This document shows, piece after piece, positions 1-64,000 of a DNA stretch of 64,000 bases. The notes under the pieces are model-generated. The model searched no databases. It was given only the letters and a program-made list of their open reading frames with translations, and was not told the DNA's origin. Both the position numbers and the translations under genes were made by a program. Position 1 is the first letter of the stretch. The number at the start of each line of letters is the position of its first letter. This DNA is from Clostridiales bacterium. GTDB taxonomy: Bacteria > Bacillota > Clostridia > Lachnospirales > WQUN01. The stretch covers positions 1-64,000 of the forward strand of contig JAITSQ010000031.1 in the NCBI GenBank assembly GCA_031287685.1. Reading direction: 5' to 3'.

Positions 1-213
1 AAATGAGCCGCCAAGCGCGTTTTCGCCGCCCGCGTCCCGCTTTTTCCCGGCTTTTCCCGCTTTTTCCCACTTTTTTCCCGCCGCACACGCAATTCTCATT
101 CTTCGTGCGAGATTACAACCGAGCAAACGATTCAGACAATCTCGTAAAAATCAACCTTCGTTTGCTCATAGCCTCTTATGTCCAACATTTTTGAAACAGG
201 CGTTAAGTTGGGC
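1..213. other. Gene-free left edge with a C/T-rich tract
   Basis: No convincing gene is visible. Bases 38-82 are strongly pyrimidine-rich and repeat a short CCCGCTTTTT-like unit several times. A 63-codon frame over this stretch is low-complexity (Arg, Pro, Phe) and has no ribosome site, so I do not call it. The rest holds nothing I recognise up to the tRNA promoter. Confidence 0.5.
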
Positions 214-242
214 TTGACAAGAGAACAGCCTTGAGTTATAAT
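214..242 (+). promoter_or_regulatory. Promoter of tRNA-Ser
   Basis: A perfect TTGACA at 214-219 and TATAAT at 237-242 are separated by 17 bases. The -10 box lies 14 bases before the tRNA-Ser gene. This is a consensus housekeeping (sigma-A type) promoter. Confidence 0.85.
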
Positions 243-256
243 GTAAGGGCCGTTGT

Positions 257-346
257 GGAGAAGTACTCAAGTTGGCTGTAAGAGGCTCCCCTGCTAAGGG
301 AGTAGGTCGGGAAACCGGCGCGCGGGTTCGAATCCCGCCTTCTCCG
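257..346 (+). tRNA. tRNA-Ser (anticodon GCT)
   Basis: The 90-nt gene folds as a class II tRNA: a perfect 7-bp acceptor stem (257-263 with 339-345), anticodon GCT at 293-295 in a 7-base loop, a long variable arm typical of serine tRNAs, and a TTCGAAT T-loop. The discriminator base is G. The CCA end is not encoded, since GCC follows. It reads AGC/AGU codons. Confidence 0.95.
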
Positions 347-929
347 GCCCGAATTTAGGAACAAACGCGAACCCGACCCGGGTATTTTTAATCGGGGAGG
401 CGTTCGCGTTTGTGTTTGAGCTGCGTGAACAGCTTAAACCCGCCAATGTAAGAAAAGACAGGCGGAGCCCCTGGCATCCGAGACACAAGCCAGAAAGCGA
501 AAAGACCCATTGGTAAAACCTTACCTCATACATATTATTATCAAGTACGAGAACAAGACCGCGATATTGCGGTCTTCGCGGGCGTTCTAATGTTCGGAAA
601 GCGGCGCGGCTGATTTACTTAAATAAAACGCGCCATAATTGTTTGTATCGCGTGAACTCACAAGGGTTGTTTAATGTTCCTTAACGGGCGATATATCAAT
701 CCCGCGGTTTGTGATGAACTTGTTCCGCGAGCGGTTCACAGATACCTAAGCCCCCTTCTTGGCGATCCGCGGCCGCGAGGCGGGAAGGCGGCGGGTTTCC
801 CGCAACTGATTGATTCATTTAAAACATTCCTCATATTTGAGATAAAACGTACACCGCGCGATATATACAGCGACGCGGATTTATCGAAACACCGAACCTC
901 AGTCCTGTAAATTTCACAAAATTTTCCCC
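347..929. other. Long intergenic region with palindromes
   Basis: About 580 bases lie between tRNA-Ser and the HD-GYP promoter without a convincing gene. Visible structure includes a 12-bp perfect inverted repeat (ACAAACGCGAAC near 362-373 with its complement near 403-414), a GAGCTG/CAGCTT pair near 419-436, and an 8-bp hairpin AAGACCGC/GCGGTCTT near 555-576. A 78-codon frame at 674-910 resembles nothing I know and lacks a good ribosome site. A structured RNA is possible but I cannot name one. Confidence 0.4.
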
Positions 930-958
930 TTGCGCGGCGGCGCGTAATGATGTATAAT
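930..958 (+). promoter_or_regulatory. Likely promoter of the HD-GYP gene
   Basis: TTGCGC at 930-935 and TATAAT at 953-958 are 17 bases apart, about 70 bases before the start codon at 1030. The same TTGCGC-17-TATAAT layout precedes the gene at 59086. Confidence 0.6.
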
Positions 959-1029
959 TATTAGGCGTAAAAGACTCATCGCTACTTAATCCTTAATGTT
1001 GCGGCGGTCGGTTAAAGGGGGGTGTTTTT

Positions 1030-2070
1030 ATGGCAAGGATTATAGAAATGATAGCTGTTGACGACCTTTTCGATGGTATGATAGCGGATGACGACGTGTA
1101 TAATAGATATTCAATCCTGCTTGTAAGCAATGGCTCCATTTTGACCGCTGATAAAATAGATTTGCTTAAAAGGAACGGCGTCCGGTCGATTAACGTGCGG
1201 ATTCCCGTGACCTCCGTGACGGAGCGGGAGGATTTCCAGCAGTTTTCCGCGCATTATAACGAGAGCGTGGAGGCGGCCAGCGAAGCTATTAAAAACATAA
1301 GCGACGGCGGCCTTATCGATATGGAGCAGCTCTACGCCGTCACCGACGGCATAGTGGGCAATCTGCGCATAAAATCGGACATTTTTACTTACATGGGCTT
1401 TCTTAAGGATCACGACGACTACACGTTCAGCCATTCCAGCAACGTGGCGCTGCTGGCGAACGTCTTCGCGCGGTGGATGAAGTTTTCGGAGGCGGACGTG
1501 CGGGACATCACCATCGCCGGTATGCTCCACGATATAGGCAAAACGAAGGTGCCGCTTGAAATCCTCAACAAGCCCTCCAAGCTGACCGACGAGGAATACC
1601 GCATTATTAAGCTCCACAGCATAAACGGCTACACGCTGCTTAAAGACCACGACATACCCAGCCGTATAAAGCTGGCCGCGCTTAATCATCACGAGCGCAT
1701 AAACGGCGAGGGCTACCCCCGCAAGCTCAAAGGGGATAAAATCGACGATTTCTCAAAAATAATCGCGATATGCGACGTTTACGACGCTATGACCGCCAAC
1801 CGCTGTTACAGGGGTAAAATCTGCCCGTTTGACGTAATCGCGAAGCTCGAAAGCTCAAGCTACGGAGAGATGGACACGAAATATTTGCTGGCGTTTCTGA
1901 AGCATGTCGTGTATAACTACCTCAACAGCTGGGTAATGCTTTCCTCAGACGAGGAGGCCGAGATAATGTTTATAAACCCCGCGTCCCTCACAAGGCCGAT
2001 TGTCCGGGCCAAGGGCCGCGTGGTCAACCTGGCGGAGGAACGGGATATTAAGATTACGGCGATACTGTAG
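1030..2070 (+). CDS. HD-GYP domain cyclic-di-GMP phosphodiesterase
   Basis: This 346-residue protein is predicted to hydrolyse the second messenger c-di-GMP in the cytoplasm. The N-terminal ~115 residues are a small domain that recurs in the paralogue at 44634. The rest is an HD-GYP domain: the HD pair appears in HDIGK, and the defining HHE...GEGYP motif is intact, followed by ICDVYDAMTANRCYR. There is no transmembrane segment and no fused receiver or GGDEF domain, so its input signal is unknown. The start follows a GGGGGG-type ribosome site (1017-1022). It is transcribed alone or with the UPF0210 gene 66 bases downstream. The family call is secure; activity on c-di-GMP is inferred from the intact motifs. 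Confidence 0.9.
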   Translation: MARIIEMIAVDDLFDGMIADDDVYNRYSILLVSNGSILTADKIDLLKRNGVRSINVRIPVTSVTEREDFQQFSAHYNESVEAASEAIKNISDGGLIDMEQLYAVTDGIVGNLRIKSDIFTYMGFLKDHDDYTFSHSSNVALLANVFARWMKFSEADVRDITIAGMLHDIGKTKVPLEILNKPSKLTDEEYRIIKLHSINGYTLLKDHDIPSRIKLAALNHHERINGEGYPRKLKGDKIDDFSKIIAICDVYDAMTANRCYRGKICPFDVIAKLESSSYGEMDTKYLLAFLKHVVYNYLNSWVMLSSDEEAEIMFINPASLTRPIVRAKGRVVNLAEERDIKITAIL

Positions 2071-2136
2071 GCTTGGCTTGAGCTTGGCTCGGACTTGGGC
2101 TTGGCGACAAAAAAATTAAGGCGGAGCGGAGTGCCG

Positions 2137-3498
2137 ATGATTTCACGCACGGAAATCCTTGAGACAAATAAAATGATTGAGGAAGCCAACCTTGACGTGC
2201 GAACCATCACCCTTGGGGTGAGCCTGCTGGACTGCGCCTGTTCGGATTTGGCGGAGTTCAACCGGCGGATTTACGACAAAATAACCCGCGCGGCGGGCGG
2301 CCTCGTAAAATGCGGGGACGACATCGCCCGCCAGTTCGGGATACCGATAGTCAACAAGCGCGTTTCGGTGACGCCGGTGGCCGTGGCCGCGGCGGGGACG
2401 GGCGCGGGGGATTATTCTCCCGTGGCCCGCACGCTTGATAAAGCCGCCAAAGAAGTTGGCGTAAACTTCATAGGCGGCTTTTCGGCGCTTATGGAAAAAG
2501 GCTCGACGGAATCCGACAAAGCCCTCCTGCGGAGCGTGCCGCAGGCCCTGGCGGAGACGGAGCGGCTCTGCGCGTCGGTGGCGCTCGGCTCGACCCGCTG
2601 CGGCATAAATATGAACGCCGTGCGCAAAACGGGCCAGATTATAAAGGAAACGGCCTACCTGACGAGGGAGTCTGACTCCGGCGGGTGCGCCAAATTCGTG
2701 GCGTTTTGCAACGCCGTGCCCGACAATCCGTTTATGGCGGGAGCCTTTCACGGGACGGCGGAGCGTGATTTGGTCGTCAACGTGGGCGTTTCCGGGCCGG
2801 GCGTGGTGCGGCGAGCCGTGGCGGAGGCGGGGCCGGAGGCGGATTTTGAGACGCTGTGCGAGGTTATAAAGAAAACCGCGTTTAAGATAACGCGAGTGGG
2901 CCAGCTGGCCGCGCGAGAGGCTTCCCGCCGGCTGGGCGTCCCCTTCGGGATAATCGACCTTTCGCTCGCGCCCACCCCCGCAATCGGGGACAGCGTGGCC
3001 GAAATCCTTCAAGAAATGGGCCTCGAGCGGGTGGGCGCGCCGGGCAGCACGGCGGCTATCGCCCTTCTGAACGATAACGTTAAAAAGGGCGGCATAATGG
3101 CTTCCTCCTACGTGGGCGGCCTATCGGGCGCGTTTATCCCCGTCAGCGAGGACCGCGCGATGATTGAGGCGGCCGAGAGCGGCGCGCTGACCCTTGAAAA
3201 GCTTGAGGCTATGACCTGCGTGTGTTCGGTGGGGCTTGATATGGTGGCCATTCCGGGCGATACGCCCGAGGAGACGATATCCGGCATAATCGCCGACGAG
3301 ATGGCCATCGGCATGATAAACGGCAAGACGACCGCCGTGCGCATTATCCCCGTATGGGGCAAGGGCGTGGGCGAAGCCGCGGAGTTCGGCGGGCTGCTGG
3401 GCCGCGCGCCGATAATGCCGGTGAACCGCTCGGACTGCTCCGCGTTTATAAAACGGGGCGGGCGGATTCCGCCGCCGGTGCACTCGTTCAGGAATTAG
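2137..3498 (+). CDS. UPF0210 (PFL/DUF711) family protein
   Basis: A 453-residue protein matching the UPF0210 family in length and in its opening, which reads [16 protein letters not shown], followed by [15 protein letters not shown]. The C-terminus carries the family's [18 protein letters not shown] stretch. I chose the ATG at 2137 rather than an in-frame TTG at 2095 because the added 14 residues are unlike the family and GCGGAG lies at the right distance before 2137. The biochemical function of this family is not established to my knowledge; structures place it near glycyl-radical-like folds, hence the PFL name. In many Firmicutes it follows a small ACT-domain gene; no such gene is present here, only the HD-GYP gene upstream. 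Confidence 0.88.
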
Positions 3499-3542
3499 CC
3501 GAAGACGTAATAAAATAATTTTAAGCAGGGGAGTTTGCGGGT

Positions 3543-4400
3543 ATGGAAAAGGTTTTGTTATTCGGGGCGGGGTTAAGAGGCAGGGACTATTTGTACACAA
3601 AAATCCAGAGCGCTGTCGGGGGGGGGGGGTACTGTGTCGGAATCCTGGATAACTCTCCCGAAAAGCAAGGCTCGGAGGTTCACGGCGTCCCGGTATATCC
3701 GCCGGAAAAAGCGCGCGAGCTTGAGTTTGACAAGGCAGTCATTTGCGTAAACGAGCAAAGCCGCCGGGAGAGTATGTTTGAGCAGCTTAAAAGCCTCGGT
3801 GTGCCGGAGGAGAAAATCCAGTATCACAAGCAAAGCGACGCGGACGATAAACGCTATGGGCTTGTCCAACGATTCTCCCGTCTGGCCAGGGAACAAAATA
3901 TCTCTGGAGCCGCCGCCGAGTGCGGCGTTTTCCGCGGAGCTTTCGCAAAAGAAATCAACAAAGCCTTTCCGGATAGAAAATTATATTTATTTGATACGTT
4001 CACTGGCTTCGACGAGCGTGATATAGCCCGGGAGCCTTCGGTGAGCAAATGTATTGAGGCGGGGCTTTCTAATCAGACTTCGATTGAAACGGTTATGGGG
4101 AAAATGAAACACCCCGAAAACGTGATTATCAAAAAGGGCTATGTGCCCGAAACTTTTGCCGGGGTTGACGAGGTTTTCGCGTTCGTCAGCTTAGATATGG
4201 ATTTGTACGCGCCTACGCTGGCGGCCCTTGAGTTTTTCGCGCCGCGTATGAGTCCGGGCGGCGTGATTTGTATGCACGATTGGTATAACGAAATTGTTTT
4301 TCATATCAAAGACGCCCTGTATGATTTTGAGCGGAGATCCGGGCGGAGGCTTAATAAAATTCCGCTTTGTGACGAGTTAAGTATGGTTTTGGTATTCTGA
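3543..4400 (+). CDS. TylF/MycF-like O-methyltransferase with N-terminal Rossmann-like domain
   Basis: This 285-residue protein has two parts. Residues 1-95 look like a nucleotide- or CoA-binding Rossmann half (KVLLFGAG near the start, then GILDNSPEK). Residues 110-285 match the macrocin O-methyltransferase (TylF) family: an SAM-binding AECGVFRGAFA motif, LYLFDTFTGF, and metal-binding-type SLDMDLYAPT and CMHDWYNE motifs. Such enzymes methylate sugar hydroxyls; the substrate here is unknown and there are no glycan genes next to it. A run of 12 G residues at 3618-3629 encodes four glycines and is a classic slippage site: gain or loss of one G would truncate the protein after about 30 residues. 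GGGGAG precedes the start. It is likely independent of pepD, which begins 34 bases later. Confidence 0.8.
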   Translation: MEKVLLFGAGLRGRDYLYTKIQSAVGGGGYCVGILDNSPEKQGSEVHGVPVYPPEKARELEFDKAVICVNEQSRRESMFEQLKSLGVPEEKIQYHKQSDADDKRYGLVQRFSRLAREQNISGAAAECGVFRGAFAKEINKAFPDRKLYLFDTFTGFDERDIAREPSVSKCIEAGLSNQTSIETVMGKMKHPENVIIKKGYVPETFAGVDEVFAFVSLDMDLYAPTLAALEFFAPRMSPGGVICMHDWYNEIVFHIKDALYDFERRSGRRLNKIPLCDELSMVLVF

Positions 4401-4434
4401 GCGGCACCAAGGACGATATCAAGGGACGGTAAAA

Positions 4435-5865
4435 ATGAGCGATAACAAAGTGCTTCATTATTTCAGGAAAATCTGCGCAATCCCGCACGGCTCCGGGAAC
4501 GAGGCGGCGCTGGGGGGCTATATAACGTCTTTCGCGGAAAAGCGCGGGCTGTCCGCGCGGCGGGACGAAGCCGGCAACGTCCTCGTGCGGAAGCCGGGGC
4601 GCGGGGCGGAGCCCGTCATTGTCCAGAGCCACATAGACATGGTGTGCGAAAAAAACTCCGACAAAAAGCACGATTTTTTGCGCGACCCGATAGAGGTAAT
4701 CGAGGAGAACGGCTTCCTGCGGGCGAACGACACGACGCTCGGCGCGGATAACGGGATAGGCGCGGCCTACGCCCTGGCCCTGCTCGACGGGGCCTACGCG
4801 CACCCGCCTTTGGAGGCGGTGTTCACCACGAACGAGGAAGTGGGCATGGAGGGCGCGGCGGCGTTCGACGCGTCCGTCCTGACCGGCCGGCGGCTTCTGA
4901 ACCTGGACGAGGGGACCGAGGGCGTCCTGATCGCGAGCTGCGCCGGCGGCGCGCGCGCGGATATGACCCTCCCGGTGGAGACGGAACCGGCGGAGGCGGG
5001 CCGGCGGGCCGCGCTTATCGAGGTGAAGGGCCTGCTGGGCGGCCATTCGGGAATTATGATACGCGAGCAGCGGGCCAACGCCAACGCGCTCCTGGGGCGG
5101 CTCCTGGCGGAGCTTACGCGGAGTTATGACCTCCGGCTTTACGAATTGTCCGGCGGAATGAAGGACAACGCCATCCCGCGGGAGGCGCGGGCCGTCATAA
5201 CCGTGCGGGAGGCGGATTTTTCGGCGGTCGGCGCGGCGGCGGCCGCTTTCGAGGCGGAGGCTCGGCGGGAATACCGCGCGGTTGACTCGGGGATTAGCGT
5301 TATATACGGCGAGACCATTATAAATGAAGAAACTCCGCGCGTCCTGACGAGGGAGAGCCTCAAACGGACGCTGGCGGCCATAAACCTGACCCCGAACGGC
5401 CCGCTGTTTTACTCGGCGGACATAAAGGGCTTGAGCTTGGTCGAAACCTCGTCAAACCTTGGCGTAATCGAGTTTTCGGGGGATACGGTCGTCTTGCGGA
5501 GCGCGCTCCGCAGCTCCGTCGCGCCGCGCAAACGCGGCCTTATAACGAAATTTGAGTCGCTGGCGGAGGCTGTCGGCGCGAAAATCGACCTGCGGGGGGA
5601 CTATCCGGAGTGGGAATACCGCGAAAAATCACCCTTGCGGGAGCTTGCGGCGAAAATTTTCACGGAAGCTTACGGGCGGGAGCCGGTGGTTTCGGCGGTG
5701 CACGCGGGGCTTGAGCCGGGCGTGTTTATCTCAAAGATACCGGGGCTTGACGCAGTCGCTTTCGGGCCGAATATTTACGGGGAGCACACGCCGGGGGAGC
5801 GCGCGGAAATAAGCTCCGTCCTGCGCGTGTGGGAATATCTGCTGGCGCTGCTTAAAAATATGTAA
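4435..5865 (+). CDS. pepD: Aminoacyl-histidine dipeptidase PepD (peptidase M20)
   Basis: A 476-residue cytoplasmic di-zinc peptidase of the M20C (Xaa-His dipeptidase) type, close to the usual ~485 residues. Metal-binding residues are visible in order: SHIDMV (His, Asp), DNGIGAA (bridging Asp), NEEVGMEGA (catalytic and metal-binding Glu pair), NLDEGTEG (Asp), and HAGLEPG (His) near the C-terminus. The lid/dimerisation domain (about 205-385) includes the LGGHSG motif. It would release amino acids from short peptides, which fits a peptide-using anaerobe that also carries pepF and oppBCDF in this window. The next gene, divIB, has its own promoter. Confidence 0.93.
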   Translation: MSDNKVLHYFRKICAIPHGSGNEAALGGYITSFAEKRGLSARRDEAGNVLVRKPGRGAEPVIVQSHIDMVCEKNSDKKHDFLRDPIEVIEENGFLRANDTTLGADNGIGAAYALALLDGAYAHPPLEAVFTTNEEVGMEGAAAFDASVLTGRRLLNLDEGTEGVLIASCAGGARADMTLPVETEPAEAGRRAALIEVKGLLGGHSGIMIREQRANANALLGRLLAELTRSYDLRLYELSGGMKDNAIPREARAVITVREADFSAVGAAAAAFEAEARREYRAVDSGISVIYGETIINEETPRVLTRESLKRTLAAINLTPNGPLFYSADIKGLSLVETSSNLGVIEFSGDTVVLRSALRSSVAPRKRGLITKFESLAEAVGAKIDLRGDYPEWEYREKSPLRELAAKIFTEAYGREPVVSAVHAGLEPGVFISKIPGLDAVAFGPNIYGEHTPGERAEISSVLRVWEYLLALLKNM

Positions 5866-5870
5866 AGGTA

Positions 5871-5899
5871 TTGACATATTTTGCTGATTCGGTTATTAT
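5871..5899 (+). promoter_or_regulatory. Promoter before divIB
   Basis: TTGACA at 5871-5876 and TATTAT at 5894-5899 with a 17-base spacer. The ribosome site AAGGTGAGG follows closely before the ATG at 5914, so the leader is very short. Confidence 0.7.
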
Positions 5900-5913
5900 T
5901 AAGGTGAGGTTTT

Positions 5914-6657
5914 ATGGGGAGCGCGAAGCAAAATTTTAAGGCGGCGCTTTGGACGGCGGGTCTGCTGGGCGTTGTTTTGGCGCTGACGCAGCTGCCGGTT
6001 TTCGGCGTTAGCAAGGTTTCCGTGACGGGCCTGGGCGAGGGCTGCCCCGTGACGGAGGCGGAGGTGCGCCGGGCGGCGGGCCTGCCGGACGGCGCGAATA
6101 TTTTTTTAGTGAACACAACAGCCGCTCGGCGGGATTTACTGAAAAACCCGTATATCGGCCGGGCGCGGGTGTCGAAAAAATTCCCGAGCGAAGTGCTGGT
6201 TGACCTTGAGACGCGCCGGGTTCGCGCGTATGTCTACGATTCGGGCAATTTTATCTATATTGACGGCGACGGGCGCGTGCTTGACGTTAAACCGAATTAT
6301 ACCGAGCCGCTGCCGGTGGTCCGGGGGCTGAAGTACTCCTCGTACACAAAAGGAGAGTTGCTGAACGTCGAGGACAGCCAGGCTTTTAACGCGGTGACGG
6401 TCACGGTGGGCCTGCTTGATTTCCACCAGCTGCTTTCGGACGTGGTGTACGTCGACGTGTCGGACTTGTCGGACATAAGCCTGCAAACGCGGGATTATGA
6501 CTTGATCCTTGGCGACGCGAGGCTTCTGTCGCAAAGGATGCAGTTTGTCCGGCCGGTGCTTGAAAAACAGCGGGAGAAACAGCCGGGCGTGCGCGGGACG
6601 CTTGATTTCAGAAGCTCCTACAGGGACGAGGTCGCCACTTTTAGGATAATGAAATAA
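5914..6657 (+). CDS. divIB: Cell division protein DivIB/FtsQ
   Basis: A 247-residue bitopic membrane protein of the divisome. One transmembrane segment spans about residues 9-30, followed by a POTRA domain that begins at VSKVSVTGLG and includes NPYIGRARVSKKFPS, then the beta domain that contacts FtsL/DivIC and FtsB-like partners. The N-terminal cytoplasmic part is only a few residues. Its place just upstream of ftsZ is a common remnant of the dcw cluster, but ftsA is absent between them. The start is set by AAGGTGAGG 7 bases upstream. The 234-base gap to ftsZ is filled by repeat elements. Confidence 0.88.
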   Translation: MGSAKQNFKAALWTAGLLGVVLALTQLPVFGVSKVSVTGLGEGCPVTEAEVRRAAGLPDGANIFLVNTTAARRDLLKNPYIGRARVSKKFPSEVLVDLETRRVRAYVYDSGNFIYIDGDGRVLDVKPNYTEPLPVVRGLKYSSYTKGELLNVEDSQAFNAVTVTVGLLDFHQLLSDVVYVDVSDLSDISLQTRDYDLILGDARLLSQRMQFVRPVLEKQREKQPGVRGTLDFRSSYRDEVATFRIMK

Positions 6658-6660
6658 TTT

Positions 6661-6744
6661 AGAGCCTATTCTCATTAGGTAGAAAGGTCGTCGCTTCGCG
6701 AAAACGCGGGGAGGCGGCGTTTATATCCTATGAGAACAGGTTCT
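6661..6744. repeat. Short palindromic element, family D
   Basis: An 84-base element with imperfect terminal inverted repeats of 18-19 bases: AGAGCCTATTCTCATTAGG at 6661-6679 and CCTATGAGAACAGGTTCT at 6727-6744. It begins 4 bases after the divIB stop codon. A half copy (AGAACCTGTTCTCA) lies at 37001-37014 over the ilvN stop codon. Confidence 0.6.
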
Positions 6745-6774
6745 TAATACGAAAGAGACAAGTTTTGTACATAG

Positions 6775-6875
6775 AGCAATTTTACAAAACGTTGACTGGC
6801 GCGGAGCGGAAAATCGGCGGCTTTAAGCCGTTTTTCGCGAACGTCGGCAGTCCACGATTTTGAAAATTGCTATAT
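6775..6875. repeat. MITE-like element A, copy 1
   Basis: A 101-base element with imperfect terminal inverted repeats (AGCAATTTTACAAAACG and, on the other strand, AGCAATTTTCAAAATCG) and an inner GGCTTTAAGCC palindrome. Copy 2 at 24139-24239 differs at only two positions. It ends 2 bases before the ftsZ ribosome site. It has no coding capacity. Confidence 0.85.
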
Positions 6876-6891
6876 CGGGGAGGGGTTTTTG

Positions 6892-8016
6892 GTGATAAAC
6901 ATATCGCAGATGTCGGAAAACGGCGCGATTATTAAGGTAGTCGGCGTTGGCGGCGGCGGCGGCAACGCCGTTGACCGGATGATTCAAGACGGCGTGGAGG
7001 GCGTGGAGTTTATTTCCGTAAATACGGACGCGCAAGCCTTGGAAATATCCAAGGCTTCTTCGCGTATTCACTTGGGTAAGGGCACCGGCGCGGGAGGCGT
7101 GCCCGAAGTGGGCAAGCGGGCCGCCGAGGAGCGCCGCGACGAAATCAGCCGTTCCGTCGAGGGGGCGCATATGCTCTTTATCACCGCGGGAATGGGCGGC
7201 GGCACGGGCACGGGCGCCGCGCCGGTCATAGCGGAGATTGCCAAGGGCCTTGACATACTTACGGTCGGCGTGGTCACTAAACCTTTTGATTTCGAGGGCC
7301 CGCACAGGATGAGAAACGCCCTGAGCGGCATCGAGGAACTGCGCAAGCACGTCGATTCCCTCGTAATTATCCCGAACGAGCGGCTTTTCGCCATATTTGA
7401 CGACGATATGCCCCTGACGGAGGCTTTTCATATGGCGGATACCGTTCTGCGCCAAGGCGTGCAGGGTATTTCCGACCTTATCACCACGCGCGGGGAGATT
7501 AACCTGGACTTCGCCGACGTGTGCTCGATTATGCGCGGCAAAGGAATCGCCCATATGGGCATAGGGCGCGCGTCGGGCAAAACCCGCATAGAGCTAGCCG
7601 CCGAGGACGCGATAAACTCCCCCCTGCTGGAGACGTCAATCGCGGGCGCGCGCAGCGTGCTTGTGAACGTGTCTGGGAAAATCACCATAAAGGAAACAAA
7701 AGCGGCCACGGCTATAATAACTCAGGCGATTCACGAAGGGGCGAACATGATTTTCGGCACCACGACGAACGCCGAATTGGGCGACGAGGTGATGATTACC
7801 GTAATCGCCACGGATTTTGAGCAGGAGGAGGCCCCGCCCGAGCGGCTAGAACGGGCGAAAACCACCCCCGCGGCGGGCTTTAAGACCGTGGGGAACCCTT
7901 ACCGCCAGCCGGAGCCGGCTTCCGCGGCGGCCGCTCCGTCGGAGGAGGACGACGACTTAGATATGCCGGATATTAAAATTCCGAGGTTTTTGCAGCAGCC
8001 TAACAAAAGGAAGTAA
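6892..8016 (+). CDS. ftsZ: Cell division protein FtsZ
   Basis: The 374-residue tubulin-like GTPase that forms the division ring. The N-terminus has [14 protein letters not shown], the tubulin signature [11 protein letters not shown] is intact, and synergy-loop residues follow in the second half. A variable linker of about 45 residues leads to an acidic tail and the conserved C-terminal peptide DIKIPRFLQ, which binds FtsA/SepF/ZapA-type partners, then a basic end. I chose GTG at 6892; TTG at 6889 is in frame and equally compatible with the GGGGAGGGG ribosome site at 6877-6885. No promoter is obvious; transcription may come through the repeat-filled gap from divIB. Confidence 0.96.
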
Positions 8017-8017
8017 G

Positions 8018-8264
8018 AGCAATTCCATGTTTGATGGGCGTTGTTCAAGGAGGCGGCTTTTTCGGCAGGCCAACTTGCTCGGTGTTTTGGATTGTCTAAA
8101 AAGATTTAGACAATCCAAAGCCTCCTTCTTGCCCGGTGTTTTTTCGGCACTCCCCGCGTTTGCAACAGCTTTTTGGCGGAGCCAAAATAGCGAACGCAAA
8201 CGCGGGGAGGCCCGGAAAAACACCGAACAAGCCGAAAACGCCAATATCAAACGGAACCGCTATA
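8018..8264. repeat. Element C, copy 1, carrying family B units
   Basis: The left end AGCAATTCCATGTTTGA starts 1 base after the ftsZ stop codon. The right end (ATATCAAACGGAACCGCTAT) is its imperfect inverted copy. A simpler copy lies at 26170-26268. The middle (8075-8226) is occupied by hairpin units of family B, so the element is a composite. It fills nearly the whole ftsZ-serC gap. Confidence 0.7.
8075..8226. repeat. Family B hairpin-unit array, locus 1
   Basis: Unit 1 has the arm TTGCTCGGTGTTTT, a 12-bp perfect stem (GGATTGTCTAAA 8089-8100 with 8105-8116, extended to 15 bp by T/A pairs), and the arm AAAGCCTCCTTCTTG. Unit 2 starts again with CCCGGTGTTTT and holds a large nested hairpin (TCCCCGCGTTTGC 8151-8163 with 8196-8208, and an inner GGC...GCC stem), closed by CCGGAAAAACACCG. 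The large hairpin recurs at 14162-14215 in the other orientation. Confidence 0.8.
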
Positions 8265-8286
8265 GGATTAACAAGGAGGGTTCACA

Positions 8287-9366
8287 GTGTCAAGAGTATA
8301 CAATTTTTCCCCCGGCCCGTCGGCGCTGCCGCTGCCGGTTCTTGAAAAAGCGAGCGAGGAGCTTGTGGAATACGGCGCGTCGGGTATGTCCGTGATGGAA
8401 ATGAGCCATCGCTCGAAAGTCTACGACGGAATCATCAAGGGCGCGGAAAATTCGCTCCGCAAACTTATGGGGATTCCGGATAATTATAAGGTGCTGTTTG
8501 TGCAGGGCGGGGCCAGCACTCAGTTTGCCGCCGTGCCGCTGAACTTGTTCCGCAATAAAAAGGCCGATTTTGTCAACACCGGGCTTTGGTCGAAAAAAGC
8601 CATTTCAGAGGCGAAAAAATTCGGGACGGCCGTGGTCGTCGCTTCCTCCGAGGAGGCGGTGTTCAACTATATTCCGAAGCTAGACAAGTCTAAATTTTCG
8701 GCGGACGCGGATTATTTCCACATAACGCTCAACAACACGATTTACGGGACGCGTTTCACGGAGCTGCCCGAAACAGGGGAAATTCCGCTTGTGACGGACG
8801 CGTCGAGCTGTATTTTGTCCGAGCCGCTGGACGTGTCGAAATTCGGCGTTATTTACGCGGGCGCGCAGAAAAATATCGGCCCGGCGGGCCTGACCGTAGT
8901 CATAATCCGGGAGGATTTAATCGGCCGCGCCCTCCCCGGCACGCCGACAATGCTTGACTATAAGACCCACGCGGAGAACGACTCTCTGTATAACACGCCG
9001 CCGACCTTTGCCATATATATAGCAATGCTTGTGTTTGAGTGGCTTGAAAAGCAGGGCGGAGTTGAGGGCGTCGGCGCGCTCAACCGGGAAAAAGCCGACT
9101 TACTGTACGCTCATCTGGACGACTCAAAGATGTTTTCCGCCACCGTATCCGGGGCGGACCGCTCGATTATGAACATTCCGTTTGTGACGGGAAAAGAAGA
9201 GCTTGACGCGAAATTCGTCAAAGAAGCCGAAAAAGCCGGCCTTGTTAACCTCAAGGGGCACAGGAGCGTTGGCGGTATGCGCGCGAGTATTTATAACCCT
9301 ATGCCGATTGAAGGCGTCAGGGCGCTGGTTGAGTTTATGAAAGAATTTGAGCGGGGAAACGGGTGA
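8287..9366 (+). CDS. serC: Phosphoserine aminotransferase SerC
   Basis: A 359-residue class V PLP-dependent aminotransferase making phosphoserine from 3-phosphohydroxypyruvate and glutamate. The opening VYNFSPGPSALPLPVLEKA is typical of SerC, ALPLPVLEKASEEL carries the family start, and the PLP lysine lies in GAQKNIGPAGL. Length is as expected. The start is GTG at 8287, with AAGGAGGG at 8271-8278. It forms an operon with serA and a DUF1015 gene. The upstream family B units carry CCTCCTT, complementary to its ribosome site (see findings). Confidence 0.95.
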   Translation: MSRVYNFSPGPSALPLPVLEKASEELVEYGASGMSVMEMSHRSKVYDGIIKGAENSLRKLMGIPDNYKVLFVQGGASTQFAAVPLNLFRNKKADFVNTGLWSKKAISEAKKFGTAVVVASSEEAVFNYIPKLDKSKFSADADYFHITLNNTIYGTRFTELPETGEIPLVTDASSCILSEPLDVSKFGVIYAGAQKNIGPAGLTVVIIREDLIGRALPGTPTMLDYKTHAENDSLYNTPPTFAIYIAMLVFEWLEKQGGVEGVGALNREKADLLYAHLDDSKMFSATVSGADRSIMNIPFVTGKEELDAKFVKEAEKAGLVNLKGHRSVGGMRASIYNPMPIEGVRALVEFMKEFERGNG

Positions 9367-9404
9367 CACGCCCCGGAAGACTAAGTACAGAAAGGATAGT
9401 TTCA

Positions 9405-10568
9405 ATGTACAATATTCTCACACTCAATAACATCTCCGCGGCGGGCACGTCCTGCCTGCCGGCGGAGGGCTACGCGCTCAGCGATAAGGCGGCTCAGCCC
9501 GACGCCATTATGCTGCGGAGCTTCGATATGCACAGTATGCAAATCCCCGAAAGCGCGCTGTGCGTGGCGCGGGCGGGCGCGGGCGTAAACAATATCCCCG
9601 TCGATAAATGCGCGGAGGCGGGCGTGGTGGTGTTCAACACGCCGGGGGCGAACGCCAACGCCGTTAAGGAGCTTGTGATTACCGGCCTGCTTATTTCCTC
9701 GCGCAAAATTATCAGCGGGGTGAACTGGGCGAAAAGCCTGGTCGGGCGGGAAGGCGTGCCGGCGGCTGTCGAGAAAGGCAAAGCCGCTTACGCCGGTCCG
9801 GAAATCGCGGGCAAGACCCTTGGCATAATCGGCTTAGGGGCGATTGGCGTATTGGCGGCCAACGCCGCCCACGCGCTCGGTATGGAGGTTATCGGCTTCG
9901 ACCCGTTCCTTTCCGTGGACGCGGCCTGGCGGCTGTCTAAAGAGGTGCGCAAGGCCGCCTCGCTCGACGAAATATACCAGAAGTCAGATTATATATCTGT
10001 ACATGTGCCGCTGTCAAAAGATACTAAAGGTATGTTCGGCTCGGCGGCTTTCGCCAAAGTTAAAAACGGCCTGCGCCTGCTGAATTTCTCCCGAGGGGAA
10101 TTGGTGGACGACGCGGCGCTCGCGGAGGCGCTGAAAGCGGGGAGGGTGGCGGCTTATGTCACGGATTTCCCGAACGAGGCGACCGTGGCTATGGACGGGG
10201 TAATCCCCGTGCCGCATCTGGGCGCCTCCACGCCGGAGTCGGAGGACAACTGCGCCGCTATGGCGGCGACTCAGCTGCGCGAATACTTAGAGTACGGCAA
10301 TATAAAAAACTCAGTTAATTTTCCAGACTGCGAGCTGCCCTGGTCGGGCAAGAAGCGGTTCTGCGTGCTCCACAGGAACGTCCCGAACGTGGTGGGCAGC
10401 GTAACGGCGGCCCTTGGCGGAAGCGGCTTCAACATTGACAATATGGTCAACCACAGCAAGGGCGCCTTCGCCTGCACGCTGATTGACGTTGACGAGGACA
10501 GGGACGCGGCCGAGGCCGCCGCTCAGATTGGGCGCGCCGACGGCGTAATTAGAGTGCGGGTGATATAA
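9405..10568 (+). CDS. serA: D-3-phosphoglycerate dehydrogenase SerA (short form)
   Basis: A 387-residue NAD-dependent dehydrogenase for the first step of serine synthesis. The NAD-binding motif is LGIIGLGAIG, followed by the catalytic Arg in NFSRGELVD and the catalytic His in VPHLGASTPESE. A C-terminal ACT domain (about 320-387, beginning FCVLHRNVPNVVGSV) suggests feedback control by serine. The start at 9405 follows GAAAGGA; the in-frame extension back to 9363 overlaps serC and is unlike the family. The stop lies 1 base before the next gene, so translation is probably coupled. Confidence 0.95.
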   Translation: MYNILTLNNISAAGTSCLPAEGYALSDKAAQPDAIMLRSFDMHSMQIPESALCVARAGAGVNNIPVDKCAEAGVVVFNTPGANANAVKELVITGLLISSRKIISGVNWAKSLVGREGVPAAVEKGKAAYAGPEIAGKTLGIIGLGAIGVLAANAAHALGMEVIGFDPFLSVDAAWRLSKEVRKAASLDEIYQKSDYISVHVPLSKDTKGMFGSAAFAKVKNGLRLLNFSRGELVDDAALAEALKAGRVAAYVTDFPNEATVAMDGVIPVPHLGASTPESEDNCAAMAATQLREYLEYGNIKNSVNFPDCELPWSGKKRFCVLHRNVPNVVGSVTAALGGSGFNIDNMVNHSKGAFACTLIDVDEDRDAAEAAAQIGRADGVIRVRVI

Positions 10569-10569
10569 A

Positions 10570-11787
10570 ATGTCTGAAATTAAGCCTTTTATGGCGCTTC
10601 GTCCGCATCTTGAGTTTGCCGTGGATGTGGCGGCGCTGCCGTATGACGTGCTTAGCAGCGACGAAGCGCGGCTTGAGGCCAATCCGTTTTCGTTTTTGCA
10701 CGTGGATAAAGCGGAGATAGACCTGCCTCAAGGTACGGATCTTTATAGTGACGAGGTATACAAGAAAGCAAAAGAAAATTTCGGCAAAATGATTGCCGAC
10801 GGTATAATTTCTAAAGATACAACGCCTTGTTATTATATATACTTACTGACCATGGGCGGGCGGCGGCAGTACGGGATTGTGGCGTGCGCCTCTATTGACG
10901 AGTATCTGGACGGGCGGATTAAGAAACACGAGCTGACCCTGTCGGCGAAAGAGGACGACCGAGCGCGGCACGTGGACGCGCTTGACGCGCAGACCGGGCC
11001 GATTTTCCTGACGTACCGGCGGCGCAAGGAGATTGACGAGATTGTGTCGGACTGGACAACGAGCCACGCCCCGGTGTACGACTTTACGAGCAAGGACTGG
11101 ATAAGCCACACGGCTTGGGTGGTGGACGCGCCGGCCTATATCTCGGCGATTTCGCGCGCGTTTCTGAAGGTGCCGGCGCTGTATATCGCCGACGGACACC
11201 ACCGGAACGCCGGCGCGGCGCGGGTGGCCCTTAAACGGCGGGAAACCCACGGCGCGGGTGAGCACGACTACTGTTTATCTGTAATTTTTCCGGACAATCA
11301 GCTGAAAATTTTGGATTATAACCGCCTTGTGCGGGATTTGAACGGCTTTTCGCCGGAAGGCTTCCTTGAGGAGCTTAAGAAAAATTTTGCCGTTGAAAAA
11401 TTCGACGGGCGCATCGCGCCAAAGAAGCCGCATACTTTCAGTATGTATATGGGCGGGTCTTGGTATGTTCTGAAAGCGAAAACCGTGCCGGCAGACCTGA
11501 TTGAGAGTCTGGACGTATCTATACTGCAGAAGCGCGTGCTTTCGGAGCTTCTGGGGATCGACGATCCGCGCACGGACAAACGGGTGGATTTTGTCGGCGG
11601 GATACGCGGCTTGGCCGAGCTTGAGCGCCGAGTTAACGAGGACGGCTGGGCGGCGGCCTTCGCTATGTACCCGACGTCTCTGGGAGAGCTTCTGGAGGTG
11701 GCGGACGCGGGGCTTATTATGCCGCCGAAAAGCACTTGGTTTGAGCCGAAGCTCCGGAGCGGCTTGTTTATGCATCGCTTGAAGTAG
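10570..11787 (+). CDS. DUF1015 family protein
   Basis: A 405-residue protein of the DUF1015 family. Recognisable features are the N-terminal MALRPHLEFAVDVAALPYDVLSS-type opening (residues 8 onward), PFSFLHVDKAEIDLP, and the conserved IADGHHRNAGAA motif near residue 210. It follows serA by 1 base, an arrangement with serC and serA that is common in Clostridia, implying a role tied to serine metabolism; related proteins have been proposed to act on phosphoserine or serine. The reaction is not something the sequence alone can show. Confidence 0.88.
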   Translation: MSEIKPFMALRPHLEFAVDVAALPYDVLSSDEARLEANPFSFLHVDKAEIDLPQGTDLYSDEVYKKAKENFGKMIADGIISKDTTPCYYIYLLTMGGRRQYGIVACASIDEYLDGRIKKHELTLSAKEDDRARHVDALDAQTGPIFLTYRRRKEIDEIVSDWTTSHAPVYDFTSKDWISHTAWVVDAPAYISAISRAFLKVPALYIADGHHRNAGAARVALKRRETHGAGEHDYCLSVIFPDNQLKILDYNRLVRDLNGFSPEGFLEELKKNFAVEKFDGRIAPKKPHTFSMYMGGSWYVLKAKTVPADLIESLDVSILQKRVLSELLGIDDPRTDKRVDFVGGIRGLAELERRVNEDGWAAAFAMYPTSLGELLEVADAGLIMPPKSTWFEPKLRSGLFMHRLK

Positions 11788-11874
11788 GGCGATTTAACTT
11801 AAAAACCATTTGAAGTTCAGCTTTTTCGGCTATTCCCCGCAAGTTAAACGGCCAATAACCTAAGGAGTATCCCA

Positions 11875-13785
11875 ATGCCCACCACGCCAACCTTCCCCCG
11901 CCGCGCCGTCGTCACGGCGGGAATGCCCTACGGCAATAAAGAGCTTCATTTCGGCCACGTCGGCGGCGTTTTTATCCACGCCGACACCTACTTCCGCTTC
12001 CTCAAAGACAGAATCGGAGAGGATAATGTCGTCTTTGTTTCAGGTACGGATTGTTACGGTTCGCCGATTGTTGAATCCTTCAAAAACCAGACCGAACACG
12101 CCGCTTTAGAGGATTTCGTAAAATATAACCATACCAAGCAGAAAGAGGCGCTTGCCGGTTTTTATGTGGAACCCTCTCTTTTCGCGGCCTCAGGGCTGCC
12201 TCCTTGGCGAGGCCTTCATAAGGACGTATGCAACGAGATTTTCCGCGCCCTCAAGGAGTCCGGCCGCCTCCGCAAGCTCGTCACCAAGCAGTTCTACGAC
12301 GAGGCCGCCCAGGTTTTTCTCAACGGGCGGCAGGTTTTGGGCAAATGCCCGATTGAAGGCTGCAAATCCCAAAAGGCCTACGCCGACGAGTGCGACCTTG
12401 GCCACAGCTACGACCCCTCTCAGCTTATCGACCCGGTGAGCAGCCTCTCCGGCGAGCCGCCCGTAACGCGGGACGCGTCAAATTGGTATTTTGACCTGCA
12501 GAACTCCGCCGAAGCGCTCCGCCAGTGGACGGAGCGCCTTCGCGGCCTGGGCAGCACACGCTCGTTTATGCTGGGCGCGCTCGAAGAATTTCTGAAGCCG
12601 CCGCTTATCCACATCAAGCGGAAATTCCGGAAATCCTTCGACGCGCTCTCCCTCCCGCCGCACCGTCTCTCCGACGACGAGAGCAAGCCCTCTTTCACGC
12701 TTGAGTTCGCGGAGGTTTCCGCGCGGGAAGCCGCCGAGGAAACGCTCAAAGCGGCCGCGATCCCTTTCCGCACGGGCAAAACCCTCGTTCCGTTCCGCCT
12801 GACGGGCAATGTCGAGTGGGGCGTGCCGCTTGATACTGACAGTACAGACGACGAAGGCTTGACTTTTTGGGTGTGGCCGGAGTCTCTCTGGGCGCCGGTC
12901 TCGTTCGTGAAAGCGTATCTTGAAAGCGCCGGGCGCGCCGGCGAGGAAGCGGATTTCTGGTTCAGTCCGGACTGCGCGGTCTATCAGTTTATCGGCGAGG
13001 ACAACATTTCGTTTTACGGCCCGGCGGAAATGGCGATGTTTATGGCCATAGGAAAAAGCCTTGAGGCGCTCCCGACGCTCGTGCCTAATTGTCACTTGCT
13101 TTACGGCGGAGTCAAGGCCAGCTCCTCCGGAGATATTAAGCCGCCCTCCGCGCTCGAGCTTCTGGATATTTACGGCGGCGAGGAGCTTCGGGCGCATTTC
13201 CTGGGCCTTGGGCTGGCGGGGAAAAGCGCGTCTTTTTCCCCAGCGCGGATTCTCGAGCCGGACAAGCCCGCCAAGCAGGACCCCGCCCTCAAGGAAGGCA
13301 GCCTGCTCACGAACGTCTTCAACCGCTTGGCCCGCTCCTGTTTTTACACCGCCCAAACCCGCTTCAGCGGCAAGATCCCGCCGGGCGAAGTCTCTCCGGA
13401 AATTACCGGAATCTGCCAGGAGGCAATCCGCGAATACGAGCGGCTTATGTATAAATTTGAATTCCACAACGTGATGAGCCTGCTCGACACATTTATCCGC
13501 GAAGCCAACAAGCGCTGGGCGCGTGAATCCAAAGAGGAATCCACGCTGGCCCGGACGCTCCTTGACGGCTTTGAGCTGCTCCGCGTCGGCACGGTTCTGC
13601 TTCACCCGATTGCCCCGCGCGGCGCGGCGCTCGTGTTCGAATACCTGCAAATCCCCGGAACCGCCGCTTTTTGGAGCTGGGATAATATTTTCAACCCGCT
13701 TCTTTCCTTTTATCCGGCGGAGCCGAAGGTGAGGGAAATCCCCCCAAAATTTGACTTTTTCCCCCAAAGTAAAGGCTTTGAATAA
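11875..13785 (+). CDS. metG: Methionyl-tRNA synthetase-like class I ligase, divergent
   Basis: A 636-residue class I aminoacyl-tRNA synthetase of the MetRS type. The HIGH motif appears as LHFGH in AGMPYGNKELHFGH, and a zinc-knuckle-like insert (CPIEGC...DECDLGH) is present near 165-190. VYQFIGEDNISFYGP matches the MetRS pre-KMSKS region, but KMSKS itself reads KASSS (GGVKASSSG) and the usual FHxxxWPA is changed to FYGPAEMA. The C-terminal helical anticodon-binding domain is present, with no extra EMAP domain. It could be the cell's only MetRS or a divergent paralogue. The ribosome site AAGGAGT precedes the ATG. A terminator follows immediately. Confidence 0.8.
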   Translation: MPTTPTFPRRAVVTAGMPYGNKELHFGHVGGVFIHADTYFRFLKDRIGEDNVVFVSGTDCYGSPIVESFKNQTEHAALEDFVKYNHTKQKEALAGFYVEPSLFAASGLPPWRGLHKDVCNEIFRALKESGRLRKLVTKQFYDEAAQVFLNGRQVLGKCPIEGCKSQKAYADECDLGHSYDPSQLIDPVSSLSGEPPVTRDASNWYFDLQNSAEALRQWTERLRGLGSTRSFMLGALEEFLKPPLIHIKRKFRKSFDALSLPPHRLSDDESKPSFTLEFAEVSAREAAEETLKAAAIPFRTGKTLVPFRLTGNVEWGVPLDTDSTDDEGLTFWVWPESLWAPVSFVKAYLESAGRAGEEADFWFSPDCAVYQFIGEDNISFYGPAEMAMFMAIGKSLEALPTLVPNCHLLYGGVKASSSGDIKPPSALELLDIYGGEELRAHFLGLGLAGKSASFSPARILEPDKPAKQDPALKEGSLLTNVFNRLARSCFYTAQTRFSGKIPPGEVSPEITGICQEAIREYERLMYKFEFHNVMSLLDTFIREANKRWARESKEESTLARTLLDGFELLRVGTVLLHPIAPRGAALVFEYLQIPGTAAFWSWDNIFNPLLSFYPAEPKVREIPPKFDFFPQSKGFE

Positions 13786-13787
13786 CA

Positions 13788-13816
13788 AAAAAACCGCTCT
13801 GTTGAGCGGTTTTTTT
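13788..13816. terminator. Bidirectional terminator
   Basis: A 7-bp GC stem ACCGCTC (793-799)/GAGCGGT (804-810) with a TGTT loop is flanked by A-runs and T-runs on both sides. It ends the synthetase transcript (+) and the small gene at 13831 (-). Confidence 0.85.
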
Positions 13817-13830
13817 ATGGTAAGACTGAC

Positions 13831-13974
13831 CTATAGCAAATCTATTTTATCCATCATTTTCTGCGTGTCCCTCTTAACCCTGTCCCGGACGCGCCTGTCC
13901 GAAAGCGCCCACGACAGGGCGAGCGCGGCCATCGCGCCCCCAGCTATAAGCCCGGAAGTAAAGCCTCGTTTCAT
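13831..13974 (-). CDS. Small single-span membrane protein (YtxH-like)
   Basis: A 47-residue protein beginning MKRGFTSGLIAGGAMAA, with one glycine/alanine-rich transmembrane helix (about 6-25) and a charged tail SDRRVRDRVKRDTQKMM. This layout resembles the start of YtxH-type general stress proteins and other small Firmicute membrane proteins, but the match is too short to be certain. The ATG at 13972-13974 has AAAGGA upstream. A longer in-frame extension runs into family B repeat DNA and is not real coding sequence. Confidence 0.6.
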   Translation of the reverse strand: MKRGFTSGLIAGGAMAALALSWALSDRRVRDRVKRDTQKMMDKIDLL

Positions 13975-14087
13975 TTCGTCACTATCCTTTCTTGAATTCC
14001 ATACGGAATTAGGGATAGTTTGCGCAGCCCACACGAATTTATTCCACGGCCCCGCCGTTTTTGCCTTAAAGGATTCAGGCGGCCCAA

Positions 14088-14255
14088 AGGCTTTGCTCGG
14101 TGTTTTTTGGCGGTTAAACCCCCGCCAAAAAGCCCCCTTCTTGCTCGGTGTTTTTTGGCGGTTCCCCGCGTTTGCGTTCGCTATTTTGGCTCCGCCAAAA
14201 AGCTGTTGCAAACGCTCGCGCCCCCGTCAAAAAGCCCCCTTCTTTCTCCTTAAAC
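14088..14255. repeat. Family B hairpin-unit array, locus 2
   Basis: Two tandem units in + orientation. Unit 1: TTTGCTCGGTG, a 10-bp stem TTTTTGGCGG (14104-14113)/CCGCCAAAAA (14122-14131), then AGCCCCCTTCTTG. Unit 2: CTCGGTG, then the large CCCCGCGTTTGC hairpin shared with locus 1 in inverted form, then AAAAAGCCCCCTTCTT. This fills most of the gap between the genes at 13974 and 14273. Confidence 0.8.
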
Positions 14256-14272
14256 CGCCTAATTTAAACGGG

Positions 14273-15484
14273 TTAATACTGCCGCAGGATAAATAGCGGC
14301 GGCCGCCGTGACAGCCCGTCCATAAGGGAGACGGCGCTTTCGTAAGTCTCCGCTTCATAAACGCTCCATTCCTCGTTTTCCTTATGCGCCAGGATTTTTT
14401 TGCCTCCGGCGGTCTCCGCGTAATAAAACGCGCCCGCCGCGCATTGAAAGGTGAGGCGCGCCGAAGCTGGGAGCTTGCCCGAAGCGGCCACGGCGGCCGC
14501 GGCCTCCGGGTTCTCCGCCGAAATGTAGCCTACGGCGTTAGCCAGCGGCGCAAACAGAAGCTCCGGCGCGCAGTCCGGGTAACGCGCGTTCACATAGGCC
14601 TTGTACTTCGCGTACTTATCATAACCGGACACACCGAGCTTCCACTTCTCCTCGTCCAGCTCAAAAAGATACCCGGATATGTCCGCCGTATCTTTAGTTG
14701 GGGAGACGAGCGCCGCGCAATATTTGTCGTCCTTATATAAATACCGAAAGTCAAAGCCGTCCGGATATTTTGGCGAAAGCAGTTTGACTATTTGCCCGTA
14801 ATCCGATCCGTCCTTGATTACTTTGCGAAGCTGCCCGTGTTTATTGTCGTATACGGCCAACAGTTTCTGCATTGTCTCGCGGGTGATTTCGCCGCAGGTT
14901 TCTTCCGAATCGGCTATGAGAAAGCCGTTTTTCGTCTCATACGCGGCGAAAACGGCAAAGCCCGAACCTGTCTTTTTCGTCGGCAGGCCGCCCTCCGCCC
15001 GGACGTCGGACGGCTTCATATAAAGCAGCAGAGCCTCCCGGTAAAGCTCCGCCTCCGGCAATCCCTCCGGGATAACGTCCCGCGCGGTGATATACGCGCC
15101 GGAGGAGGCTTCGTACAAATAGCCCATATTTGTTATATACACAGAATACTTCGAAAACTCCTCGCAGAATTTCTCCGCCGTCCTCGCCGCGAAAATCGCG
15201 GCTTCTTTCAGCTCCTCCGCCTCCGTCTCTGATTTTTCGGGCGCGGGCGCGGCCTCGGCCAAGCGCGGAGCCGGCTCGTCCGGCGCCTCCAAGGCCGTCT
15301 CCTCCCCGGCCTGTTTTTTCGCCGAAACGACCGACAGGCCGCACACGACCGCGAAAAGCGCCGCGACAAAAACCAAAATCCCGCCCGTAACTTTCCTCGC
15401 GCGGGTTTTGTCGATTTTCGCGCCGCAGTATCCGCATTTTTCGCCGTCCTCGGCCACGGCGGTTTTACATTTGGAGCACAGCAT
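14273..15484 (-). CDS. Zinc-ribbon single-span membrane protein
   Basis: A 403-residue protein I cannot assign to a named family. The N-terminus is a zinc ribbon (MLCSKCK...CGYCG, residues 1-20) in the cytoplasm, then one transmembrane helix (about 34-54), then an acidic Glu/Ala/Pro-rich linker (about 58-95) and a ~300-residue external domain rich in Tyr and Lys. The same zinc-ribbon/helix/extracytoplasmic layout is seen in YvlB- and TcaA-like proteins. ATG at 15484 has AAAGGAG at the right spacing; a longer frame back to 15565 is only repeat DNA. Confidence 0.75.
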   Translation of the reverse strand: MLCSKCKTAVAEDGEKCGYCGAKIDKTRARKVTGGILVFVAALFAVVCGLSVVSAKKQAGEETALEAPDEPAPRLAEAAPAPEKSETEAEELKEAAIFAARTAEKFCEEFSKYSVYITNMGYLYEASSGAYITARDVIPEGLPEAELYREALLLYMKPSDVRAEGGLPTKKTGSGFAVFAAYETKNGFLIADSEETCGEITRETMQKLLAVYDNKHGQLRKVIKDGSDYGQIVKLLSPKYPDGFDFRYLYKDDKYCAALVSPTKDTADISGYLFELDEEKWKLGVSGYDKYAKYKAYVNARYPDCAPELLFAPLANAVGYISAENPEAAAAVAASGKLPASARLTFQCAAGAFYYAETAGGKKILAHKENEEWSVYEAETYESAVSLMDGLSRRPPLFILRQY

Positions 15485-15549
15485 CGGGCGTCTCCTTTCC
15501 TTGAAAAATATAGTTCTTAAGCAATCGCTTACCCTTGCCTTGCCTCGAA

Positions 15550-15800
15550 ATATAGCAATTTTCAAAATCGCGGCCCGGTGTTTTGAGCTTCCAAGAGAAT
15601 CTCAAAGCCCCCTCCTTGACTGCCGGCGTTCGCGAAAAACGGCTTAAAACCGGTGTTTTTCGGCGCTGCTGCCCGCCGAAAAAGCCTCCTTCTTGCCGGT
15701 GTTTTTTCGGCGCTGCCGCCCTCTCGCAAGCTCCGCTTGCCGGCCCTCCGACGCCGATTTTCCGCTCCGCGCCAGTCAGCGTTTTGTAAAATTGCTATAT
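15550..15800. repeat. MITE-like element A, copy 3, split by two family B insertions
   Basis: Read against copy 1 in reverse, the element A sequence is continuous except for two inserted blocks. Block 1 (15574-15618) is one family B unit: CCCGGTGTTTTGAG ... CTCAAAGCCCCCTCCTTG. Block 2 (about 15650-15752) is two units starting CCGGTGTTTTTCGG. The right terminal repeat (to 15800) overlaps the last seven codons of holA. Confidence 0.8.
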
Positions 15801-16774
15801 TGCGCGATAAGCGCCTCCGCGCCGGCCTCTCCGTCGAGCCGGCCGCTTTTGACGGCTTCGTCGAGCCGAAGGCAGTCACGCAGGGCTTGCTTCAGCCGCT
15901 CCTCCGAAAAGCGCCCGGCGGATTTTTCGGCCGAGCGGACGGCGAACGGCGGCAGGCCGAGCGCGGAGGATGCCCCGCTCCCTCCGCCGGATTTGCAGGC
16001 CAGCATTATCCGGAACTGCCGCTCAATAAGCGCGATTACCATAACCGGAGACTCCTTCAAGGCCATCATATCGCCGAAAAGAGTCAGGGCGCGCGCGCCG
16101 TCCCCGGCGGAGAGCGCCTCCGTAAGCTCGAACACGCGGCTTTCCGCCGTGCGCGGGGTCAGCGCGTCTATATCGCCTTTCGTTATCTCCGCGCCGGAGG
16201 CGTAGCCGGCCAGCTTCATAATCTCCGCGCTGAGCGCGTCCATGCCGCGCGGGGCGGCGCAGACAAAATAATCCGCCGTCTCCCGGCTCATAGGCGAGCC
16301 GAGCCCCGCCGCCGTCCGCGCCGCCCAATTCGCCAGCTCCGCCGCGGGCGGCGTTTTGCAGTCCGCGCACACCGCCGCTTTCAGAAACGTCTTATAGGTT
16401 TTCAGGCGTTTGTCCGCCTTTTCCTCAATAAACACGACCGTAACGCCCGGCGGCATATTTTCGGCGTAGGCGGCGCATTTTTCCGCGTCCGCCGAGGCCT
16501 TTTCAAAAAAGCCGCTGTTTTTCACAGCGACCAAACGGCGCTCCGCCATAAACGGCGCGGATTCGCATTTATTTATGAACCCGGTCAGGACGCCGCCCTC
16601 CCGGATTCTGTCGTAATTCATCAGCCGCTGGGTTTTGTCGGGCAGCACCGCGTCCAAAATCCGCGAGAGATACAGCTCTTTCAAATAATTTTCCGCGCCG
16701 TAAAACAGGTATAAGGGCGCGGCGGCCCCGCGTTTGAGCGTTTCGCGGATTTCCTTAAGGGACATTTCAGGCAT
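15776..16774 (-). CDS. holA: DNA polymerase III delta subunit HolA
   Basis: A 332-residue clamp-loader subunit that opens the beta clamp. It begins MPEMSLKEIRETLKRG and has the delta-family features PLYLFYGAENYLKELY (degenerate nucleotide-binding region), a mid-domain with VVFIEEKADKRLKTYK, and an all-helical C-terminal domain with IERQFRIMLACK. Start ATG at 16774, with ATG at 16765 as an alternative; the ribosome site is weak. The final SNFTKR and stop are encoded by the terminal repeat of element A copy 3. It follows yqeY but probably has its own promoter (16805-16833), as a terminator lies between them. Confidence 0.9.
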   Translation of the reverse strand: MPEMSLKEIRETLKRGAAAPLYLFYGAENYLKELYLSRILDAVLPDKTQRLMNYDRIREGGVLTGFINKCESAPFMAERRLVAVKNSGFFEKASADAEKCAAYAENMPPGVTVVFIEEKADKRLKTYKTFLKAAVCADCKTPPAAELANWAARTAAGLGSPMSRETADYFVCAAPRGMDALSAEIMKLAGYASGAEITKGDIDALTPRTAESRVFELTEALSAGDGARALTLFGDMMALKESPVMVIALIERQFRIMLACKSGGGSGASSALGLPPFAVRSAEKSAGRFSEERLKQALRDCLRLDEAVKSGRLDGEAGAEALIAQYSNFTKR

Positions 16775-16804
16775 TCGCCGCACAACCCAACTTTTTTTCT
16801 TACT

Positions 16805-16833
16805 ATTATATATTACTCCGCCGCCCGGAGCAA
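16805..16833 (-). promoter_or_regulatory. Likely promoter of holA
   Basis: On the minus strand, TTGCTC (16828-16833) and TATAAT (16805-16810) are 17 bases apart, some 30 bases before the holA start. It lies just after the yqeY terminator. Confidence 0.55.
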
Positions 16834-16835
16834 GC

Positions 16836-16874
16836 AAAAAAACACCCGGCTAACCCGCCAAGTGTTTTTTCACC
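16836..16874 (-). terminator. Terminator overlapping the yqeY stop codon
   Basis: The minus strand reads CACTTGGC-GGGTTA-GCCGGGTG followed by seven Ts. The yqeY stop codon TAG lies in the loop, so the last codons form the ascending arm of the hairpin. Confidence 0.7.
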
Positions 16875-17299
16875 GCTTCGCTTACGGCTTTATTATCAGC
16901 TTTTCCTTTAGTTTTGGGCGCAAGCGCGGCCATAACCCGGCCTATGTCCTTAGGAGAGGCCGCGCCGGTTTCCGCTATGGCCGCCAGCACAGCCTCCTCA
17001 AGCTCCCCCGCGCTCATCTGCTCCGGCAGGTAGGCTCGCAGAAGCTCCATCTGGCGCTTAATCTCGGCTATGGCCTCGGTCCGCCCGCTCCGCTCGTAAT
17101 CCGGCAGAACGTCGCCCCGTTTTTTAAGTTCGCTCAAAATAACGCCGGTCACGCCGTCGTCGTCCAGAGCGTCGATTTTTTTATCCTTTTCTATCTGAAG
17201 CACGCCCGCGCGCACAATCTGTATTAAGTCACGCCGGACTGAGTCCTTTTCTTTCATAGCGGCCTTAATATCGTCCGCCAGCTTTTGTTTAAGCGACAT
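16850..17299 (-). CDS. yqeY: GatB/YqeY domain protein
   Basis: A 149-residue YqeY family protein, similar in fold to the tail domain of GatB/GatE of the Glu-tRNA amidotransferase. Typical features are the opening MSLKQKLADDIKAAMKEKD, ILSELKKRGDVLPDYE, and the C-terminal MAALAPKTKGKADNKAVSE. It probably binds tRNA, but the biological role of stand-alone YqeY is not settled. It follows rpsU with a 25-base gap, the usual Firmicute pairing. The start at 17299 matches the family; three extra codons upstream are possible. Confidence 0.92.
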   Translation of the reverse strand: MSLKQKLADDIKAAMKEKDSVRRDLIQIVRAGVLQIEKDKKIDALDDDGVTGVILSELKKRGDVLPDYERSGRTEAIAEIKRQMELLRAYLPEQMSAGELEEAVLAAIAETGAASPKDIGRVMAALAPKTKGKADNKAVSEAVKKHLAG

Positions 17300-17324
17300 C
17301 AAACACACCCGACCCTGCTTATTT

Positions 17325-17501
17325 TCAGGAATACTTACGCTTGCGCGCCGCCTCCGACTTTTTCTTGCGACGGACGCTGGGCTTGTCGTAGTGCTCCCGC
17401 TTGCGGACTTCCCCCATTATGCCGGCCTTGGCGCAGCTCCTCTTGAAACGGCGCAGGGCGCTGTCTAAGGTTTCGTTGTCTTTAAGTTTGACCTCTGACA
17501 T
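17325..17501 (-). CDS. rpsU: Ribosomal protein S21 (bS21)
   Basis: A 58-residue basic protein of the 30S subunit, important for initiation site selection. It contains the family core [20 protein letters not shown] and a C-terminal Arg/Lys-rich tail ([14 protein letters not shown]). The ATG at 17499-17501 is preceded by a strong GGAGGGAGGG ribosome site. First gene of the rpsU-yqeY unit; a consensus promoter lies at 17548-17576. Confidence 0.97.
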
Positions 17502-17547
17502 TGCGTATCCCTCCCTCCGGCAGCAATTTGCAATCTGCAATGTTTTT

Positions 17548-17576
17548 ATTATACACGCTTCGCGCCGCTTAGTCAA
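17548..17576 (-). promoter_or_regulatory. Promoter of rpsU-yqeY
   Basis: Minus strand TTGACT (17571-17576) and TATAAT (17548-17553) with a 17-base spacer, about 47 bases before the rpsU start codon. Confidence 0.75.
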
Positions 17577-17692
17577 TAGCTTAATAAAATTTTTTTCCTC
17601 CCCGGCCCGCGAATTTATAGAATTTAATAGGAAGGGCCGCTTTATGCGGCATAAAGCCCGGCGCAAACCCATAAACTTACGAGAAATTTTTC

Positions 17693-17721
17693 TTGCAATT
17701 CTCCCGGAATTGTTGTATAAT
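17693..17721 (+). promoter_or_regulatory. Promoter of the hybrid kinase gene
   Basis: TTGCAA (17693-17698) and TATAAT (17716-17721) with a 17-base spacer. The leader to the start codon at 17872 is about 145 bases and contains two family B hairpin units. Confidence 0.65.
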
Positions 17722-17745
17722 GCAATTTAGTATTATTGCGGTTCC

Positions 17746-17852
17746 GCAAGAAGGGGGCTTTTTCGGGCGGCATCAAGCACGAAAAAACACCGAGCAAGAA
17801 GGAGGCTTGTAATCGCCTGAACCTTTTCAGGGGATTACAAACACCGAGCAAA
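17746..17852. repeat. Family B hairpin-unit array, locus 4 (inverted)
   Basis: Two tandem units in reverse orientation, so the + strand reads GCAAGAAGGGGGCTTTTTCG ... CGAAAAAACACCGAG and then CAAGAAGGAGGCTTG ... ACAAACACCGAGC. The second stem is 15 nt long (17807-17821 with 17826-17840) with one mismatch. The array lies in the 5' leader of the histidine kinase gene. Confidence 0.75.
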
Positions 17853-17871
17853 ACCAAAGACGGTGAAACTT

Positions 17872-20800
17872 ATGTTAAACCGCGTATTCGCGAAAGTATG
17901 GGGGCAGTGGGCGTTTGTGCTTCTGTCAATGTCGGCGCTTGTCCTAATAAGCTCGATATACATAAACGCCGAAACCTCAAGAACTACCAACGACCATTAC
18001 GCCTCCCTGCTCAAGCTCGCGGAGCAGCGTCTGCGGGGCAATATATTCACGGCGGAGAGCCAGATAGACGCCGCCGCTTTTTTGGTGTCCGAACTTTATA
18101 AAGGCGGCGCCGAGCCGGAGGCCATCCAGCGCTTTATCGTTTCCTCCTACAACTGGCGGGACGATACGCACGACACCCTCTTTTCCCAATACAGCGGCAT
18201 TTACGGCTATATCGACGGGAGATTCGTCAATTCGGAGGGCTGGATACCCCCGGAGGGCTACGACCCGACCATCCGCCCCTGGTACACCGGGGCCGTCCGC
18301 GCGGGCGGGCGCTATTTCTATTCCGACCCGTATATCGACACATATTCTGACTCCGCGCTTTTTTCAATCTCCAAAGAAATCTACGACGCGAAGGGCGCAA
18401 GTATCGGCGTTTTAAGCATTGATATCCGCGGGAACTTCCTGAGCGACCTGCTGGACTCCGTCGACCTCAAGGAAGGCGGCAGCGCCGTCCTTCTTGACGA
18501 TTCCTTCGACGTCCTGGCCGATTCGGATGGGGTAAACGTCGGTTATAACGCCGGCCGCCTCGAATATTACAAAAAAGCCGTCAGCCTTATAAAAAACGGC
18601 GAAGGCACGCTCCGGGGCGTTGAAATCAAAAGCCCCGCCGGGGATAACATCGCCAATTCCCGCACGCTCGACAACGGGTGGCGCCTTGTGATAATCACGC
18701 CGAAGGCCGATTATTTCAAAAACGGCAGCGATATTTCGCTTGCCGTGGCGTTCGTTTCCCTCGCTATTTCCATTATATTGTGTTATATCCTGCTTAAAAT
18801 CAACCTCGAGCGCACCCGGCACGAGAGCGAGAGCATCACCAAGAACTCCTTCCTCTCCCGCATAAGCCACGAAATCCGCACGCCTATGAACATCATTATA
18901 GGTATGAGCGAGCTGATTATCCGCAAGGACGCCGGAGACGACGTCCACAGCCACGCGGCCAACATAAAAATAGCCTGCTCCAACCTTCTTTCCATTATAA
19001 ACGACATTCTGGATTATTCCAAGATGGAATCCGGACATTTCAAAATCAGCCGGGAGAAATATTCCTTCATATCCCTGCTGGACGACGTGGAGGCTATAGT
19101 GGGCGTGCAGGCTGGGGAGACCAAGCTGGCCTTTACGGTGAACATAGACCCGTCCGTGCCGGCGCAGCTTTACGGCGACGAGCTTCATATCCGCCAGATG
19201 CTGCTGCATATCCTGGGCAACGCGGTTAAATACACCCGCTCCGGCGCGGTGTCCCTGCGCGTATGGTCCGACCCGACGGCGGATAACGACGGAAACACCC
19301 TGCTCTATTTTGAGATTAAGGACACCGGCTCGGGCATCGCCCCGGAAAATATGGATAAACTTTTTTCCAGTTTCTCCCGCCTCGACGGCGGCACCAACCA
19401 GACCCCCGGCGCGGGTTTAGGCTTGGCCATAACCAAAAGAATATGCGACGCTATGAACGCCGAAATAGAAGTCAGAAGCGCCCAGGGAGAGGGCACCGTC
19501 TTCACCGTGACCCTGCCGCAGGAGGCGGCCGGCCCGGAACCGGCCGCCTCCCTTGAAAGCCCTGATATTTCCGTGCTTATATACGAAACCAACGAATATA
19601 TCGCCGCCTCGCTCCTGGAAAGCGTCTCGTCTCTCGGGGCGCGCGCGGAGCTTGCCGATAACTACAATAAGTTCTATAATATGGTGCGCGGCTCCTCCTA
19701 CCACTTTGTCCTTGTCGATGAGGAAAACTACCTCTCCGCGACAGACGTCGTAACCCGCCTGAAAATCTACCCCGCGGAAGTCATTGTAATGGTGTCGCAA
19801 ACCTCTTCCGCCAAAAAATCCGAACGCAGGAAAACCGTGACCGCCCCGGCCACCTCCATAAAGCTGGCCGCCGTGCTCAATCACGAAGAGAACGGCGACA
19901 CAGACGAGTTTACCGACACAGTCACTTTCACCGCGCCGGACGCGCGGATTCTCGTCGTTGACGATATAGCCACTAACCTTATGGTGGCGGAGGGCCTGCT
20001 CTCTCCTTATGAAATGAAGGTGGACACCTGCCTTTCCGGCGCGGAGGCCATTGAGCTGGCCCGCGTGACCAAATATAACATAATTTTTATGGACCATATG
20101 ATGCCCGGAATGGACGGTCTTGAAGCCACGGCGCGAATCCGCGCCCTTGACCGCGGGGACGGCTTCTACGCCTCTATGCCCATAATCGCCCTGACCGCGA
20201 ACGCTATGGTGGGTATGAAAACCGAGTTTATCCGAAACGGTATGAACGATTTCCTCGCCAAACCCATAGAATGCGAGAAGCTCAACGCCGTCCTCGAGGC
20301 GTGGATTCCCAAATCGATGAAACAGCCCTACGTGCCCGAAATCCTCCGGGAGGACGACGCGCCCGCCGACAGCTTTGACAGCATGGCGGGGCTTGAGCCC
20401 GTCGCCGAAAAGGGCAAGGATAAGCCCAAGCCGAAAGCTCCGGCTAAGGCCCAAGACGGCCTTGTTATCGACGGGGTGAACACCCGCGCGGGCATAGCCT
20501 CCGTGGGCGGCTCGGAAAAGGTGTACGCCCAGACCCTGCTTGTGTTCCGCAAAGATTCCCTCGCCAGGCTGCGCCAGATTTCGGTTGAGCTTGCGCGGTC
20601 CGACCTGACGCTTTACAAGACTTATGTTCACGCGCTTAAAAGCGCCTCCGGCTCAATCGGCGCTAAGGAGCTGTCCTCCCTGGCCGCGCGGCTTGAGGAC
20701 GCGGCCAAAAACTCCGACTATTACTTTATAGAGGAGAACACGGGCGCCTTCTTAGAGCTCCTGGGCCGCGTCTGCGACGGAATCAAGGCGGCGCTCGGCT

Positions 20801-21054
20801 CCCAAGACAGGGACGAAAATCAGGCCACAAAAGACCCAGCCGCTCTGCTCTCGCTCTGCGGCGCGCTCAAAGAGGCGATTGACTCTATGGATATGTCGGC
20901 GGTTGACGAAATCCTGCCGAAGCTCGAGGCCTGCGGACCCGACCAGGAGACCGCGCGGCTTATCGCCAAAATCAGCGAAAACCTGTTGGTTTTCGATACT
21001 GACGAAGCCCAGAGCAACGTCGAAAAAATTATGGAGCGCTGTAAGCCCAAGTAA
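17872..21054 (+). CDS. Hybrid sensor histidine kinase with two receiver-type domains and HPt
   Basis: A 1060-residue membrane phosphorelay protein. Order: transmembrane helix (about 12-32); extracellular dCache/PDC sensor (about 40-270, containing RPWYTGAVRAGG); second helix (about 288-310); HisKA with phosphoacceptor His333 in RISHEIRTPM; HATPase (about 435-545) with a GAGLGLAI box; a receiver-like domain (about 564-670) lacking the acidic pair; a canonical receiver (about 690-815) with Asp741 in FMDHMMPGMDG; HPt with His920 in VHALKSASGS; and a helical tail. All phosphorelay steps are in one chain, so output must go to a separate regulator or to partner binding. No DNA-binding regulator is adjacent. 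The first ATG is used; GTG at 17863 is also in frame. Confidence 0.9.
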   Translation: MLNRVFAKVWGQWAFVLLSMSALVLISSIYINAETSRTTNDHYASLLKLAEQRLRGNIFTAESQIDAAAFLVSELYKGGAEPEAIQRFIVSSYNWRDDTHDTLFSQYSGIYGYIDGRFVNSEGWIPPEGYDPTIRPWYTGAVRAGGRYFYSDPYIDTYSDSALFSISKEIYDAKGASIGVLSIDIRGNFLSDLLDSVDLKEGGSAVLLDDSFDVLADSDGVNVGYNAGRLEYYKKAVSLIKNGEGTLRGVEIKSPAGDNIANSRTLDNGWRLVIITPKADYFKNGSDISLAVAFVSLAISIILCYILLKINLERTRHESESITKNSFLSRISHEIRTPMNIIIGMSELIIRKDAGDDVHSHAANIKIACSNLLSIINDILDYSKMESGHFKISREKYSFISLLDDVEAIVGVQAGETKLAFTVNIDPSVPAQLYGDELHIRQMLLHILGNAVKYTRSGAVSLRVWSDPTADNDGNTLLYFEIKDTGSGIAPENMDKLFSSFSRLDGGTNQTPGAGLGLAITKRICDAMNAEIEVRSAQGEGTVFTVTLPQEAAGPEPAASLESPDISVLIYETNEYIAASLLESVSSLGARAELADNYNKFYNMVRGSSYHFVLVDEENYLSATDVVTRLKIYPAEVIVMVSQTSSAKKSERRKTVTAPATSIKLAAVLNHEENGDTDEFTDTVTFTAPDARILVVDDIATNLMVAEGLLSPYEMKVDTCLSGAEAIELARVTKYNIIFMDHMMPGMDGLEATARIRALDRGDGFYASMPIIALTANAMVGMKTEFIRNGMNDFLAKPIECEKLNAVLEAWIPKSMKQPYVPEILREDDAPADSFDSMAGLEPVAEKGKDKPKPKAPAKAQDGLVIDGVNTRAGIASVGGSEKVYAQTLLVFRKDSLARLRQISVELARSDLTLYKTYVHALKSASGSIGAKELSSLAARLEDAAKNSDYYFIEENTGAFLELLGRVCDGIKAALGSQDRDENQATKDPAALLSLCGALKEAIDSMDMSAVDEILPKLEACGPDQETARLIAKISENLLVFDTDEAQSNVEKIMERCKPK

Positions 21055-21075
21055 GGTACCTTGGAAGGTGATTTT

Positions 21076-22236
21076 ATGCTTTACCGCGAAAACCCGAAAA
21101 ATTCCGCTCAAATCTCCCTTATGGGGTATGGCTGTATGCGCTTCCCGAAGGACGACGCGGAGCTGCTTGAGCAGCTCCGTCTGGCGATAGAACTCGGCGT
21201 GAACTATTTCGACACCGCGTATATCTACCCCAGGAGCGAGCGCAGGCTCGGCCAGGCCCTCGCGGCCCTCGGCGGGCGCGAAAAAGTCAATATAGCCACT
21301 AAGCTCCCGATTGTCCTGGCGCGGAAAACGGCGGATTTTGACGGCTTCCTGAATAAGCAGCTGGAGCGCCTCCGCACCGGTTATATCGACTATTATCTTA
21401 TGCATATGCTCGGCGACCTCTCCACTTGGGAAAAATTGGTAAGCCTCGGCATAGAGGACTGGCTCGCGGCTAAAAAGGCCGGCGGCCAAATAAAAAACAT
21501 CGGCTTCTCCTACCACGGCGGGCGGGACGAGTTTCCGAAAATCCTCGATTCCTATCCTTGGGATTTTTGTATGCTTCAATATAATTACTTCGACAAAAAC
21601 GCCCAGGCCGGGGAAAGCGGCTTGAAATACGCGGCCTCGAAGGGCGTCCCCGTCGTCATAATGGAGCCTCTGCGCGGCGGCGTCCTGGCTAAGCTGCCCG
21701 AAAAAACGCGGGAAACTTTCCGCGCCGGGGGCGTTTCCGGCTTTTCGGACGCGGCGCTTTCCCTGCGCTGGCTCTTCGCCCAGCCCGAGATTCTAACCGT
21801 CCTTTCGGGTATGAATACAACCGGTCAGATTGAGGAAAACGCGGCTTTGGCCTCCGCTCCCGTCGCGCTCTCACCCGCGGAGCTTGCCGTTTATGACGAC
21901 GCGGCGAAGTCCCTGCGGGGGCTTGGCGTGCCGTGCACGGGCTGCGCGTACTGTATGCCCTGCCCGCGCGGCGTGGACATCCCCCTCTGCTTATCCTGCT
22001 ACAACAACCGGTTTGTGGAAGGCCCGAAGCGCGCCAAAACGCTATACCTTCTGCACACGCTCGGCCGCAACGCCTCCCTGTGCGCCTCCTGCGGCGTGTG
22101 CGCCAAGCGCTGCCCGCAGAAAATAGATATACCGAAACAGCTTAAAACCGCCGCCGCCTCTTTTGAGGGCCTGCTCTACAAGCCCCTCTCGGCGGTTTTA
22201 CGGCGTGTGTTTAAGCTGCGGCGGACGCGGGGATAA
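21076..22236 (+). CDS. Aldo/keto reductase with C-terminal 4Fe-4S ferredoxin domain
   Basis: A 386-residue protein of the COG1453 type found mainly in anaerobes. Residues 1-280 form the aldo/keto reductase barrel (GYGCMRFP, NYFDTAYIYP with the catalytic Asp-Tyr, and TKLPI). The C-terminus has two cysteine clusters, CTGCAYCMPCPRGVDIP and CASCGVCAKRCPQKIDIP, as in 4Fe-4S ferredoxins. The Fe-S part may pass electrons to or from the barrel; the substrate is unknown. GGAAGGTG at 21063-21070 sets the ATG at 21076. It follows the kinase gene by 21 bases and could be cotranscribed. Confidence 0.9.
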   Translation: MLYRENPKNSAQISLMGYGCMRFPKDDAELLEQLRLAIELGVNYFDTAYIYPRSERRLGQALAALGGREKVNIATKLPIVLARKTADFDGFLNKQLERLRTGYIDYYLMHMLGDLSTWEKLVSLGIEDWLAAKKAGGQIKNIGFSYHGGRDEFPKILDSYPWDFCMLQYNYFDKNAQAGESGLKYAASKGVPVVIMEPLRGGVLAKLPEKTRETFRAGGVSGFSDAALSLRWLFAQPEILTVLSGMNTTGQIEENAALASAPVALSPAELAVYDDAAKSLRGLGVPCTGCAYCMPCPRGVDIPLCLSCYNNRFVEGPKRAKTLYLLHTLGRNASLCASCGVCAKRCPQKIDIPKQLKTAAASFEGLLYKPLSAVLRRVFKLRRTRG

Positions 22237-22302
22237 TACAATAATCGCCAGACTCGGACTGGGCCCGAGCAAAAGCGGCGCCCACCGCAAAGGAGAGCTT
22301 CT

Positions 22303-24132
22303 ATGTGCGGATTCGCTGGCTTCACGGGGCAGACCCCGGATAACGCCTCTGTTATCCAAAATATGATGAACAAGATAATACATAGAGGGCCGGACTCCGC
22401 CGGGGTATACGCGGACGAGCGCATAACGCTCGGCTTCCGGCGCCTCTCGATAATCGACCTGTCCGACGACGGCGCGCAGCCTATTTATAATGAGGACAGG
22501 AGCGTCGCTGTCGTCTTTAACGGCGAAATTTATAACTATCAAGAGCTTCGGCGCGACCTTGAGGCGCTGGGACATACTTTCTATACCCATACGGACACGG
22601 AGACGCTCGTTCATCTGTACGAAGAACACGGGAAAAAAATGCTGGGTTTCCTGCGGGGAATGTTCGCTTTCGCCATTTATGACAAAACGAAGGACGAGCT
22701 TTTCGCCGCGAGGGATTTTTTCGGCGTCAAGCCTTTCTATTACACCGTGCGAGATAAAAAGGACATCGTGTTCGCGTCGGAAATAAAGGCGATTCTTGAA
22801 TATCCCGGCTTCCAGCGGGAGGTCAACCCCGCCGCCCTTGAAAACTATATGACCTTTCAATACTCGGTTCTTCCGGAAACGTTCTTTAAGAACGTGTACA
22901 AGCTCCAGCCCGGCCATTACCTGACTTTTAAGGACGGCCGCGTCTCCGTGACGCGGTATTTTAAGGTGGAGTTCACCCCGGACGAGGCAATGACGGAAGC
23001 CGAAGCCGAAGAGAGCATTGACCGCGCGGTGCTGGATTCTATAGCAGCGCATAAAATCAGCGACGTGGAGGTCGGCTCCTTCCTGTCCTCCGGCGTGGAC
23101 TCAAGCTACGTCGCCGCTTGCGCGGGCGGCGCGCGCACTTTTACCGTCGGCTTCGAGAACGAGCAGTATAACGAAATCTCCTACGCCAAGGATTTATCAA
23201 AAAAGATACGAATAGATAATTACAGCAAGACCATTTCCGCCGACGAATATTGGGCGGCGCTCCCGAAGGTTCAGTATCATATGGACGAGCCTCTGGCCGA
23301 CCCGTCCGCCGTGCCGCTTTACTTCCTGGCGCAGCTGGCGGCGCATTATGTCAAGGTGGCCCTCTCCGGAGAGGCGGCGGACGAGTTTTTCGGCGGCTAT
23401 AATATCTATCAGGAGCCGCTGGACCTGGCCCGGTTCCGCAAAATCCCGCTCTGGCTGCGCAAGGCTCTGGCTTCCGTGGCGGCGGCGCTCCCCTTTTCCT
23501 TCCGGGGCAAAAGTTTCCTGATCCGCGCGTCGAAATCCATCGAAGCGCGGTTTATCGGCAACGCGTATATGTTTACTCCGCGGGAGAGGGAACGCCTATT
23601 GCGCCAGCCCTCCTCCTCCTTGGCGCCGAACGAGCTGACCAAGCAGTATTACGACGAAGCCGCCGGATACGACGAAATCACCAAAATGCAATATGTGGAC
23701 ATCCATATGTGGCTCGTGGGGGACATCCTGCTGAAGGCCGACAAAATGAGTATGGCGCACTCCCTTGAGGTGCGCGTGCCGTTTGTGGATAAGCGCGTGT
23801 TTGAGTGCGCGGCGAAGGTGCCCACGCGCCTGCGCGTCGCCAAAACCGGCACTAAGCTGTCTTTCCGCCGGGCGGCCCTGCGCCATATCCCGCTGTTTAC
23901 GGCGAATAAGAAAAAGCTCGGGTTTCCCGTGCCGATTCGCGTTTGGCTGCGGGAGGAAAAATATTACCATAAAGTCCACGACGCTTTCACCGGAAAAACC
24001 GCCCAGGCCTTTTTCTATACCGAGGGCCTGCTCAAGCTTCTAAGCGACCATAAAAAGGGCCGCGCCGATAATTCCCGCAAAATCTGGACGGTATATATGT
24101 TTCTTGTATGGCACGAAGCCTATTTTGGGTAA
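22303..24132 (+). CDS. asnB: Asparagine synthetase (glutamine-hydrolysing) AsnB
   Basis: A 609-residue enzyme converting aspartate, ATP and glutamine to asparagine. The N-terminal glutaminase uses Cys2 (MCGFAG) after removal of Met, with GPDSAGVYAD and FNGEIYNY following. The C-terminal synthetase domain has the pyrophosphate loop SSGVDSSYVA (canonical SGGxDS with a Ser substitution), SGEAADEFFGGY, and VRVPFVDKR. Length is that of the AsnB/AsnO group; some relatives amidate cell-envelope substrates, so that role is possible. AAAGGAGAG precedes the ATG. Element A copy 2 starts 7 bases after the stop. Confidence 0.93.
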   Translation: MCGFAGFTGQTPDNASVIQNMMNKIIHRGPDSAGVYADERITLGFRRLSIIDLSDDGAQPIYNEDRSVAVVFNGEIYNYQELRRDLEALGHTFYTHTDTETLVHLYEEHGKKMLGFLRGMFAFAIYDKTKDELFAARDFFGVKPFYYTVRDKKDIVFASEIKAILEYPGFQREVNPAALENYMTFQYSVLPETFFKNVYKLQPGHYLTFKDGRVSVTRYFKVEFTPDEAMTEAEAEESIDRAVLDSIAAHKISDVEVGSFLSSGVDSSYVAACAGGARTFTVGFENEQYNEISYAKDLSKKIRIDNYSKTISADEYWAALPKVQYHMDEPLADPSAVPLYFLAQLAAHYVKVALSGEAADEFFGGYNIYQEPLDLARFRKIPLWLRKALASVAAALPFSFRGKSFLIRASKSIEARFIGNAYMFTPRERERLLRQPSSSLAPNELTKQYYDEAAGYDEITKMQYVDIHMWLVGDILLKADKMSMAHSLEVRVPFVDKRVFECAAKVPTRLRVAKTGTKLSFRRAALRHIPLFTANKKKLGFPVPIRVWLREEKYYHKVHDAFTGKTAQAFFYTEGLLKLLSDHKKGRADNSRKIWTVYMFLVWHEAYFG

Positions 24133-24138
24133 AATAAT

Positions 24139-24239
24139 AGCAATTTTACAAAACGTTGACTGGCGCGGAGCGGAAAATCGGCGGCTTTAAGCCGTTTTTC
24201 GCGAACGTCGGCAGTCTACGATTTTGAAAATTGCGATAT
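24139..24239. repeat. MITE-like element A, copy 2
   Basis: A 101-base copy nearly identical to 6775-6875; the only differences seen are C to T in the GCAGTCTACG stretch and T to G in the last terminal repeat. It occupies most of the 130-base asnB-pepF gap. Confidence 0.85.
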
Positions 24240-24262
24240 AAAAATTTCAGGAGGTCCTGCTA

Positions 24263-26023
24263 TTGGAATGGTCGCTTGCGGAACTATATGAATCTTTTGA
24301 ATCGGACAAATGGAAAGCGGACTTACAGTCCTTCAAAGACGCGCTTGAAGCCGCGTCGCGCTTCGCTAAGGAAAATTTTGGGAATTTTGACGACCCCATC
24401 AAAAAAGCGGAGGAGTTTCTTCATTTATATGTACGCGCGATTACGCTTGAACAGACGCTGGGTTCCTTCGCTCACTTGACCCTGGCGGTGGACGTGCTTA
24501 ACGAAACGGCCGCCAAAGCCTCCGACGTAATCGAGGAATTGGCCACGGGCCTGACCGAGCCTGTGGCGGCGTTCGAGCGTTTTATAGCCGATTTACCGGA
24601 TTTTGACGCGCTTATCTCCGGCTCGGAGGTTCTGCGCGCCCACGCCTTTGTCTTAGGCGAAATCCGGGAGCAGTCAAAGTATCTCCTTTCCCCGGCGGAG
24701 GAATCCGCCATAGCGAAAATGGCGGCCACAGGCTCCTCCGCGTGGGAAAAACTGCGCGACCAGCTGACCGCGACCCTCCCCGTCGAACTGGAGGAAAACG
24801 GCGAAAAAAAGACCGTGCCGCTCTCCGTGGCGCGGAATTTGGCCCACTCCCCCTCCGCCGAAACCCGCAAAAACGCCTACACAGACGAATTGTCCGCCTA
24901 TGAAAAAATCGATAAGTCCGTCAGCTTCTGCCTAAACTCCATAAAAGGCGAAGTCCTAAGCGTCTGCAAACTGCGCGGCTACGCCTCACCCCTTGAAATG
25001 ACCTTGCTCCACGCCCGGATGGACCGCCCGACCCTCGACGCGCTGCTCGGCTCAATGGAGCGGTTTCTGCCCGTTTTCCGTAAATTCCTGCGGCATAAGG
25101 CGCGGCTTCTGGGCTATGACGGCGGGTTGAAGTTTTACGACCTTTTCGCGCCAATCAGCGAAAATAACCAAAAGTATAGTTTTGAGGAAGCCTCCAAGTA
25201 TGTATTGGAAGTTTTTGGCAATTTTTCAGCCGACCTGCGCGATTTCGCCAACACCGCCTTTACCCGCCGGTGGATTGACGTTTATCCTCGCGACGGCAAA
25301 ACCGGCGGCGCGTTCTGCTCGTCAATCCACCCAATCAAGGAAAGCCGTTTTATGCTCAATTTCGGCGGCAACTGGAACGATGTGACTACCCTGGCGCACG
25401 AACTTGGGCACGGCTACCACAGCCACTGCCTGCGGGAACAGTTGCTGCTCAACAGTTCTTATAGTATGCCTATCGCGGAAACCGCCTCCACTTTTTGTGA
25501 AACCTTAGTCCTGAGGGACGCCCTGGGCAAGGCCGCCGACTCCGCAAGAGCCGCTATCCTCAACTTTGATATCACCGACACGACCCAGATAATCGTTGAC
25601 ATCTACAGCCGCTATCTTTTTGAGACCGAAATTTTCCGGAGCCGCGCGGAGGGCTCTCTAAGCGTCGGTGAACTTAAAGACGCTATGCTGTCGGCTCAAA
25701 AAACCGCGTATGGAGACGGATTGGACCACGAGTATCTTCACTCCTATATGTGGGTCAACAAGAGCCACTATTACTACGCGTCTCATAATTTTTACAACTT
25801 TCCGTATGCTTACGGCCTGCTGTTCGCCAAAGGTTTGTACGCCAAGTACCTGCGGGAGGGTGCGGCCTTCGCGGAGGAATACGCGAAAATCCTTGAAAGC
25901 ACCGGCACGCGCGATTTAGCGGACGTGGCGGCTATGGCCGGGATAGACGTGCGGAGCGTGGATTTTTGGGATTCCTCGCTGAAAATCGTCGAAACCGAAG
26001 TAGACGAGTTCCTCGAAATATAA
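24263..26023 (+). CDS. pepF: Oligoendopeptidase F family (M3) metallopeptidase
   Basis: A 586-residue cytoplasmic zinc endopeptidase that cuts oligopeptides, of the M3B family. The catalytic HEXXH is in LAHELGHGYHSH and the third ligand Glu is in AETASTFCE. The N-terminal helical lobe and the C-terminal YHSYMWVNKSHYY-type region are present. The start is TTG at 24263, chosen because a perfect AGGAGGT sits 7 bases upstream; the nearby ATG is out of frame. It probably supplies amino acids from imported peptides along with pepD. A 20-bp perfect terminator follows the stop directly. Confidence 0.93.
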   Translation: MEWSLAELYESFESDKWKADLQSFKDALEAASRFAKENFGNFDDPIKKAEEFLHLYVRAITLEQTLGSFAHLTLAVDVLNETAAKASDVIEELATGLTEPVAAFERFIADLPDFDALISGSEVLRAHAFVLGEIREQSKYLLSPAEESAIAKMAATGSSAWEKLRDQLTATLPVELEENGEKKTVPLSVARNLAHSPSAETRKNAYTDELSAYEKIDKSVSFCLNSIKGEVLSVCKLRGYASPLEMTLLHARMDRPTLDALLGSMERFLPVFRKFLRHKARLLGYDGGLKFYDLFAPISENNQKYSFEEASKYVLEVFGNFSADLRDFANTAFTRRWIDVYPRDGKTGGAFCSSIHPIKESRFMLNFGGNWNDVTTLAHELGHGYHSHCLREQLLLNSSYSMPIAETASTFCETLVLRDALGKAADSARAAILNFDITDTTQIIVDIYSRYLFETEIFRSRAEGSLSVGELKDAMLSAQKTAYGDGLDHEYLHSYMWVNKSHYYYASHNFYNFPYAYGLLFAKGLYAKYLREGAAFAEEYAKILESTGTRDLADVAAMAGIDVRSVDFWDSSLKIVETEVDEFLEI

Positions 26024-26067
26024 AAAGCGGAGTTATGCACAGAAATGTGTGCATAACTCCGCTTTTT
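26022..26067. terminator. Long perfect hairpin terminator, bidirectional
   Basis: A 20-bp perfect stem (26022-26041 with 26048-26067; core GCGGAGTTATGCACA) with a 6-base loop, opening with five As and closing with six Ts. It starts within the pepF stop codon and can stop transcription from either side. Confidence 0.9.
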
Positions 26068-26169
26068 TGTGGAAAACTCCCGGCTTAAAACCCGAAACCC
26101 GCTGTCCTCGCTAAATTTGACAATATTCGCTGTTGATAAGTCGAATTTACCGCTCCTCACACATCATGG

Positions 26170-26268
26170 AGCAATTCCATGTTTGAATTGCTGGTTTCCA
26201 GCCGGAAATAGCGAGGCCTCAACCCGTTTCCGGCGATGAAAGCAGCTTATGTCAAACGGAATTGCTAT
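26170..26268. repeat. Element C, copy 2
   Basis: A 99-base element from AGCAATTCCATGTTTGA to TCAAACGGAATTGCTAT, perfect 16-17 base terminal inverted repeats. The right terminal repeat provides the last codons (SNSV) and the stop codon of oppF. No family B unit is inserted in this copy. Confidence 0.8.
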
Positions 26269-27199
26269 GGCAAGCGGCGAAATGCCCGGCGCTGACTTCT
26301 TTAAGCTCCGGCACGCCTTCGGAGCACCGCGCCTTGGCCTGCGGACAGCGCGTTACAAACGGACAGCCCTTCGGCGGCGTAAGCGGGCTTGGCACGTCTC
26401 CCGTCAGGACAATCCTTTGCTGACTTCTTGTAATGTTTGGATCAGGCACGGGTATCGCTGAAATAAGTGACCGTGTATATGGATGAACGTGCCGCTTAAT
26501 CAGCTCGTCGCTCTCCGCCAGCTCCACCAGGTGGCCCAGATACATCACGCCGATTCGGTCGCTTATATGCGCGACTATTGACAAATTGTGCGCTATAAAA
26601 AGATACGTCAAGCCAAATTCTTTCTGCAAACTGGCGAACATATTTATAATCTGCGCTTGAATCGAAACGTCAAGCGCGGATACCGGTTCGTCGCACACGA
26701 TAAACTCCGGGTTCATCGCCAGCGCCCGCGCAATGCCTATCCTCTGGCGCTGGCCGCCCGAAAACTCGTGCGGAAAGCGGTTCGCGTGCTCGCTGTTCAG
26801 GCCGACAAGCTCCAGCATTTCAATAATTTTATTCTTTCTGTCAGCTTTTGAATCCGCCAGTTTGTGAATGTCAATCGGTTCGCCCACCAAGTCCGCCACC
26901 GTCATCCGGGGATTCAGGCAGGCATAAGGGTCCTGAAACACCATCTGCATTTTTCGGCGATATTCCCGCCTCGGAACCTTCGTAATGTCCCGCCCGTCGT
27001 AGATGATTTGGCCGGCGGTCGGCTCGTACAGCCGCAGAATCGTGCGGCCAATGGTCGTCTTGCCGCACCCGGACTCACCCACAAGGCCGAGCGTCTCGCC
27101 CTTTTCAACGCGCAGCGAAACGCCGTCAACCGCCTTGACCCGCCCGCCCGACACGCGAAAATGCTGTTTTATATCCTTTAGTTCCAATAAATCAGCCAT
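26252..27199 (-). CDS. oppF: Oligopeptide/dipeptide ABC transporter ATPase OppF/DppF
   Basis: A 315-residue ATP-binding subunit of a peptide importer. Walker [10 protein letters not shown], signature SGGQRQR, and Walker [10 protein letters not shown] are intact. The C-terminal [14 protein letters not shown] cysteines match the Fe-S/oligopeptide C-terminal domain. ATG at 27199 follows AGGAGG and overlaps the oppD stop by 8 bases. The extreme C-terminus (SNSV and stop) comes from the terminal repeat of element C copy 2, so the original end may have been replaced. Last gene of the oppBCDF unit. Confidence 0.93.
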
Positions 27200-28193
27200 T
27201 TCCGCGCCTCCTAGCCCTCGCACATTCCTCGTGATTAAGCCAGCAAGACGCGCGGTGCCCGGCGGCCGCAAGCTCCATAGACGGCGGAACCGCCCGGACG
27301 CATATATTCATAGCCGCTTCGCACCGCGGCGCGAACGGACAGCCCGGCGGCTGATTCAGCAAGTCAATCGGCGCTCCTTCTATCGGTATTAGTTTTCTTT
27401 GTTCATTGTTCAAATCAGGCAGGCTCCGCAGCAGTCCCTTGGTATACTCGTGAGCGCTGTCATAAAAAATCTCGTTATACCCGCCTAATTCGACGATTCG
27501 TCCGGCGTACATAACCGCGATATTGTCACACATACCGGCCACAATGCCCAAATCGTGGGTTATGAGGATAATGGACATCCCGATTTTCCGCCTCAGTTCG
27601 CCCATAAGCTCCAGTATCTGCGCCTGAATAGTCACGTCCAGCGCGGTCGTCGGCTCGTCCGCTATGAGCAGCTTCGGCTCGCAGGCCAGCGCCATAGCAA
27701 TCATAACGCGCTGGCGCATGCCGCCCGACAGCTCGTGCGGATACTGTTTCAGCCGGCGGTAGGGGTCGTTTATGCCCACAAGCTCCAGCAGTTCGCCCGC
27801 GCGGGCCTTCGCCGCTTTCCCCTTAAGCTCCGTGTGGATTTTAAGCGTTTCCATAATTTGGTTACCCACGGAATAGACAGGGTTGAGCGAAGTCATCGGG
27901 TCCTGAAAAATCATACCGATATGATTGCCTCGGATTTTGCGCATTTCCCGCTCCGTCAAGGCAAGCAGGTCCTGCCCGTCGAAAGTTACGGAGCCGCCCA
28001 TTACCCGCCCGTTCTGGGGAATAAGGCGCATAATGGCATAGGAGGTGACGGATTTACCGCTCCCCGATTCCCCCACAATGCCCAGAACCTCGCCCTCACC
28101 GACGTTCAGCGAAACGCCGGACAGCGCGCGGACTTCGCCCGCCGGCGTAAGAAAGGATAGCTTTAAGTTTTCGATTTCAAGTAAGTTAGACAT
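27192..28193 (-). CDS. oppD: Oligopeptide/dipeptide ABC transporter ATPase OppD/DppD
   Basis: A 333-residue ATP-binding subunit, partner of OppF. Walker A GESGSGKS, signature LSGGMRQR, Walker [11 protein letters not shown], and the C-terminal [14 protein letters not shown] cysteine motif are visible. The true start is the ATG at 28193 with AGGAGG upstream. An in-frame extension to 28322 would translate family B repeats and is rejected. The repeats separate it from oppC by 138 bases, unusual within an opp operon. Confidence 0.94.
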
Positions 28194-28221
28194 CGGCGGC
28201 TCCCGCCTCCTCAGCAAGGTA

Positions 28222-28335
28222 AATTTGCTCGGTGTTTTGGTTTGTCTAAAAGGGTTTAGACAAACCAAAGCCTCCTTCTTGCCCGGTGTTTGAGATTGCC
28301 TAAAAAATTTAGACAATCTCAAGCCCCCTTCTTAA
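28222..28335. repeat. Family B hairpin-unit array, locus 5, between oppC and oppD
   Basis: Two tandem units. Unit 1: TTTGCTCGGTGTTTT, stem GGTTTGTCTAAA (28239-28250 with 28255-28266), AAAGCCTCCTTCTTG. Unit 2: CCCGGTGTTT, stem GAGATTGCCTAAA (28292-28304 with 28308-28320, one C/A mismatch that is a G/U pair in the minus-strand RNA), AAGCCCCCTTCTTAA. The second unit touches the oppC stop codon region. Confidence 0.85.
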
Positions 28336-29336
28336 TCGCTTGTTTTCATTCTTGGGTCGAACGCGTCGCGCAGACCGTCGCCGAATAAATTCAGCGAAAG
28401 GATAATCAGGCTGAGCAGGGCGGCCGGGGCCACGAGCCGATACGGATACGTGTACATGCCCGACAGCGCATCGCTGCACATCGACCCGAGGCTCGGCAGC
28501 GGCGCCGACACCCCAAGCCCCAGAAAGCTCAGAAAGCTCTCCGTAAATATCGCGGAGGGGATTTGCAGGGTAGTCGTTACAATCAGCGTGCCGATACAGT
28601 TTTTGAGCAGGTGCCGCCGGATTATGTGCCAGCTGCCCGCACCCATCGCTTTCGCCGCCATTACGTAGTCGTTCTCTTTAAGCGACATAACCTGCCCGCG
28701 CACAATCCGCGCCATACCCACCCAGTACAGCAGGGCAAACACGATAAATATTGAAATCAAGCCGACGCCAAGATTCGACACCCAAGCATGGCCCGAAAAT
28801 CTCGACAAAGGGTATTTTAAAGTCACCGACAGCAGTATTATTATAAGTATATCCGGTATTGAATAAATCAGGTCAACAACGCGCATCATGACAATATCGA
28901 CATAGCCCCCGAAATACCCCGCCGCGGCCCCGTAAAGCGAGCCAATCAGCAGAATAAGCAGACTGCTGACAAGGCCGACGAGCAGGGAAATCCGGCTGCC
29001 TATCATAATCCGCGCGGCGATATCCCGCCCTAAGGTGTCCGTGCCGAGAAGATGCGGAAAGCTGCCCGCCGCCTCGGACGGGGAATTCCTCATTATGCCG
29101 ACGTTTTCCGCCCCGCGTATCTGCTCCTTATAATCATACGGAAAAAAAGCCGGCACGGCGAACGCGATAATAATTACGATAATTATGACGAAAAACGAGA
29201 CCACCGCCAGCTTATTGCGCCGAAGCCGGCGAAACCCGTCTTTCCAGAAACCGACGCTCTCCCGCATAATGTCGCCGGCGCGCCTGGACTCGCCCGAGGC
29301 GGGCAGGAAATCATCTTCGGCAAAAGTTATGTCCAT
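28332..29336 (-). CDS. oppC: Peptide ABC transporter permease OppC/DppC
   Basis: A 334-residue inner permease. A cytoplasmic N-terminus (about 1-45) carries the OppC N-terminal segment, then a first membrane helix (about 46-68), an extracellular stretch with LLGTDTLGRD, and the five-helix transporter core ending with SFLSFLGLG and NLFGDGLRDAFDPR. It pairs with OppB. GAGGTGAGGAT precedes the ATG at 29336, 16 bases after the oppB stop. Confidence 0.93.
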   Translation of the reverse strand: MDITFAEDDFLPASGESRRAGDIMRESVGFWKDGFRRLRRNKLAVVSFFVIIIVIIIAFAVPAFFPYDYKEQIRGAENVGIMRNSPSEAAGSFPHLLGTDTLGRDIAARIMIGSRISLLVGLVSSLLILLIGSLYGAAAGYFGGYVDIVMMRVVDLIYSIPDILIIILLSVTLKYPLSRFSGHAWVSNLGVGLISIFIVFALLYWVGMARIVRGQVMSLKENDYVMAAKAMGAGSWHIIRRHLLKNCIGTLIVTTTLQIPSAIFTESFLSFLGLGVSAPLPSLGSMCSDALSGMYTYPYRLVAPAALLSLIILSLNLFGDGLRDAFDPRMKTSD

Positions 29337-29352
29337 ATCCTCACCTCACGCT

Positions 29353-30276
29353 TTATTTCGCCCCAAGTTTAATCCTTGGGTCGATAACCTTATACAAAAT
29401 ATCCACAACTACGTTCATCGTAATAATCAGCGCGGCCAAAAATATCGTCGTCCCCATAATCAGCGGATAATCCCGCGAAAGGGTGGAGGTGATAAAGGCG
29501 TTGCCCACGCCGGGGATTGTGAACACCTTTTCTATGACAAAACTTCCGGTCATAATATAAGCGAGCATTGGCCCGAGATAAGTAACGACAGGCAGAATCG
29601 CGTTGCGGAGCGCGTGCTTAAACAGGCAGCGGAAGCTCGACAGGCCCTTGGCCCGCGCGGTGCGCATATAATCCTGCCCCAGGACGTCGAGCATCGACGA
29701 GCGGCAAAGCCTCGAAATATACGCCATAGGATACAGCGAAAGCGCGAGAACCGGCAGGATATAGTGCTTCGGAGTCTCCAAACCGAGCGTCGGCAGTATT
29801 TTGAGCTTCACGCCGAAAATTATAAGAAGCACGGTCGAGACGACGAAACCCGGCACGGAAATCCCCATAGTGACAAATATCATAATCAGGTTGTCCAGGG
29901 TTTTTCCGCGTTTGTAGGCGGCGACCGAACCAAAAGCCACCCCCGCGAATAAGGCCAGCAGCACCGCCATTCCGCCGAGACGGGCCGACACCGGAAACCC
30001 CGCGGCGATAATCTCATTAACCGTCCTGCCGCGCTGTTTCAGGGACACGCCCATATCTCCGCGCATAAGCCGCGCTATGTAGTTCCGATATTGGACGGGC
30101 TTCGGCTGGTCCAGCCCGTATTTTTTGTTAAGCGCCTCAAGAGTGGCCGCGGAGGGCGCTTTTTCCGCCAGAAACGGCCCGCCCGGTATCAAAAACATCA
30201 CCGAAAAAGTCAGCGTCGAAACGATAAAGATTGTTAGCAACGCGAAGAGCACGCGCTTAAAAATGTATTTGAACAT
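29353..30276 (-). CDS. oppB: Peptide ABC transporter permease OppB/DppB
   Basis: A 307-residue permease with a first helix (about 9-30), the loop GGPF...KYGLD, and the conserved EAA-type region DYMRTARAKGLS followed by LRNAILPVVTYLG and FTIPGVGNAF. First gene of oppBCDF. No substrate-binding lipoprotein lies upstream or downstream, so the binding protein must be elsewhere. A promoter is visible at 30317-30346. Confidence 0.93.
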   Translation of the reverse strand: MFKYIFKRVLFALLTIFIVSTLTFSVMFLIPGGPFLAEKAPSAATLEALNKKYGLDQPKPVQYRNYIARLMRGDMGVSLKQRGRTVNEIIAAGFPVSARLGGMAVLLALFAGVAFGSVAAYKRGKTLDNLIMIFVTMGISVPGFVVSTVLLIIFGVKLKILPTLGLETPKHYILPVLALSLYPMAYISRLCRSSMLDVLGQDYMRTARAKGLSSFRCLFKHALRNAILPVVTYLGPMLAYIMTGSFVIEKVFTIPGVGNAFITSTLSRDYPLIMGTTIFLAALIITMNVVVDILYKVIDPRIKLGAK

Positions 30277-30316
30277 CTATTTCACCTTGGTTCCCGTAAA
30301 TTAATATATGCTATAT

Positions 30317-30346
30317 ATTATAACAAACTTCGGCATTATTTTGCAA
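30317..30346 (-). promoter_or_regulatory. Likely promoter of oppBCDF
   Basis: Minus strand TTGCAA (30341-30346) and TATAAT (30317-30322) with an 18-base spacer, about 40 bases before the oppB start. Confidence 0.55.
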
Positions 30347-30368
30347 GCGGAAATTGCGGGAAACCAGA

Positions 30369-30397
30369 CAAAAAGGCGCGGAGGGTCCCGCGCCTTT
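30369..30397 (-). terminator. Terminator of the sirtuin/zinc-ribbon unit
   Basis: On the minus strand a GGCGCGG/CCGCGCC stem (plus AA/TT closure) is followed by TTTTT. It lies 13 bases past the stop codon of the 49-residue gene. Confidence 0.8.
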
Positions 30398-30409
30398 GCG
30401 TGTTATTTC

Positions 30410-30559
30410 TTATTCGCCGCACATCTTACAAGTCTTAATGGTCTTGTCGCCGTCCGCCTTCGCCCAAAGGAGCTTAACCCCCGTGCGTTTGCAGAGAGGG
30501 CACACGCCGCGCCAGCCAGCCGTCTTTTTAACGGAATGTCCGCGTTTCGCCTTACCCAT
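30410..30559 (-). CDS. 49-residue zinc-ribbon protein
   Basis: A very small basic protein starting MGKAKRGHSVKKTAGWRG, with two CxxC knuckles (CPLC at 20-23 and CKMC at 44-47) separated by a short beta-type segment with KLLWAKADGDKTIKTC. This is a complete single zinc ribbon, of the size and charge of ribosome- or RNA-associated small proteins. A perfect GGAGGTGAT ribosome site precedes the ATG and a terminator follows, so it is almost certainly expressed. It lies 51 bases downstream of the sirtuin gene. I do not recognise a named family; it resembles ribosomal L33/L37-like ribbons only in outline. Confidence 0.8.
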   Translation of the reverse strand: MGKAKRGHSVKKTAGWRGVCPLCKRTGVKLLWAKADGDKTIKTCKMCGE

Positions 30560-30610
30560 AAAAATCACCTCCTTAAAATATCTCCAATGCCGCCTTACCA
30601 GTGAGGAACG

Positions 30611-31348
30611 TCATACCTCAACCTCCCCCATAACCTTCCCGATGCTTTCCGAAAACGCCAGCTCCGCGCCGATTCCTCTGCTCGTCGCGCCTTTGTTTAT
30701 GAGGACTATGTGTCCGCCCCTAAAATAATCCACAAGCCCCGCCGCGGGATACACAGACAGCGACGTGCCGCCGACAATGAGGGTTTCCGCTTCCGATATA
30801 GCTTTCACCGCCGCTTTGAGCACGCCCTCGCTCAGACCCTCCTCATACAGCACCACGTCCGGCTTCAGCCGCCCGCCGCACCCGCATTGGGGGATTCCCC
30901 GCGCGTTTAGAATCACCTCAACCCCGTGGGCCGGCTTCCCGCATTTCTGGCAAAAATTCCTGTATACGCTCCCGTGCAGCTCAAGCACATTTTTCGAGCC
31001 GGCCATTTGGTGCAGATTATCTATGTTCTGAGTCACGACGGCGCGGAGTTTACCGGCTTTTTCAAGCTCCGCCAGCTTCAAGTGCGCCGCGTTCGGCTTA
31101 GCGTCCCGAAAAATCATCTTTTCACGGTAAAACCGATAAAACTCCTCCGGCTTCTCGTCAAAAAAACTCCGGCTTATAATGCGCTCCGGCGGGTATTTAT
31201 AGTTCAGGTTGTACAGCCCGTCCACGCTTCGGAAATCGGGTATGCCGCTTTCGGTTGAGACTCCGGCCCCGCCGAAAAAGACTATGTTCTCGCTCCCCTT
31301 AATAATCGCGTTAAACCGAGCCGACCTTTCCGCGTAATTGTCCGTCAC
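30611..31348 (-). CDS. cobB: NAD-dependent protein deacylase, sirtuin (CobB/SrtN)
   Basis: A 245-residue sirtuin. NAD-binding GGAGVSTESGIPDFRS, catalytic His in LELHGSV, TQNIDNLHQMAG, and the structural zinc cysteines (CQKC ... CGC) are intact. It removes acetyl groups from lysines using NAD; acetyl-CoA synthetase is a common target, but none is next to it. It follows ilvB by 4 bases and so is probably the end of the branched-chain amino acid unit, with the 49-residue gene after it. Confidence 0.94.
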   Translation of the reverse strand: MTDNYAERSARFNAIIKGSENIVFFGGAGVSTESGIPDFRSVDGLYNLNYKYPPERIISRSFFDEKPEEFYRFYREKMIFRDAKPNAAHLKLAELEKAGKLRAVVTQNIDNLHQMAGSKNVLELHGSVYRNFCQKCGKPAHGVEVILNARGIPQCGCGGRLKPDVVLYEEGLSEGVLKAAVKAISEAETLIVGGTSLSVYPAAGLVDYFRGGHIVLINKGATSRGIGAELAFSESIGKVMGEVEV

Positions 31349-31352
31349 TATT

Positions 31353-33041
31353 TTATTCTCCCAGAATTACTTTGTCAATGCTTTCACCCGGCGGCACCAT
31401 AGGATAGACCTTTTCGTCGCTTGAAATCCAGCAATCCACCACGGCGGGCACTCCGCCCTCGGCGCTCGCGCGCGCCTCCCGCAGGACGTCCCTCGCCTCC
31501 GCCGCGTCTTTTATTCTGAAACCGCGGCAGCCGAACGCCTCCGCAAGTTTAACAAAATCCGCCGCCGTCCGGCTCAAATCCGTCTGCGAAAACCGCCCGC
31601 CATAGAAAAGCTCCTGCCACTGGCGCACCATACCAAGCGCGTGATTATTCATAATAATATCGACGACCGGCAGCTTATAATCCGCCGCCGTGGCCAGCTC
31701 CACGCAGTTCATTCGGAACGAGCCGTCCCCGGTGATGTTCACGGCAAGGCGCTTCCCCCGCGCCACGGACGCGCCTATAGCCGCGCCAAGGCCGAAGCCC
31801 ATAGTGCCAAGGCCCCCGGAGGAGATAAACCCGCGCGGGAAGCCCGCCCCAAGGTATTGCCCCGCCCAAATCTGGTGCTGGCCCACGTCCGTCGTTACGG
31901 CCGCGCCGCGCATAACCTCCCGCACCGCGCGCAGAAGCGCCGGGGGCCGCAGAGCGTCCTCTTTCTCGAAAAGCGGCAGGGGGTAAGCCGCCTTCAGCCC
32001 GCCCACGCGCTCAAGCCAGGCTTTGTGGCTCATTTCGGGCAGACGGCCCAACAGGCGCTTTATAACCTCGCCTAAATCGCCTATAACCTGGCTTTCGGTC
32101 ATCACGTTTTTGTTGATTTCCGCCGCGTCCACGTCAAGATGGAGCACCTTCGCCTCCTGCGCGAATTTCCGCACGTCGCTTATAACCCGGTCGGAAAAGC
32201 GCGCTCCCGCCGCTATGAGCAGGTCGCACTCCATAACCGCCATATTGGAGGTTTTTGTGCCGTGCATACCGACCATACCGGTAAAGCGCGGCGAATCGTC
32301 CGGAAAAGCCCCGAGTCCCATAAGCGTCAGCGCCACGGGCGCGTCGATTTTTTCGGCGAATTTTTTCAGCAAATCCGCCGCGTTAGCGGAGATGACCCCT
32401 CCGCCGGCGTAAATCAGCGGCCGCTTGGCTTCGCTTATGAGGCGCGCGGCCTCCGCCAAATCCTCCTCCGTCACGGAGTCCGTCTCCGGGGAGATCTTCC
32501 GAGGCTCCCGCCGTTCATAGGGGTATTCCGCCGCGGTCACGTCCTTCGTTATGTCCACGAGCACCGGGCCGGGCCGCCCGGAAAGCGCGATGTAAAACGC
32601 CCGGCGCACGGTCTCGGCCAGTTTCTCAATATCCTTGACTATGAAATTATGCTTTGTGATAGGCATAGTAATGCCCGTCGTGTCCACCTCCTGAAAGCTG
32701 TCCTTGCCCAGGAGGGGCTTGGCGACGTTGCCCGTGACGGCAATCAGCGGCACGGAGTCCATATAAGCCGTGGCTATGCCGGTGACGAGGTTAGTCGCGC
32801 CCGGCCCGCTTGTGGCGATACACACGCCGGCCTTGCCCGTGGCGCGGGCGTATCCGTCGGCGGCGTGCGCGGCGCCCTGTTCGTGCGCGGTCAGGTAATG
32901 CGTGATTCTGTCCCGGTATTTATAGAGCGCGTCATATATATTAAGCACCGCGCCGCCCGGATAACCGAAAACGTCCGAAACGCCGTGCTCCAGCAGGGTC
33001 TCGATAAGGATTTCGGAGCCGTTTAACGTGACTGTCGCCAT
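31353..33041 (-). CDS. ilvB: Acetolactate synthase, large subunit
   Basis: A 562-residue thiamine diphosphate enzyme making acetolactate (valine/leucine) or acetohydroxybutyrate (isoleucine). The N-terminal FGYPGGAVLNIYDALYK, the catalytic Glu in TAHEQGAAHAADGYAR, and the ThDP-binding GDGSFRMN...NN region are present. ATG at 33041 has AGGAGG at 7 bases; the longer frame is not credible. It is separated from its regulatory subunit ilvN by ilvC, cimA and leuC. Confidence 0.95.
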   Translation of the reverse strand: MATVTLNGSEILIETLLEHGVSDVFGYPGGAVLNIYDALYKYRDRITHYLTAHEQGAAHAADGYARATGKAGVCIATSGPGATNLVTGIATAYMDSVPLIAVTGNVAKPLLGKDSFQEVDTTGITMPITKHNFIVKDIEKLAETVRRAFYIALSGRPGPVLVDITKDVTAAEYPYERREPRKISPETDSVTEEDLAEAARLISEAKRPLIYAGGGVISANAADLLKKFAEKIDAPVALTLMGLGAFPDDSPRFTGMVGMHGTKTSNMAVMECDLLIAAGARFSDRVISDVRKFAQEAKVLHLDVDAAEINKNVMTESQVIGDLGEVIKRLLGRLPEMSHKAWLERVGGLKAAYPLPLFEKEDALRPPALLRAVREVMRGAAVTTDVGQHQIWAGQYLGAGFPRGFISSGGLGTMGFGLGAAIGASVARGKRLAVNITGDGSFRMNCVELATAADYKLPVVDIIMNNHALGMVRQWQELFYGGRFSQTDLSRTAADFVKLAEAFGCRGFRIKDAAEARDVLREARASAEGGVPAVVDCWISSDEKVYPMVPPGESIDKVILGE

Positions 33042-33072
33042 ATCTGTTCCTCCTGTATCCGAGGGCCGCCCG

Positions 33073-34332
33073 TCACAAAGCCGCCGGGTCAAACAGCCGC
33101 CCCGCCAGCGCGCTGGCGGCGGCGACGACCGGGCTGGCCAGATAAACCTCCGACGACGGGTGCCCCATTCTCCCGACAAAATTGCGGTTTGTCGTCGAAA
33201 CAGCGCGTTCGCCCTCCGCCAGCACGCCCATATGCCCCCCCAGACAGCAGCCGCAAGTCGGGGTGGACACCGCCGCCCCCGCGTTTATCAAGTCCTCTAT
33301 AATGCCCTCTTTCAGCGCCTCCAAATAAATTCTCTGCGTCCCCGGCAGGATAATAAGGCGAACGCCGGACGCAACCTTCTTTCCGCGCAATATCCCCGCC
33401 GCCGCGCGCAAATCGCTCAGCCGCCCGTTTGTGCAGGAGCCTATGACCACCTGGTCCACCGGCACGTCCCCAACTTCGTCGATGGTTCGCGTGTTCTCCG
33501 GAAGGTGCGGGAAAGATACCGTCGGGCGCAGTTTTGATAAATCCACAGTATATTCCGCGGCGTACTCCGCGTCCTCATCAGCCGTGTACTCAGTCCCTTG
33601 GGCGGCGTTATGCTCCCGTATATATTCCCGCGTTTTGTCGTCTACTGGAAAAATGCCGTTTTTCGCGCCCGCCTCTATGGCCATATTAGCTATAGTGAAA
33701 CGGTCGTCCATTGAAAGAGCCGCCAAGCCCTCCCCGTGGAACTCCATAGACTGGTAAAGCGCGCCGTCCACGCCGATTTTGCCGATTATATGCAGGATAA
33801 CGTCCTTACCGGACACCCATTCCGGAAGCGCCCCGACGAGGTTAAATTTGAGCGCCTCCGGCACTTTGAACCAAGCCTTGCCCGAATACATGGCCGCGGC
33901 CAGGTCAGTTGAGCCGACGCCCGTGGCGAAAGCCCCCAGCGCGCCGTAGGTGCAGGTGTGAGAATCCGCGCCTATAACGGCGTCCCCCGCCGTCACAAGG
34001 CCTTTCTCCGGCAGGAGACAGTGCTCTATGCCCATTTCGCCCACTTCAAAATAATTCTTTATGTTATGCCGCCGGGCGAACTCTCGCACAATTTTACAGT
34101 GCCTCGCGGACTTTATGTCCTTATTCGGCGTGAAATGGTCGGGCACGATTACGACTTTATTCTGGTCAAACACGGCCGCGGCGCCGATTTTCTCAAACTC
34201 CGCTATGGCCACCGGGGTGGTCACGTCGTTTCCGAGCGCCAAGTCTATGTCCGCCTCTATAAGCTGGCCGGCCGAAACGGATGGAAGCCCCGCCCGCGCC
34301 GCCAGGATTTTTTGGGTCATTGTCATAGCCAT
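33073..34332 (-). CDS. leuC: 3-isopropylmalate dehydratase, large subunit (LeuC, short type)
   Basis: A 419-residue aconitase-superfamily subunit. Fe-S ligands are seen in VIGSCTNGR and in the CGCCLG motif (third and second cysteines close together). The length fits the archaeal/clostridial LeuC2/HacA type. It isomerises 2- to 3-isopropylmalate, or the (R)-citramalate pathway equivalent, together with a small LeuD subunit. LeuD is not in the window; the next gene is ilvB. The start has AGAGGAG 7 bases upstream. Confidence 0.92.
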
Positions 34333-34421
34333 TTTTTTACTCCTCTGAGAATTATGTAGAGTGCCGCTCTATGTCCGTGTCAAAAATTGACGCGCGGCAA
34401 TTCTATGTTTTACCGGCAAAT

Positions 34422-35966
34422 TCAGCCCTCGTTCAGCTTATATTCAATACTGTCCGTGAGGGCGGCCCAGCTGGCGTGGATAATGTCGCTGGCCACTCCG
34501 ACCGTACTCCAGGAGCGGTTTCCGTCGCTTGATTCAATCAGCACGCGCACTACGGACGCCGTGGGGAATTTCGCTCGAACGCTGAGCAGACGGACCTTAT
34601 AATCAGTCAGGCGGACGCTTTTCAACTCCGGATAAAAGCCCGAAAGAGCCTTGCGGAGCGCTTTATTGAGCGCGTCCACCGGCCCGTCGCCCTCGGCGGC
34701 GGTAATTTTTTCTGATTCCCCAACTTTTATTTTAATCATTGCCCGGGCGCAGCGGCCGCTTATCACAATCACGTCATAGTCAACAAGCTCGAAAAACTGC
34801 CGGTACCGCCCAAGAAGCTTCCTTATTATGAGGGCGACGCTGCCCTCGGCGGCCTCAAACTGCCACCCCTTATTCTCAAGCCGCTTCAGCTCCCGCAGAA
34901 CCGCCTCGGTTTCCGGCGAATCCTTGGTGATTTCCGGGGCGATTTTGCGAATTTCCGGAAGCACAGCGCCGCGCCCGCTGACCTCGCTTATGAGGAAGCG
35001 CCGCTCGTTGCCCACGCTCGACGGCTCCACGTGCTCAAAAGCGGCCGAAGCCTTTTTCACGCCGTCGATATGCATCCCGGCTTTATGAGCGAAAGCCGAA
35101 CGGCCCACGTAGGGCGCGTTCCCTCGGAGGGAACCGCCGGCGATTTCTCCGATAAGCCGCGCGGTTTCCGTCAGAAGCTCCATATTTTCCGGAGGTATGC
35201 AGGTATAGCCGCGCTTAAGCTGCAAGTTCGCGATAATGGCCGCCAAATCAGCGTTGCCGCACCTTTCGCCGAAGCCGGTGAGCGTTCCCTGGACGTGCTC
35301 CGCCCCGGAAAATACAGCCGCGACCGAACCGGCGACGGCCATCCCTCCGTCGTTGTGGCAGTGCGCGCCGATTTTCATCCCGGGGAAGCGCGACGCGACG
35401 ACCCGCGTTATCTCGCCGATTTCGTCAAAAAACGCGCCGCCGTTCGTATCGCAAAGGCAGACGCAAGAAGCCCCCGCCGCCGCGCGCAAGGTCTCCAGCG
35501 CGTAATCCCTGTTCGCTTTGTATCCGTCAAAAAAATGCTCCGCGTCAAAAATAACCTCTCGCCCCCGCTCCTTCAGGAAATCAATGGTCTCCCGAATCAT
35601 CGCCAGATTCTCCGAGAGAGAGGTTTTTATGACTTCGGTAACGTGAAAATCCCAAGATTTGCCGAAAATCACCGTCGCCGGCGCGCCGGAGGAAAGCAGG
35701 ACCGCAACCTGCGCGTCCTCCCCAGCGGGCAGGCCCGGCCGGCGCGTGGCGCCAAACGCCGCTATTTTAGCGCGTTCCCACGATTTTTCTCGAAGCCGCC
35801 GGAACAGCTCCAGGTCCTTGGGGTTCGACGCGGGGTTTCCCGCCTCGATATAAGCCGCGCCAAGCCTGTCCAGCGCCGAAACTATCTTCAGCTTGTCCTC
35901 AATCGTGAAGGAGATTCCCTCCGCCTGCGCCCCGTCCCGGAGGGTGGAGTCCAAAATGTCAATCAT
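34422..35966 (-). CDS. cimA: (R)-citramalate synthase
   Basis: A 514-residue homologue of isopropylmalate synthase of the citramalate synthase group. The catalytic opening STLRDGAQAEG, the metal-binding HCHNDGGMAVA, and GTLTGFGERCGN are intact, and the C-terminal LeuA dimer/regulatory domain (about 400-514) is present. It condenses pyruvate and acetyl-CoA to citramalate, giving 2-oxobutyrate for isoleucine without threonine deaminase. Neighbours ilvC and leuC fit this route. It begins 3 bases after ilvC ends, suggesting coupling. Confidence 0.92.
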   Translation of the reverse strand: MIDILDSTLRDGAQAEGISFTIEDKLKIVSALDRLGAAYIEAGNPASNPKDLELFRRLREKSWERAKIAAFGATRRPGLPAGEDAQVAVLLSSGAPATVIFGKSWDFHVTEVIKTSLSENLAMIRETIDFLKERGREVIFDAEHFFDGYKANRDYALETLRAAAGASCVCLCDTNGGAFFDEIGEITRVVASRFPGMKIGAHCHNDGGMAVAGSVAAVFSGAEHVQGTLTGFGERCGNADLAAIIANLQLKRGYTCIPPENMELLTETARLIGEIAGGSLRGNAPYVGRSAFAHKAGMHIDGVKKASAAFEHVEPSSVGNERRFLISEVSGRGAVLPEIRKIAPEITKDSPETEAVLRELKRLENKGWQFEAAEGSVALIIRKLLGRYRQFFELVDYDVIVISGRCARAMIKIKVGESEKITAAEGDGPVDALNKALRKALSGFYPELKSVRLTDYKVRLLSVRAKFPTASVVRVLIESSDGNRSWSTVGVASDIIHASWAALTDSIEYKLNEG

Positions 35967-35969
35967 CGG

Positions 35970-36998
<1,029 letters not shown>

Positions 36999-37000
36999 TC

Positions 37001-37014
37001 AGAACCTGTTCTCA
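37001..37014. repeat. Family D terminal repeat, half copy
   Basis: AGAACCTGTTCTCA matches the terminal repeat of the element at 6661-6744 and includes the complement of the ilvN stop codon. Only one end is visible here. Confidence 0.45.
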
Positions 37015-37518
37015 GTAATCCCCCCGCCCCAGAGCGGTCATACCCGTCCTGGCGGCGGAAATAATCCCGTAAGGCTCCATAAGGCGCATTAGCGCGGAAA
37101 TTTTCCTTTCGTCGCCGGTTATCTCAAGCATAACGGATTCCGGCGAAACGTCCACCACGTCGGCGCGGAAAACCCCCGCTATGCCGATAATATCCATGCG
37201 GTTGTAGGCGTTCACGCTGATTTTTATAAGCGCAAGCTCCCGGTAGACGCCGGTCTCCTGCGGAAGCTCCGTAACCTTGCGCACGTCCACGAGCTTATCG
37301 ACCTGTTTGCGTATCTGCTCACAGATAATGTCGTCGCAGGTGACGGCCACGGTTATGCGCGAGATTTTCGGATTCTCCGTTTCCCCAACGCTGAGGCTGT
37401 CTATATTATATCCCCGGCGCGAAAAAAGGCCGGAAACGCGGCTTAAAACGCCCGCGTGATTATCCACCGTAATTGACAAAACGTGACGCCCCACCGACGT
37501 TAAACTTGAGCTTGACAC
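37012..37518 (-). CDS. ilvN: Acetolactate synthase, regulatory small subunit
   Basis: A 168-residue subunit with an N-terminal ACT domain (HVLSITVDNHAGVLSRVSGL, then RRGYNIDSL) that binds valine, and a C-terminal ACT-like domain (about 80-160). I chose GTG at 37518 because AAAGGAGGAAG lies just upstream; longer frames would run through a terminator hairpin and a tRNA. The first gene of ilvN-ilvC-cimA-leuC-ilvB. Its stop codon TGA lies inside a family D terminal repeat (AGAACCTGTTCTCA at 37001-37014). Confidence 0.92.
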   Translation of the reverse strand: MSSSSLTSVGRHVLSITVDNHAGVLSRVSGLFSRRGYNIDSLSVGETENPKISRITVAVTCDDIICEQIRKQVDKLVDVRKVTELPQETGVYRELALIKISVNAYNRMDIIGIAGVFRADVVDVSPESVMLEITGDERKISALMRLMEPYGIISAARTGMTALGRGDY

Positions 37519-37534
37519 CGGCTTCCTCCTTTGT

Positions 37535-37558
37535 AAAAAACCGCCGCGTCCGCGGCGG
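37535..37558 (-). terminator. Intrinsic terminator directly before ilvN
   Basis: Minus strand CCGCCGC-GGAC-GCGGCGG (7-bp GC stem, four-base loop; bases 37541-37558) followed by six Ts (37535-37540). The ribosome site of ilvN starts about 4 bases after the T-run. It may end the tRNA-Gln transcript or act as an attenuator. Confidence 0.85.
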
Positions 37559-37562
37559 CGTA

Positions 37563-37613
37563 CGGCAATTTTCAAAATCGCGGACTTCGCCAGCCAGCGT
37601 TTTGTAAAATCGC
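37563..37613. repeat. Element A, internally deleted copy 4
   Basis: A short relic that keeps both terminal regions of element A: GGCAATTTTCAAAATCGCGG on the left and CCAGCGTTTTGTAAAATCGC on the right, with the middle lost. It lies between tRNA-Gln and the ilvN terminator. Confidence 0.7.
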
Positions 37614-37625
37614 TCTCTTTCGGTA

Positions 37626-37697
37626 TTATCCGGATAGGATTTGAACCTATGAGTGACGGAGTCAGAGGCCGTTGCCTTACCACTTGGCGACCGGATA
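37626..37697 (-). tRNA. tRNA-Gln (anticodon CTG)
   Basis: A 72-nt cloverleaf with a perfect 7-bp acceptor stem (37627-37633 with 37691-37697), anticodon loop CTCTGAC giving CTG, and a TTCAAAT T-loop with a 5-bp ATAGG stem. The last pair of the anticodon stem (31/39) is a C/T mismatch. Discriminator A; CCA not encoded. It has its own consensus promoter. Confidence 0.93.
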
Positions 37698-37712
37698 ACG
37701 TAATACCCAGAG

Positions 37713-37741
37713 ATTATAACACAACCCCGCGGGCGTGTCAA
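37713..37741 (-). promoter_or_regulatory. Promoter of tRNA-Gln
   Basis: Minus strand TTGACA (37736-37741) and TATAAT (37713-37718) with a 17-base spacer, 15 bases before the tRNA. It may also drive the ilv cluster by read-through. Confidence 0.85.
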
Positions 37742-37764
37742 GAGCGCGGGGTATAAATTTTATG

Positions 37765-37793
37765 TTTACAAAAAATATTTTTTGTGATATAAT
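37765..37793 (+). promoter_or_regulatory. Promoter of the SPFH gene
   Basis: TTTACA (37765-37770) and TATAAT (37788-37793) with a 17-base spacer, about 40 bases before the GTG start at 37834. It is divergent from the tRNA-Gln promoter. Confidence 0.75.
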
Positions 37794-37833
37794 TAAGCGT
37801 GTTTGATTTAACTTACAACTGGGGGGTATTTTT

Positions 37834-38808
37834 GTGCCGAACGATACGGACGTCGCAATAGAAGAAAAAATCCTGAAGCCCATAAGCGGGCTTTTGTGTA
37901 TGTTCGCCATAACTTTTGGAATGCTCGCGGCGGTTCTTTTCACCGTGGTTGCTTTTGTGGTCAATATGGGCGGATTTTCGGCCCTGCTCGCCTCCGTTTC
38001 CTTGATCTATATCTGTATCGTGGGGCCGCTGCTTTACTGCGGGGTCCTGGTGGTCCAGCCGAATCAGGCCGCCGTTTTAACCTTTTTCGGCAAATATTAC
38101 GGAACGGTTAAAAGCGCCGGGTTCTTTTACGTCAACCCCTTCGCCAGGCCCATGCGCGTGCCGAATCTGCCCGCCGCGCCGGCGGAGGTGCAGAGCGGGA
38201 GCGTCTCCATATACAATTCCTTCGGCCCGAAGCGGCTTTCGCTCAAGGCAATGACGCTGAACAACGCGCTCCAGAAAATAAACGACAAAATGGGCAATCC
38301 TATGATTATCGGGATTGTCGTCATATGGCGCGTCGCGGACACCGCCCGCGCGATGTTTCAGGTTGAGAATTTCGCCGATTTCCTTTCGATACAATGCGAC
38401 TCAAGCCTGCGCGGGATAGTGCGGCTCTACCCTTACGACTCGGCGGTAGACGACGAAAAGACCCTGCGCGGCAGCAGCGACGAAATAGCCGAAAAAATGC
38501 GCTTGGAAATCCAGGAAAAGGTGCGTATGGCCGGCCTTGAGATTCTTGAGGCGCGGATAACTCATCTGGCCTACGCGTCGGAGATAGCGTCGGCTATGCT
38601 CCAGCGCCAGCAGGCGGCGGCGATCGTGGACGCGCGGCGCCTTATAGTGGACGGCGCCGTGGGCATTGTTCAGCTTGCCCTCAAGAAGCTTGAGGAGGAG
38701 GAGGGCATGAAATTCAGCGAGGACCGCAAGGCGGCGATGATAAGCAACCTTATGGTCGTCCTTTGTGGAAACAAGGAGACCACGCCGACGGTGAACGCCG
38801 GAATGTAA
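37834..38808 (+). CDS. SPFH/Band 7 domain membrane protein
   Basis: A 324-residue protein with two hydrophobic segments near the N-terminus (about 20-43 and 47-70), then an SPFH/prohibitin-like domain (about 70-255; VQPNQAAVLTFFGKYYGT at its start and GLEILEARITHLAYASEIASAM near its end) and a helical tail. Such proteins form membrane-bound oligomeric scaffolds; a precise role cannot be read from sequence. The GTG start has a GGGGGG ribosome site. It converges on the gene at 38817 with 8 bases between the two stop codons and no terminator. Confidence 0.9.
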   Translation: MPNDTDVAIEEKILKPISGLLCMFAITFGMLAAVLFTVVAFVVNMGGFSALLASVSLIYICIVGPLLYCGVLVVQPNQAAVLTFFGKYYGTVKSAGFFYVNPFARPMRVPNLPAAPAEVQSGSVSIYNSFGPKRLSLKAMTLNNALQKINDKMGNPMIIGIVVIWRVADTARAMFQVENFADFLSIQCDSSLRGIVRLYPYDSAVDDEKTLRGSSDEIAEKMRLEIQEKVRMAGLEILEARITHLAYASEIASAMLQRQQAAAIVDARRLIVDGAVGIVQLALKKLEEEEGMKFSEDRKAAMISNLMVVLCGNKETTPTVNAGM

Positions 38809-38816
38809 GCGAGTCC

Positions 38817-40082
38817 TTACGGCCTTGGCAGCTTCAGCACCTTTCCGGCGTAAATCGTGTCCGGGTTCTTAATTTCGTTAACCTCCATTATTTTTGAAAC
38901 CATACTTTGAGTACCGTAAAAAGTCATACTAATATAACTCAAGTTGTCGCCGTCCATAACCGTGTACGTCTCCGGGACGGGGTTATGGCCTGGGCCGGAG
39001 GTTTCCGAAACCTCCGGCTCTTTTTCCGGTTCCGGCTCCGGCTCCGGCTTAGTTTTCTCAGGCTCCGCCGGAGGCTGAGGCGGCGCCTTCTCTTCGGGCA
39101 TATCCTCAAAACCGCTTTCCTCATTTATAATGGACGGCTCCACCGTCTCTACTTGAGATATTTCCTCCTCCGCGAAAACGGTTTTCGTCCCCGCGCCGCC
39201 TGAACCGGACAGCAGCAGGTTTTTATAAGAAGTGTTCAGCTCGGACAGGCTGCCCTCAAGCGCGCGGATTTTATTTTCGTTCCGCGCCAGGCCGGCGCCC
39301 ATAACGACGCAGACCAGCGCCAGAAACGCCGAAAGCGTGGAGAACATCGACGCGACGGCGGTTTTTGGCGCGTTTCCAGAAAAAGCCGCCTGCCGAAACG
39401 GGGCCGCCCGCCGGGGAAACCTCGGCGCGGGCGGGCGCGGCTTGCTGACCGCTTTCCGAATCTTGCCCATTTTCGCCATATCCACGGACTCCGCGCCCTC
39501 TCCCGCCTCAAGCGGCTCTTCGCCGCCTTTATTTTCAATCATATACTCGTGCATACCGTCGTTTTTGTCATAGTATATAAAATAACCGCGGGCCTCGGCC
39601 AGAAACGGCTTTTTGGCCTGCTCGCCCCTGTAATAAAAGGCGTTCAGTTTTTCTATGGGGTCGATAACAAACATCACCTGATGAGGCGATTTGAACGCCT
39701 CCAGGTGATACGCGGCGTAGGCGGCGTTCAGCCCTATCCCATACCCCGGCTGGGACTGCATCCACCCGACGATTTCCAGATTGTCGAAATATTTCGCGAT
39801 CTGCTCCCTCGCGTGCTCGAAAGAAGCCGCCGAAAACCGCAGGATACCTTTATCCGTCACGGCGTCGCACGCGGCCACAGCCCCGCTTATAAAAAGCACG
39901 CGCTCCCCGTCAATCTGAATCCCCCTGCCGACGAGAAAGGCGATGCGCTCGCTGTAGCCGCCTTTCCCCGCGTAATTATGCAGGTACGAGCAAACGTAGT
40001 CCTCTATGTATATTTTCGCGCCGCCGTTTATGCTGCCGACTTGCTTAATGTTGGCGGGAAACTCGAAATTTTCAGTACCCAT
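38817..40082 (-). CDS. MPN/JAMM-like domain - transmembrane - LysM protein
   Basis: A 421-residue protein with an unusual layout. Residues 1-190 resemble an MPN (Mov34/Rpn11-type) domain: SERIAFLVGRG, then EIVGWMQSQPGYG and the following AAYAAYHLEAF match the Rpn11 core in order, but the metal-binding HxH is QxQ, so it is probably not a protease. Then come a basic Pro/Arg-rich stretch, one transmembrane helix (about 245-265), a short coiled coil, an acidic Pro/Glu repeat linker (about 300-370), and a C-terminal LysM domain (YTVMDGDNLSYIS to the end) that would bind peptidoglycan. The pseudo-enzyme domain would be cytoplasmic and the LysM outside. AGGGGGG precedes the ATG at 40082. Confidence 0.75.
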   Translation of the reverse strand: MGTENFEFPANIKQVGSINGGAKIYIEDYVCSYLHNYAGKGGYSERIAFLVGRGIQIDGERVLFISGAVAACDAVTDKGILRFSAASFEHAREQIAKYFDNLEIVGWMQSQPGYGIGLNAAYAAYHLEAFKSPHQVMFVIDPIEKLNAFYYRGEQAKKPFLAEARGYFIYYDKNDGMHEYMIENKGGEEPLEAGEGAESVDMAKMGKIRKAVSKPRPPAPRFPRRAAPFRQAAFSGNAPKTAVASMFSTLSAFLALVCVVMGAGLARNENKIRALEGSLSELNTSYKNLLLSGSGGAGTKTVFAEEEISQVETVEPSIINEESGFEDMPEEKAPPQPPAEPEKTKPEPEPEPEKEPEVSETSGPGHNPVPETYTVMDGDNLSYISMTFYGTQSMVSKIMEVNEIKNPDTIYAGKVLKLPRP

Positions 40083-40189
40083 AAAAATCCCCCCTCGTAT
40101 TTGTCTATATATTATCACAACTAAATGTAATATTTTGACAAAACACGCGGGTTTGTACACTTTTTTTATAGACAGAACATCGCGAAATA

Positions 40190-41269
40190 TTATCGGATTT
40201 TACTGATTTCCCCGTTTTCTACCAAAAAAACCCTGTCTCCGGCTATATCCGACGCTTCCGCGGAGGTTATGAGCGTCTGGGAGCGCCCGGCGCAGTCCAT
40301 AAGATAGCGCCGCCGCTTCCCGTCAAGCTCGGAAAAAACGTCGTCCAGCAGGAGCACGGGCGGCTCCGCGGAGTTCTCCGCCGCGCGCCGCAGGACGGCC
40401 AGCTTCAGGGAGAGACAGACGGACCTCTGCTGCCCCTGGCTGGCGTACAGCTTCGCCTCCCGCCCGTTCAGGAGGAGCGTTAAGTCGTCCTTATGCGGCC
40501 CGGCCGAGGTCGCTCCGAGGTTTACGTCTCTTTCGGCTGTTCTTCGCAGCTTGGGCAATAACGCCGCCTCCTCCGCGTTCGGCCTGTAGAGCGCCTTAAA
40601 ATCCTCCGCGCCGCCGGACAGCTCCGCGTGAATCTCCGCCGCGCAGTCCGCGAGCTCCCGGCAAAACGCCCGCCGCGCGGAAATGATTTCCGCGCCGAAG
40701 CCGGCCAGCGCCTCGTCCCACACCTCAAGCTCCGCGAAATCCCGCAGGGGGCGGCCAAACAGCCCCCGAAGGCAGGCGTTTCGCTGCTTCAGCGTGTGGT
40801 AATACTGCTTCAGGTTATAATAGTAAACTGAGGAAGTCTGGCAAAGCTCCATATCGAGCAGGCGGCGGCGCTCCGCCGGGCCGAGCTTCACCACCCAGAC
40901 GTCCTCCGGAGAGAAAGAGACCAGGCGAAGCGCGCCGTAAAGCTCGCCAAGCCGCCTTATCTGCGCGCCTCCGACGAATATTTCTTTGGGTAAGCCCGAT
41001 CCTCCCGAGCCGCGCAGGCGCACCTCTATTTTCCTGCCGGAACCGCCGGAGGTTTCGGCGGCGACCCGCGCGTAGTCCGCTCCAAACCGGATAAAATCAA
41101 GGTTTCCAGCGTTCTTCCAGGATTTTCCGCAAGCCGCCAGGTGAATTGATTCCAAAAAATTCGTTTTCCCCGCGCCGTTGCGCCCGATGAATAAATTGAC
41201 GCCGCTGTGAAGCTCGATTGTGTCCGTTTTGAGGTTTCTGAAATTTTCCGTATAAACCCCGGTCAGCAT
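40190..41269 (-). CDS. recF: DNA replication and repair protein RecF
   Basis: A 359-residue SMC-like ATPase that helps load RecA at gaps. The opening YTENFRNLKTDTIELHSGVN, Walker A GRNGAGKTNFLES, signature SQGQQRSVCLSLKLA, and Walker B PVLLLDDVFSELD are intact. Its start codon is immediately adjacent to the dnaN stop, so it is co-translated. The small S4-domain gene often found between dnaN and recF is absent, and gyrB does not follow. Confidence 0.95.
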   Translation of the reverse strand: MLTGVYTENFRNLKTDTIELHSGVNLFIGRNGAGKTNFLESIHLAACGKSWKNAGNLDFIRFGADYARVAAETSGGSGRKIEVRLRGSGGSGLPKEIFVGGAQIRRLGELYGALRLVSFSPEDVWVVKLGPAERRRLLDMELCQTSSVYYYNLKQYYHTLKQRNACLRGLFGRPLRDFAELEVWDEALAGFGAEIISARRAFCRELADCAAEIHAELSGGAEDFKALYRPNAEEAALLPKLRRTAERDVNLGATSAGPHKDDLTLLLNGREAKLYASQGQQRSVCLSLKLAVLRRAAENSAEPPVLLLDDVFSELDGKRRRYLMDCAGRSQTLITSAEASDIAGDRVFLVENGEISKIR

Positions 41270-42370
41270 TTAGCTTTTCGGGCGCAGGGGCAGGATAAGA
41301 TAGCGGAAACGGTCGTTTTCAAGGTTATCCACCACGCAGGGCGAAAGCGGAGACGACATATTCAGCCGCAGGCTTGATTCCTCCGTCACCCGGAGCACGT
41401 CCAGAAAATACTGCGGGTTAAATTCTATCGTTACGCTGCCGCCGGCGCACTTTACCGGGATTTCCTCATCAACCGAGCCGAGCGGCGCGCGGGAGGAAAG
41501 CTTCAGCTCGTTTTCGTCGAAAGCCAGGCGCACCGGCGGTTTGGTTTCGTCGTGGGAAAGCAGCATGACGCGCTCCACAGCCGAAAGCAGCGACGCTTTG
41601 TCCACAACGGCGGAAATCGGGCAGTCCGCCTCAAAATTTAAGCGGTAGGCCAAAAAGTCCCCCTGGATGATTTGAGAACCGAAAATCACGCCTTGCATTT
41701 CAAAAACGACCTGCCGCGCCGAAAAGCACATCACGACCTCGCCGTCCTCCGGCAGGACGCGCTCAAGCTCCTGCAGCGTTTTTCCGGGCACCACCGCCAT
41801 CACCTCGCACACTTCGGCCACCTCGCCCATTCCGTGGGAAATCCGGTATCCGTCCACCGCCACGACGTTTATTTTCCCCTCCCGAATCTCGAAAAGCTCT
41901 CCCCGAAACACGGGTTTTCCCGGGTCCGTGCCGACGGAGAAGCGCGTCCTCCGGATTATGTTCTTAAGCTCCGAGGCGGCGATACCCACGGTTTTGTCTC
42001 GCTCCGCCGCCGGTAATACCGGAAATTCCGCCGCGTCCAGGCCCGCTATGGAAAAATTTACCTTGCCGGATTTTATTTTCAGAATGAACTTATCGTCCGT
42101 ACTGATAGTAATCTCCCCGTCCGGCATTTTTCGTATTACCCCTCCGAACATAGAAGCGTCCGCGGCTACGCGGCCGGCGGTTTCGATTTCGGCTTCTATC
42201 CCGAATACTTTAATATTCATTTCCATATCAGTGGCGAAGATCTCAAACCCCTCCGAGCCGGCGGACAATATGAGGCACTTGAGTATAGGCATAGTGGTCT
42301 TGGACGAAACGGCGCGCGACGCGGTGTTAATCGCGTCAATTAACGCGGACTTGCTGACGGTGATTTTCAT
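41270..42370 (-). CDS. dnaN: DNA polymerase III beta clamp
   Basis: A 366-residue sliding clamp with three repeated clamp domains. It begins MKITVSKSALIDAINTASRAVSSKTTMPIL, cited here by its parts KSALIDAINTASRAV and TTMPILKCLIL, and ends with PLSPCVVDNLENDRFRYLILP, containing the MPMR-like end. It confers processivity on the replicase. It lies between the origin and recF; a ribosome site GGAGGAAAA precedes the ATG. Confidence 0.97.
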   Translation of the reverse strand: MKITVSKSALIDAINTASRAVSSKTTMPILKCLILSAGSEGFEIFATDMEMNIKVFGIEAEIETAGRVAADASMFGGVIRKMPDGEITISTDDKFILKIKSGKVNFSIAGLDAAEFPVLPAAERDKTVGIAASELKNIIRRTRFSVGTDPGKPVFRGELFEIREGKINVVAVDGYRISHGMGEVAEVCEVMAVVPGKTLQELERVLPEDGEVVMCFSARQVVFEMQGVIFGSQIIQGDFLAYRLNFEADCPISAVVDKASLLSAVERVMLLSHDETKPPVRLAFDENELKLSSRAPLGSVDEEIPVKCAGGSVTIEFNPQYFLDVLRVTEESSLRLNMSSPLSPCVVDNLENDRFRYLILPLRPKS

Positions 42371-42414
42371 GGTTTTCCTCCTCCGCCCCTCGCGAAAGGG
42401 GAGTTGTCTATAAG

Positions 42415-42680
42415 TAACATCGTTTTATATAAGTTTTTAGTAATAATAGTAGTAGTACAGGTGGATAAGTGGATAACCCAGTTCCGCCTTGAAACGACTG
42501 GTTTCCCGAGAAAAATATCTTGTGGATAAGCCGGTGAAAACAATGCGGGTTATTAACACAAAAAATGTAAAAAAATTTCCGGCGGACTTATCAACATTTT
42601 CCACAGGTTTTTTAACATCCCCGCCCACAAAGTTATCAACAGAAAACAGGCCTTATCCACAGACTTATCCACAGTTTTGA
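42415..42680. other. oriC: Chromosomal replication origin oriC
   Basis: The dnaA-dnaN gap holds about nine DnaA boxes. Perfect TTATCCACA boxes are at 42653-42661, 42665-42673 and (reverse) 42521-42529. Further boxes are reverse at 42460-42468 and 42468-42476, and forward at 42588-42596, 42597-42605, 42633-42641 and possibly 42550-42558. An AT-rich stretch (42421-42437) and then an uninterrupted trio array TAG-TAA-TAA-TAG-TAG-TAG-TAC (42438-42458) abut the two tandem boxes. This matches the unwinding-site layout known from Bacillus, next to dnaN. Confidence 0.92.
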
Positions 42681-42685
42681 AACCT

Positions 42686-44083
42686 TCACCGGCCGCGTAT
42701 CCTTTCCTCAAGCTCCGCCAGAGTCGCGGCGAGCTTCCCTCCGCCGGCCTCAAGCTCACCCAGGATTTTGTCGCACCCGTGAATAACGGTGGAATGGTCC
42801 TTTCCGAACGCCCGCCCGATAAGCGGCAGGCTTTGCGTGTCGGCCAGCTTCCGGCAAAGATACATCGCCACCTGTCTCGGGTAAACGATTGTCTGGGTCC
42901 GCTTCTTCCCCTTTATTTCCTCCACGCTCACCTTGTAATGTTTTGAAACCGCCTCGATTACGCCGTCAATGGTGATTTCCCGGCGCTCCTCCTTCCGCGC
43001 GAACTCTCCCATATTTTCCCGCGCCAAATCCAGCGTAATCTCTTTTTTCATTAAAAGGGAAAGCGCGATGATTTTAGCCAGCGCCCCCTCCAGCTCCCTG
43101 ATGTTTGAATGGACGTTCTGGGCGATGTAATTTATAACCTCCGGCGGCACGGGCGTCCCCTCAAGCTCCGCTTTTTTGGTAAGAATCGCCATACGCGTCT
43201 CGATATCCGGCATGGTTATGTCTACTATAAGCCCCTTGCCGAAGCGTGAGGTCAGCCTGTCCTCTATGTTTCGGAGGTCCTTGGGCGGCTGGTCGCTCGA
43301 AATGACTATCTGCCGGTTGTTGTCATAAATCGTGTTGAACGTGTGAAAAAGCTCCTCCTGGATGCCCTCCTTATCCGACAGGAACTGGATGTCGTCAATA
43401 AGAAACACGTCTATTTCCCGGAATTTATTGCGGAAATTCTGATTGGTGTTTTTTACCAGCGCGCTTACAAACTCGTTGGTAAAATTTTCCGTCGTCGTGT
43501 ACAACACCTTTTTAGAGGAATCACGCCCCGCCACGTAGTTTCCTATGGACTGCATAAGGTGGGTCTTGCCCAGGCCGACTCCGCCGTAGATAAAAAGCGG
43601 GTTATACATAGTCTCGCCGGGCCTGTCCGCCACCGCCACCGACGCGGCGTAGGCCAGCTCGTTGCTTTTGCCCCTCACGAAGCTATCAAAAACGTACTTT
43701 TCGTTAAGCCCAACCTCGTTCTTTTTGTCCTGCGGCTTTTTATGGGCGTGGATAGGCGGCGGGGCCTCGTTCTCCCCGGATTCCGCCTCGGCCAAATCGT
43801 CCTCCGGGCTTAAAATCCGCAGGCTGTAGGGCAGCCGCGTCACCGTCTGAAGAGCGTCCTGCAGAATCCGCCCGTAGCGCATTTCCGCCGTGTCCTTGAC
43901 GAAGGGCGAGGGCGCCATTACGTTAAAATAGCCGCTCCGCGCGGAAATAAGGCTCATAGGGCTTATGACCGTTTCCATTATAACCGCGGAAAACCGGCCC
44001 GAAGTCAGGCGCAGCGCCGCCCGCCAATATTCTTCAAGAAGCGGGCTTTCCTCTTTTTCCGGCTCATTCGTGAGAATATACAT
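42686..44083 (-). CDS. dnaA: Chromosomal replication initiator DnaA
   Basis: A 465-residue AAA+ initiator. Domain I (about 1-85) binds helicase loaders; domain II is a short acidic linker; domain III has Walker A GGVGLGKTHLMQS, Walker B IDDIQFLSDKE, and sensor motifs; domain IV has the DNA-binding signature FGKDHSTVIHGCDKI. It binds the boxes just downstream of its own stop codon and likely controls its own promoter. AGAGGGGG precedes the ATG. rpmH, usually upstream of dnaA, is absent here; tRNA genes lie there instead. Confidence 0.97.
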   Translation of the reverse strand: MYILTNEPEKEESPLLEEYWRAALRLTSGRFSAVIMETVISPMSLISARSGYFNVMAPSPFVKDTAEMRYGRILQDALQTVTRLPYSLRILSPEDDLAEAESGENEAPPPIHAHKKPQDKKNEVGLNEKYVFDSFVRGKSNELAYAASVAVADRPGETMYNPLFIYGGVGLGKTHLMQSIGNYVAGRDSSKKVLYTTTENFTNEFVSALVKNTNQNFRNKFREIDVFLIDDIQFLSDKEGIQEELFHTFNTIYDNNRQIVISSDQPPKDLRNIEDRLTSRFGKGLIVDITMPDIETRMAILTKKAELEGTPVPPEVINYIAQNVHSNIRELEGALAKIIALSLLMKKEITLDLARENMGEFARKEERREITIDGVIEAVSKHYKVSVEEIKGKKRTQTIVYPRQVAMYLCRKLADTQSLPLIGRAFGKDHSTVIHGCDKILGELEAGGGKLAATLAELEERIRGR

Positions 44084-44109
44084 AAAAATCCCCCTCTAAC
44101 GCTTTATTA

Positions 44110-44138
44110 ATGATAGCAAAAAACGATTTCTTTTTCAA
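44110..44138 (-). promoter_or_regulatory. Possible dnaA promoter
   Basis: Minus strand TTGAAA (44133-44138) and TATCAT (44110-44115) with a 17-base spacer, 27 bases before the dnaA start codon. Confidence 0.5.
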
Positions 44139-44195
44139 CAGTTCAAGCCGTATCTTCGCGCGCTAAAAAAAATTTTAATTTTTCCGAAATTTTGC

Positions 44196-44224
44196 TTGAC
44201 ACTTCCTTTTTTTTGGAGTATAAT
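44196..44224 (+). promoter_or_regulatory. Promoter of tRNA-Asp and tRNA-Val
   Basis: TTGACA (44196-44201) and TATAAT (44219-44224) with a 17-base spacer containing a T-run. It lies about 47 bases before tRNA-Asp. Confidence 0.85.
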
Positions 44225-44270
44225 CTTATACAGTCAGTGCCGATGATGCTTCGGCGCGTTGACCTAGCGC

Positions 44271-44344
<74 letters not shown>

Positions 44345-44374
44345 GTCATAATTTTAATCACCTCTTTTCATTAC

Positions 44375-44447
44375 GGGGGTATAGCTCAGTTGGGAGAGCG
44401 TCTGCCTTACAAGCAGAATGTCGGAGGTTCGAGCCCTTCTGCCCCCA
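44375..44447 (+). tRNA. tRNA-Val (anticodon TAC)
   Basis: A 73-nt cloverleaf; acceptor stem GGGGGTA with TGCCCCC, anticodon loop CTTACAA giving TAC, TTCGAGC T-loop. Discriminator A, CCA not encoded. It is 30 bases after tRNA-Asp and probably on the same transcript. Confidence 0.95.
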
Positions 44448-44633
44448 TTTTATAAACCAGGCAAGCCGTGTTGTTTCAAATGCGGCTTTTTGTTTTACAC
44501 ATCATACTATTTTGAAAAAGAAAAAAATCGGATAAAATTATAAAAAACTATAGAAATTTAAGGGCTGTTGTGTTATCATTAAATTATTACAATAAAGATT
44601 ACATTTTAACGGAAGTCCGAAAGAAGGTGTGCG

Positions 44634-45611
44634 ATGTCGTCAATGCTGAATTATATTGATTACAGGGATTCCCTTGAATCCGAGGGCGATATTGTGGCCG
44701 AGGATATAAAACTTCCAGACGGCAAGAAACTTATGTCCAAAGGGACGATTCTCAACGAGTATCACATAAACCGCCTTATAAAATTTAATATTCGAAAGAT
44801 ATGGATTATTCGCGAAATCCGGGAGTCTTATTCCTCCGACGAGGAGGTCAAGAACGACATTTTGGACTCCACCGTGTCTATAATGAACGGGATTCTGCAG
44901 GACGGGTCTATTAAAACGGAGCATCGCGACAGGCTCTTTAAGATTCTGTATTACTCAAACCCAGAAAATTTCGCGGCCATCGTGAATTATGTGGAGTATT
45001 TGGGCAATCAGGAGTATTTTGTGTACGACCATTCCCTGACCGTGGCTTGGCTGGCGGTAAAAATCGGCTCCGCCGTAGGCGTAGGTAAAGATGGCCTTGT
45101 GGAGCTTATGCAGGCCGGGCTGCTCCACGACGTGGGTAAATACAGTATTCCCGGAGATATTCTTAATAAAGTGGAGCGTCTTTCCGACCAGGAGTGCGAG
45201 CTGATTCGCCGGCATCCGCTCGTGGGGTACCATATGATAAAGGACACGGTTTCGACCGAAGTAGCCGAGGCCGTTCTTTATCACCACGAGAAGCTCAACG
45301 GCGCCGGTTATCCGTTCGGGGTCACGGATGCCGATATACCGCGGTACGCCAAGATTATTTCTATTGCCGACACTTTCGAGGCGCTCATATCGAGCCGCCC
45401 GTACCGCCATAAATTTTCGCCGTTTATGGCGCTCCGCATTATGCGGGATATGGCTATGGCTCAGGAAATTAGTTACGGTATTTACGACACGTTTCAGATA
45501 AATTTTATGAACAGCTTAATAGGCAAGCCCCACCCGGAAATTGAAGGTTCCTTTGTCGTGGGCTATGACAAGGAAAAAATTGAGTTAATATATATGCAGG
45601 CTCCGCAATAA
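44634..45611 (+). CDS. HD-GYP domain cyclic-di-GMP phosphodiesterase, second copy
   Basis: A 325-residue paralogue of the protein at 1030. The N-terminal ~110 residues include KLPDGKKLMSKGTILNEYH and then KFNIRKIWIIRE, matching the same region of the first copy. The HD-GYP domain has HDVGKYSIPGDI and YHHEKLNGAGYP, then IADTFEALISSRPYR. Catalytic motifs are intact. No receiver, membrane segment or GGDEF partner is present. It lies alone between tRNA-Val and a terminator. The start follows AAAGAAGGTG. Confidence 0.9.
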   Translation: MSSMLNYIDYRDSLESEGDIVAEDIKLPDGKKLMSKGTILNEYHINRLIKFNIRKIWIIREIRESYSSDEEVKNDILDSTVSIMNGILQDGSIKTEHRDRLFKILYYSNPENFAAIVNYVEYLGNQEYFVYDHSLTVAWLAVKIGSAVGVGKDGLVELMQAGLLHDVGKYSIPGDILNKVERLSDQECELIRRHPLVGYHMIKDTVSTEVAEAVLYHHEKLNGAGYPFGVTDADIPRYAKIISIADTFEALISSRPYRHKFSPFMALRIMRDMAMAQEISYGIYDTFQINFMNSLIGKPHPEIEGSFVVGYDKEKIELIYMQAPQ

Positions 45612-45650
45612 AAAAACCGCTTCCTCACCTCGAGAACGAGCGGTTTTTTT
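45610..45650. terminator. Bidirectional terminator
   Basis: An 11-bp stem AAAAAACCGCT (45611-45621)/AGCGGTTTTTT (45639-45649) with a 17-base loop, between the HD-GYP gene (+) and the converging gene at 45658 (-). Confidence 0.85.
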
Positions 45651-45657
45651 ATTGCTG

Positions 45658-46464
45658 CTATAGGTAAAATTTAATTTTTTCCATCGCCATCCGGACTTTT
45701 TCGCTTTCCGGGTCTATCTCAAGCGCGCGGTCCAGATATTCCTTCGCCTCTTGATACCGCCCGGAGTTAAAGCGGCGCGCGCCGCTGTTATACGCCAAAA
45801 TCCCTCGCGTTTCCCGCTTTGACAGCTGCGCGAAGATCACCGCCAGGCCGAACAGCGCCACGACCGCTCCCGCCGCCAGCACCACGACGGATTTCGTGAC
45901 GAAAAAAAACAGCGCGATAAAAATGCCCAAAACGCCGGGAATTATGTTTATCGGCATATCCGCCAGCGGCAGATGCCCCGGCTCACGGAAACGCGGGTCG
46001 TCCAAAGTTTGCATCTGCGCCGCGCGCAGCTTTGCCCGGAACATTTCGTCGTAATTGGACGGGCGGCGGCGCTCCGGCGGCACAGGCACGTTCCCCTTGA
46101 GCGTCTTGAACTCTGAAATTTGGTTATTGTTGATTTTGAATAAGATGTAAATTTGCGTTTTCAAGTGCTTGCCGCTCTTGCTCCGCACTTTGCGCGATAT
46201 GCGGAGCATATAGAAAACGCCCTGTTCGTAGGTGTCGAGAGGACAGATAACAATTAGTCGCTTGGCCTCGTTATACGAAATGTCCACACGCATAATGTAC
46301 CCGTCCGTGTCAGTAACGCCCATAGTCTTTTCTGAAACGGACTTTTCGTCAAGATCAAGATTAAACTTAATATACCAGAATATATCCTCCGGATTCGTAA
46401 TGTTCGTCTGTATTTTATCTTTAAGCCCAGGGATATTTGTGCTAACGGTTATATTTTTATTCAT
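45658..46464 (-). CDS. Membrane protein with C-terminal TPR-like repeat
   Basis: A 268-residue protein I do not recognise. Residues 1-125 look like a beta-rich domain (many alternating hydrophobics, VDISYNEAKRLIVICPLD); residues 165-215 form two adjacent membrane helices (IIPGVLGIFIALFFF and VVVLAAGAVVALFG); residues 228-268 form one TPR-like motif (YNSGARRFNSGRYQEAKEYL, then ALEIDPESEKVR). It may serve in protein assembly at the membrane. Its start overlaps the thrC stop by 8 bases, so it is probably translated with thrC, though no functional link is evident. Confidence 0.75.
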   Translation of the reverse strand: MNKNITVSTNIPGLKDKIQTNITNPEDIFWYIKFNLDLDEKSVSEKTMGVTDTDGYIMRVDISYNEAKRLIVICPLDTYEQGVFYMLRISRKVRSKSGKHLKTQIYILFKINNNQISEFKTLKGNVPVPPERRRPSNYDEMFRAKLRAAQMQTLDDPRFREPGHLPLADMPINIIPGVLGIFIALFFFVTKSVVVLAAGAVVALFGLAVIFAQLSKRETRGILAYNSGARRFNSGRYQEAKEYLDRALEIDPESEKVRMAMEKIKFYL

Positions 46465-47905
46465 CTAAGTCACCAATAAATTTGAACAGTACATCCTCTA
46501 TTTCGGACGCATCGCACAATGTATTGTGTCTAACGGGTTTTTTGTCCAGCCTGCGAAGTTTTTCGGGAATCGCCGTCCCGGAAACCTCCGACAGCTTCTC
46601 GAGGGCCGCGAAGGCTGAATCAGCCTTATGTCCTCCCGCCCGCAAGACGTCCGCCGCGAATTTATACGGACTGGCCGTGGCTAATATGACGCAGTTGGAA
46701 ATTTCGCCCAAATCCCGCCATACCGCCAGCGCGACCGCTGTGTGCGGGTCTATGAAATAACCGGATTCCGCCGTTTCCCGGATGGCGCGCAGGGTTTTTT
46801 CCTCGTCGGCCCAGCCCGCCGCGAATCCGGGGACAGGCTTATTAAACATATATTTTTTGTTTGTTTTAAGCGACTCCATACATTCCAGAACCGTCGCCTC
46901 GTCCGACAAGTCAAAGAGCAGGCGCTCGAAATTGCTTGAAATAAGAATGTCCATCGAAGGCGAAATTGTTACGAAAAATTTACGGTTCAAGTCATAAACG
47001 CCACTCGCGAAGAAATCCGCCAAGACACAGTTGCTATTCGACGCGCATATCAGCCGCTCCACAGGCAACCCCATTTTCTTGGCGTAATAACCCGCCAGAA
47101 TATCGCCGAAATTTCCGGTGGGGACCGCGAAGCTGATTTGTTCCCCGATTGAAATATCACCCTCCTTGACCATTTGCGCGTAACTGTAAAAATAGTACAC
47201 AATTTGCGGCAAAAGCCGCCCGATATTTATGGAATTTGCCGAAGACAGCTTAAAACCGGCTTTTCCAGCCTCCTCACGGACTTTCGGGCTGAGAAACATA
47301 GTTTTTACGCCGGTTTGCGCCATATCGAAGTTTCCCGAAATCCCCGCGACAAAGACGTTAGCGCCCTCCTGCGTTACCATCTGCGCCTTTTGGACAGCCG
47401 ACACTCCAGCAGAGGGATAAAATACGGCGATTGCGGTCCCCGAAACATCCCGGAAGGCTTCAAGGGCCGCCTTGCCCGTGTCGCCGCTCGTGGCGGCCAG
47501 AATGAGGATTTTGGAGGATTCGCCGAGGTTTTTTGACGCGACGGCGAGTAAACGCGGCAGTATAGACAGCGCCAAGTCCTTAAAAGCCGAAGTGGGGCCA
47601 TGGAAAAGTTCCAAAAAATGGCATTTTCCGGCCTTTTTCAAAGGCGCCACGGCCGGAGAGCTGAACTTATCGTCATATGCGGAATATACACAGTTCAGCA
47701 AATCGTCATTCGAAAAGTCCGTAAAATAAAGTTTCAGGATTTCATACGCCAAATCTCGGTAATTTAGGCCGCAGAATTCATCTATTCTGTTGGAACAATC
47801 AGGGAAGAAACTTGGGGTATACAGCCCTCCGTCCCCAGCGATTCCATCAAGAAGCGCGCGTGAAGGTGAAACCGCAATCCGGCTTCTTGTGCTTATAAAT
47901 TTCAT
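46457..47905 (-). CDS. thrC: Threonine synthase
   Basis: A 482-residue PLP enzyme that turns O-phosphohomoserine into threonine. The N-terminal TRSRIAVSPSRALLDGIAGDGGLY matches the long bacterial (YbbR-independent, class 1b) group, with the PLP lysine in PTSAFKDLALS and a phosphate-cradle AATSGDTGKAALE. It follows the lipid kinase by 4 bases. homoserine kinase and dehydrogenase genes are not nearby. Confidence 0.94.
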   Translation of the reverse strand: MKFISTRSRIAVSPSRALLDGIAGDGGLYTPSFFPDCSNRIDEFCGLNYRDLAYEILKLYFTDFSNDDLLNCVYSAYDDKFSSPAVAPLKKAGKCHFLELFHGPTSAFKDLALSILPRLLAVASKNLGESSKILILAATSGDTGKAALEAFRDVSGTAIAVFYPSAGVSAVQKAQMVTQEGANVFVAGISGNFDMAQTGVKTMFLSPKVREEAGKAGFKLSSANSINIGRLLPQIVYYFYSYAQMVKEGDISIGEQISFAVPTGNFGDILAGYYAKKMGLPVERLICASNSNCVLADFFASGVYDLNRKFFVTISPSMDILISSNFERLLFDLSDEATVLECMESLKTNKKYMFNKPVPGFAAGWADEEKTLRAIRETAESGYFIDPHTAVALAVWRDLGEISNCVILATASPYKFAADVLRAGGHKADSAFAALEKLSEVSGTAIPEKLRRLDKKPVRHNTLCDASEIEDVLFKFIGDLDE

Positions 47906-47909
47906 ACTA

Positions 47910-48821
47910 TCAGTCCCTTCGATCCCGGCGGGTTTTCGCGCAAAACCGCGCGGCGCGCGGGATATTCACGATTTCTATGGGCAACGCCGGGCCGGCCTCG
48001 CCATCCACATCCGTTTCAAGCGCTTCCCCTCCGCCGCCCAGGATTTCTACTTTTATCCGGGAAGCTTGGAAATAAAGGATATTCGGGTCGTTCAAGTGCT
48101 TCCCGGCAAGCGCGTTGAGCATAAGCCCAGCAAAGTCAAGAATTCCGCCGGCCTTCAGCGCTATGAAGTCGAAGAGTCCGTCGTCTATCGCGGCGTTCGG
48201 CACAATGCCCGAAAAACCGCCCGTCCCGCCAGTATTAAGCGTCAAGAAAAGGTAAATTTCCTCGTTGTAGACGTCCTTCCCGGCGACCGCGCGGATGCGG
48301 AAAGGCGTAAGATTGGGCGCTTGCTCCAGCCCCTTGAGGTAATACGCGAGCTTGCCCAACGCGTGCTTGAAATCCACGTCTATTTGCTGAGAAATCCCGG
48401 CGAGAGCGCCCGCCGCGCACACGTTTATAAAATATTTGCCGTTTACTTGTCCAATATCCACAAAAATTTCATCGTTTCCAGCTATAATTTTGGCGGATTC
48501 GACAGGATCCTCCGGCATACCGATAAAGCCGGCGAAATCGTTCGCCGTCCCGGAGGGGATTATGCCGATTCGCGCGGAAAGCCCGTATTTCAAGCACGCC
48601 GAGACGACTATGTTGAGCGTCCCGTCGCCGCCCGAAACGGCGATTGTGTGGTAGAAATCCGCAGAAACTTTAGACAGATACTCGTCCGCGCGGACACTTC
48701 CAGTCCGCAGGACGTGCGTGAAAAAGCCCGCCTCGCCAAAGACCGCGATAACCGCGTCTAAGGCGAATTTGAAGCTGCCGTCGCCGGACGACGGATTGTA
48801 TATGAGCAGAAGATTCCTCAT
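47910..48821 (-). CDS. Diacylglycerol/lipid kinase (DagK/YegS family)
   Basis: A 303-residue lipid kinase. It has the family's LIYNPSSGDG opening, the nucleotide-binding SGGDGTLNIVVSA, and IPSGTANDFAGF. Members phosphorylate diacylglycerol (DgkB) for phospholipid recycling or related lipids. Start ATG overlaps the pyrE stop as ATGA, indicating translational coupling with the pyrimidine operon. The substrate is inferred. Confidence 0.9.
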   Translation of the reverse strand: MRNLLLIYNPSSGDGSFKFALDAVIAVFGEAGFFTHVLRTGSVRADEYLSKVSADFYHTIAVSGGDGTLNIVVSACLKYGLSARIGIIPSGTANDFAGFIGMPEDPVESAKIIAGNDEIFVDIGQVNGKYFINVCAAGALAGISQQIDVDFKHALGKLAYYLKGLEQAPNLTPFRIRAVAGKDVYNEEIYLFLTLNTGGTGGFSGIVPNAAIDDGLFDFIALKAGGILDFAGLMLNALAGKHLNDPNILYFQASRIKVEILGGGGEALETDVDGEAGPALPIEIVNIPRAARFCAKTRRDRRD

Positions 48822-49387
48822 ATCGTCCGGCTTCCTAACTTAACGGCGGAACCCGCCCCCGCCTTGCAAAGCGGGCAATCCGCCGCGTCCCACGCCTGAA
48901 TATCGACCGTATAAGCCGCTTTCAGAGGCACGCCGAAGTCAGCCCGGCCTCCGCTCCGGTCAACCAAAACCGCCACGCCGACCACCTCCGCGCCGAGAGA
49001 TTTGGCTATTTCTACCACCTCCGCGACGGAGCCGCCGGTCGTTACGACGTCCTCCGCGACGAGCACGCGAGAGCCTGGCGGAATCTCAAAACCGCGCCGC
49101 AGAGCCATTTTGCCGTCCAGGCGCTCGGTGAAAAGCGCTTCCGAGCCTAATTGCCGCGCAAGCTCGTAAGCGATAATCATACCGCCCATCGCCGGCCCGA
49201 CGACTATATCAACCTCTCCGAAGCACGCCGCGAGGTCTCCCGCCAACTCTTCCGTGAATTTGGGCAGCTTGAGAACCTGTGCGCACTGCAAGTACCTGTC
49301 GCTATGTTTACCGGAAGTCAGCAGAAAATGCCCTTTGAAAAGCGCGCCCGCACTTTTGAAAATTTCCTCGGCCCTTGATTTGTCCAT
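48818..49387 (-). CDS. pyrE: Orotate phosphoribosyltransferase
   Basis: A 189-residue enzyme joining orotate to PRPP. The PRPP-binding motif VLVAEDVVTTGGSVAEVV is intact, with GPAMGGMIIAYELAR and FTERLDGKMALRRGFEI ahead. C-terminal CPLCKAG is somewhat unusual but present in some Firmicutes forms. It follows pyrD by 15 bases and overlaps the lipid kinase. Confidence 0.94.
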   Translation of the reverse strand: MDKSRAEEIFKSAGALFKGHFLLTSGKHSDRYLQCAQVLKLPKFTEELAGDLAACFGEVDIVVGPAMGGMIIAYELARQLGSEALFTERLDGKMALRRGFEIPPGSRVLVAEDVVTTGGSVAEVVEIAKSLGAEVVGVAVLVDRSGGRADFGVPLKAAYTVDIQAWDAADCPLCKAGAGSAVKLGSRTI

Positions 49388-49402
49388 TGCTTCAACCTCG
49401 CT

Positions 49403-50308
49403 TCAATTATATATCATTTTGATTTCGGGAATTGTTTTGAAACCAGATTCCTCCATATAATTCTCCAACCCCGATATAACATCGGCGGCAGCGGTCGGAT
49501 TGTTAAAACCAGCCGTCCCGACGGCCACGGCCCGCGCACCCGCCAGCAGGAACTCCGCCGCGTCAAGCCCCGTCATTATGCCGCCCATACCGATTATTGG
49601 CAAGTCAATCGCCCGCGCCGTCTGATGAACCATACGGAGCGCCACGGGCTTCACGGCTGGGCCGGATAAGCCGCCATAGCCATTTGCCAGAACGGGCCGG
49701 CGCGTCTTGGCGTCAATCGCCATACCGAGCAGGGTATTTATTAGGGAAAGGGCTGAGGCGCCAGCTCCGGCGGCGGCCCGCGCTATTTCCGTTATGTCCG
49801 TGACGTTTGGCGAGAGCTTGACTATAAGCGGTTTATCGGCGGCTTTGGCCACCGCTTCGACGACCCGCGCCGTCATACTTGGGTCTGTCCCGAAGGCCAT
49901 TCCGCCCTCCGACACATTTGGGCACGAAATGTTAAGCTCAAGCATATCTATGTCGCTATTTTGAAGCTGCTTTGTAACTTCAGCATACTCTTCTATTGTA
50001 TGGCCGCAGATATTAACCACCACCCGCGTGTCGAATTTTCGCAGAAATGGCAGGTCGTCGCGCAGAAAACGCTCCGCTCCGCCATTTTGAAGCCCCACGG
50101 AGTTGAGCATTCCGCCGTAAACTTCCGCGACGCGCGGCGGCGGGTTGCCCTCCCACGGACGCGCTGAAACCCCCTTGACGACGACTCCGCCAAGCCGGGA
50201 CAGGTCAAAAAACTCCGAATATTCCCGCCCCGAAGCGAAAGTGCCGGAGGCTGTTAAAACGGGGTTTTTGAAGCGCACGCCGGCTATTTCGACACTCATA
50301 TCAATCAT
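49403..50308 (-). CDS. pyrD: Dihydroorotate dehydrogenase, type 1B catalytic subunit
   Basis: A 301-residue FMN enzyme oxidising dihydroorotate to orotate with NAD through PyrK. The barrel has KNPVLTASGTFASG, the catalytic Cys in NISCPNVSEGG, and C-terminal GMGGIMTGLDAAEFLLAGA (quoted in part). I chose the ATG at 50308, whose codon overlaps the pyrK stop (ATGATTGA), because GAGGTGG lies at the right distance; ATG at 50299 is an alternative. Confidence 0.94.
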   Translation of the reverse strand: MIDMSVEIAGVRFKNPVLTASGTFASGREYSEFFDLSRLGGVVVKGVSARPWEGNPPPRVAEVYGGMLNSVGLQNGGAERFLRDDLPFLRKFDTRVVVNICGHTIEEYAEVTKQLQNSDIDMLELNISCPNVSEGGMAFGTDPSMTARVVEAVAKAADKPLIVKLSPNVTDITEIARAAAGAGASALSLINTLLGMAIDAKTRRPVLANGYGGLSGPAVKPVALRMVHQTARAIDLPIIGMGGIMTGLDAAEFLLAGARAVAVGTAGFNNPTAAADVISGLENYMEESGFKTIPEIKMIYN

Positions 50309-51041
50309 CCCAGACCACCTCGTCAGCGCGAAAAACAGGCCCGTCCACACAGACCTTGCGATACCCCGATTTCGTTTTGATTACACAACCGACGCACGCT
50401 CCGATTCCGCAGGCCATACGTTCCTCGACGGAGACAAGCGCCGGGACGCCCTTTTCGTCGGCAAACCCGGCGACCGCCCGCAAAAGCGGCTTCGGGCCGC
50501 AAGCGACAATCAAGTCAAAATCCCGCGCCTTGCGCCGAGCCAAATCCACGGCGTTTCCGCAGAACCCAAAACTCCCATCATCCGTGGCGGTTTCCGCCTC
50601 GGTGAAATCGTTTTGTAATATCATTGAGGCCTCGTCGCGGAAGCCAAGAAAAACCTGCGGCTCCGCAACGCGGCGCGAAAGCTCAAGAAGCGGAGGAACG
50701 CCAAGCCCTCCGCCGACTATAAGAATTTTTTTTGACATACTTGAAGTATCGTATCCATTGCCTAGCGGACCAAGCGCACGCAGCCGGGTTTTGCGGGATA
50801 TAAGCCGCGTTCCCGCCCCTTTGGCGCGAAAAACAACGCGAAGCCGCCCGGATTCCGCGTCAATCGCGCAAATGCTTATCGGCCGCGGCAGGAGCATATC
50901 GGGCGAATCGTTAAAAATATGCAGAAACTGGCCCGCGTGAGCCACCCGCGCGATTTCCGGGGCGTCAAGCGTCATATCAAAGATATCAAGCGCAATTTCA
51001 GTATTAGAAACGACATCACATTGCAACTGAATTGTAATCAC
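50301..51041 (-). CDS. pyrK: Dihydroorotate dehydrogenase electron transfer subunit PyrK
   Basis: A 246-residue iron-sulphur flavoprotein passing electrons from PyrD to NAD. FAD-binding RPISICAID, NAD-binding KKILIVGGGLGVPPLLELS, and the 2Fe-2S cysteines CGIGACVGC...KVC are visible. The GTG at 51041 puts the N-terminus where other PyrK proteins begin and leaves a 5-base gap from pyrF; ATG at 51062, overlapping pyrF by 16 bases, is the alternative. Confidence 0.93.
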   Translation of the reverse strand: MITIQLQCDVVSNTEIALDIFDMTLDAPEIARVAHAGQFLHIFNDSPDMLLPRPISICAIDAESGRLRVVFRAKGAGTRLISRKTRLRALGPLGNGYDTSSMSKKILIVGGGLGVPPLLELSRRVAEPQVFLGFRDEASMILQNDFTEAETATDDGSFGFCGNAVDLARRKARDFDLIVACGPKPLLRAVAGFADEKGVPALVSVEERMACGIGACVGCVIKTKSGYRKVCVDGPVFRADEVVWDD

Positions 51042-51046
51042 CAGTC

Positions 51047-51985
51047 CTACAATACTTTCCATAAATCCGCCCGCATATCAACAGCTGCTTGGCGAATGGC
51101 TTTTTCAAAGCCTTTTTTGGCTAAATCAACGTATTTTTCATTATGGTGCGCGTCGATTATCCCTCGGGAACTATTGACAATCGCGCCGCTTTTGTTCTTG
51201 AAGCACACGGATAAATCAACAGCGCTGGCCCCCTGCGCCCCATAGCCAGGCACGAGGAAAAATACGCGCGGCATAATCTGGCGGAGCCGTGCCGCCTGTT
51301 CCGGGGCCGTCGCGCCTACGACCGCGCCCACGGAGCTGAAGCCGTGCCGCCCGATGAAATCTTTGCCCCATTCGGCCACAAGCCGCCCGATATGCTCGTA
51401 CACTAAGCCGGAGGTTGTCTGAAGCTCTTGAAGCTGAACGCTCGACGGGTTTGACGTGCGCACAAGGACAAATATGCCCTTATTATACGCGCGGCAGTCC
51501 GACAGGAACGGCGAAACCGCGTCCGCGCCCATATACGGGTTAACGGTCACAAAGTCCTCCTGATAAATTTCGTGCGGGGTCTGCTCAATGTACACGCGCC
51601 CAAGATGACCATTGGAATAGGCCTCCGCCGTGCTTGAAATATCGCCGCGCTTAATGTCGCCGATTACGGTCATACCGCGCGCGCGCGCGTACCGCGCGGT
51701 TAAAATATACGCCGACATCCCGTCCGCGCCGAACTGTTCATACATTGCCACCTGAGGCTTGACGGCGGGCACGATGTCAAAAACCGCGTCAATAACGGCT
51801 TTGTTAAACAAAAACATGGCCTCGGCAGCCCCCTTGGGCGTCTCCCCGTGCTGCGCGAAAGCCTTCTGCTTAATTTCCTGCGGGATATAATGAAGGCGCG
51901 TGTCAAGGCCGACTACGGTGGGGTTTCCCATATCCTTGATTTTATCAATAAGAGCGTCGATTGCTGTGTCCTTATTTGCGGGCAT
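51047..51985 (-). CDS. pyrF: Orotidine 5'-phosphate decarboxylase (type 2)
   Basis: A 312-residue enzyme producing UMP. Its length and motifs are those of the long type 2 form: PTVVGLDTRLHYIP, then the catalytic Lys/Asp region VIGDIKRGDISSTAEAY, and GYGAQGASAVDL near the end. ATG at 51985 follows AAAAGGAG. First of the pyrF-pyrK-pyrD-pyrE run; pyrB, pyrC and carAB are not in the window. Confidence 0.95.
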   Translation of the reverse strand: MPANKDTAIDALIDKIKDMGNPTVVGLDTRLHYIPQEIKQKAFAQHGETPKGAAEAMFLFNKAVIDAVFDIVPAVKPQVAMYEQFGADGMSAYILTARYARARGMTVIGDIKRGDISSTAEAYSNGHLGRVYIEQTPHEIYQEDFVTVNPYMGADAVSPFLSDCRAYNKGIFVLVRTSNPSSVQLQELQTTSGLVYEHIGRLVAEWGKDFIGRHGFSSVGAVVGATAPEQAARLRQIMPRVFFLVPGYGAQGASAVDLSVCFKNKSGAIVNSSRGIIDAHHNEKYVDLAKKGFEKAIRQAAVDMRADLWKVL

Positions 51986-52020
51986 TGCCAAGCTCCTTTT
52001 ATTACAAATTATTACAAAGT

Positions 52021-52539
52021 TTAACTTTTCAAGCCGTCCGTAGCCCCCTGGATTTCCTGGCGGCCTTCGCTTATAACGTCTAGATTTTCGTTGCAGATAT
52101 CCTCCGCGCTTGAGGTAAGTTCCCGTATAAATTTAAGCGAATCCCGGACTTTTTCCTCGACGGTGCTTAAAATCCCGTCGGCGTAAATCATAGCGTTCTG
52201 GCGAATCGTTTTCGCGTCGCGCTGAGCCTCGCTCTTGATTTGACGGGCAAACTCCTCCGCCAGCAGGGTTATCTCGTGCTCCTCGGCCATAAGTTTGGCG
52301 TCCTCCGCCGCTTTCGCCAGCATATTCTGCACTTTCCGCCGCCCGTCCTCCAGAATACGCTCGTGGTCGGTGACAATCCGCTGAGCCGTGTCTATCTCGG
52401 ACGGCAGGTTAAGCCTGATTTCGTCCAGAATCTCCATAAGCGCGCCTTTGTCAACGGAGATTTTATTGGAAAACGGCGCGGGCCGGCTGCTTTCAATTAT
52501 TTCCTCAATTTCGTCCAAACACTCCAGAATTGTTTCCAC
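52021..52539 (-). CDS. Coiled-coil protein next to coaD
   Basis: A 172-residue acidic, almost wholly helical protein. The stretch about 60-150 has long heptad-like runs (KVQNMLAKAAEDAKLMAEEHE) with no membrane segment or signal. Similar short coiled-coil proteins lie after coaD in many Clostridia and are sometimes labelled as ATPase- or DivIVA-like; no function is established from sequence. It starts 12 bases after the coaD stop and precedes pyrF by 35 bases, so it belongs to the rsmD-to-pyr unit. Confidence 0.8.
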   Translation of the reverse strand: METILECLDEIEEIIESSRPAPFSNKISVDKGALMEILDEIRLNLPSEIDTAQRIVTDHERILEDGRRKVQNMLAKAAEDAKLMAEEHEITLLAEEFARQIKSEAQRDAKTIRQNAMIYADGILSTVEEKVRDSLKFIRELTSSAEDICNENLDVISEGRQEIQGATDGLKS

Positions 52540-52551
52540 AGCGCAAGCCTC

Positions 52552-53037
52552 CTACAACGTAGCATCCTTTGTTTTTCTGGAAATTTCCGGCAATACCGCC
52601 TCCGGCACCATACCCGAAACGTCGCACCCGAAAAACGCGGCTTCCTTGACCATACTGGAGCTTATGTGCAAAAACGCTGGGTTCGCGGGCAAAATCAAGG
52701 TTTCGATGCGCCCGTTCACGCTTTTTAAGGCGTGGGAGGTTATAAATTCCCGCTCATAGTCAAGGACGGTGCGCGCCCCGCGGATAACCGCATCCGCGCC
52801 CGTTTTGTCGAATAAATCTATCAGAAGCCCCGAAAAGGCGTCGACATCAACGTTTTCAAAATCGGCGCATACTTGGCTCATAAGGCCGCGCCGCTCGTCA
52901 AGAGTGAAAAGATGCTTTTTGTCAGGGTTATTGAGCACCGCGACGGTCAAGCGGCCGCAAAGCCGCGAGGCGCGGCGGATTACGTCAAGGTGGCCCATTG
53001 TGGGCGGGTCGAAGCTCCCGGAGTAAATCGCGTGCAT
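52552..53037 (-). CDS. coaD: Phosphopantetheine adenylyltransferase
   Basis: A 161-residue nucleotidyltransferase for the penultimate step of CoA synthesis. It has the (H/T)xGH signature in GSFDPPTMGHLDVI, then the ISSSMVKE motif near residue 128. ATG at 53037 comes 8 bases after the rsmD stop and has GAGGGATTTT upstream; the family length (about 160) supports this start. rsmD-coaD is a conserved pair. Confidence 0.96.
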   Translation of the reverse strand: MHAIYSGSFDPPTMGHLDVIRRASRLCGRLTVAVLNNPDKKHLFTLDERRGLMSQVCADFENVDVDAFSGLLIDLFDKTGADAVIRGARTVLDYEREFITSHALKSVNGRIETLILPANPAFLHISSSMVKEAAFFGCDVSGMVPEAVLPEISRKTKDATL

Positions 53038-53045
53038 AAAATCCC

Positions 53046-53600
53046 TCATTTTGGCGGGTTTTTCGCGGTTAAAAGGTCTATTTCCGTCGCTCTGTAGCGT
53101 TTTGTCTTTATAAGGTGGAAGCCCAAGCTCACGTGTAGGGGAGGTTCCGGCATTTTCTCGCGCTTGACGACCATAATCCCCGAAAGGAGCCGCTTTTCGG
53201 CGATTATTTCGAGAAAAGGCAGCAGAAGCCCGGAATTATAGGGCGGGTCGGCGAAAATGACGTCAAACGGCTCAAAGTCGTTCCGTTCCAAAAAACGGGG
53301 CAGCTCCGACGTGAAGAGGCGGGCTTGAGCCGTCAGGCCCGTATTTTCAAGGTTTTTCTCTAAGAAAAACGAAGCCTCGCGCGATTTTTCGATAAAAACC
53401 GCGCTTTTCGCCCCGCGGGACAGCGCCTCAATGCCGAAAGCGCCCGTGCCGGCGAAAGCGTCTAAAACCAAAGCCCCCGCCACACGCTCCGCAATCATCG
53501 AAAAAACGGCTTCCTTGACCATATCGGAGACAGGGCGCGTGGCCAGCCCCCTTGGAGCCGCGAGTTTCCGCCCTTTGCAAAGCCCGGAGGCGACACGCAT
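53046..53600 (-). CDS. rsmD: 16S rRNA (guanine(966)-N2)-methyltransferase RsmD
   Basis: A 184-residue SAM-dependent methyltransferase. It begins MRVASGLCKGRKL, has the SAM loop DAFAGTGAFGIEALSRGA and the catalytic DPPY in FADPPYNSG. First gene of the rsmD-coaD-coiled coil-pyr unit, with a promoter just upstream (53636-53664). A strong ribosome site (GGAAGGGG) precedes the ATG. Confidence 0.95.
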   Translation of the reverse strand: MRVASGLCKGRKLAAPRGLATRPVSDMVKEAVFSMIAERVAGALVLDAFAGTGAFGIEALSRGAKSAVFIEKSREASFFLEKNLENTGLTAQARLFTSELPRFLERNDFEPFDVIFADPPYNSGLLLPFLEIIAEKRLLSGIMVVKREKMPEPPLHVSLGFHLIKTKRYRATEIDLLTAKNPPK

Positions 53601-53635
53601 AAAAAGCCCCTTCCGAACACATTATTCTACTTTTT

Positions 53636-53664
53636 ATTATATCATATTCGAGCGGATTGGTAAA
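53636..53664 (-). promoter_or_regulatory. Promoter of the rsmD-coaD-pyr unit
   Basis: Minus strand TTTACC (53659-53664) and TATAAT (53636-53641) with a 17-base spacer, 35 bases before the rsmD start. Confidence 0.65.
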
Positions 53665-53683
53665 TAGAAATTGTAAAATTTTT

Positions 53684-54709
53684 TCACCATTCCACGCCCA
53701 TTCGCGCCGATACCCCTTGCTCGAAAGGATGCTTGACCGCCGCGAACTCCGTAGCGTAATCCGCCAAAGCCAGATATTTACTTTCGGCGCCCCGCCCCGT
53801 GAGCACCAATTCAAGCCTCCCGGGCTTTTCAAAAATTATTTTATCCGTGAGCGCGGGGTCAATCGCGCCGGCGGCAAGAGCCGGGAAAATTTCGTCGAGC
53901 ACCAGAAAATCACAGGAATCGGCGCGGAGCCTCCTTAAAATTTCTTTGGCGCGGTCGTTATGTTCGGAAATAATTTCTATTTTCTCCTGCTTCTCGGCTG
54001 AAAAAAAGAAGGGCCGGCGCGTCTCTCCTGATAAAACAGATATGTTATATACGTTTTCTAAAGCAAAAAATTCCCCGCTGTCCGTCGATTTTAGGAAATT
54101 GGCGAAGAGCACACGACGCCCGCGCCCGGCCGCCCGCGCGGACAGCCCCACGGCGGCCGTCGTCTTGCCTTTTCCGTCTCCGGTGTATACGTGCACAAGT
54201 CCGCGCCCGGCCCCGGCGACGAACCGCCAGAGGCGCTCCCGGTCCTCCGGCGCGGCGTAATCTATGCCGATTCGCGGCGAAACGGAGTAGGGGGGCTGCT
54301 CACCGTCCTCAAGCCAAATTTCTTCGGAATCCAAGAAAACCGCGCCGTTCAGTCCGCGGTCGATTGAAAGCTCCTTGGTCAGCCGCCCCGGCCCGGGCGC
54401 GCCCGCCACGCCGCGAATAAGCACGGCCTGCGGGTTGCCGGAGCCGCCGGCGACGATGTTGAGCATGTTGTGAAGCCCGTAGCACAGATAGACGTAGGCC
54501 CGTCCGCCTTCCTCGTACATCACGGCGTTTCGCGGGGTTTTTCCGCGCGACGCGTGACAGGCCGTGTCAGCCTCGCCGAAATAGGCCTCAGTCTCGGTTA
54601 TCGCTCGGCGAAGGACGCCCCTCTCAACGCGGCGGCACAGGATTTTGCCTAAAAGCAACGGAGCCAGCGCAACCGCGTCCTTAATAAAAAAATCTTTTTG
54701 AAGCCTCAT
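53684..54709 (-). CDS. Fusion: 3-methyladenine DNA glycosylase + corrinoid adenosyltransferase (CobO)
   Basis: A single 341-residue reading frame with two full domains. Residues 1-168 are an AAG/Mpg-type base-excision glycosylase: the catalytic Glu lies in TETEAYFGEADTACHAS, then GKTPRNAVMY, the YVYLCYGLHNMLNIV strand pair, and GNPQAVLIRG. Residues 170-341 are an ATP:corrinoid adenosyltransferase of the CobO/CobA class: Walker A GLVHVYTGDGKGKTT, then the Walker B-like FLVLDEIFPAL and LVLTGRGAESKYL near the end. There is no stop or long linker between them (...LWRFVAGAGRGLVHVY). One domain repairs alkylated DNA; the other makes adenosylcobalamin-type cofactors. The ribosome site is weak. I know of no functional link. 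Confidence 0.85.
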   Translation of the reverse strand: MRLQKDFFIKDAVALAPLLLGKILCRRVERGVLRRAITETEAYFGEADTACHASRGKTPRNAVMYEEGGRAYVYLCYGLHNMLNIVAGGSGNPQAVLIRGVAGAPGPGRLTKELSIDRGLNGAVFLDSEEIWLEDGEQPPYSVSPRIGIDYAAPEDRERLWRFVAGAGRGLVHVYTGDGKGKTTAAVGLSARAAGRGRRVLFANFLKSTDSGEFFALENVYNISVLSGETRRPFFFSAEKQEKIEIISEHNDRAKEILRRLRADSCDFLVLDEIFPALAAGAIDPALTDKIIFEKPGRLELVLTGRGAESKYLALADYATEFAAVKHPFEQGVSARMGVEW

Positions 54710-54722
54710 AAAATCACGCTCG

Positions 54723-54763
54723 TTAAGAAAGGCGCCCGGTAGCTCCGGACGCCTTTCCTTGAT
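54723..54763 (-). terminator. Imperfect hairpin after cspA
   Basis: Minus strand GAAAGGCGTCCGG ... CCGGGCGCCTTTC, an imperfect stem of about 12 bp with an AGCTA loop. It lies 80 bases past cspA and before the fusion gene; the T-run is short, so terminator activity is likely but not certain. Confidence 0.55.
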
Positions 54764-54843
54764 GTAATCTGTAGTTCTGTTAAGCTCTTACTTTATTTAA
54801 GAAACAAGGCAGTAAACGAAGCATCAACAGAAAACCGCACAAA

Positions 54844-55047
54844 TCAAACCAGAGGGGTCACGTTAGACGCTTGAGGACCTTTGTTGCCCTGTACAATCTC
54901 AAACTCCACGCGCTGACCTTCTTCAAGCGTTTTAAAGCCGTCGGTCTGGATAGCGGAGAAGTGTACAAACACATCGTCCTCGCCCTGAGCGGAAATAAAA
55001 CCGTAACCTTTTTCCGCGTTGAACCATTTTACAGTACCTGTTTTCAT
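54844..55047 (-). CDS. cspA: Cold shock protein (CspA/CspB family)
   Basis: A 67-residue OB-fold RNA chaperone. RNP1 (KGYGFIS) and RNP2 (VFVHFSAI) motifs are intact. It opens [19 protein letters not shown] and ends SNVTPLV. A strong TAGGAGGA ribosome site and its own promoter (55101-55129) with a short leader indicate high expression. Confidence 0.97.
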
Positions 55048-55100
55048 AAAATCCTCCTACAAGATAAGAAAAGTCTTTGCGCGATAACTATCGCAGTTTT

Positions 55101-55129
55101 AGAATACCACAACGGCGAAGTCTTGTCAA
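55101..55129 (-). promoter_or_regulatory. Promoter of cspA
   Basis: Minus strand TTGACA (55124-55129) and TATTCT (55101-55106) with a 17-base spacer. It overlaps the end of the vanZ frame and gives a leader of about 45 bases. Confidence 0.75.
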
Positions 55130-55706
55130 GAGTTTTTTTTACTTTTTTTGGACTTTTTGAGAAAAATGCATAAATATATGGCAAATATCCCGATTATACA
55201 ACCCGACGCGTTTAATATAGCGTCGTCTACGTCTATTACGTTGGCGGGAAACCTGTACAATAAGTCAATAAGCGCCTGAAACGGCTCGATAAGCAGGGTG
55301 AGAAGCATTGCGAGCGCGCCGGCTTTTTTCGCGCCGAGCCGGCGAAAATCCCAATACAGCAACCAGGGAAGGGGAACGGTCACGAGTATGTTGCCGATTA
55401 GCGGCGCGTAGTTTCCATCGCGGAGCAACCGCGAGATTTCCCTGAGCGGCGTGAAATTCGCGCTCAAATAAAACATCCGCCTGGCCTGAAAAGCGAGGCG
55501 GGCGCTGTATGAAGGCACTTTGAACACGACTATGTACGCGAAAGCAATACAAGCGGAGTTTATAAAATTTTTACTATAGTCATAAAAGAAAATAAGCCGC
55601 GTCGCGCTTTAATTGTGTACGCAAAGTACAATAAGGAAAACAGCGCCGTCAGCCCAAGAGACAGCCCCGCGACGGGAATAACGGGCAGGCCTCTTAATAA
55701 TGTCAT
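55126..55706 (-). pseudogene. VanZ-like membrane protein gene with a frameshift
   Basis: Two overlapping frames together look like one VanZ family protein. The 5' frame (ATG at 55706 to TAA at 55560, 48 codons) encodes the first helix VAGLSLGLTALFSLLYFAY and FMTIVKIL. The 3' frame (to 55126) carries the second helix (ACIAFAYIVVFKV), SANFTPLREI, which is the VanZ NLIPFR-type motif, and two more helices. One added base in the A5 run (55568-55572) would join them. The 3' frame alone has only a GTG at 55527 and would lack its first helices. It could be a true pseudogene, a recent mutation or an assembly error. Confidence 0.6.
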
Positions 55707-55725
55707 TTTGCTTTCACATCCAGCG

Positions 55726-55763
55726 AAAATGCCCGATACGTCAACGCGTATCAGGCATTTTAT
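55726..55763 (-). terminator. Terminator after pnp
   Basis: Minus strand AAATGCCTGATACG ... CGTATCGGGCATTTT, a 13-14 bp stem with one mismatch and a CGTTGA-type loop, starting 4 bases past the pnp stop codon. Confidence 0.8.
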
Positions 55764-55766
55764 ATA

Positions 55767-57977
55767 TTAGTGTCGGAACCGGGGCCTGTCCCCTCTGTCG
55801 CTTCTATCGCCTCCGCGCCCGCCTCCGCGTTTGTCCGGCCTGTCGCCGCGAGCTGGGGCGGGAATCCCCGTAATTAGCTGCTTGTGAGAAAGGTTAATTC
55901 TTCCCTGGCCGTCGATTTCACAAACCACCACCTTGATGTAGTCGCCGACTTTAACCGCATCCTCGACCTTTTCGATGCGTTCGGCGGCAAGCTGCGAAAT
56001 ATGAACAAGCCCTTCTTTTTCCGGGGCAATCTCAACGAACGCGCCAAAATCAAGGAGCCGCGTCACGCGCCCCTCGAAAACCGCGCCGACCTCCGGGTCG
56101 GTCACGATAGCGCGGATAATGGCCAGAGCCTTGTCAATCTTGGCCTGGTCGCAATCGCCGACAAAAATCCGCCCGTCGTCGTTCGTATCAATGCTGGTTA
56201 CGCCGGTATCCTCAATAATCCGCTTGATGACCTTGCCGCGCGGACCGATAACCTCCGCGATTTTCTCCGGGTCAATGGCGATAATGCCCATCTTCGGCGC
56301 GTAGGGCGAAACCTCCGGCCGCGGTTCGTTAATGGCCTTGAGCATAACCTCGTCCAGGATATAGTTCCGCGCTTCGTGCGTCTGTTTGAGCGCCAGGCGG
56401 ATTATCTCCGGAGACAGCCCGTCCACTTTAATATCCATCTGAATGGCGGTAATGCCGTGTTTTGTCCCCGCCACCTTAAAGTCCATATCGCCGAAAAAAT
56501 CCTCTATGCCCTGAATATCGGTAAGCAGCACGAAATCGTCGATGCCGTCTCCCGTCACAAGGCCGACGGAAATGCCCGCCACGGGCCGCTTTATCGGCAC
56601 TCCCGCCGCCATAAGAGACAATGTTGAGGCGCAGACGCTCCCCTGGCTCGTGGAGCCGTTGGAGCTTAAGACTTCGGAAACCAGGCGGATTGCGTAGGGG
56701 AATTCCTCCTCCGGCGGAATCACCGGGAGCAGAGCGCGCTCCGCCAGCGCCCCGTGGCCGATTTCACGCCGGCCGGGGCCGCGGCTTGGCTTCGTCTCGC
56801 CAACGCTGAAACTCGGAAAGTTGTAGTGGTGCATATAGCGCTTGGACTCCTCAAGGCTGTCAAGCCCGTCCAGAATCTGCACGTCCCGAAGGGAGCCGAG
56901 CGTCGTTATGGTCAGCACCTGCGTCTGGCCGCGCTTGAACATCGCGGAACCGTGAGACCTCGGCAGAACGTCAATCTCCGCCGAAAGAGGGCGTATTTGG
57001 TCAAGCCGCCGCCCGTCCGGCCGCTTGCTCTCGCGCAGAATCATCCGGCGCACGGTCTCTTTCTCAAATTTATAAAGCGCCTCGCCGACTTCCGACTCAA
57101 AATCGGGGTTCTCGGCAAACTCGGCGGCGAATTTCTCCGTTATTTCAGCGGACAGCTGCCGCAAGCGCTCGTCGCGCTCCTGCTTCATATCGGTGAAAAC
57201 GGCTTCCTCCATACGCGCCGCTCCGGCAAACTCTTTGATTTTCCCGTAAAGCTCCGCGTTAACGGCGTGCTCCTCGTAAGGCCTTTTGGGCTTCCCGCAG
57301 TCCGCCACAATCCCGTCTATAAAAGCCACGAGGCGCTTGTTTTCCTCGTGGGCGAACATAATCGCGTCGAACATCACTTCGTCGGGCACTTCGGCGGCGC
57401 CCGCCTCAATCATCATAACCCGCTCCCGCGTGGAGGCCACGGTCAGCGTCATTTCGCTGACTTCGCGCTGAGCCTCCGTAGGGTTAAGGACGAACCCGCC
57501 GTCCGTAAGGCCCACGTTGACGGCGGCCGTCGGACCCATAAACGGGATGTCCGAAATAGACAGCGCGACCGACGCGCCGAGCATCGCCGCCACCTCCGGG
57601 CTGGCGTCCTGGTCAACGGAAAGCACCGTCGCCACAACGGCCACGTCGTTCCGGTAATCCTTCGGGAACAGCGGGCGAATCGGGCGGTCAATCACGCGGG
57701 AAGTCAGTATGGCGCGCTCCGTGGGCCGCCCCTCCCGCTTTATGAACCCGCCGGGGATTTTGCCCACGGCGTAAAGCCGCTCCTCATAATCTATGCTGAG
57801 CGGGAAAAAGTCAATGCCCGCGCGGGGTTTTTCGGAGGCGGTCGCGCTCACAAGGACGACCGTGTCCTGATATTTGACCAAAGCCGCGCCGCCAGCCAGC
57901 TCCGCCACTCTCCCTATTTCGATGACGAGCTTGCGCCCCGCCAAGTCGTATTCATAAGTTTTATACAAAAAATTCAC
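55767..57977 (-). CDS. pnp: Polyribonucleotide nucleotidyltransferase (PNPase)
   Basis: A 736-residue 3'-5' exoribonuclease. Two RNase PH domains flank a helical domain; the second has [20 protein letters not shown] and [24 protein letters not shown] with catalytic acids. A KH domain ([19 protein letters not shown]) and an S1 domain ([15 protein letters not shown], then GLVHISQLA) follow, and the tail is rich in Gly, Arg and Asp ([12 protein letters not shown]). GTG at 57977 is chosen; TTG at 57980 is also in frame. It follows rpsO by 36 bases, the classic rpsO-pnp pair. Confidence 0.96.
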
Positions 57978-58013
57978 CAAGACTTTCTACAAATTTGTAA
58001 AGCTCCGAGGCGC

Positions 58014-58271
58014 TTACTTGCGAAGCCCCAGTTCCGCGATAAGGTCGCGGTATTTGGCGATGTCGCTCTGCTTGATGTATCCAAGCAGGCCCTTGCGCTG
58101 GCCGACCATCTTGAGCAGGCCGCGGCGGGAATGAAAGTCCTTGGGGTGCTCGCGCAGGTGTTCCGTAAGGTGGTTTATCCGTTCCGTAAGAAGGGCCACC
58201 TGAACCTCGGAGGAACCCGTGTCCTTTTCGTTCCTGGCGAATTTTGCGATAATGTCCTTTTTGCTTGTCAT
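58014..58271 (-). CDS. rpsO: Ribosomal protein S15 (uS15)
   Basis: An 85-residue 30S protein (slightly short of the usual 88-89). Typical motifs are [37 protein letters not shown], and LLGYIK near the end. ATG at 58271 has AGGAGGAATG upstream. The upstream leader contains two hairpins (58299-58361), where S15 autoregulation would be expected. Confidence 0.96.
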
Positions 58272-58298
58272 TTTAACATTCCTCCTGATATATTGTCC

Positions 58299-58361
58299 CG
58301 AGGGCCGCAAGCCCTCGCGCCCTCGGCTGAGAAACGGGCGGAGACGCCGTTTTCCGAGCCG
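58299..58361 (-). promoter_or_regulatory. Structured leader of rpsO
   Basis: Two hairpins precede the rpsO ribosome site on the minus strand. The first, nearer to rpsO, is a perfect 7-bp stem CGAGGGC/GCCCTCG (58299-58305 with 58311-58317). The second pairs 58324-58328 with 58357-58361 and AAACGG/CCGTTT inside (58332-58337 with 58347-58352). S15 leaders often bind the protein for feedback, but I cannot show binding here. Confidence 0.45.
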
Positions 58362-58369
58362 GGGAAAAG

Positions 58370-58813
58370 CTAAACAACCGTGATTTTAGGGTCGGCTGAA
58401 ACGGCCTCGGCCGGAGTTTCGCGGGCTTCCGCCGCCTTTTCTTCCTCCGCTTTGCGTTTGGCCTTTTCCTGCGCCATAGAGCCTAAAACCTTTTCAAAAC
58501 CAGCCTTGTATTCCGACGAAACTATAATGGTATCACCGCCCTCTTGCGGCGCGAAAGTGTCGGAAACTTTCTTGAAGTTCGGCGCTTTCGCGACAAGTTT
58601 TTCCTTTGAAATGGAGGGCATAGACGGCATAAGGTCGCCCCGCAGGATTACCGCGGATTTTTTATCCGCGGCGCTGACAGCGTGCTCCTTTGTCTCGTGA
58701 GCCTCGGGCTTGTCAGGCTTGTCGCCTTTGCTGACCGTCAGCACCATAAAAGCGGCGCCTATGAGCGCGCAGACTAAGAAAAATATCATTGCCACAAGAA
58801 GTATTGCCGCCAT
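58370..58813 (-). CDS. Single-span membrane protein of unknown function
   Basis: A 147-residue protein with an N-terminal helix (about 3-26, [20 protein letters not shown]) and a charged, low-complexity cytoplasmic tail. The tail has a helical Lys/Glu/Ala stretch (about 108-130, [17 protein letters not shown]). No enzyme motif is visible and I do not recognise a family. It lies upstream of rpsO with a 98-base gap that contains the rpsO leader. Confidence 0.65.
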
Positions 58814-58882
58814 TTTAAGCCTCCGAAAATTCGCAATAAGCCCGATTAGCTCATTTAAGCGCCGCCTTCAGCTGGTTTCAAA

Positions 58883-58956
58883 CGCACCCCACCGGATTTG
58901 AACCGGCGACCTCTGGCTTCGGAGGCCAGCGCTCTATCCAACTGAGCTAAGGGTGC
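58883..58956 (-). tRNA. tRNA-Arg (anticodon CCG)
   Basis: A 74-nt cloverleaf; acceptor GCACCCT with GGGGTGC (one T/G pair), anticodon loop CTCCGAA giving CCG, TTCAAAT T-loop. Discriminator G, CCA not encoded. It reads CGG codons. Confidence 0.95.
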
Positions 58957-58974
58957 ATACGCACAACAACTTAT

Positions 58975-59003
58975 ATTGTAGCGCGTTTCCAGCGCTGTGT
59001 CAA
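58975..59003 (-). promoter_or_regulatory. Promoter of tRNA-Arg
   Basis: Minus strand TTGACA (58998-59003) and TACAAT (58975-58980) with a 17-base spacer, 18 bases before the tRNA. Confidence 0.8.
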
Positions 59004-59016
59004 GTTATTTTGAGGG

Positions 59017-59045
59017 TTGCGCGCAAGTTTTTTTTGTGGTATAAT
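59017..59045 (+). promoter_or_regulatory. Promoter of the decarboxylase-fold gene
   Basis: TTGCGC (59017-59022) and TATAAT (59040-59045) with a 17-base spacer. It is divergent from, and 14 bases away from, the tRNA-Arg promoter. Confidence 0.65.
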
Positions 59046-59085
59046 TTCTATTAATAATATATAATGGGGAGTTTTGCTTTATACG

Positions 59086-60441
59086 ATGCGCGAACAGTTA
59101 AAAAAATACGCGGGGCGGACCTCGTTTCATATTCCGGGCCATAAAGGGAAGCCTTGCGGGACGGGGGATTTCCTCGCGTCAGACCTGACGGAGCTGCCGG
59201 GCCTTGACAATCTGTACGCCCCGGCGGGCATTATAAAAGAAGCGCAGGAACGCGCGGCCGGGATTTACGGCGCGCGGAGGGCGGTTTTCCTGACGAACGG
59301 CTCCACAAGCGGCCTGCAGGCCGCCCTCGTGGCCCTCTGCCGGGACAAAACGGCGCTCGTCGCCAGAAACTGCCACAGGAGCGTGTTTTCGGCCCTGGCC
59401 TTGGCCCGGGCGCGCCCGGTTTACGTTTACCCCGAAAACGCGGGTTTGTACCCCGGCCCGATTGCGGCCGAGGAAATCACAAACGCGTTACAAAGCAATC
59501 CTGACGCGGCGGCGGTCGTAATCGTCAGCCCCACGTATGAAGGCGTCGTCTCGGATATTGAAGCGATTGCCGAAAAATGCCGAAAACACGGCGTTCCGCT
59601 TATCATCGACGAGGCGCACGGGGCGCATTTTCCGTTTTCACCGGAATTTCCGAAAAACGCGGCGGCGGCAGGCGCGGACGTCGTTATAAGCGGCCTGCAC
59701 AAAACTTTGCCGGTTTTCGGCCAATCCGCATTGCTTCAAATCAATAACGAATCGATCGCGTCAAGGATTTTGGCCGCGTTGGCTATGCTGCAGACCTCAA
59801 GCCCATCATACGCGCTGATGAACCGCGTAGACGAATTTATGAGCCTCCCGCCGGATTTTGAAAGGTACCTTTCGGAAATTTTGGCGTTTCGCGCAAAAAT
59901 TGAGGCGTTAAGCAACGTAAACTTAGTAAAAAGCGACGATTTATCGCGTTTGGTTTTCGTTCCGAAAAATGTAACGCCTATCCGTTTCGCGGAAATACTG
60001 CGAAACGACTATGAGATTGATATAGAAGCGGCTTATTTGTCGCACGCTGTCGCGATATCAAGCGTGGCGGATGATTTCGCGGATTTCGCCGCGTTCGGGC
60101 GCGCCCTGCGAGGAATAGACGCGCTCCCGCCGCAGGCGTGCCGGGGCGAGCTTATTCCGCCGTTTCGCGGCCGAAGCGAGACCGCCATCCCGCCGCACGC
60201 CGCTCTCTTTGCCGAAAACACCGAAAAAACGCCGTTCCGCGAAAGCATAGGACGCGTATCGGCTAACTTTATTTTGACCTATCCGCCCGGAGTGCCGCTT
60301 ATAGCGCCAGGCGAAGTCATAACGGATGACGCCGCGCTTTATCTCGCGGAGCTTGAAAAGCGCGGTTTTCCGGTCGCGGGGGTTGAGAACGGCTGTATTG
60401 CGACCTTATCAGGAGGTATTTATGGAAAAGATTGGAAATAA
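59086..60441 (+). CDS. Orn/Lys/Arg decarboxylase family PLP protein
   Basis: A 451-residue fold type I PLP enzyme of the small (SpeA/YaaO-like) group. It opens FHIPGHKGKP, has the LTELPGLDNLYAP motif, LTNGSTSGLQAA, the PLP Asp/His region IIDEAHGAHF, and the PLP lysine in ISGLHKTLP. It may decarboxylate arginine, lysine or ornithine for polyamines. Substrate cannot be read from sequence. Start is set at ATG 59086; TTG at 59074 is closer to the GGGGAG site. The end overlaps the next gene by 20 bases. Confidence 0.88.
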   Translation: MREQLKKYAGRTSFHIPGHKGKPCGTGDFLASDLTELPGLDNLYAPAGIIKEAQERAAGIYGARRAVFLTNGSTSGLQAALVALCRDKTALVARNCHRSVFSALALARARPVYVYPENAGLYPGPIAAEEITNALQSNPDAAAVVIVSPTYEGVVSDIEAIAEKCRKHGVPLIIDEAHGAHFPFSPEFPKNAAAAGADVVISGLHKTLPVFGQSALLQINNESIASRILAALAMLQTSSPSYALMNRVDEFMSLPPDFERYLSEILAFRAKIEALSNVNLVKSDDLSRLVFVPKNVTPIRFAEILRNDYEIDIEAAYLSHAVAISSVADDFADFAAFGRALRGIDALPPQACRGELIPPFRGRSETAIPPHAALFAENTEKTPFRESIGRVSANFILTYPPGVPLIAPGEVITDDAALYLAELEKRGFPVAGVENGCIATLSGGIYGKDWK

Positions 60442-61717
60442 GGAACTCGCGGCGAAGATACGCCGCCTGACGCTGTATCGGAAAATCTTGAAAGACCCGG
60501 CAATGCGGGCGTTTCTGGAGCTTCTGGAGTTTAAGGAGAAGGACGCGCTTGAAGCCAAATTTTTCCATATATTAAGCAAGAATGCGGAAGAAAGGGGTTT
60601 TACGGGCAATATATACAAAAAGTATATGATTAGCCTGTTTCTTGACGATGAGAACGTTTTTTCTATGGCCTGTGAAAATAGGGTTAAGGACATAGAACAC
60701 TCGAGCATATACAAAATGGCGGAAAGCGATATAGACGTCTTGTTCAGTCTGTTGGCGACCGATATCCGCGACGTCTTGGCCGACGCCGAGACGGCCGAGC
60801 AAATTTCCCGGTATATCCCCTTAAAGTTAGCCGAATGGGATTATTGTGAGCAGATTGAGTTTGTGCGCTCCTCGGAGGACGTTTTGTACTCCATAAAATA
60901 CTACTATGAGAGCGAAGGGGTGGGGCGGATTGGGCGCCAGCACGTGCTGACGTATGACGAAACCGGCAATAAGCTCGTCCCGGTGGAGAATTACGACCCG
61001 GTCAAGCTCTCGTCAATCGTGGGCATTGAGGCGCAGAAGCATATTTTAATGGAAAATATTTCCGCTTTCCTAGCGGGATATCCGGCGAATAACGTTCTGC
61101 TGACGGGCGCGCGGGGCACCGGGAAGTCCTCCTGCGTCAAGGCTCTGGCCAATTCCTATGACCGCCAGGGCCTGCGCCTGCTTGAGATTTTTCGCGACCA
61201 GCTGCCTTGCCTGCCGAAGCTGATCGACCTCTTGTCTAAACGGACGAAGTATAAGTTTATATTATTTATGGATGATTTGTCGCTTGACGGAAACGAGGAC
61301 GATTTTAAGCACCTCAAGTCAATTTTGGACGGCGGGGTGCTGAAAAGGCCGGAGAATATCCTGTTTTTCGCCACGAGCAACCGGCGGCACATCGTTAAGG
61401 AAAAATGGGCCGACCGGGCGGAGGACGCGGCTTTGGGCGATTTGCACAACACCGACACAACCAACGAAAAACTGGCCCTGTCCGACCGTTTCGGGATTAC
61501 CCTGGCTTTCCCGAAGCCCACGAAAGACGAATATTTGGAGATTGTATACGCCATAGCCCGGGAGCACGGGCTGGACATACCTACGGAGAGCCTGACCGTA
61601 AACGCTATGAAGTGGGAGCTTAACCAGAAGGGCTATTCCGGCCGCACCGCGCGTCAGTTTGTGGATAACCTGATGTGGGAAATTAATAAGGACAGAGGCA
61701 GCGCCCCCTGGGCTTGA
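60422..61717 (+). CDS. DUF815 family AAA+ ATPase
   Basis: A 431-residue protein with an N-terminal helical region (about 1-190) and a C-terminal AAA+ module: Walker A LLTGARGTGKSS, Walker B KFILFMDDLSLDG, then ILFFATSNRRHIVKEKW (sensor 1) and an arginine-rich SGRTARQFVDNL near the end. DUF815 proteins are often next to MoxR-like or tRNA-related genes and their role is not known. ATG at 60422 has a perfect CAGGAGGT ribosome site; it overlaps the preceding gene's last six codons, so the pair is co-translated. Confidence 0.88.
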   Translation: MEKIGNKELAAKIRRLTLYRKILKDPAMRAFLELLEFKEKDALEAKFFHILSKNAEERGFTGNIYKKYMISLFLDDENVFSMACENRVKDIEHSSIYKMAESDIDVLFSLLATDIRDVLADAETAEQISRYIPLKLAEWDYCEQIEFVRSSEDVLYSIKYYYESEGVGRIGRQHVLTYDETGNKLVPVENYDPVKLSSIVGIEAQKHILMENISAFLAGYPANNVLLTGARGTGKSSCVKALANSYDRQGLRLLEIFRDQLPCLPKLIDLLSKRTKYKFILFMDDLSLDGNEDDFKHLKSILDGGVLKRPENILFFATSNRRHIVKEKWADRAEDAALGDLHNTDTTNEKLALSDRFGITLAFPKPTKDEYLEIVYAIAREHGLDIPTESLTVNAMKWELNQKGYSGRTARQFVDNLMWEINKDRGSAPWA

Positions 61718-61748
61718 GCAAAGCCAATATCAAACGGAGTTTCCTTAT

Positions 61749-61785
61749 AAAAACCGCGCTGAGCTAGACCCGGCACGGTTTTTTT
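61749..61785 (+). terminator. Terminator after the DUF815 gene
   Basis: AAAACCGCGC with GGCACGGTTTTTTT, an imperfect stem with a 12-base loop and a T-run. It also faces the stop codon of the converging gene at 61797. Confidence 0.6.
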
Positions 61786-61796
61786 GTAAAGTTTTC

Positions 61797-64000
61797 TCAA
61801 AAAACGGCGGAGGGCGGCTCAAGGTTTTTAGCCCGTCCGCGCCTTGCCGTTTCAATCATCAGCTTAATCCTGTTGAGCTGATTGACCTCGCTCGCGCCGG
61901 GGTCGTAATCCACGGCCACGATGTTCGACAGCGGGTAGAACTCTTTGACCTTTTTGATAATCCCCTTGCCGGTAACGTGATTCGGCAGGCAGGCGAACGG
62001 CTGCGTGCACACAATGTTGTTCACGCCCCCGCCTATAAGCTCCATTATCTCCGCCGTCAGGAACCACCCCTCGCCGGTCTGATTGCCGAGCGACACGATG
62101 GGCGCGGCCAGCACTCCAAGCTCCTGAATGGCCGCGGGAGGCGAAAAATTTCGGCTCCTCAAAAGCGCCCGCTTCATATCCTTGCGGTATCCTTCAAGCA
62201 TTTTTATGCAAAAATCCGTGATTACAGTCGTCATCCGCTTGCCGCCGAATAATTTCTCCTTAACCGTGGAATTATAAAGGCAATAGAAGAAAAAGTCCGT
62301 CAAATCCGGCACGACAGCCTCGCAGCCCTCGTTTTCAAGCTGCCGCACGATGTCGTTGTTGGCCGTTGGGTGAAATTTCACCAGAATTTCGCCCACCACG
62401 CCCACGCGCGGCTTCTCCGCCGGGACGCGCGGCAGCTCGTCAAATTCCCGGACGATTTCGCATACATTCCGGCGGAACGCGCGCATATCGCCCGTTTTGA
62501 CGTTTTCCGCGCATATCGCCCGCCATTTTTCATAAAGCCCCTCGGCGGAGCCGGCGAAGGACTCATAGGGCCGCGTGCGGTACAAAACGCGCATAAGCAG
62601 GTCTCCGTAAATTAACGCCTGGGCGCATTTGCTGAGCATACCGGGAGTCACCTTGAAGCCCGGGTTTTTTTCAAGCCCCGAAGCCGACAGGGAAATCACC
62701 GGCACGTGCGAAAGCCCCGCGCGCCCCAGCGCCCGCCTGATGAAGCCCAGATAATTCGACGCGCGGCAGCCTCCGCCCGTCTGCGTAATCATTACGGACA
62801 CACGGTCAAGGTCGTACTGGCCGGATTTCAGGGCTTTCATAATCTGCCCGACGACAATCAGCGCCGGGTAGCAAGCGTCGTTATTGACGTAGCGCAAGCC
62901 CACGTCCACCGCGTCCCGGTCGTAATCCGGCATCATAACGAGGTTGTAGCCGGACGCGCGGAACGCCTCGCTCAGCAGGTCAAAATGAATCGGCGACATC
63001 TGCGGAGCCAGCAGGGTATGCGTCTTGCGCATCGCCCGGGTGAAAATAACGCGTTCGGCCTTGCGGAGCGCCGTTTTTACGGGGTTCGCCGGCCGCCGCT
63101 CCCGCGATACGGCGAGCAGGGACCGCACGCGAATCCGCGCCGCGCCCAGGTTATTCACTTCGTCGATTTTGAGGCAGGTATAGATTCTGCCGTGCTCGGA
63201 CAGGATTTCCTGCACTTCGTCCGTCGTCACGGCGTCCAGCCCGCAGCCGAAGGAATTAAGCTGAATCAGCTCCAGATCCGCCTCCCGGGCCACAAACGCC
63301 GCCGCGCGATACAGCCGGGAATGATAGGTCCACTGGTCCCGCGCGAATAAGACCTGTTCCGGTTCGCGGATATGAGATACCGAGTCTTCGGTTAAAACGG
63401 CTATGCCGTACCCCGCGATAAGCTCCGGGATTCCGTGGTTGATTTCCGGGTCAAGGTGATAGGGCCGCCCGCAAAGCACTATTCCGCGCATTTTGCGCCG
63501 CTTTATTTTTTCCAGGGCTTCGTCTCCGGCCGCCGCCACGTCCCGCCGGAAAGCCGCCGCTTCCTCAAAGCCCGCTTTCAGAGCCGCCGAAAGCTCGCCT
63601 CGCGGTATCTCGGGGAAAGCGCCGCATAGCTGTTTGAACAGCGACTTTTTGTCGTTAAGATTGATGAACGGATTCCGAAAATCCACGGAGCGGATTTCTT
63701 CCATATTATTGCGTATATTTTCAGGATAGCTTGTGACAATGGGGCAGTTAAAATGGTGGTCGACGTTCTTAAATTCCTTGGACTCATAGGCCACGCTGGG
63801 ATAGAAAATCAGGCTGACCCCCTGGTCAATCAGCCACTTGACGTGCCCATGGCTAATCTTGGCCGGATAACAAGCCGACTCGCTGGGGATGCTTTCCATA
63901 CCAAGCTCGTACAGCCCGCGGGAGGATTGCGGGGACAGCGCGACGCTGTAGCCGAGTTTCGTAAAAAAGGTGAACCACAGCGGGTAATTTTCGTACATAT
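61797..64000 (-). CDS. 2-hydroxyacyl-CoA dehydratase activase-related protein, 5' end outside the window
   Basis: The last ~734 residues of a long protein cut by the window edge. This part matches the C-terminal half of the ~1400-residue BadF/HgdC-type activase fused to DUF2229 and a dehydratase-like region: SSRGLYELGMESIPSESACYPAKI (in part SESACYPAKISHGHV), GRPYHLDPEINHGIPELI, SFGCGLDA, NDACYPALIVVG, and QTGGGCRASNY, with paired cysteines suited to a 4Fe-4S cluster. Such proteins activate radical dehydratases in anaerobes. The first Met in the window (ENYPLWFTFF region) is internal. No dehydratase subunits are visible nearby. Confidence 0.88.
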   Translation of the reverse strand, partial: MYENYPLWFTFFTKLGYSVALSPQSSRGLYELGMESIPSESACYPAKISHGHVKWLIDQGVSLIFYPSVAYESKEFKNVDHHFNCPIVTSYPENIRNNMEEIRSVDFRNPFINLNDKKSLFKQLCGAFPEIPRGELSAALKAGFEEAAAFRRDVAAAGDEALEKIKRRKMRGIVLCGRPYHLDPEINHGIPELIAGYGIAVLTEDSVSHIREPEQVLFARDQWTYHSRLYRAAAFVAREADLELIQLNSFGCGLDAVTTDEVQEILSEHGRIYTCLKIDEVNNLGAARIRVRSLLAVSRERRPANPVKTALRKAERVIFTRAMRKTHTLLAPQMSPIHFDLLSEAFRASGYNLVMMPDYDRDAVDVGLRYVNNDACYPALIVVGQIMKALKSGQYDLDRVSVMITQTGGGCRASNYLGFIRRALGRAGLSHVPVISLSASGLEKNPGFKVTPGMLSKCAQALIYGDLLMRVLYRTRPYESFAGSAEGLYEKWRAICAENVKTGDMRAFRRNVCEIVREFDELPRVPAEKPRVGVVGEILVKFHPTANNDIVRQLENEGCEAVVPDLTDFFFYCLYNSTVKEKLFGGKRMTTVITDFCIKMLEGYRKDMKRALLRSRNFSPPAAIQELGVLAAPIVSLGNQTGEGWFLTAEIMELIGGGVNNIVCTQPFACLPNHVTGKGIIKKVKEFYPLSNIVAVDYDPGASEVNQLNRIKLMIETARRGRAKNLEPPSAVF

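Follow-up and report, generated by a model that had tools for sequence, protein, structure and literature searches.

The closest described systems to the gene analysed here are two separate enzymes, the DNA glycosylases of the Mpg/AAG family (PF02245; human AAG, PDB 1ewn and 3uby) and the ATP:corrinoid adenosyltransferases of the CobA/CobO/BtuR family (PF02572; Salmonella CobA, 1g64 and 4hut). Mpg-type enzymes remove hypoxanthine, and AdoCbl is required by class II ribonucleotide reductase. A literature search for Mpg together with CobO gave no paper mentioning both families. The pairing of the two domains in one protein therefore appears to be undescribed, and it is made of two known families.

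In the window (the whole 64,000-nucleotide stretch of DNA that was analysed) both enzymes are encoded by a single unbroken open reading frame of 341 amino acids, which runs on the minus strand from an ATG at 54709 to a stop at 53684 (54709→53684). The glycosylase comes first (approximately residues 1-165) and is followed by the CobO-type adenosyltransferase (residues 170-341). The initial annotation had placed the gene correctly at 53684-54709 but without stating the strand, and its description of one frame joining a complete AAG/Mpg glycosylase to a complete CobO with no linker agrees with Pfam, with the PDB alignment and with the structural models. Both domains are complete and retain the catalytic motifs of their families. 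On sequence grounds, 341 in-frame codons with two full-length domain matches are far above what chance would give, and the same frame was found again as the genome's own copy when the source genome was searched. The features of the locus, and of the other fusions considered below, are collected in Table 1.

Table 1. The fused gene with its parts and neighbours in the window, and other fusions of Mpg or CobO (L, G and g labels are our own handles).
Feature	Position	Strand	Basis or remark
Fused Mpg/AAG-type DNA glycosylase and CobO-type ATP:corrinoid adenosyltransferase, 341 aa	53684..54709	-	ORF list, translation, Pfam, NCBIfam
Glycosylase domain, residues 1-165	54215..54709	-	Pfam PF02245, PDB alignment, 11 relatives, model
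Junction AGAGR, about residues 165-169	54203..54217	-	Other two frames open; ends of stand-alone relatives
CobO domain, residues 170-341	53687..54202	-	Pfam PF02572, alignment with 22 other CobOs, model
Cold-shock protein (CspA-like), upstream neighbour	54844..55047	-	ORF list
RsmD-like 16S rRNA methyltransferase, downstream neighbour, then coaD	53046..53600	-	ORF list; named by inspection
TadA-Mpg fusions	L008:1492-2595 (-), L096:2527-3501, L099:2458-3501, L188 (G857:C134), L189 (G932:C28)		One frame each; TadA domain in L188 and L189 named by eye from sequence, not by profile
Mpg-GNAT acetyltransferase fusion	L110:2336-3349		338-codon frame; Kiritimatiellae MAG contig JAFPUX010000363.1
CobK-like-CobO fusion	L181 (G489:C6)		CobK-like partner named by eye, not by profile
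Hydrolase-like-CobO fusion	L179 (G439:C145)		Alpha/beta-hydrolase-like partner named by eye
CobO with N-terminal region of ~200 aa	L010, L045, L054		Recurs in one genus (g22)

The N-terminal half matches the whole of the Pur_DNA_glyco domain (PF02245; E 6e-47, 159.7 bits against a cut-off of 27). It also passes TIGR00567 (161.8 bits against 116.4) and falls below the NF00200x equivalog cut-offs for mpg. The catalytic Glu reported in the initial annotation was confirmed as E41, which in the PDB-chain alignment lies opposite the Gln of the E125Q protein in 1ewn, and so takes the place of AAG E125. In the same alignment E41, Y43, H52, N84 and R99 correspond to E125, Y127, H136, N169 and R182 of human AAG, a numbering that was checked against the alignment. 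All 49 columns that are invariant among 11 relatives are retained, these five residues included. The two halves were modelled separately by AlphaFold, with glycosylase-only or CobO-only alignments, and each folded with good confidence when given the alignment of its own family. In the glycosylase model pLDDT was mostly above 80 across residues 1-165, with a few blocks lower, and the best Foldseek matches of this predicted structure were all human AAG, with E down to 9e-13. The half therefore shares with human AAG the whole domain, all the catalytic-site residues and, in the model, the fold, but it is the short bacterial form (~165 aa) and has CobO joined to its C-terminus. Stand-alone glycosylase relatives stop a few residues beyond a WRF motif, which in the fused protein is W161-R162-F163.

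The C-terminal half matches PF02572 (CobA_CobO_BtuR) over residues 169-341, covering positions 2-172 of the 172 in the profile (E 2e-47, 162.4 bits against 25.7). Its score of 121.7 bits with TIGR00708, the cobA equivalog, is under the cut-off of 167.75; membership of the family is thus clear from the sequence, while exact cobA equivalence is not certified by TIGR00708. The P-loop of the initial annotation is indeed present (GDGKGKTT, 177-184), and is accompanied by LDE (271-273), TGR (304-306) and the tail KHPF..G..AR.G.E. Among 29 positions invariant in 22 other CobOs, 27 are kept, the exceptions being Q204N and I339V. Top Foldseek matches of the predicted structure were Salmonella CobA 1g64 and 4hut, and also 1g5r. 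Compared with Salmonella CobA, the fused CobO has the same domain, P-loop, LDE, TGR, C-terminal motif and modelled fold, but it has no N-terminal extension of its own, the glycosylase being in that place, and it carries Q204N. Stand-alone CobOs start just ahead of GLxHxYTG, the first G of which corresponds to G170 in the fused protein.

The cold-shock gene and the rsmD-coaD pair flank the fused gene and are on the same strand. A promoter scan gave promoter-like sites at 55129-55101, upstream of the cold-shock gene, and at 53664-53636, ahead of rsmD. A strong G+C-rich hairpin with only a short T tail (54720-54760) separates the cold-shock gene from the fused gene, and may be the terminator of the former.

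The search with the fused protein covered 38 genomes of its family, 392 of the order, 391 of the class and 398 of the phylum, together with 61 relatives, altogether 1,147 distinct genomes including the source genome. The initial annotation had suggested looking for the same two-domain architecture in related genomes; among the best matches listed, about 150 to a table, it was found in none of the 1,146 other genomes, and the source genome alone matched across both domains (1 of 1,147). A match spanning both would stand first in such a list. Some CobO matches lay in long frames (G1121, G439, G108, G489, G663, G569, G692, G870, G197 and G422), and a scan of these with the glycosylase profile found no Mpg, so that a second case hidden there was rejected. 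Scans of public genomes, which sampled at least 80 Mpg loci with flanks of up to 3 kb, and of viral contigs, with 2 loci, gave 82 retained Mpg loci, and cobO was absent from all of them (80 and 2, respectively). The plasmid collection had no record in which one place covered 80% of the query, and a contig scan with the whole fused protein as query gave no match. With no donor found among the genomes, plasmids and viral contigs searched, horizontal import of a ready-made fusion was rejected. A conserved Mpg-CobO family would show the architecture in more than one species; across the 1,147 genomes and the loci retained from the public collections it did not extend beyond the source genome.

In the stretches of the relatives that were examined, mpg and cobO lie apart, have unlike neighbours and never occur together, and no conserved neighbourhood ties one to the other. 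Adjacent mpg and cobO genes, the arrangement expected of a direct ancestor, were not seen in any relative. The orthologues are split in every relative outside the source genome, an outcome that the initial annotation had named as one that would refute it. This disposes of the idea of a conserved system, but it leaves the reality of the gene in the source genome untouched. The trees place the two halves independently and among different relatives: the CobO half is joined, with weak support, to one genome of the same family and one distant genome, while the glycosylase half has no firm placement and five relatives from its own family cluster separately. A short-type Mpg that is 55% identical is present on a contig classed as viral (IMG/VR UViG_3300031555_003909) and clusters in the tree with Clostridia copies; this copy could belong to the host or be carried by a phage.

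Each of the two families was found joined to other partners. In at least five genomes, three of which are species of one genus, a TadA-like deaminase is followed by a short Mpg. These proteins resemble the fused gene in having the same short Mpg family set end-to-end with an unrelated single-domain enzyme, but differ in that the partner is N-terminal and in that the fusion is common to three genomes of one genus and so is inherited there. Since TadA makes inosine and Mpg enzymes excise hypoxanthine, the TadA-Mpg pairing may be functional. In one genome a GNAT acetyltransferase is located at the C-terminus of Mpg. CobO is likewise the C-terminal half of the CobK-like and hydrolase-like fusions; the CobK-like partner shares the pathway of the cobalamin adenosyltransferase, whereas the Mpg partner of the fused gene does not. 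The N-terminal region of ~200 aa found on some CobOs gave no clear Pfam family in L010, the one copy scanned. Mpg and CobO are both compact, and their termini accommodate partners, the choice of which looks loose.

The source genome (97% complete) contains neither a second Mpg nor a second CobO besides the fused gene. Stand-alone cobO and mpg, which the initial annotation had thought worth seeking elsewhere in the genome, gave no match there, and extra copies of either enzyme were rejected on that ground. No PduO-type adenosyltransferase was found in the genome either. A class II, AdoCbl-dependent ribonucleotide reductase is encoded, with a score above the NrdJ cut-off, as is a MetH-like methionine synthase. 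Since NrdJ is present and needs AdoCbl, and any other adenosyltransferase is absent, the cell probably requires the CobO half to be functional, and loss of its activity would be costly. The sole cobalamin riboswitch match in the genome (G000:C22:28033-28269) precedes a protein of 1029 aa (L086:4316-7405) with S-layer homology domains and one DUF4430 domain. Because DUF4430 is similar to the C-terminal domain of transcobalamin/intrinsic factor, the protein may bind corrinoids at the cell surface.

We consider it likely that the gene is a lineage-specific in-frame fusion that yields a bifunctional protein in which neither activity depends on the other, and that no conserved link between repair and B12 lies behind it. 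In this reading mpg and cobO would have been joined in frame through loss of the mpg stop and of the cobO start. Both halves are probably active, and their activities most likely run independently on one chain. The N-terminal half would excise alkylated or deaminated purines from DNA in base excision repair, and the C-terminal half would adenosylate cob(I)amide using ATP, the AdoCbl probably being delivered to the class II ribonucleotide reductase. A chance fusion is favoured because there is one case in 1,147 genomes, because the two genes are apart in the relatives, and because Mpg and CobO are fused in various ways elsewhere.

Since the source genome is a draft in 37 contigs, it might be asked whether two separate loci were joined by assembly or binning. 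The uniqueness of the architecture to one genome and the unequal G+C of the halves (62.7% in the glycosylase, 55.4% in CobO) would fit such an artefact, but the neighbouring genes range from 52.6 to 59.5% so that neither half strays far from them, each half is single copy and offers no repeat to cause a misjoin, and the joint keeps the reading frame and coincides precisely with the borders of both domains. These borders are only about 5 residues apart, and the junction between them has no stop and no ATG. Furthermore, neither alternative frame is interrupted there, and one inserted or deleted base would therefore not bring back the stop and start of two ordinary genes. A single-base sequencing error at the junction is ruled out for the same reason, and an artefact of joining seems to us very unlikely. 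We therefore take the fused gene to be real in this assembly. It is most improbable that free CobO is also made beside the fused form: an in-frame GTG codon does occur where the CobO domain begins (V172, in GLVHVY), but no clear ribosome-binding site is seen by eye, and starting at V172 would remove a couple of residues from the usual CobO N-terminus.

It could also be supposed that only one activity has been retained and that the other half is a decaying passenger. CobO departs from its relatives at two positions that are invariant among them (Q204N and I339V), which points this way, as does its fairly long branch in the tree (0.77 against a median of 0.36), and Q204N together with this branch could reflect a weakened activity. 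Such decay is nevertheless very unlikely, since the P-loop, Walker B, TGR and C-terminal motif of CobO are intact, there are no stops or frameshifts, the glycosylase retains every invariant position, and NrdJ with no other adenosyltransferase implies a need for CobO. Also very unlikely, in our view, is the proposal that corrinoid adenosylation and purine excision are tied together physically and functionally. It is possible to imagine that AdoCbl is made beside ribonucleotide reductase or at repair sites, co-locating dNTP supply and repair, or that the CobO part senses ATP or corrinoid and gates the glycosylase. In favour of a coupling, the class II ribonucleotide reductase of this organism does connect B12 with DNA metabolism, and both halves look active from their sequences and have no separate copies in the genome. 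However, the single occurrence, the absence of a neighbourhood linking mpg with cobO in the relatives, the joining of Mpg to TadA and GNAT and of CobO to CobK-like and hydrolase-like domains, and the silence of the literature on the two families together all argue against it, and a fusion seen once, to an unrelated enzyme, says little for a shared function. Between the readings proposed in the initial annotation, the chance fusion of neighbours thus fits better, and the coupling of repair to cobalamin draws on nothing beyond the fusion itself.

The TadA-Mpg fusions deserve more attention than the fusion of Mpg with CobO, given that inosine is the product of TadA and hypoxanthine the base that Mpg enzymes remove. 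The fused gene is a caution against inferring a shared pathway from a fusion, and its cautionary value is that two intact, single-copy and apparently needed enzymes are joined here with no conserved linkage between them.
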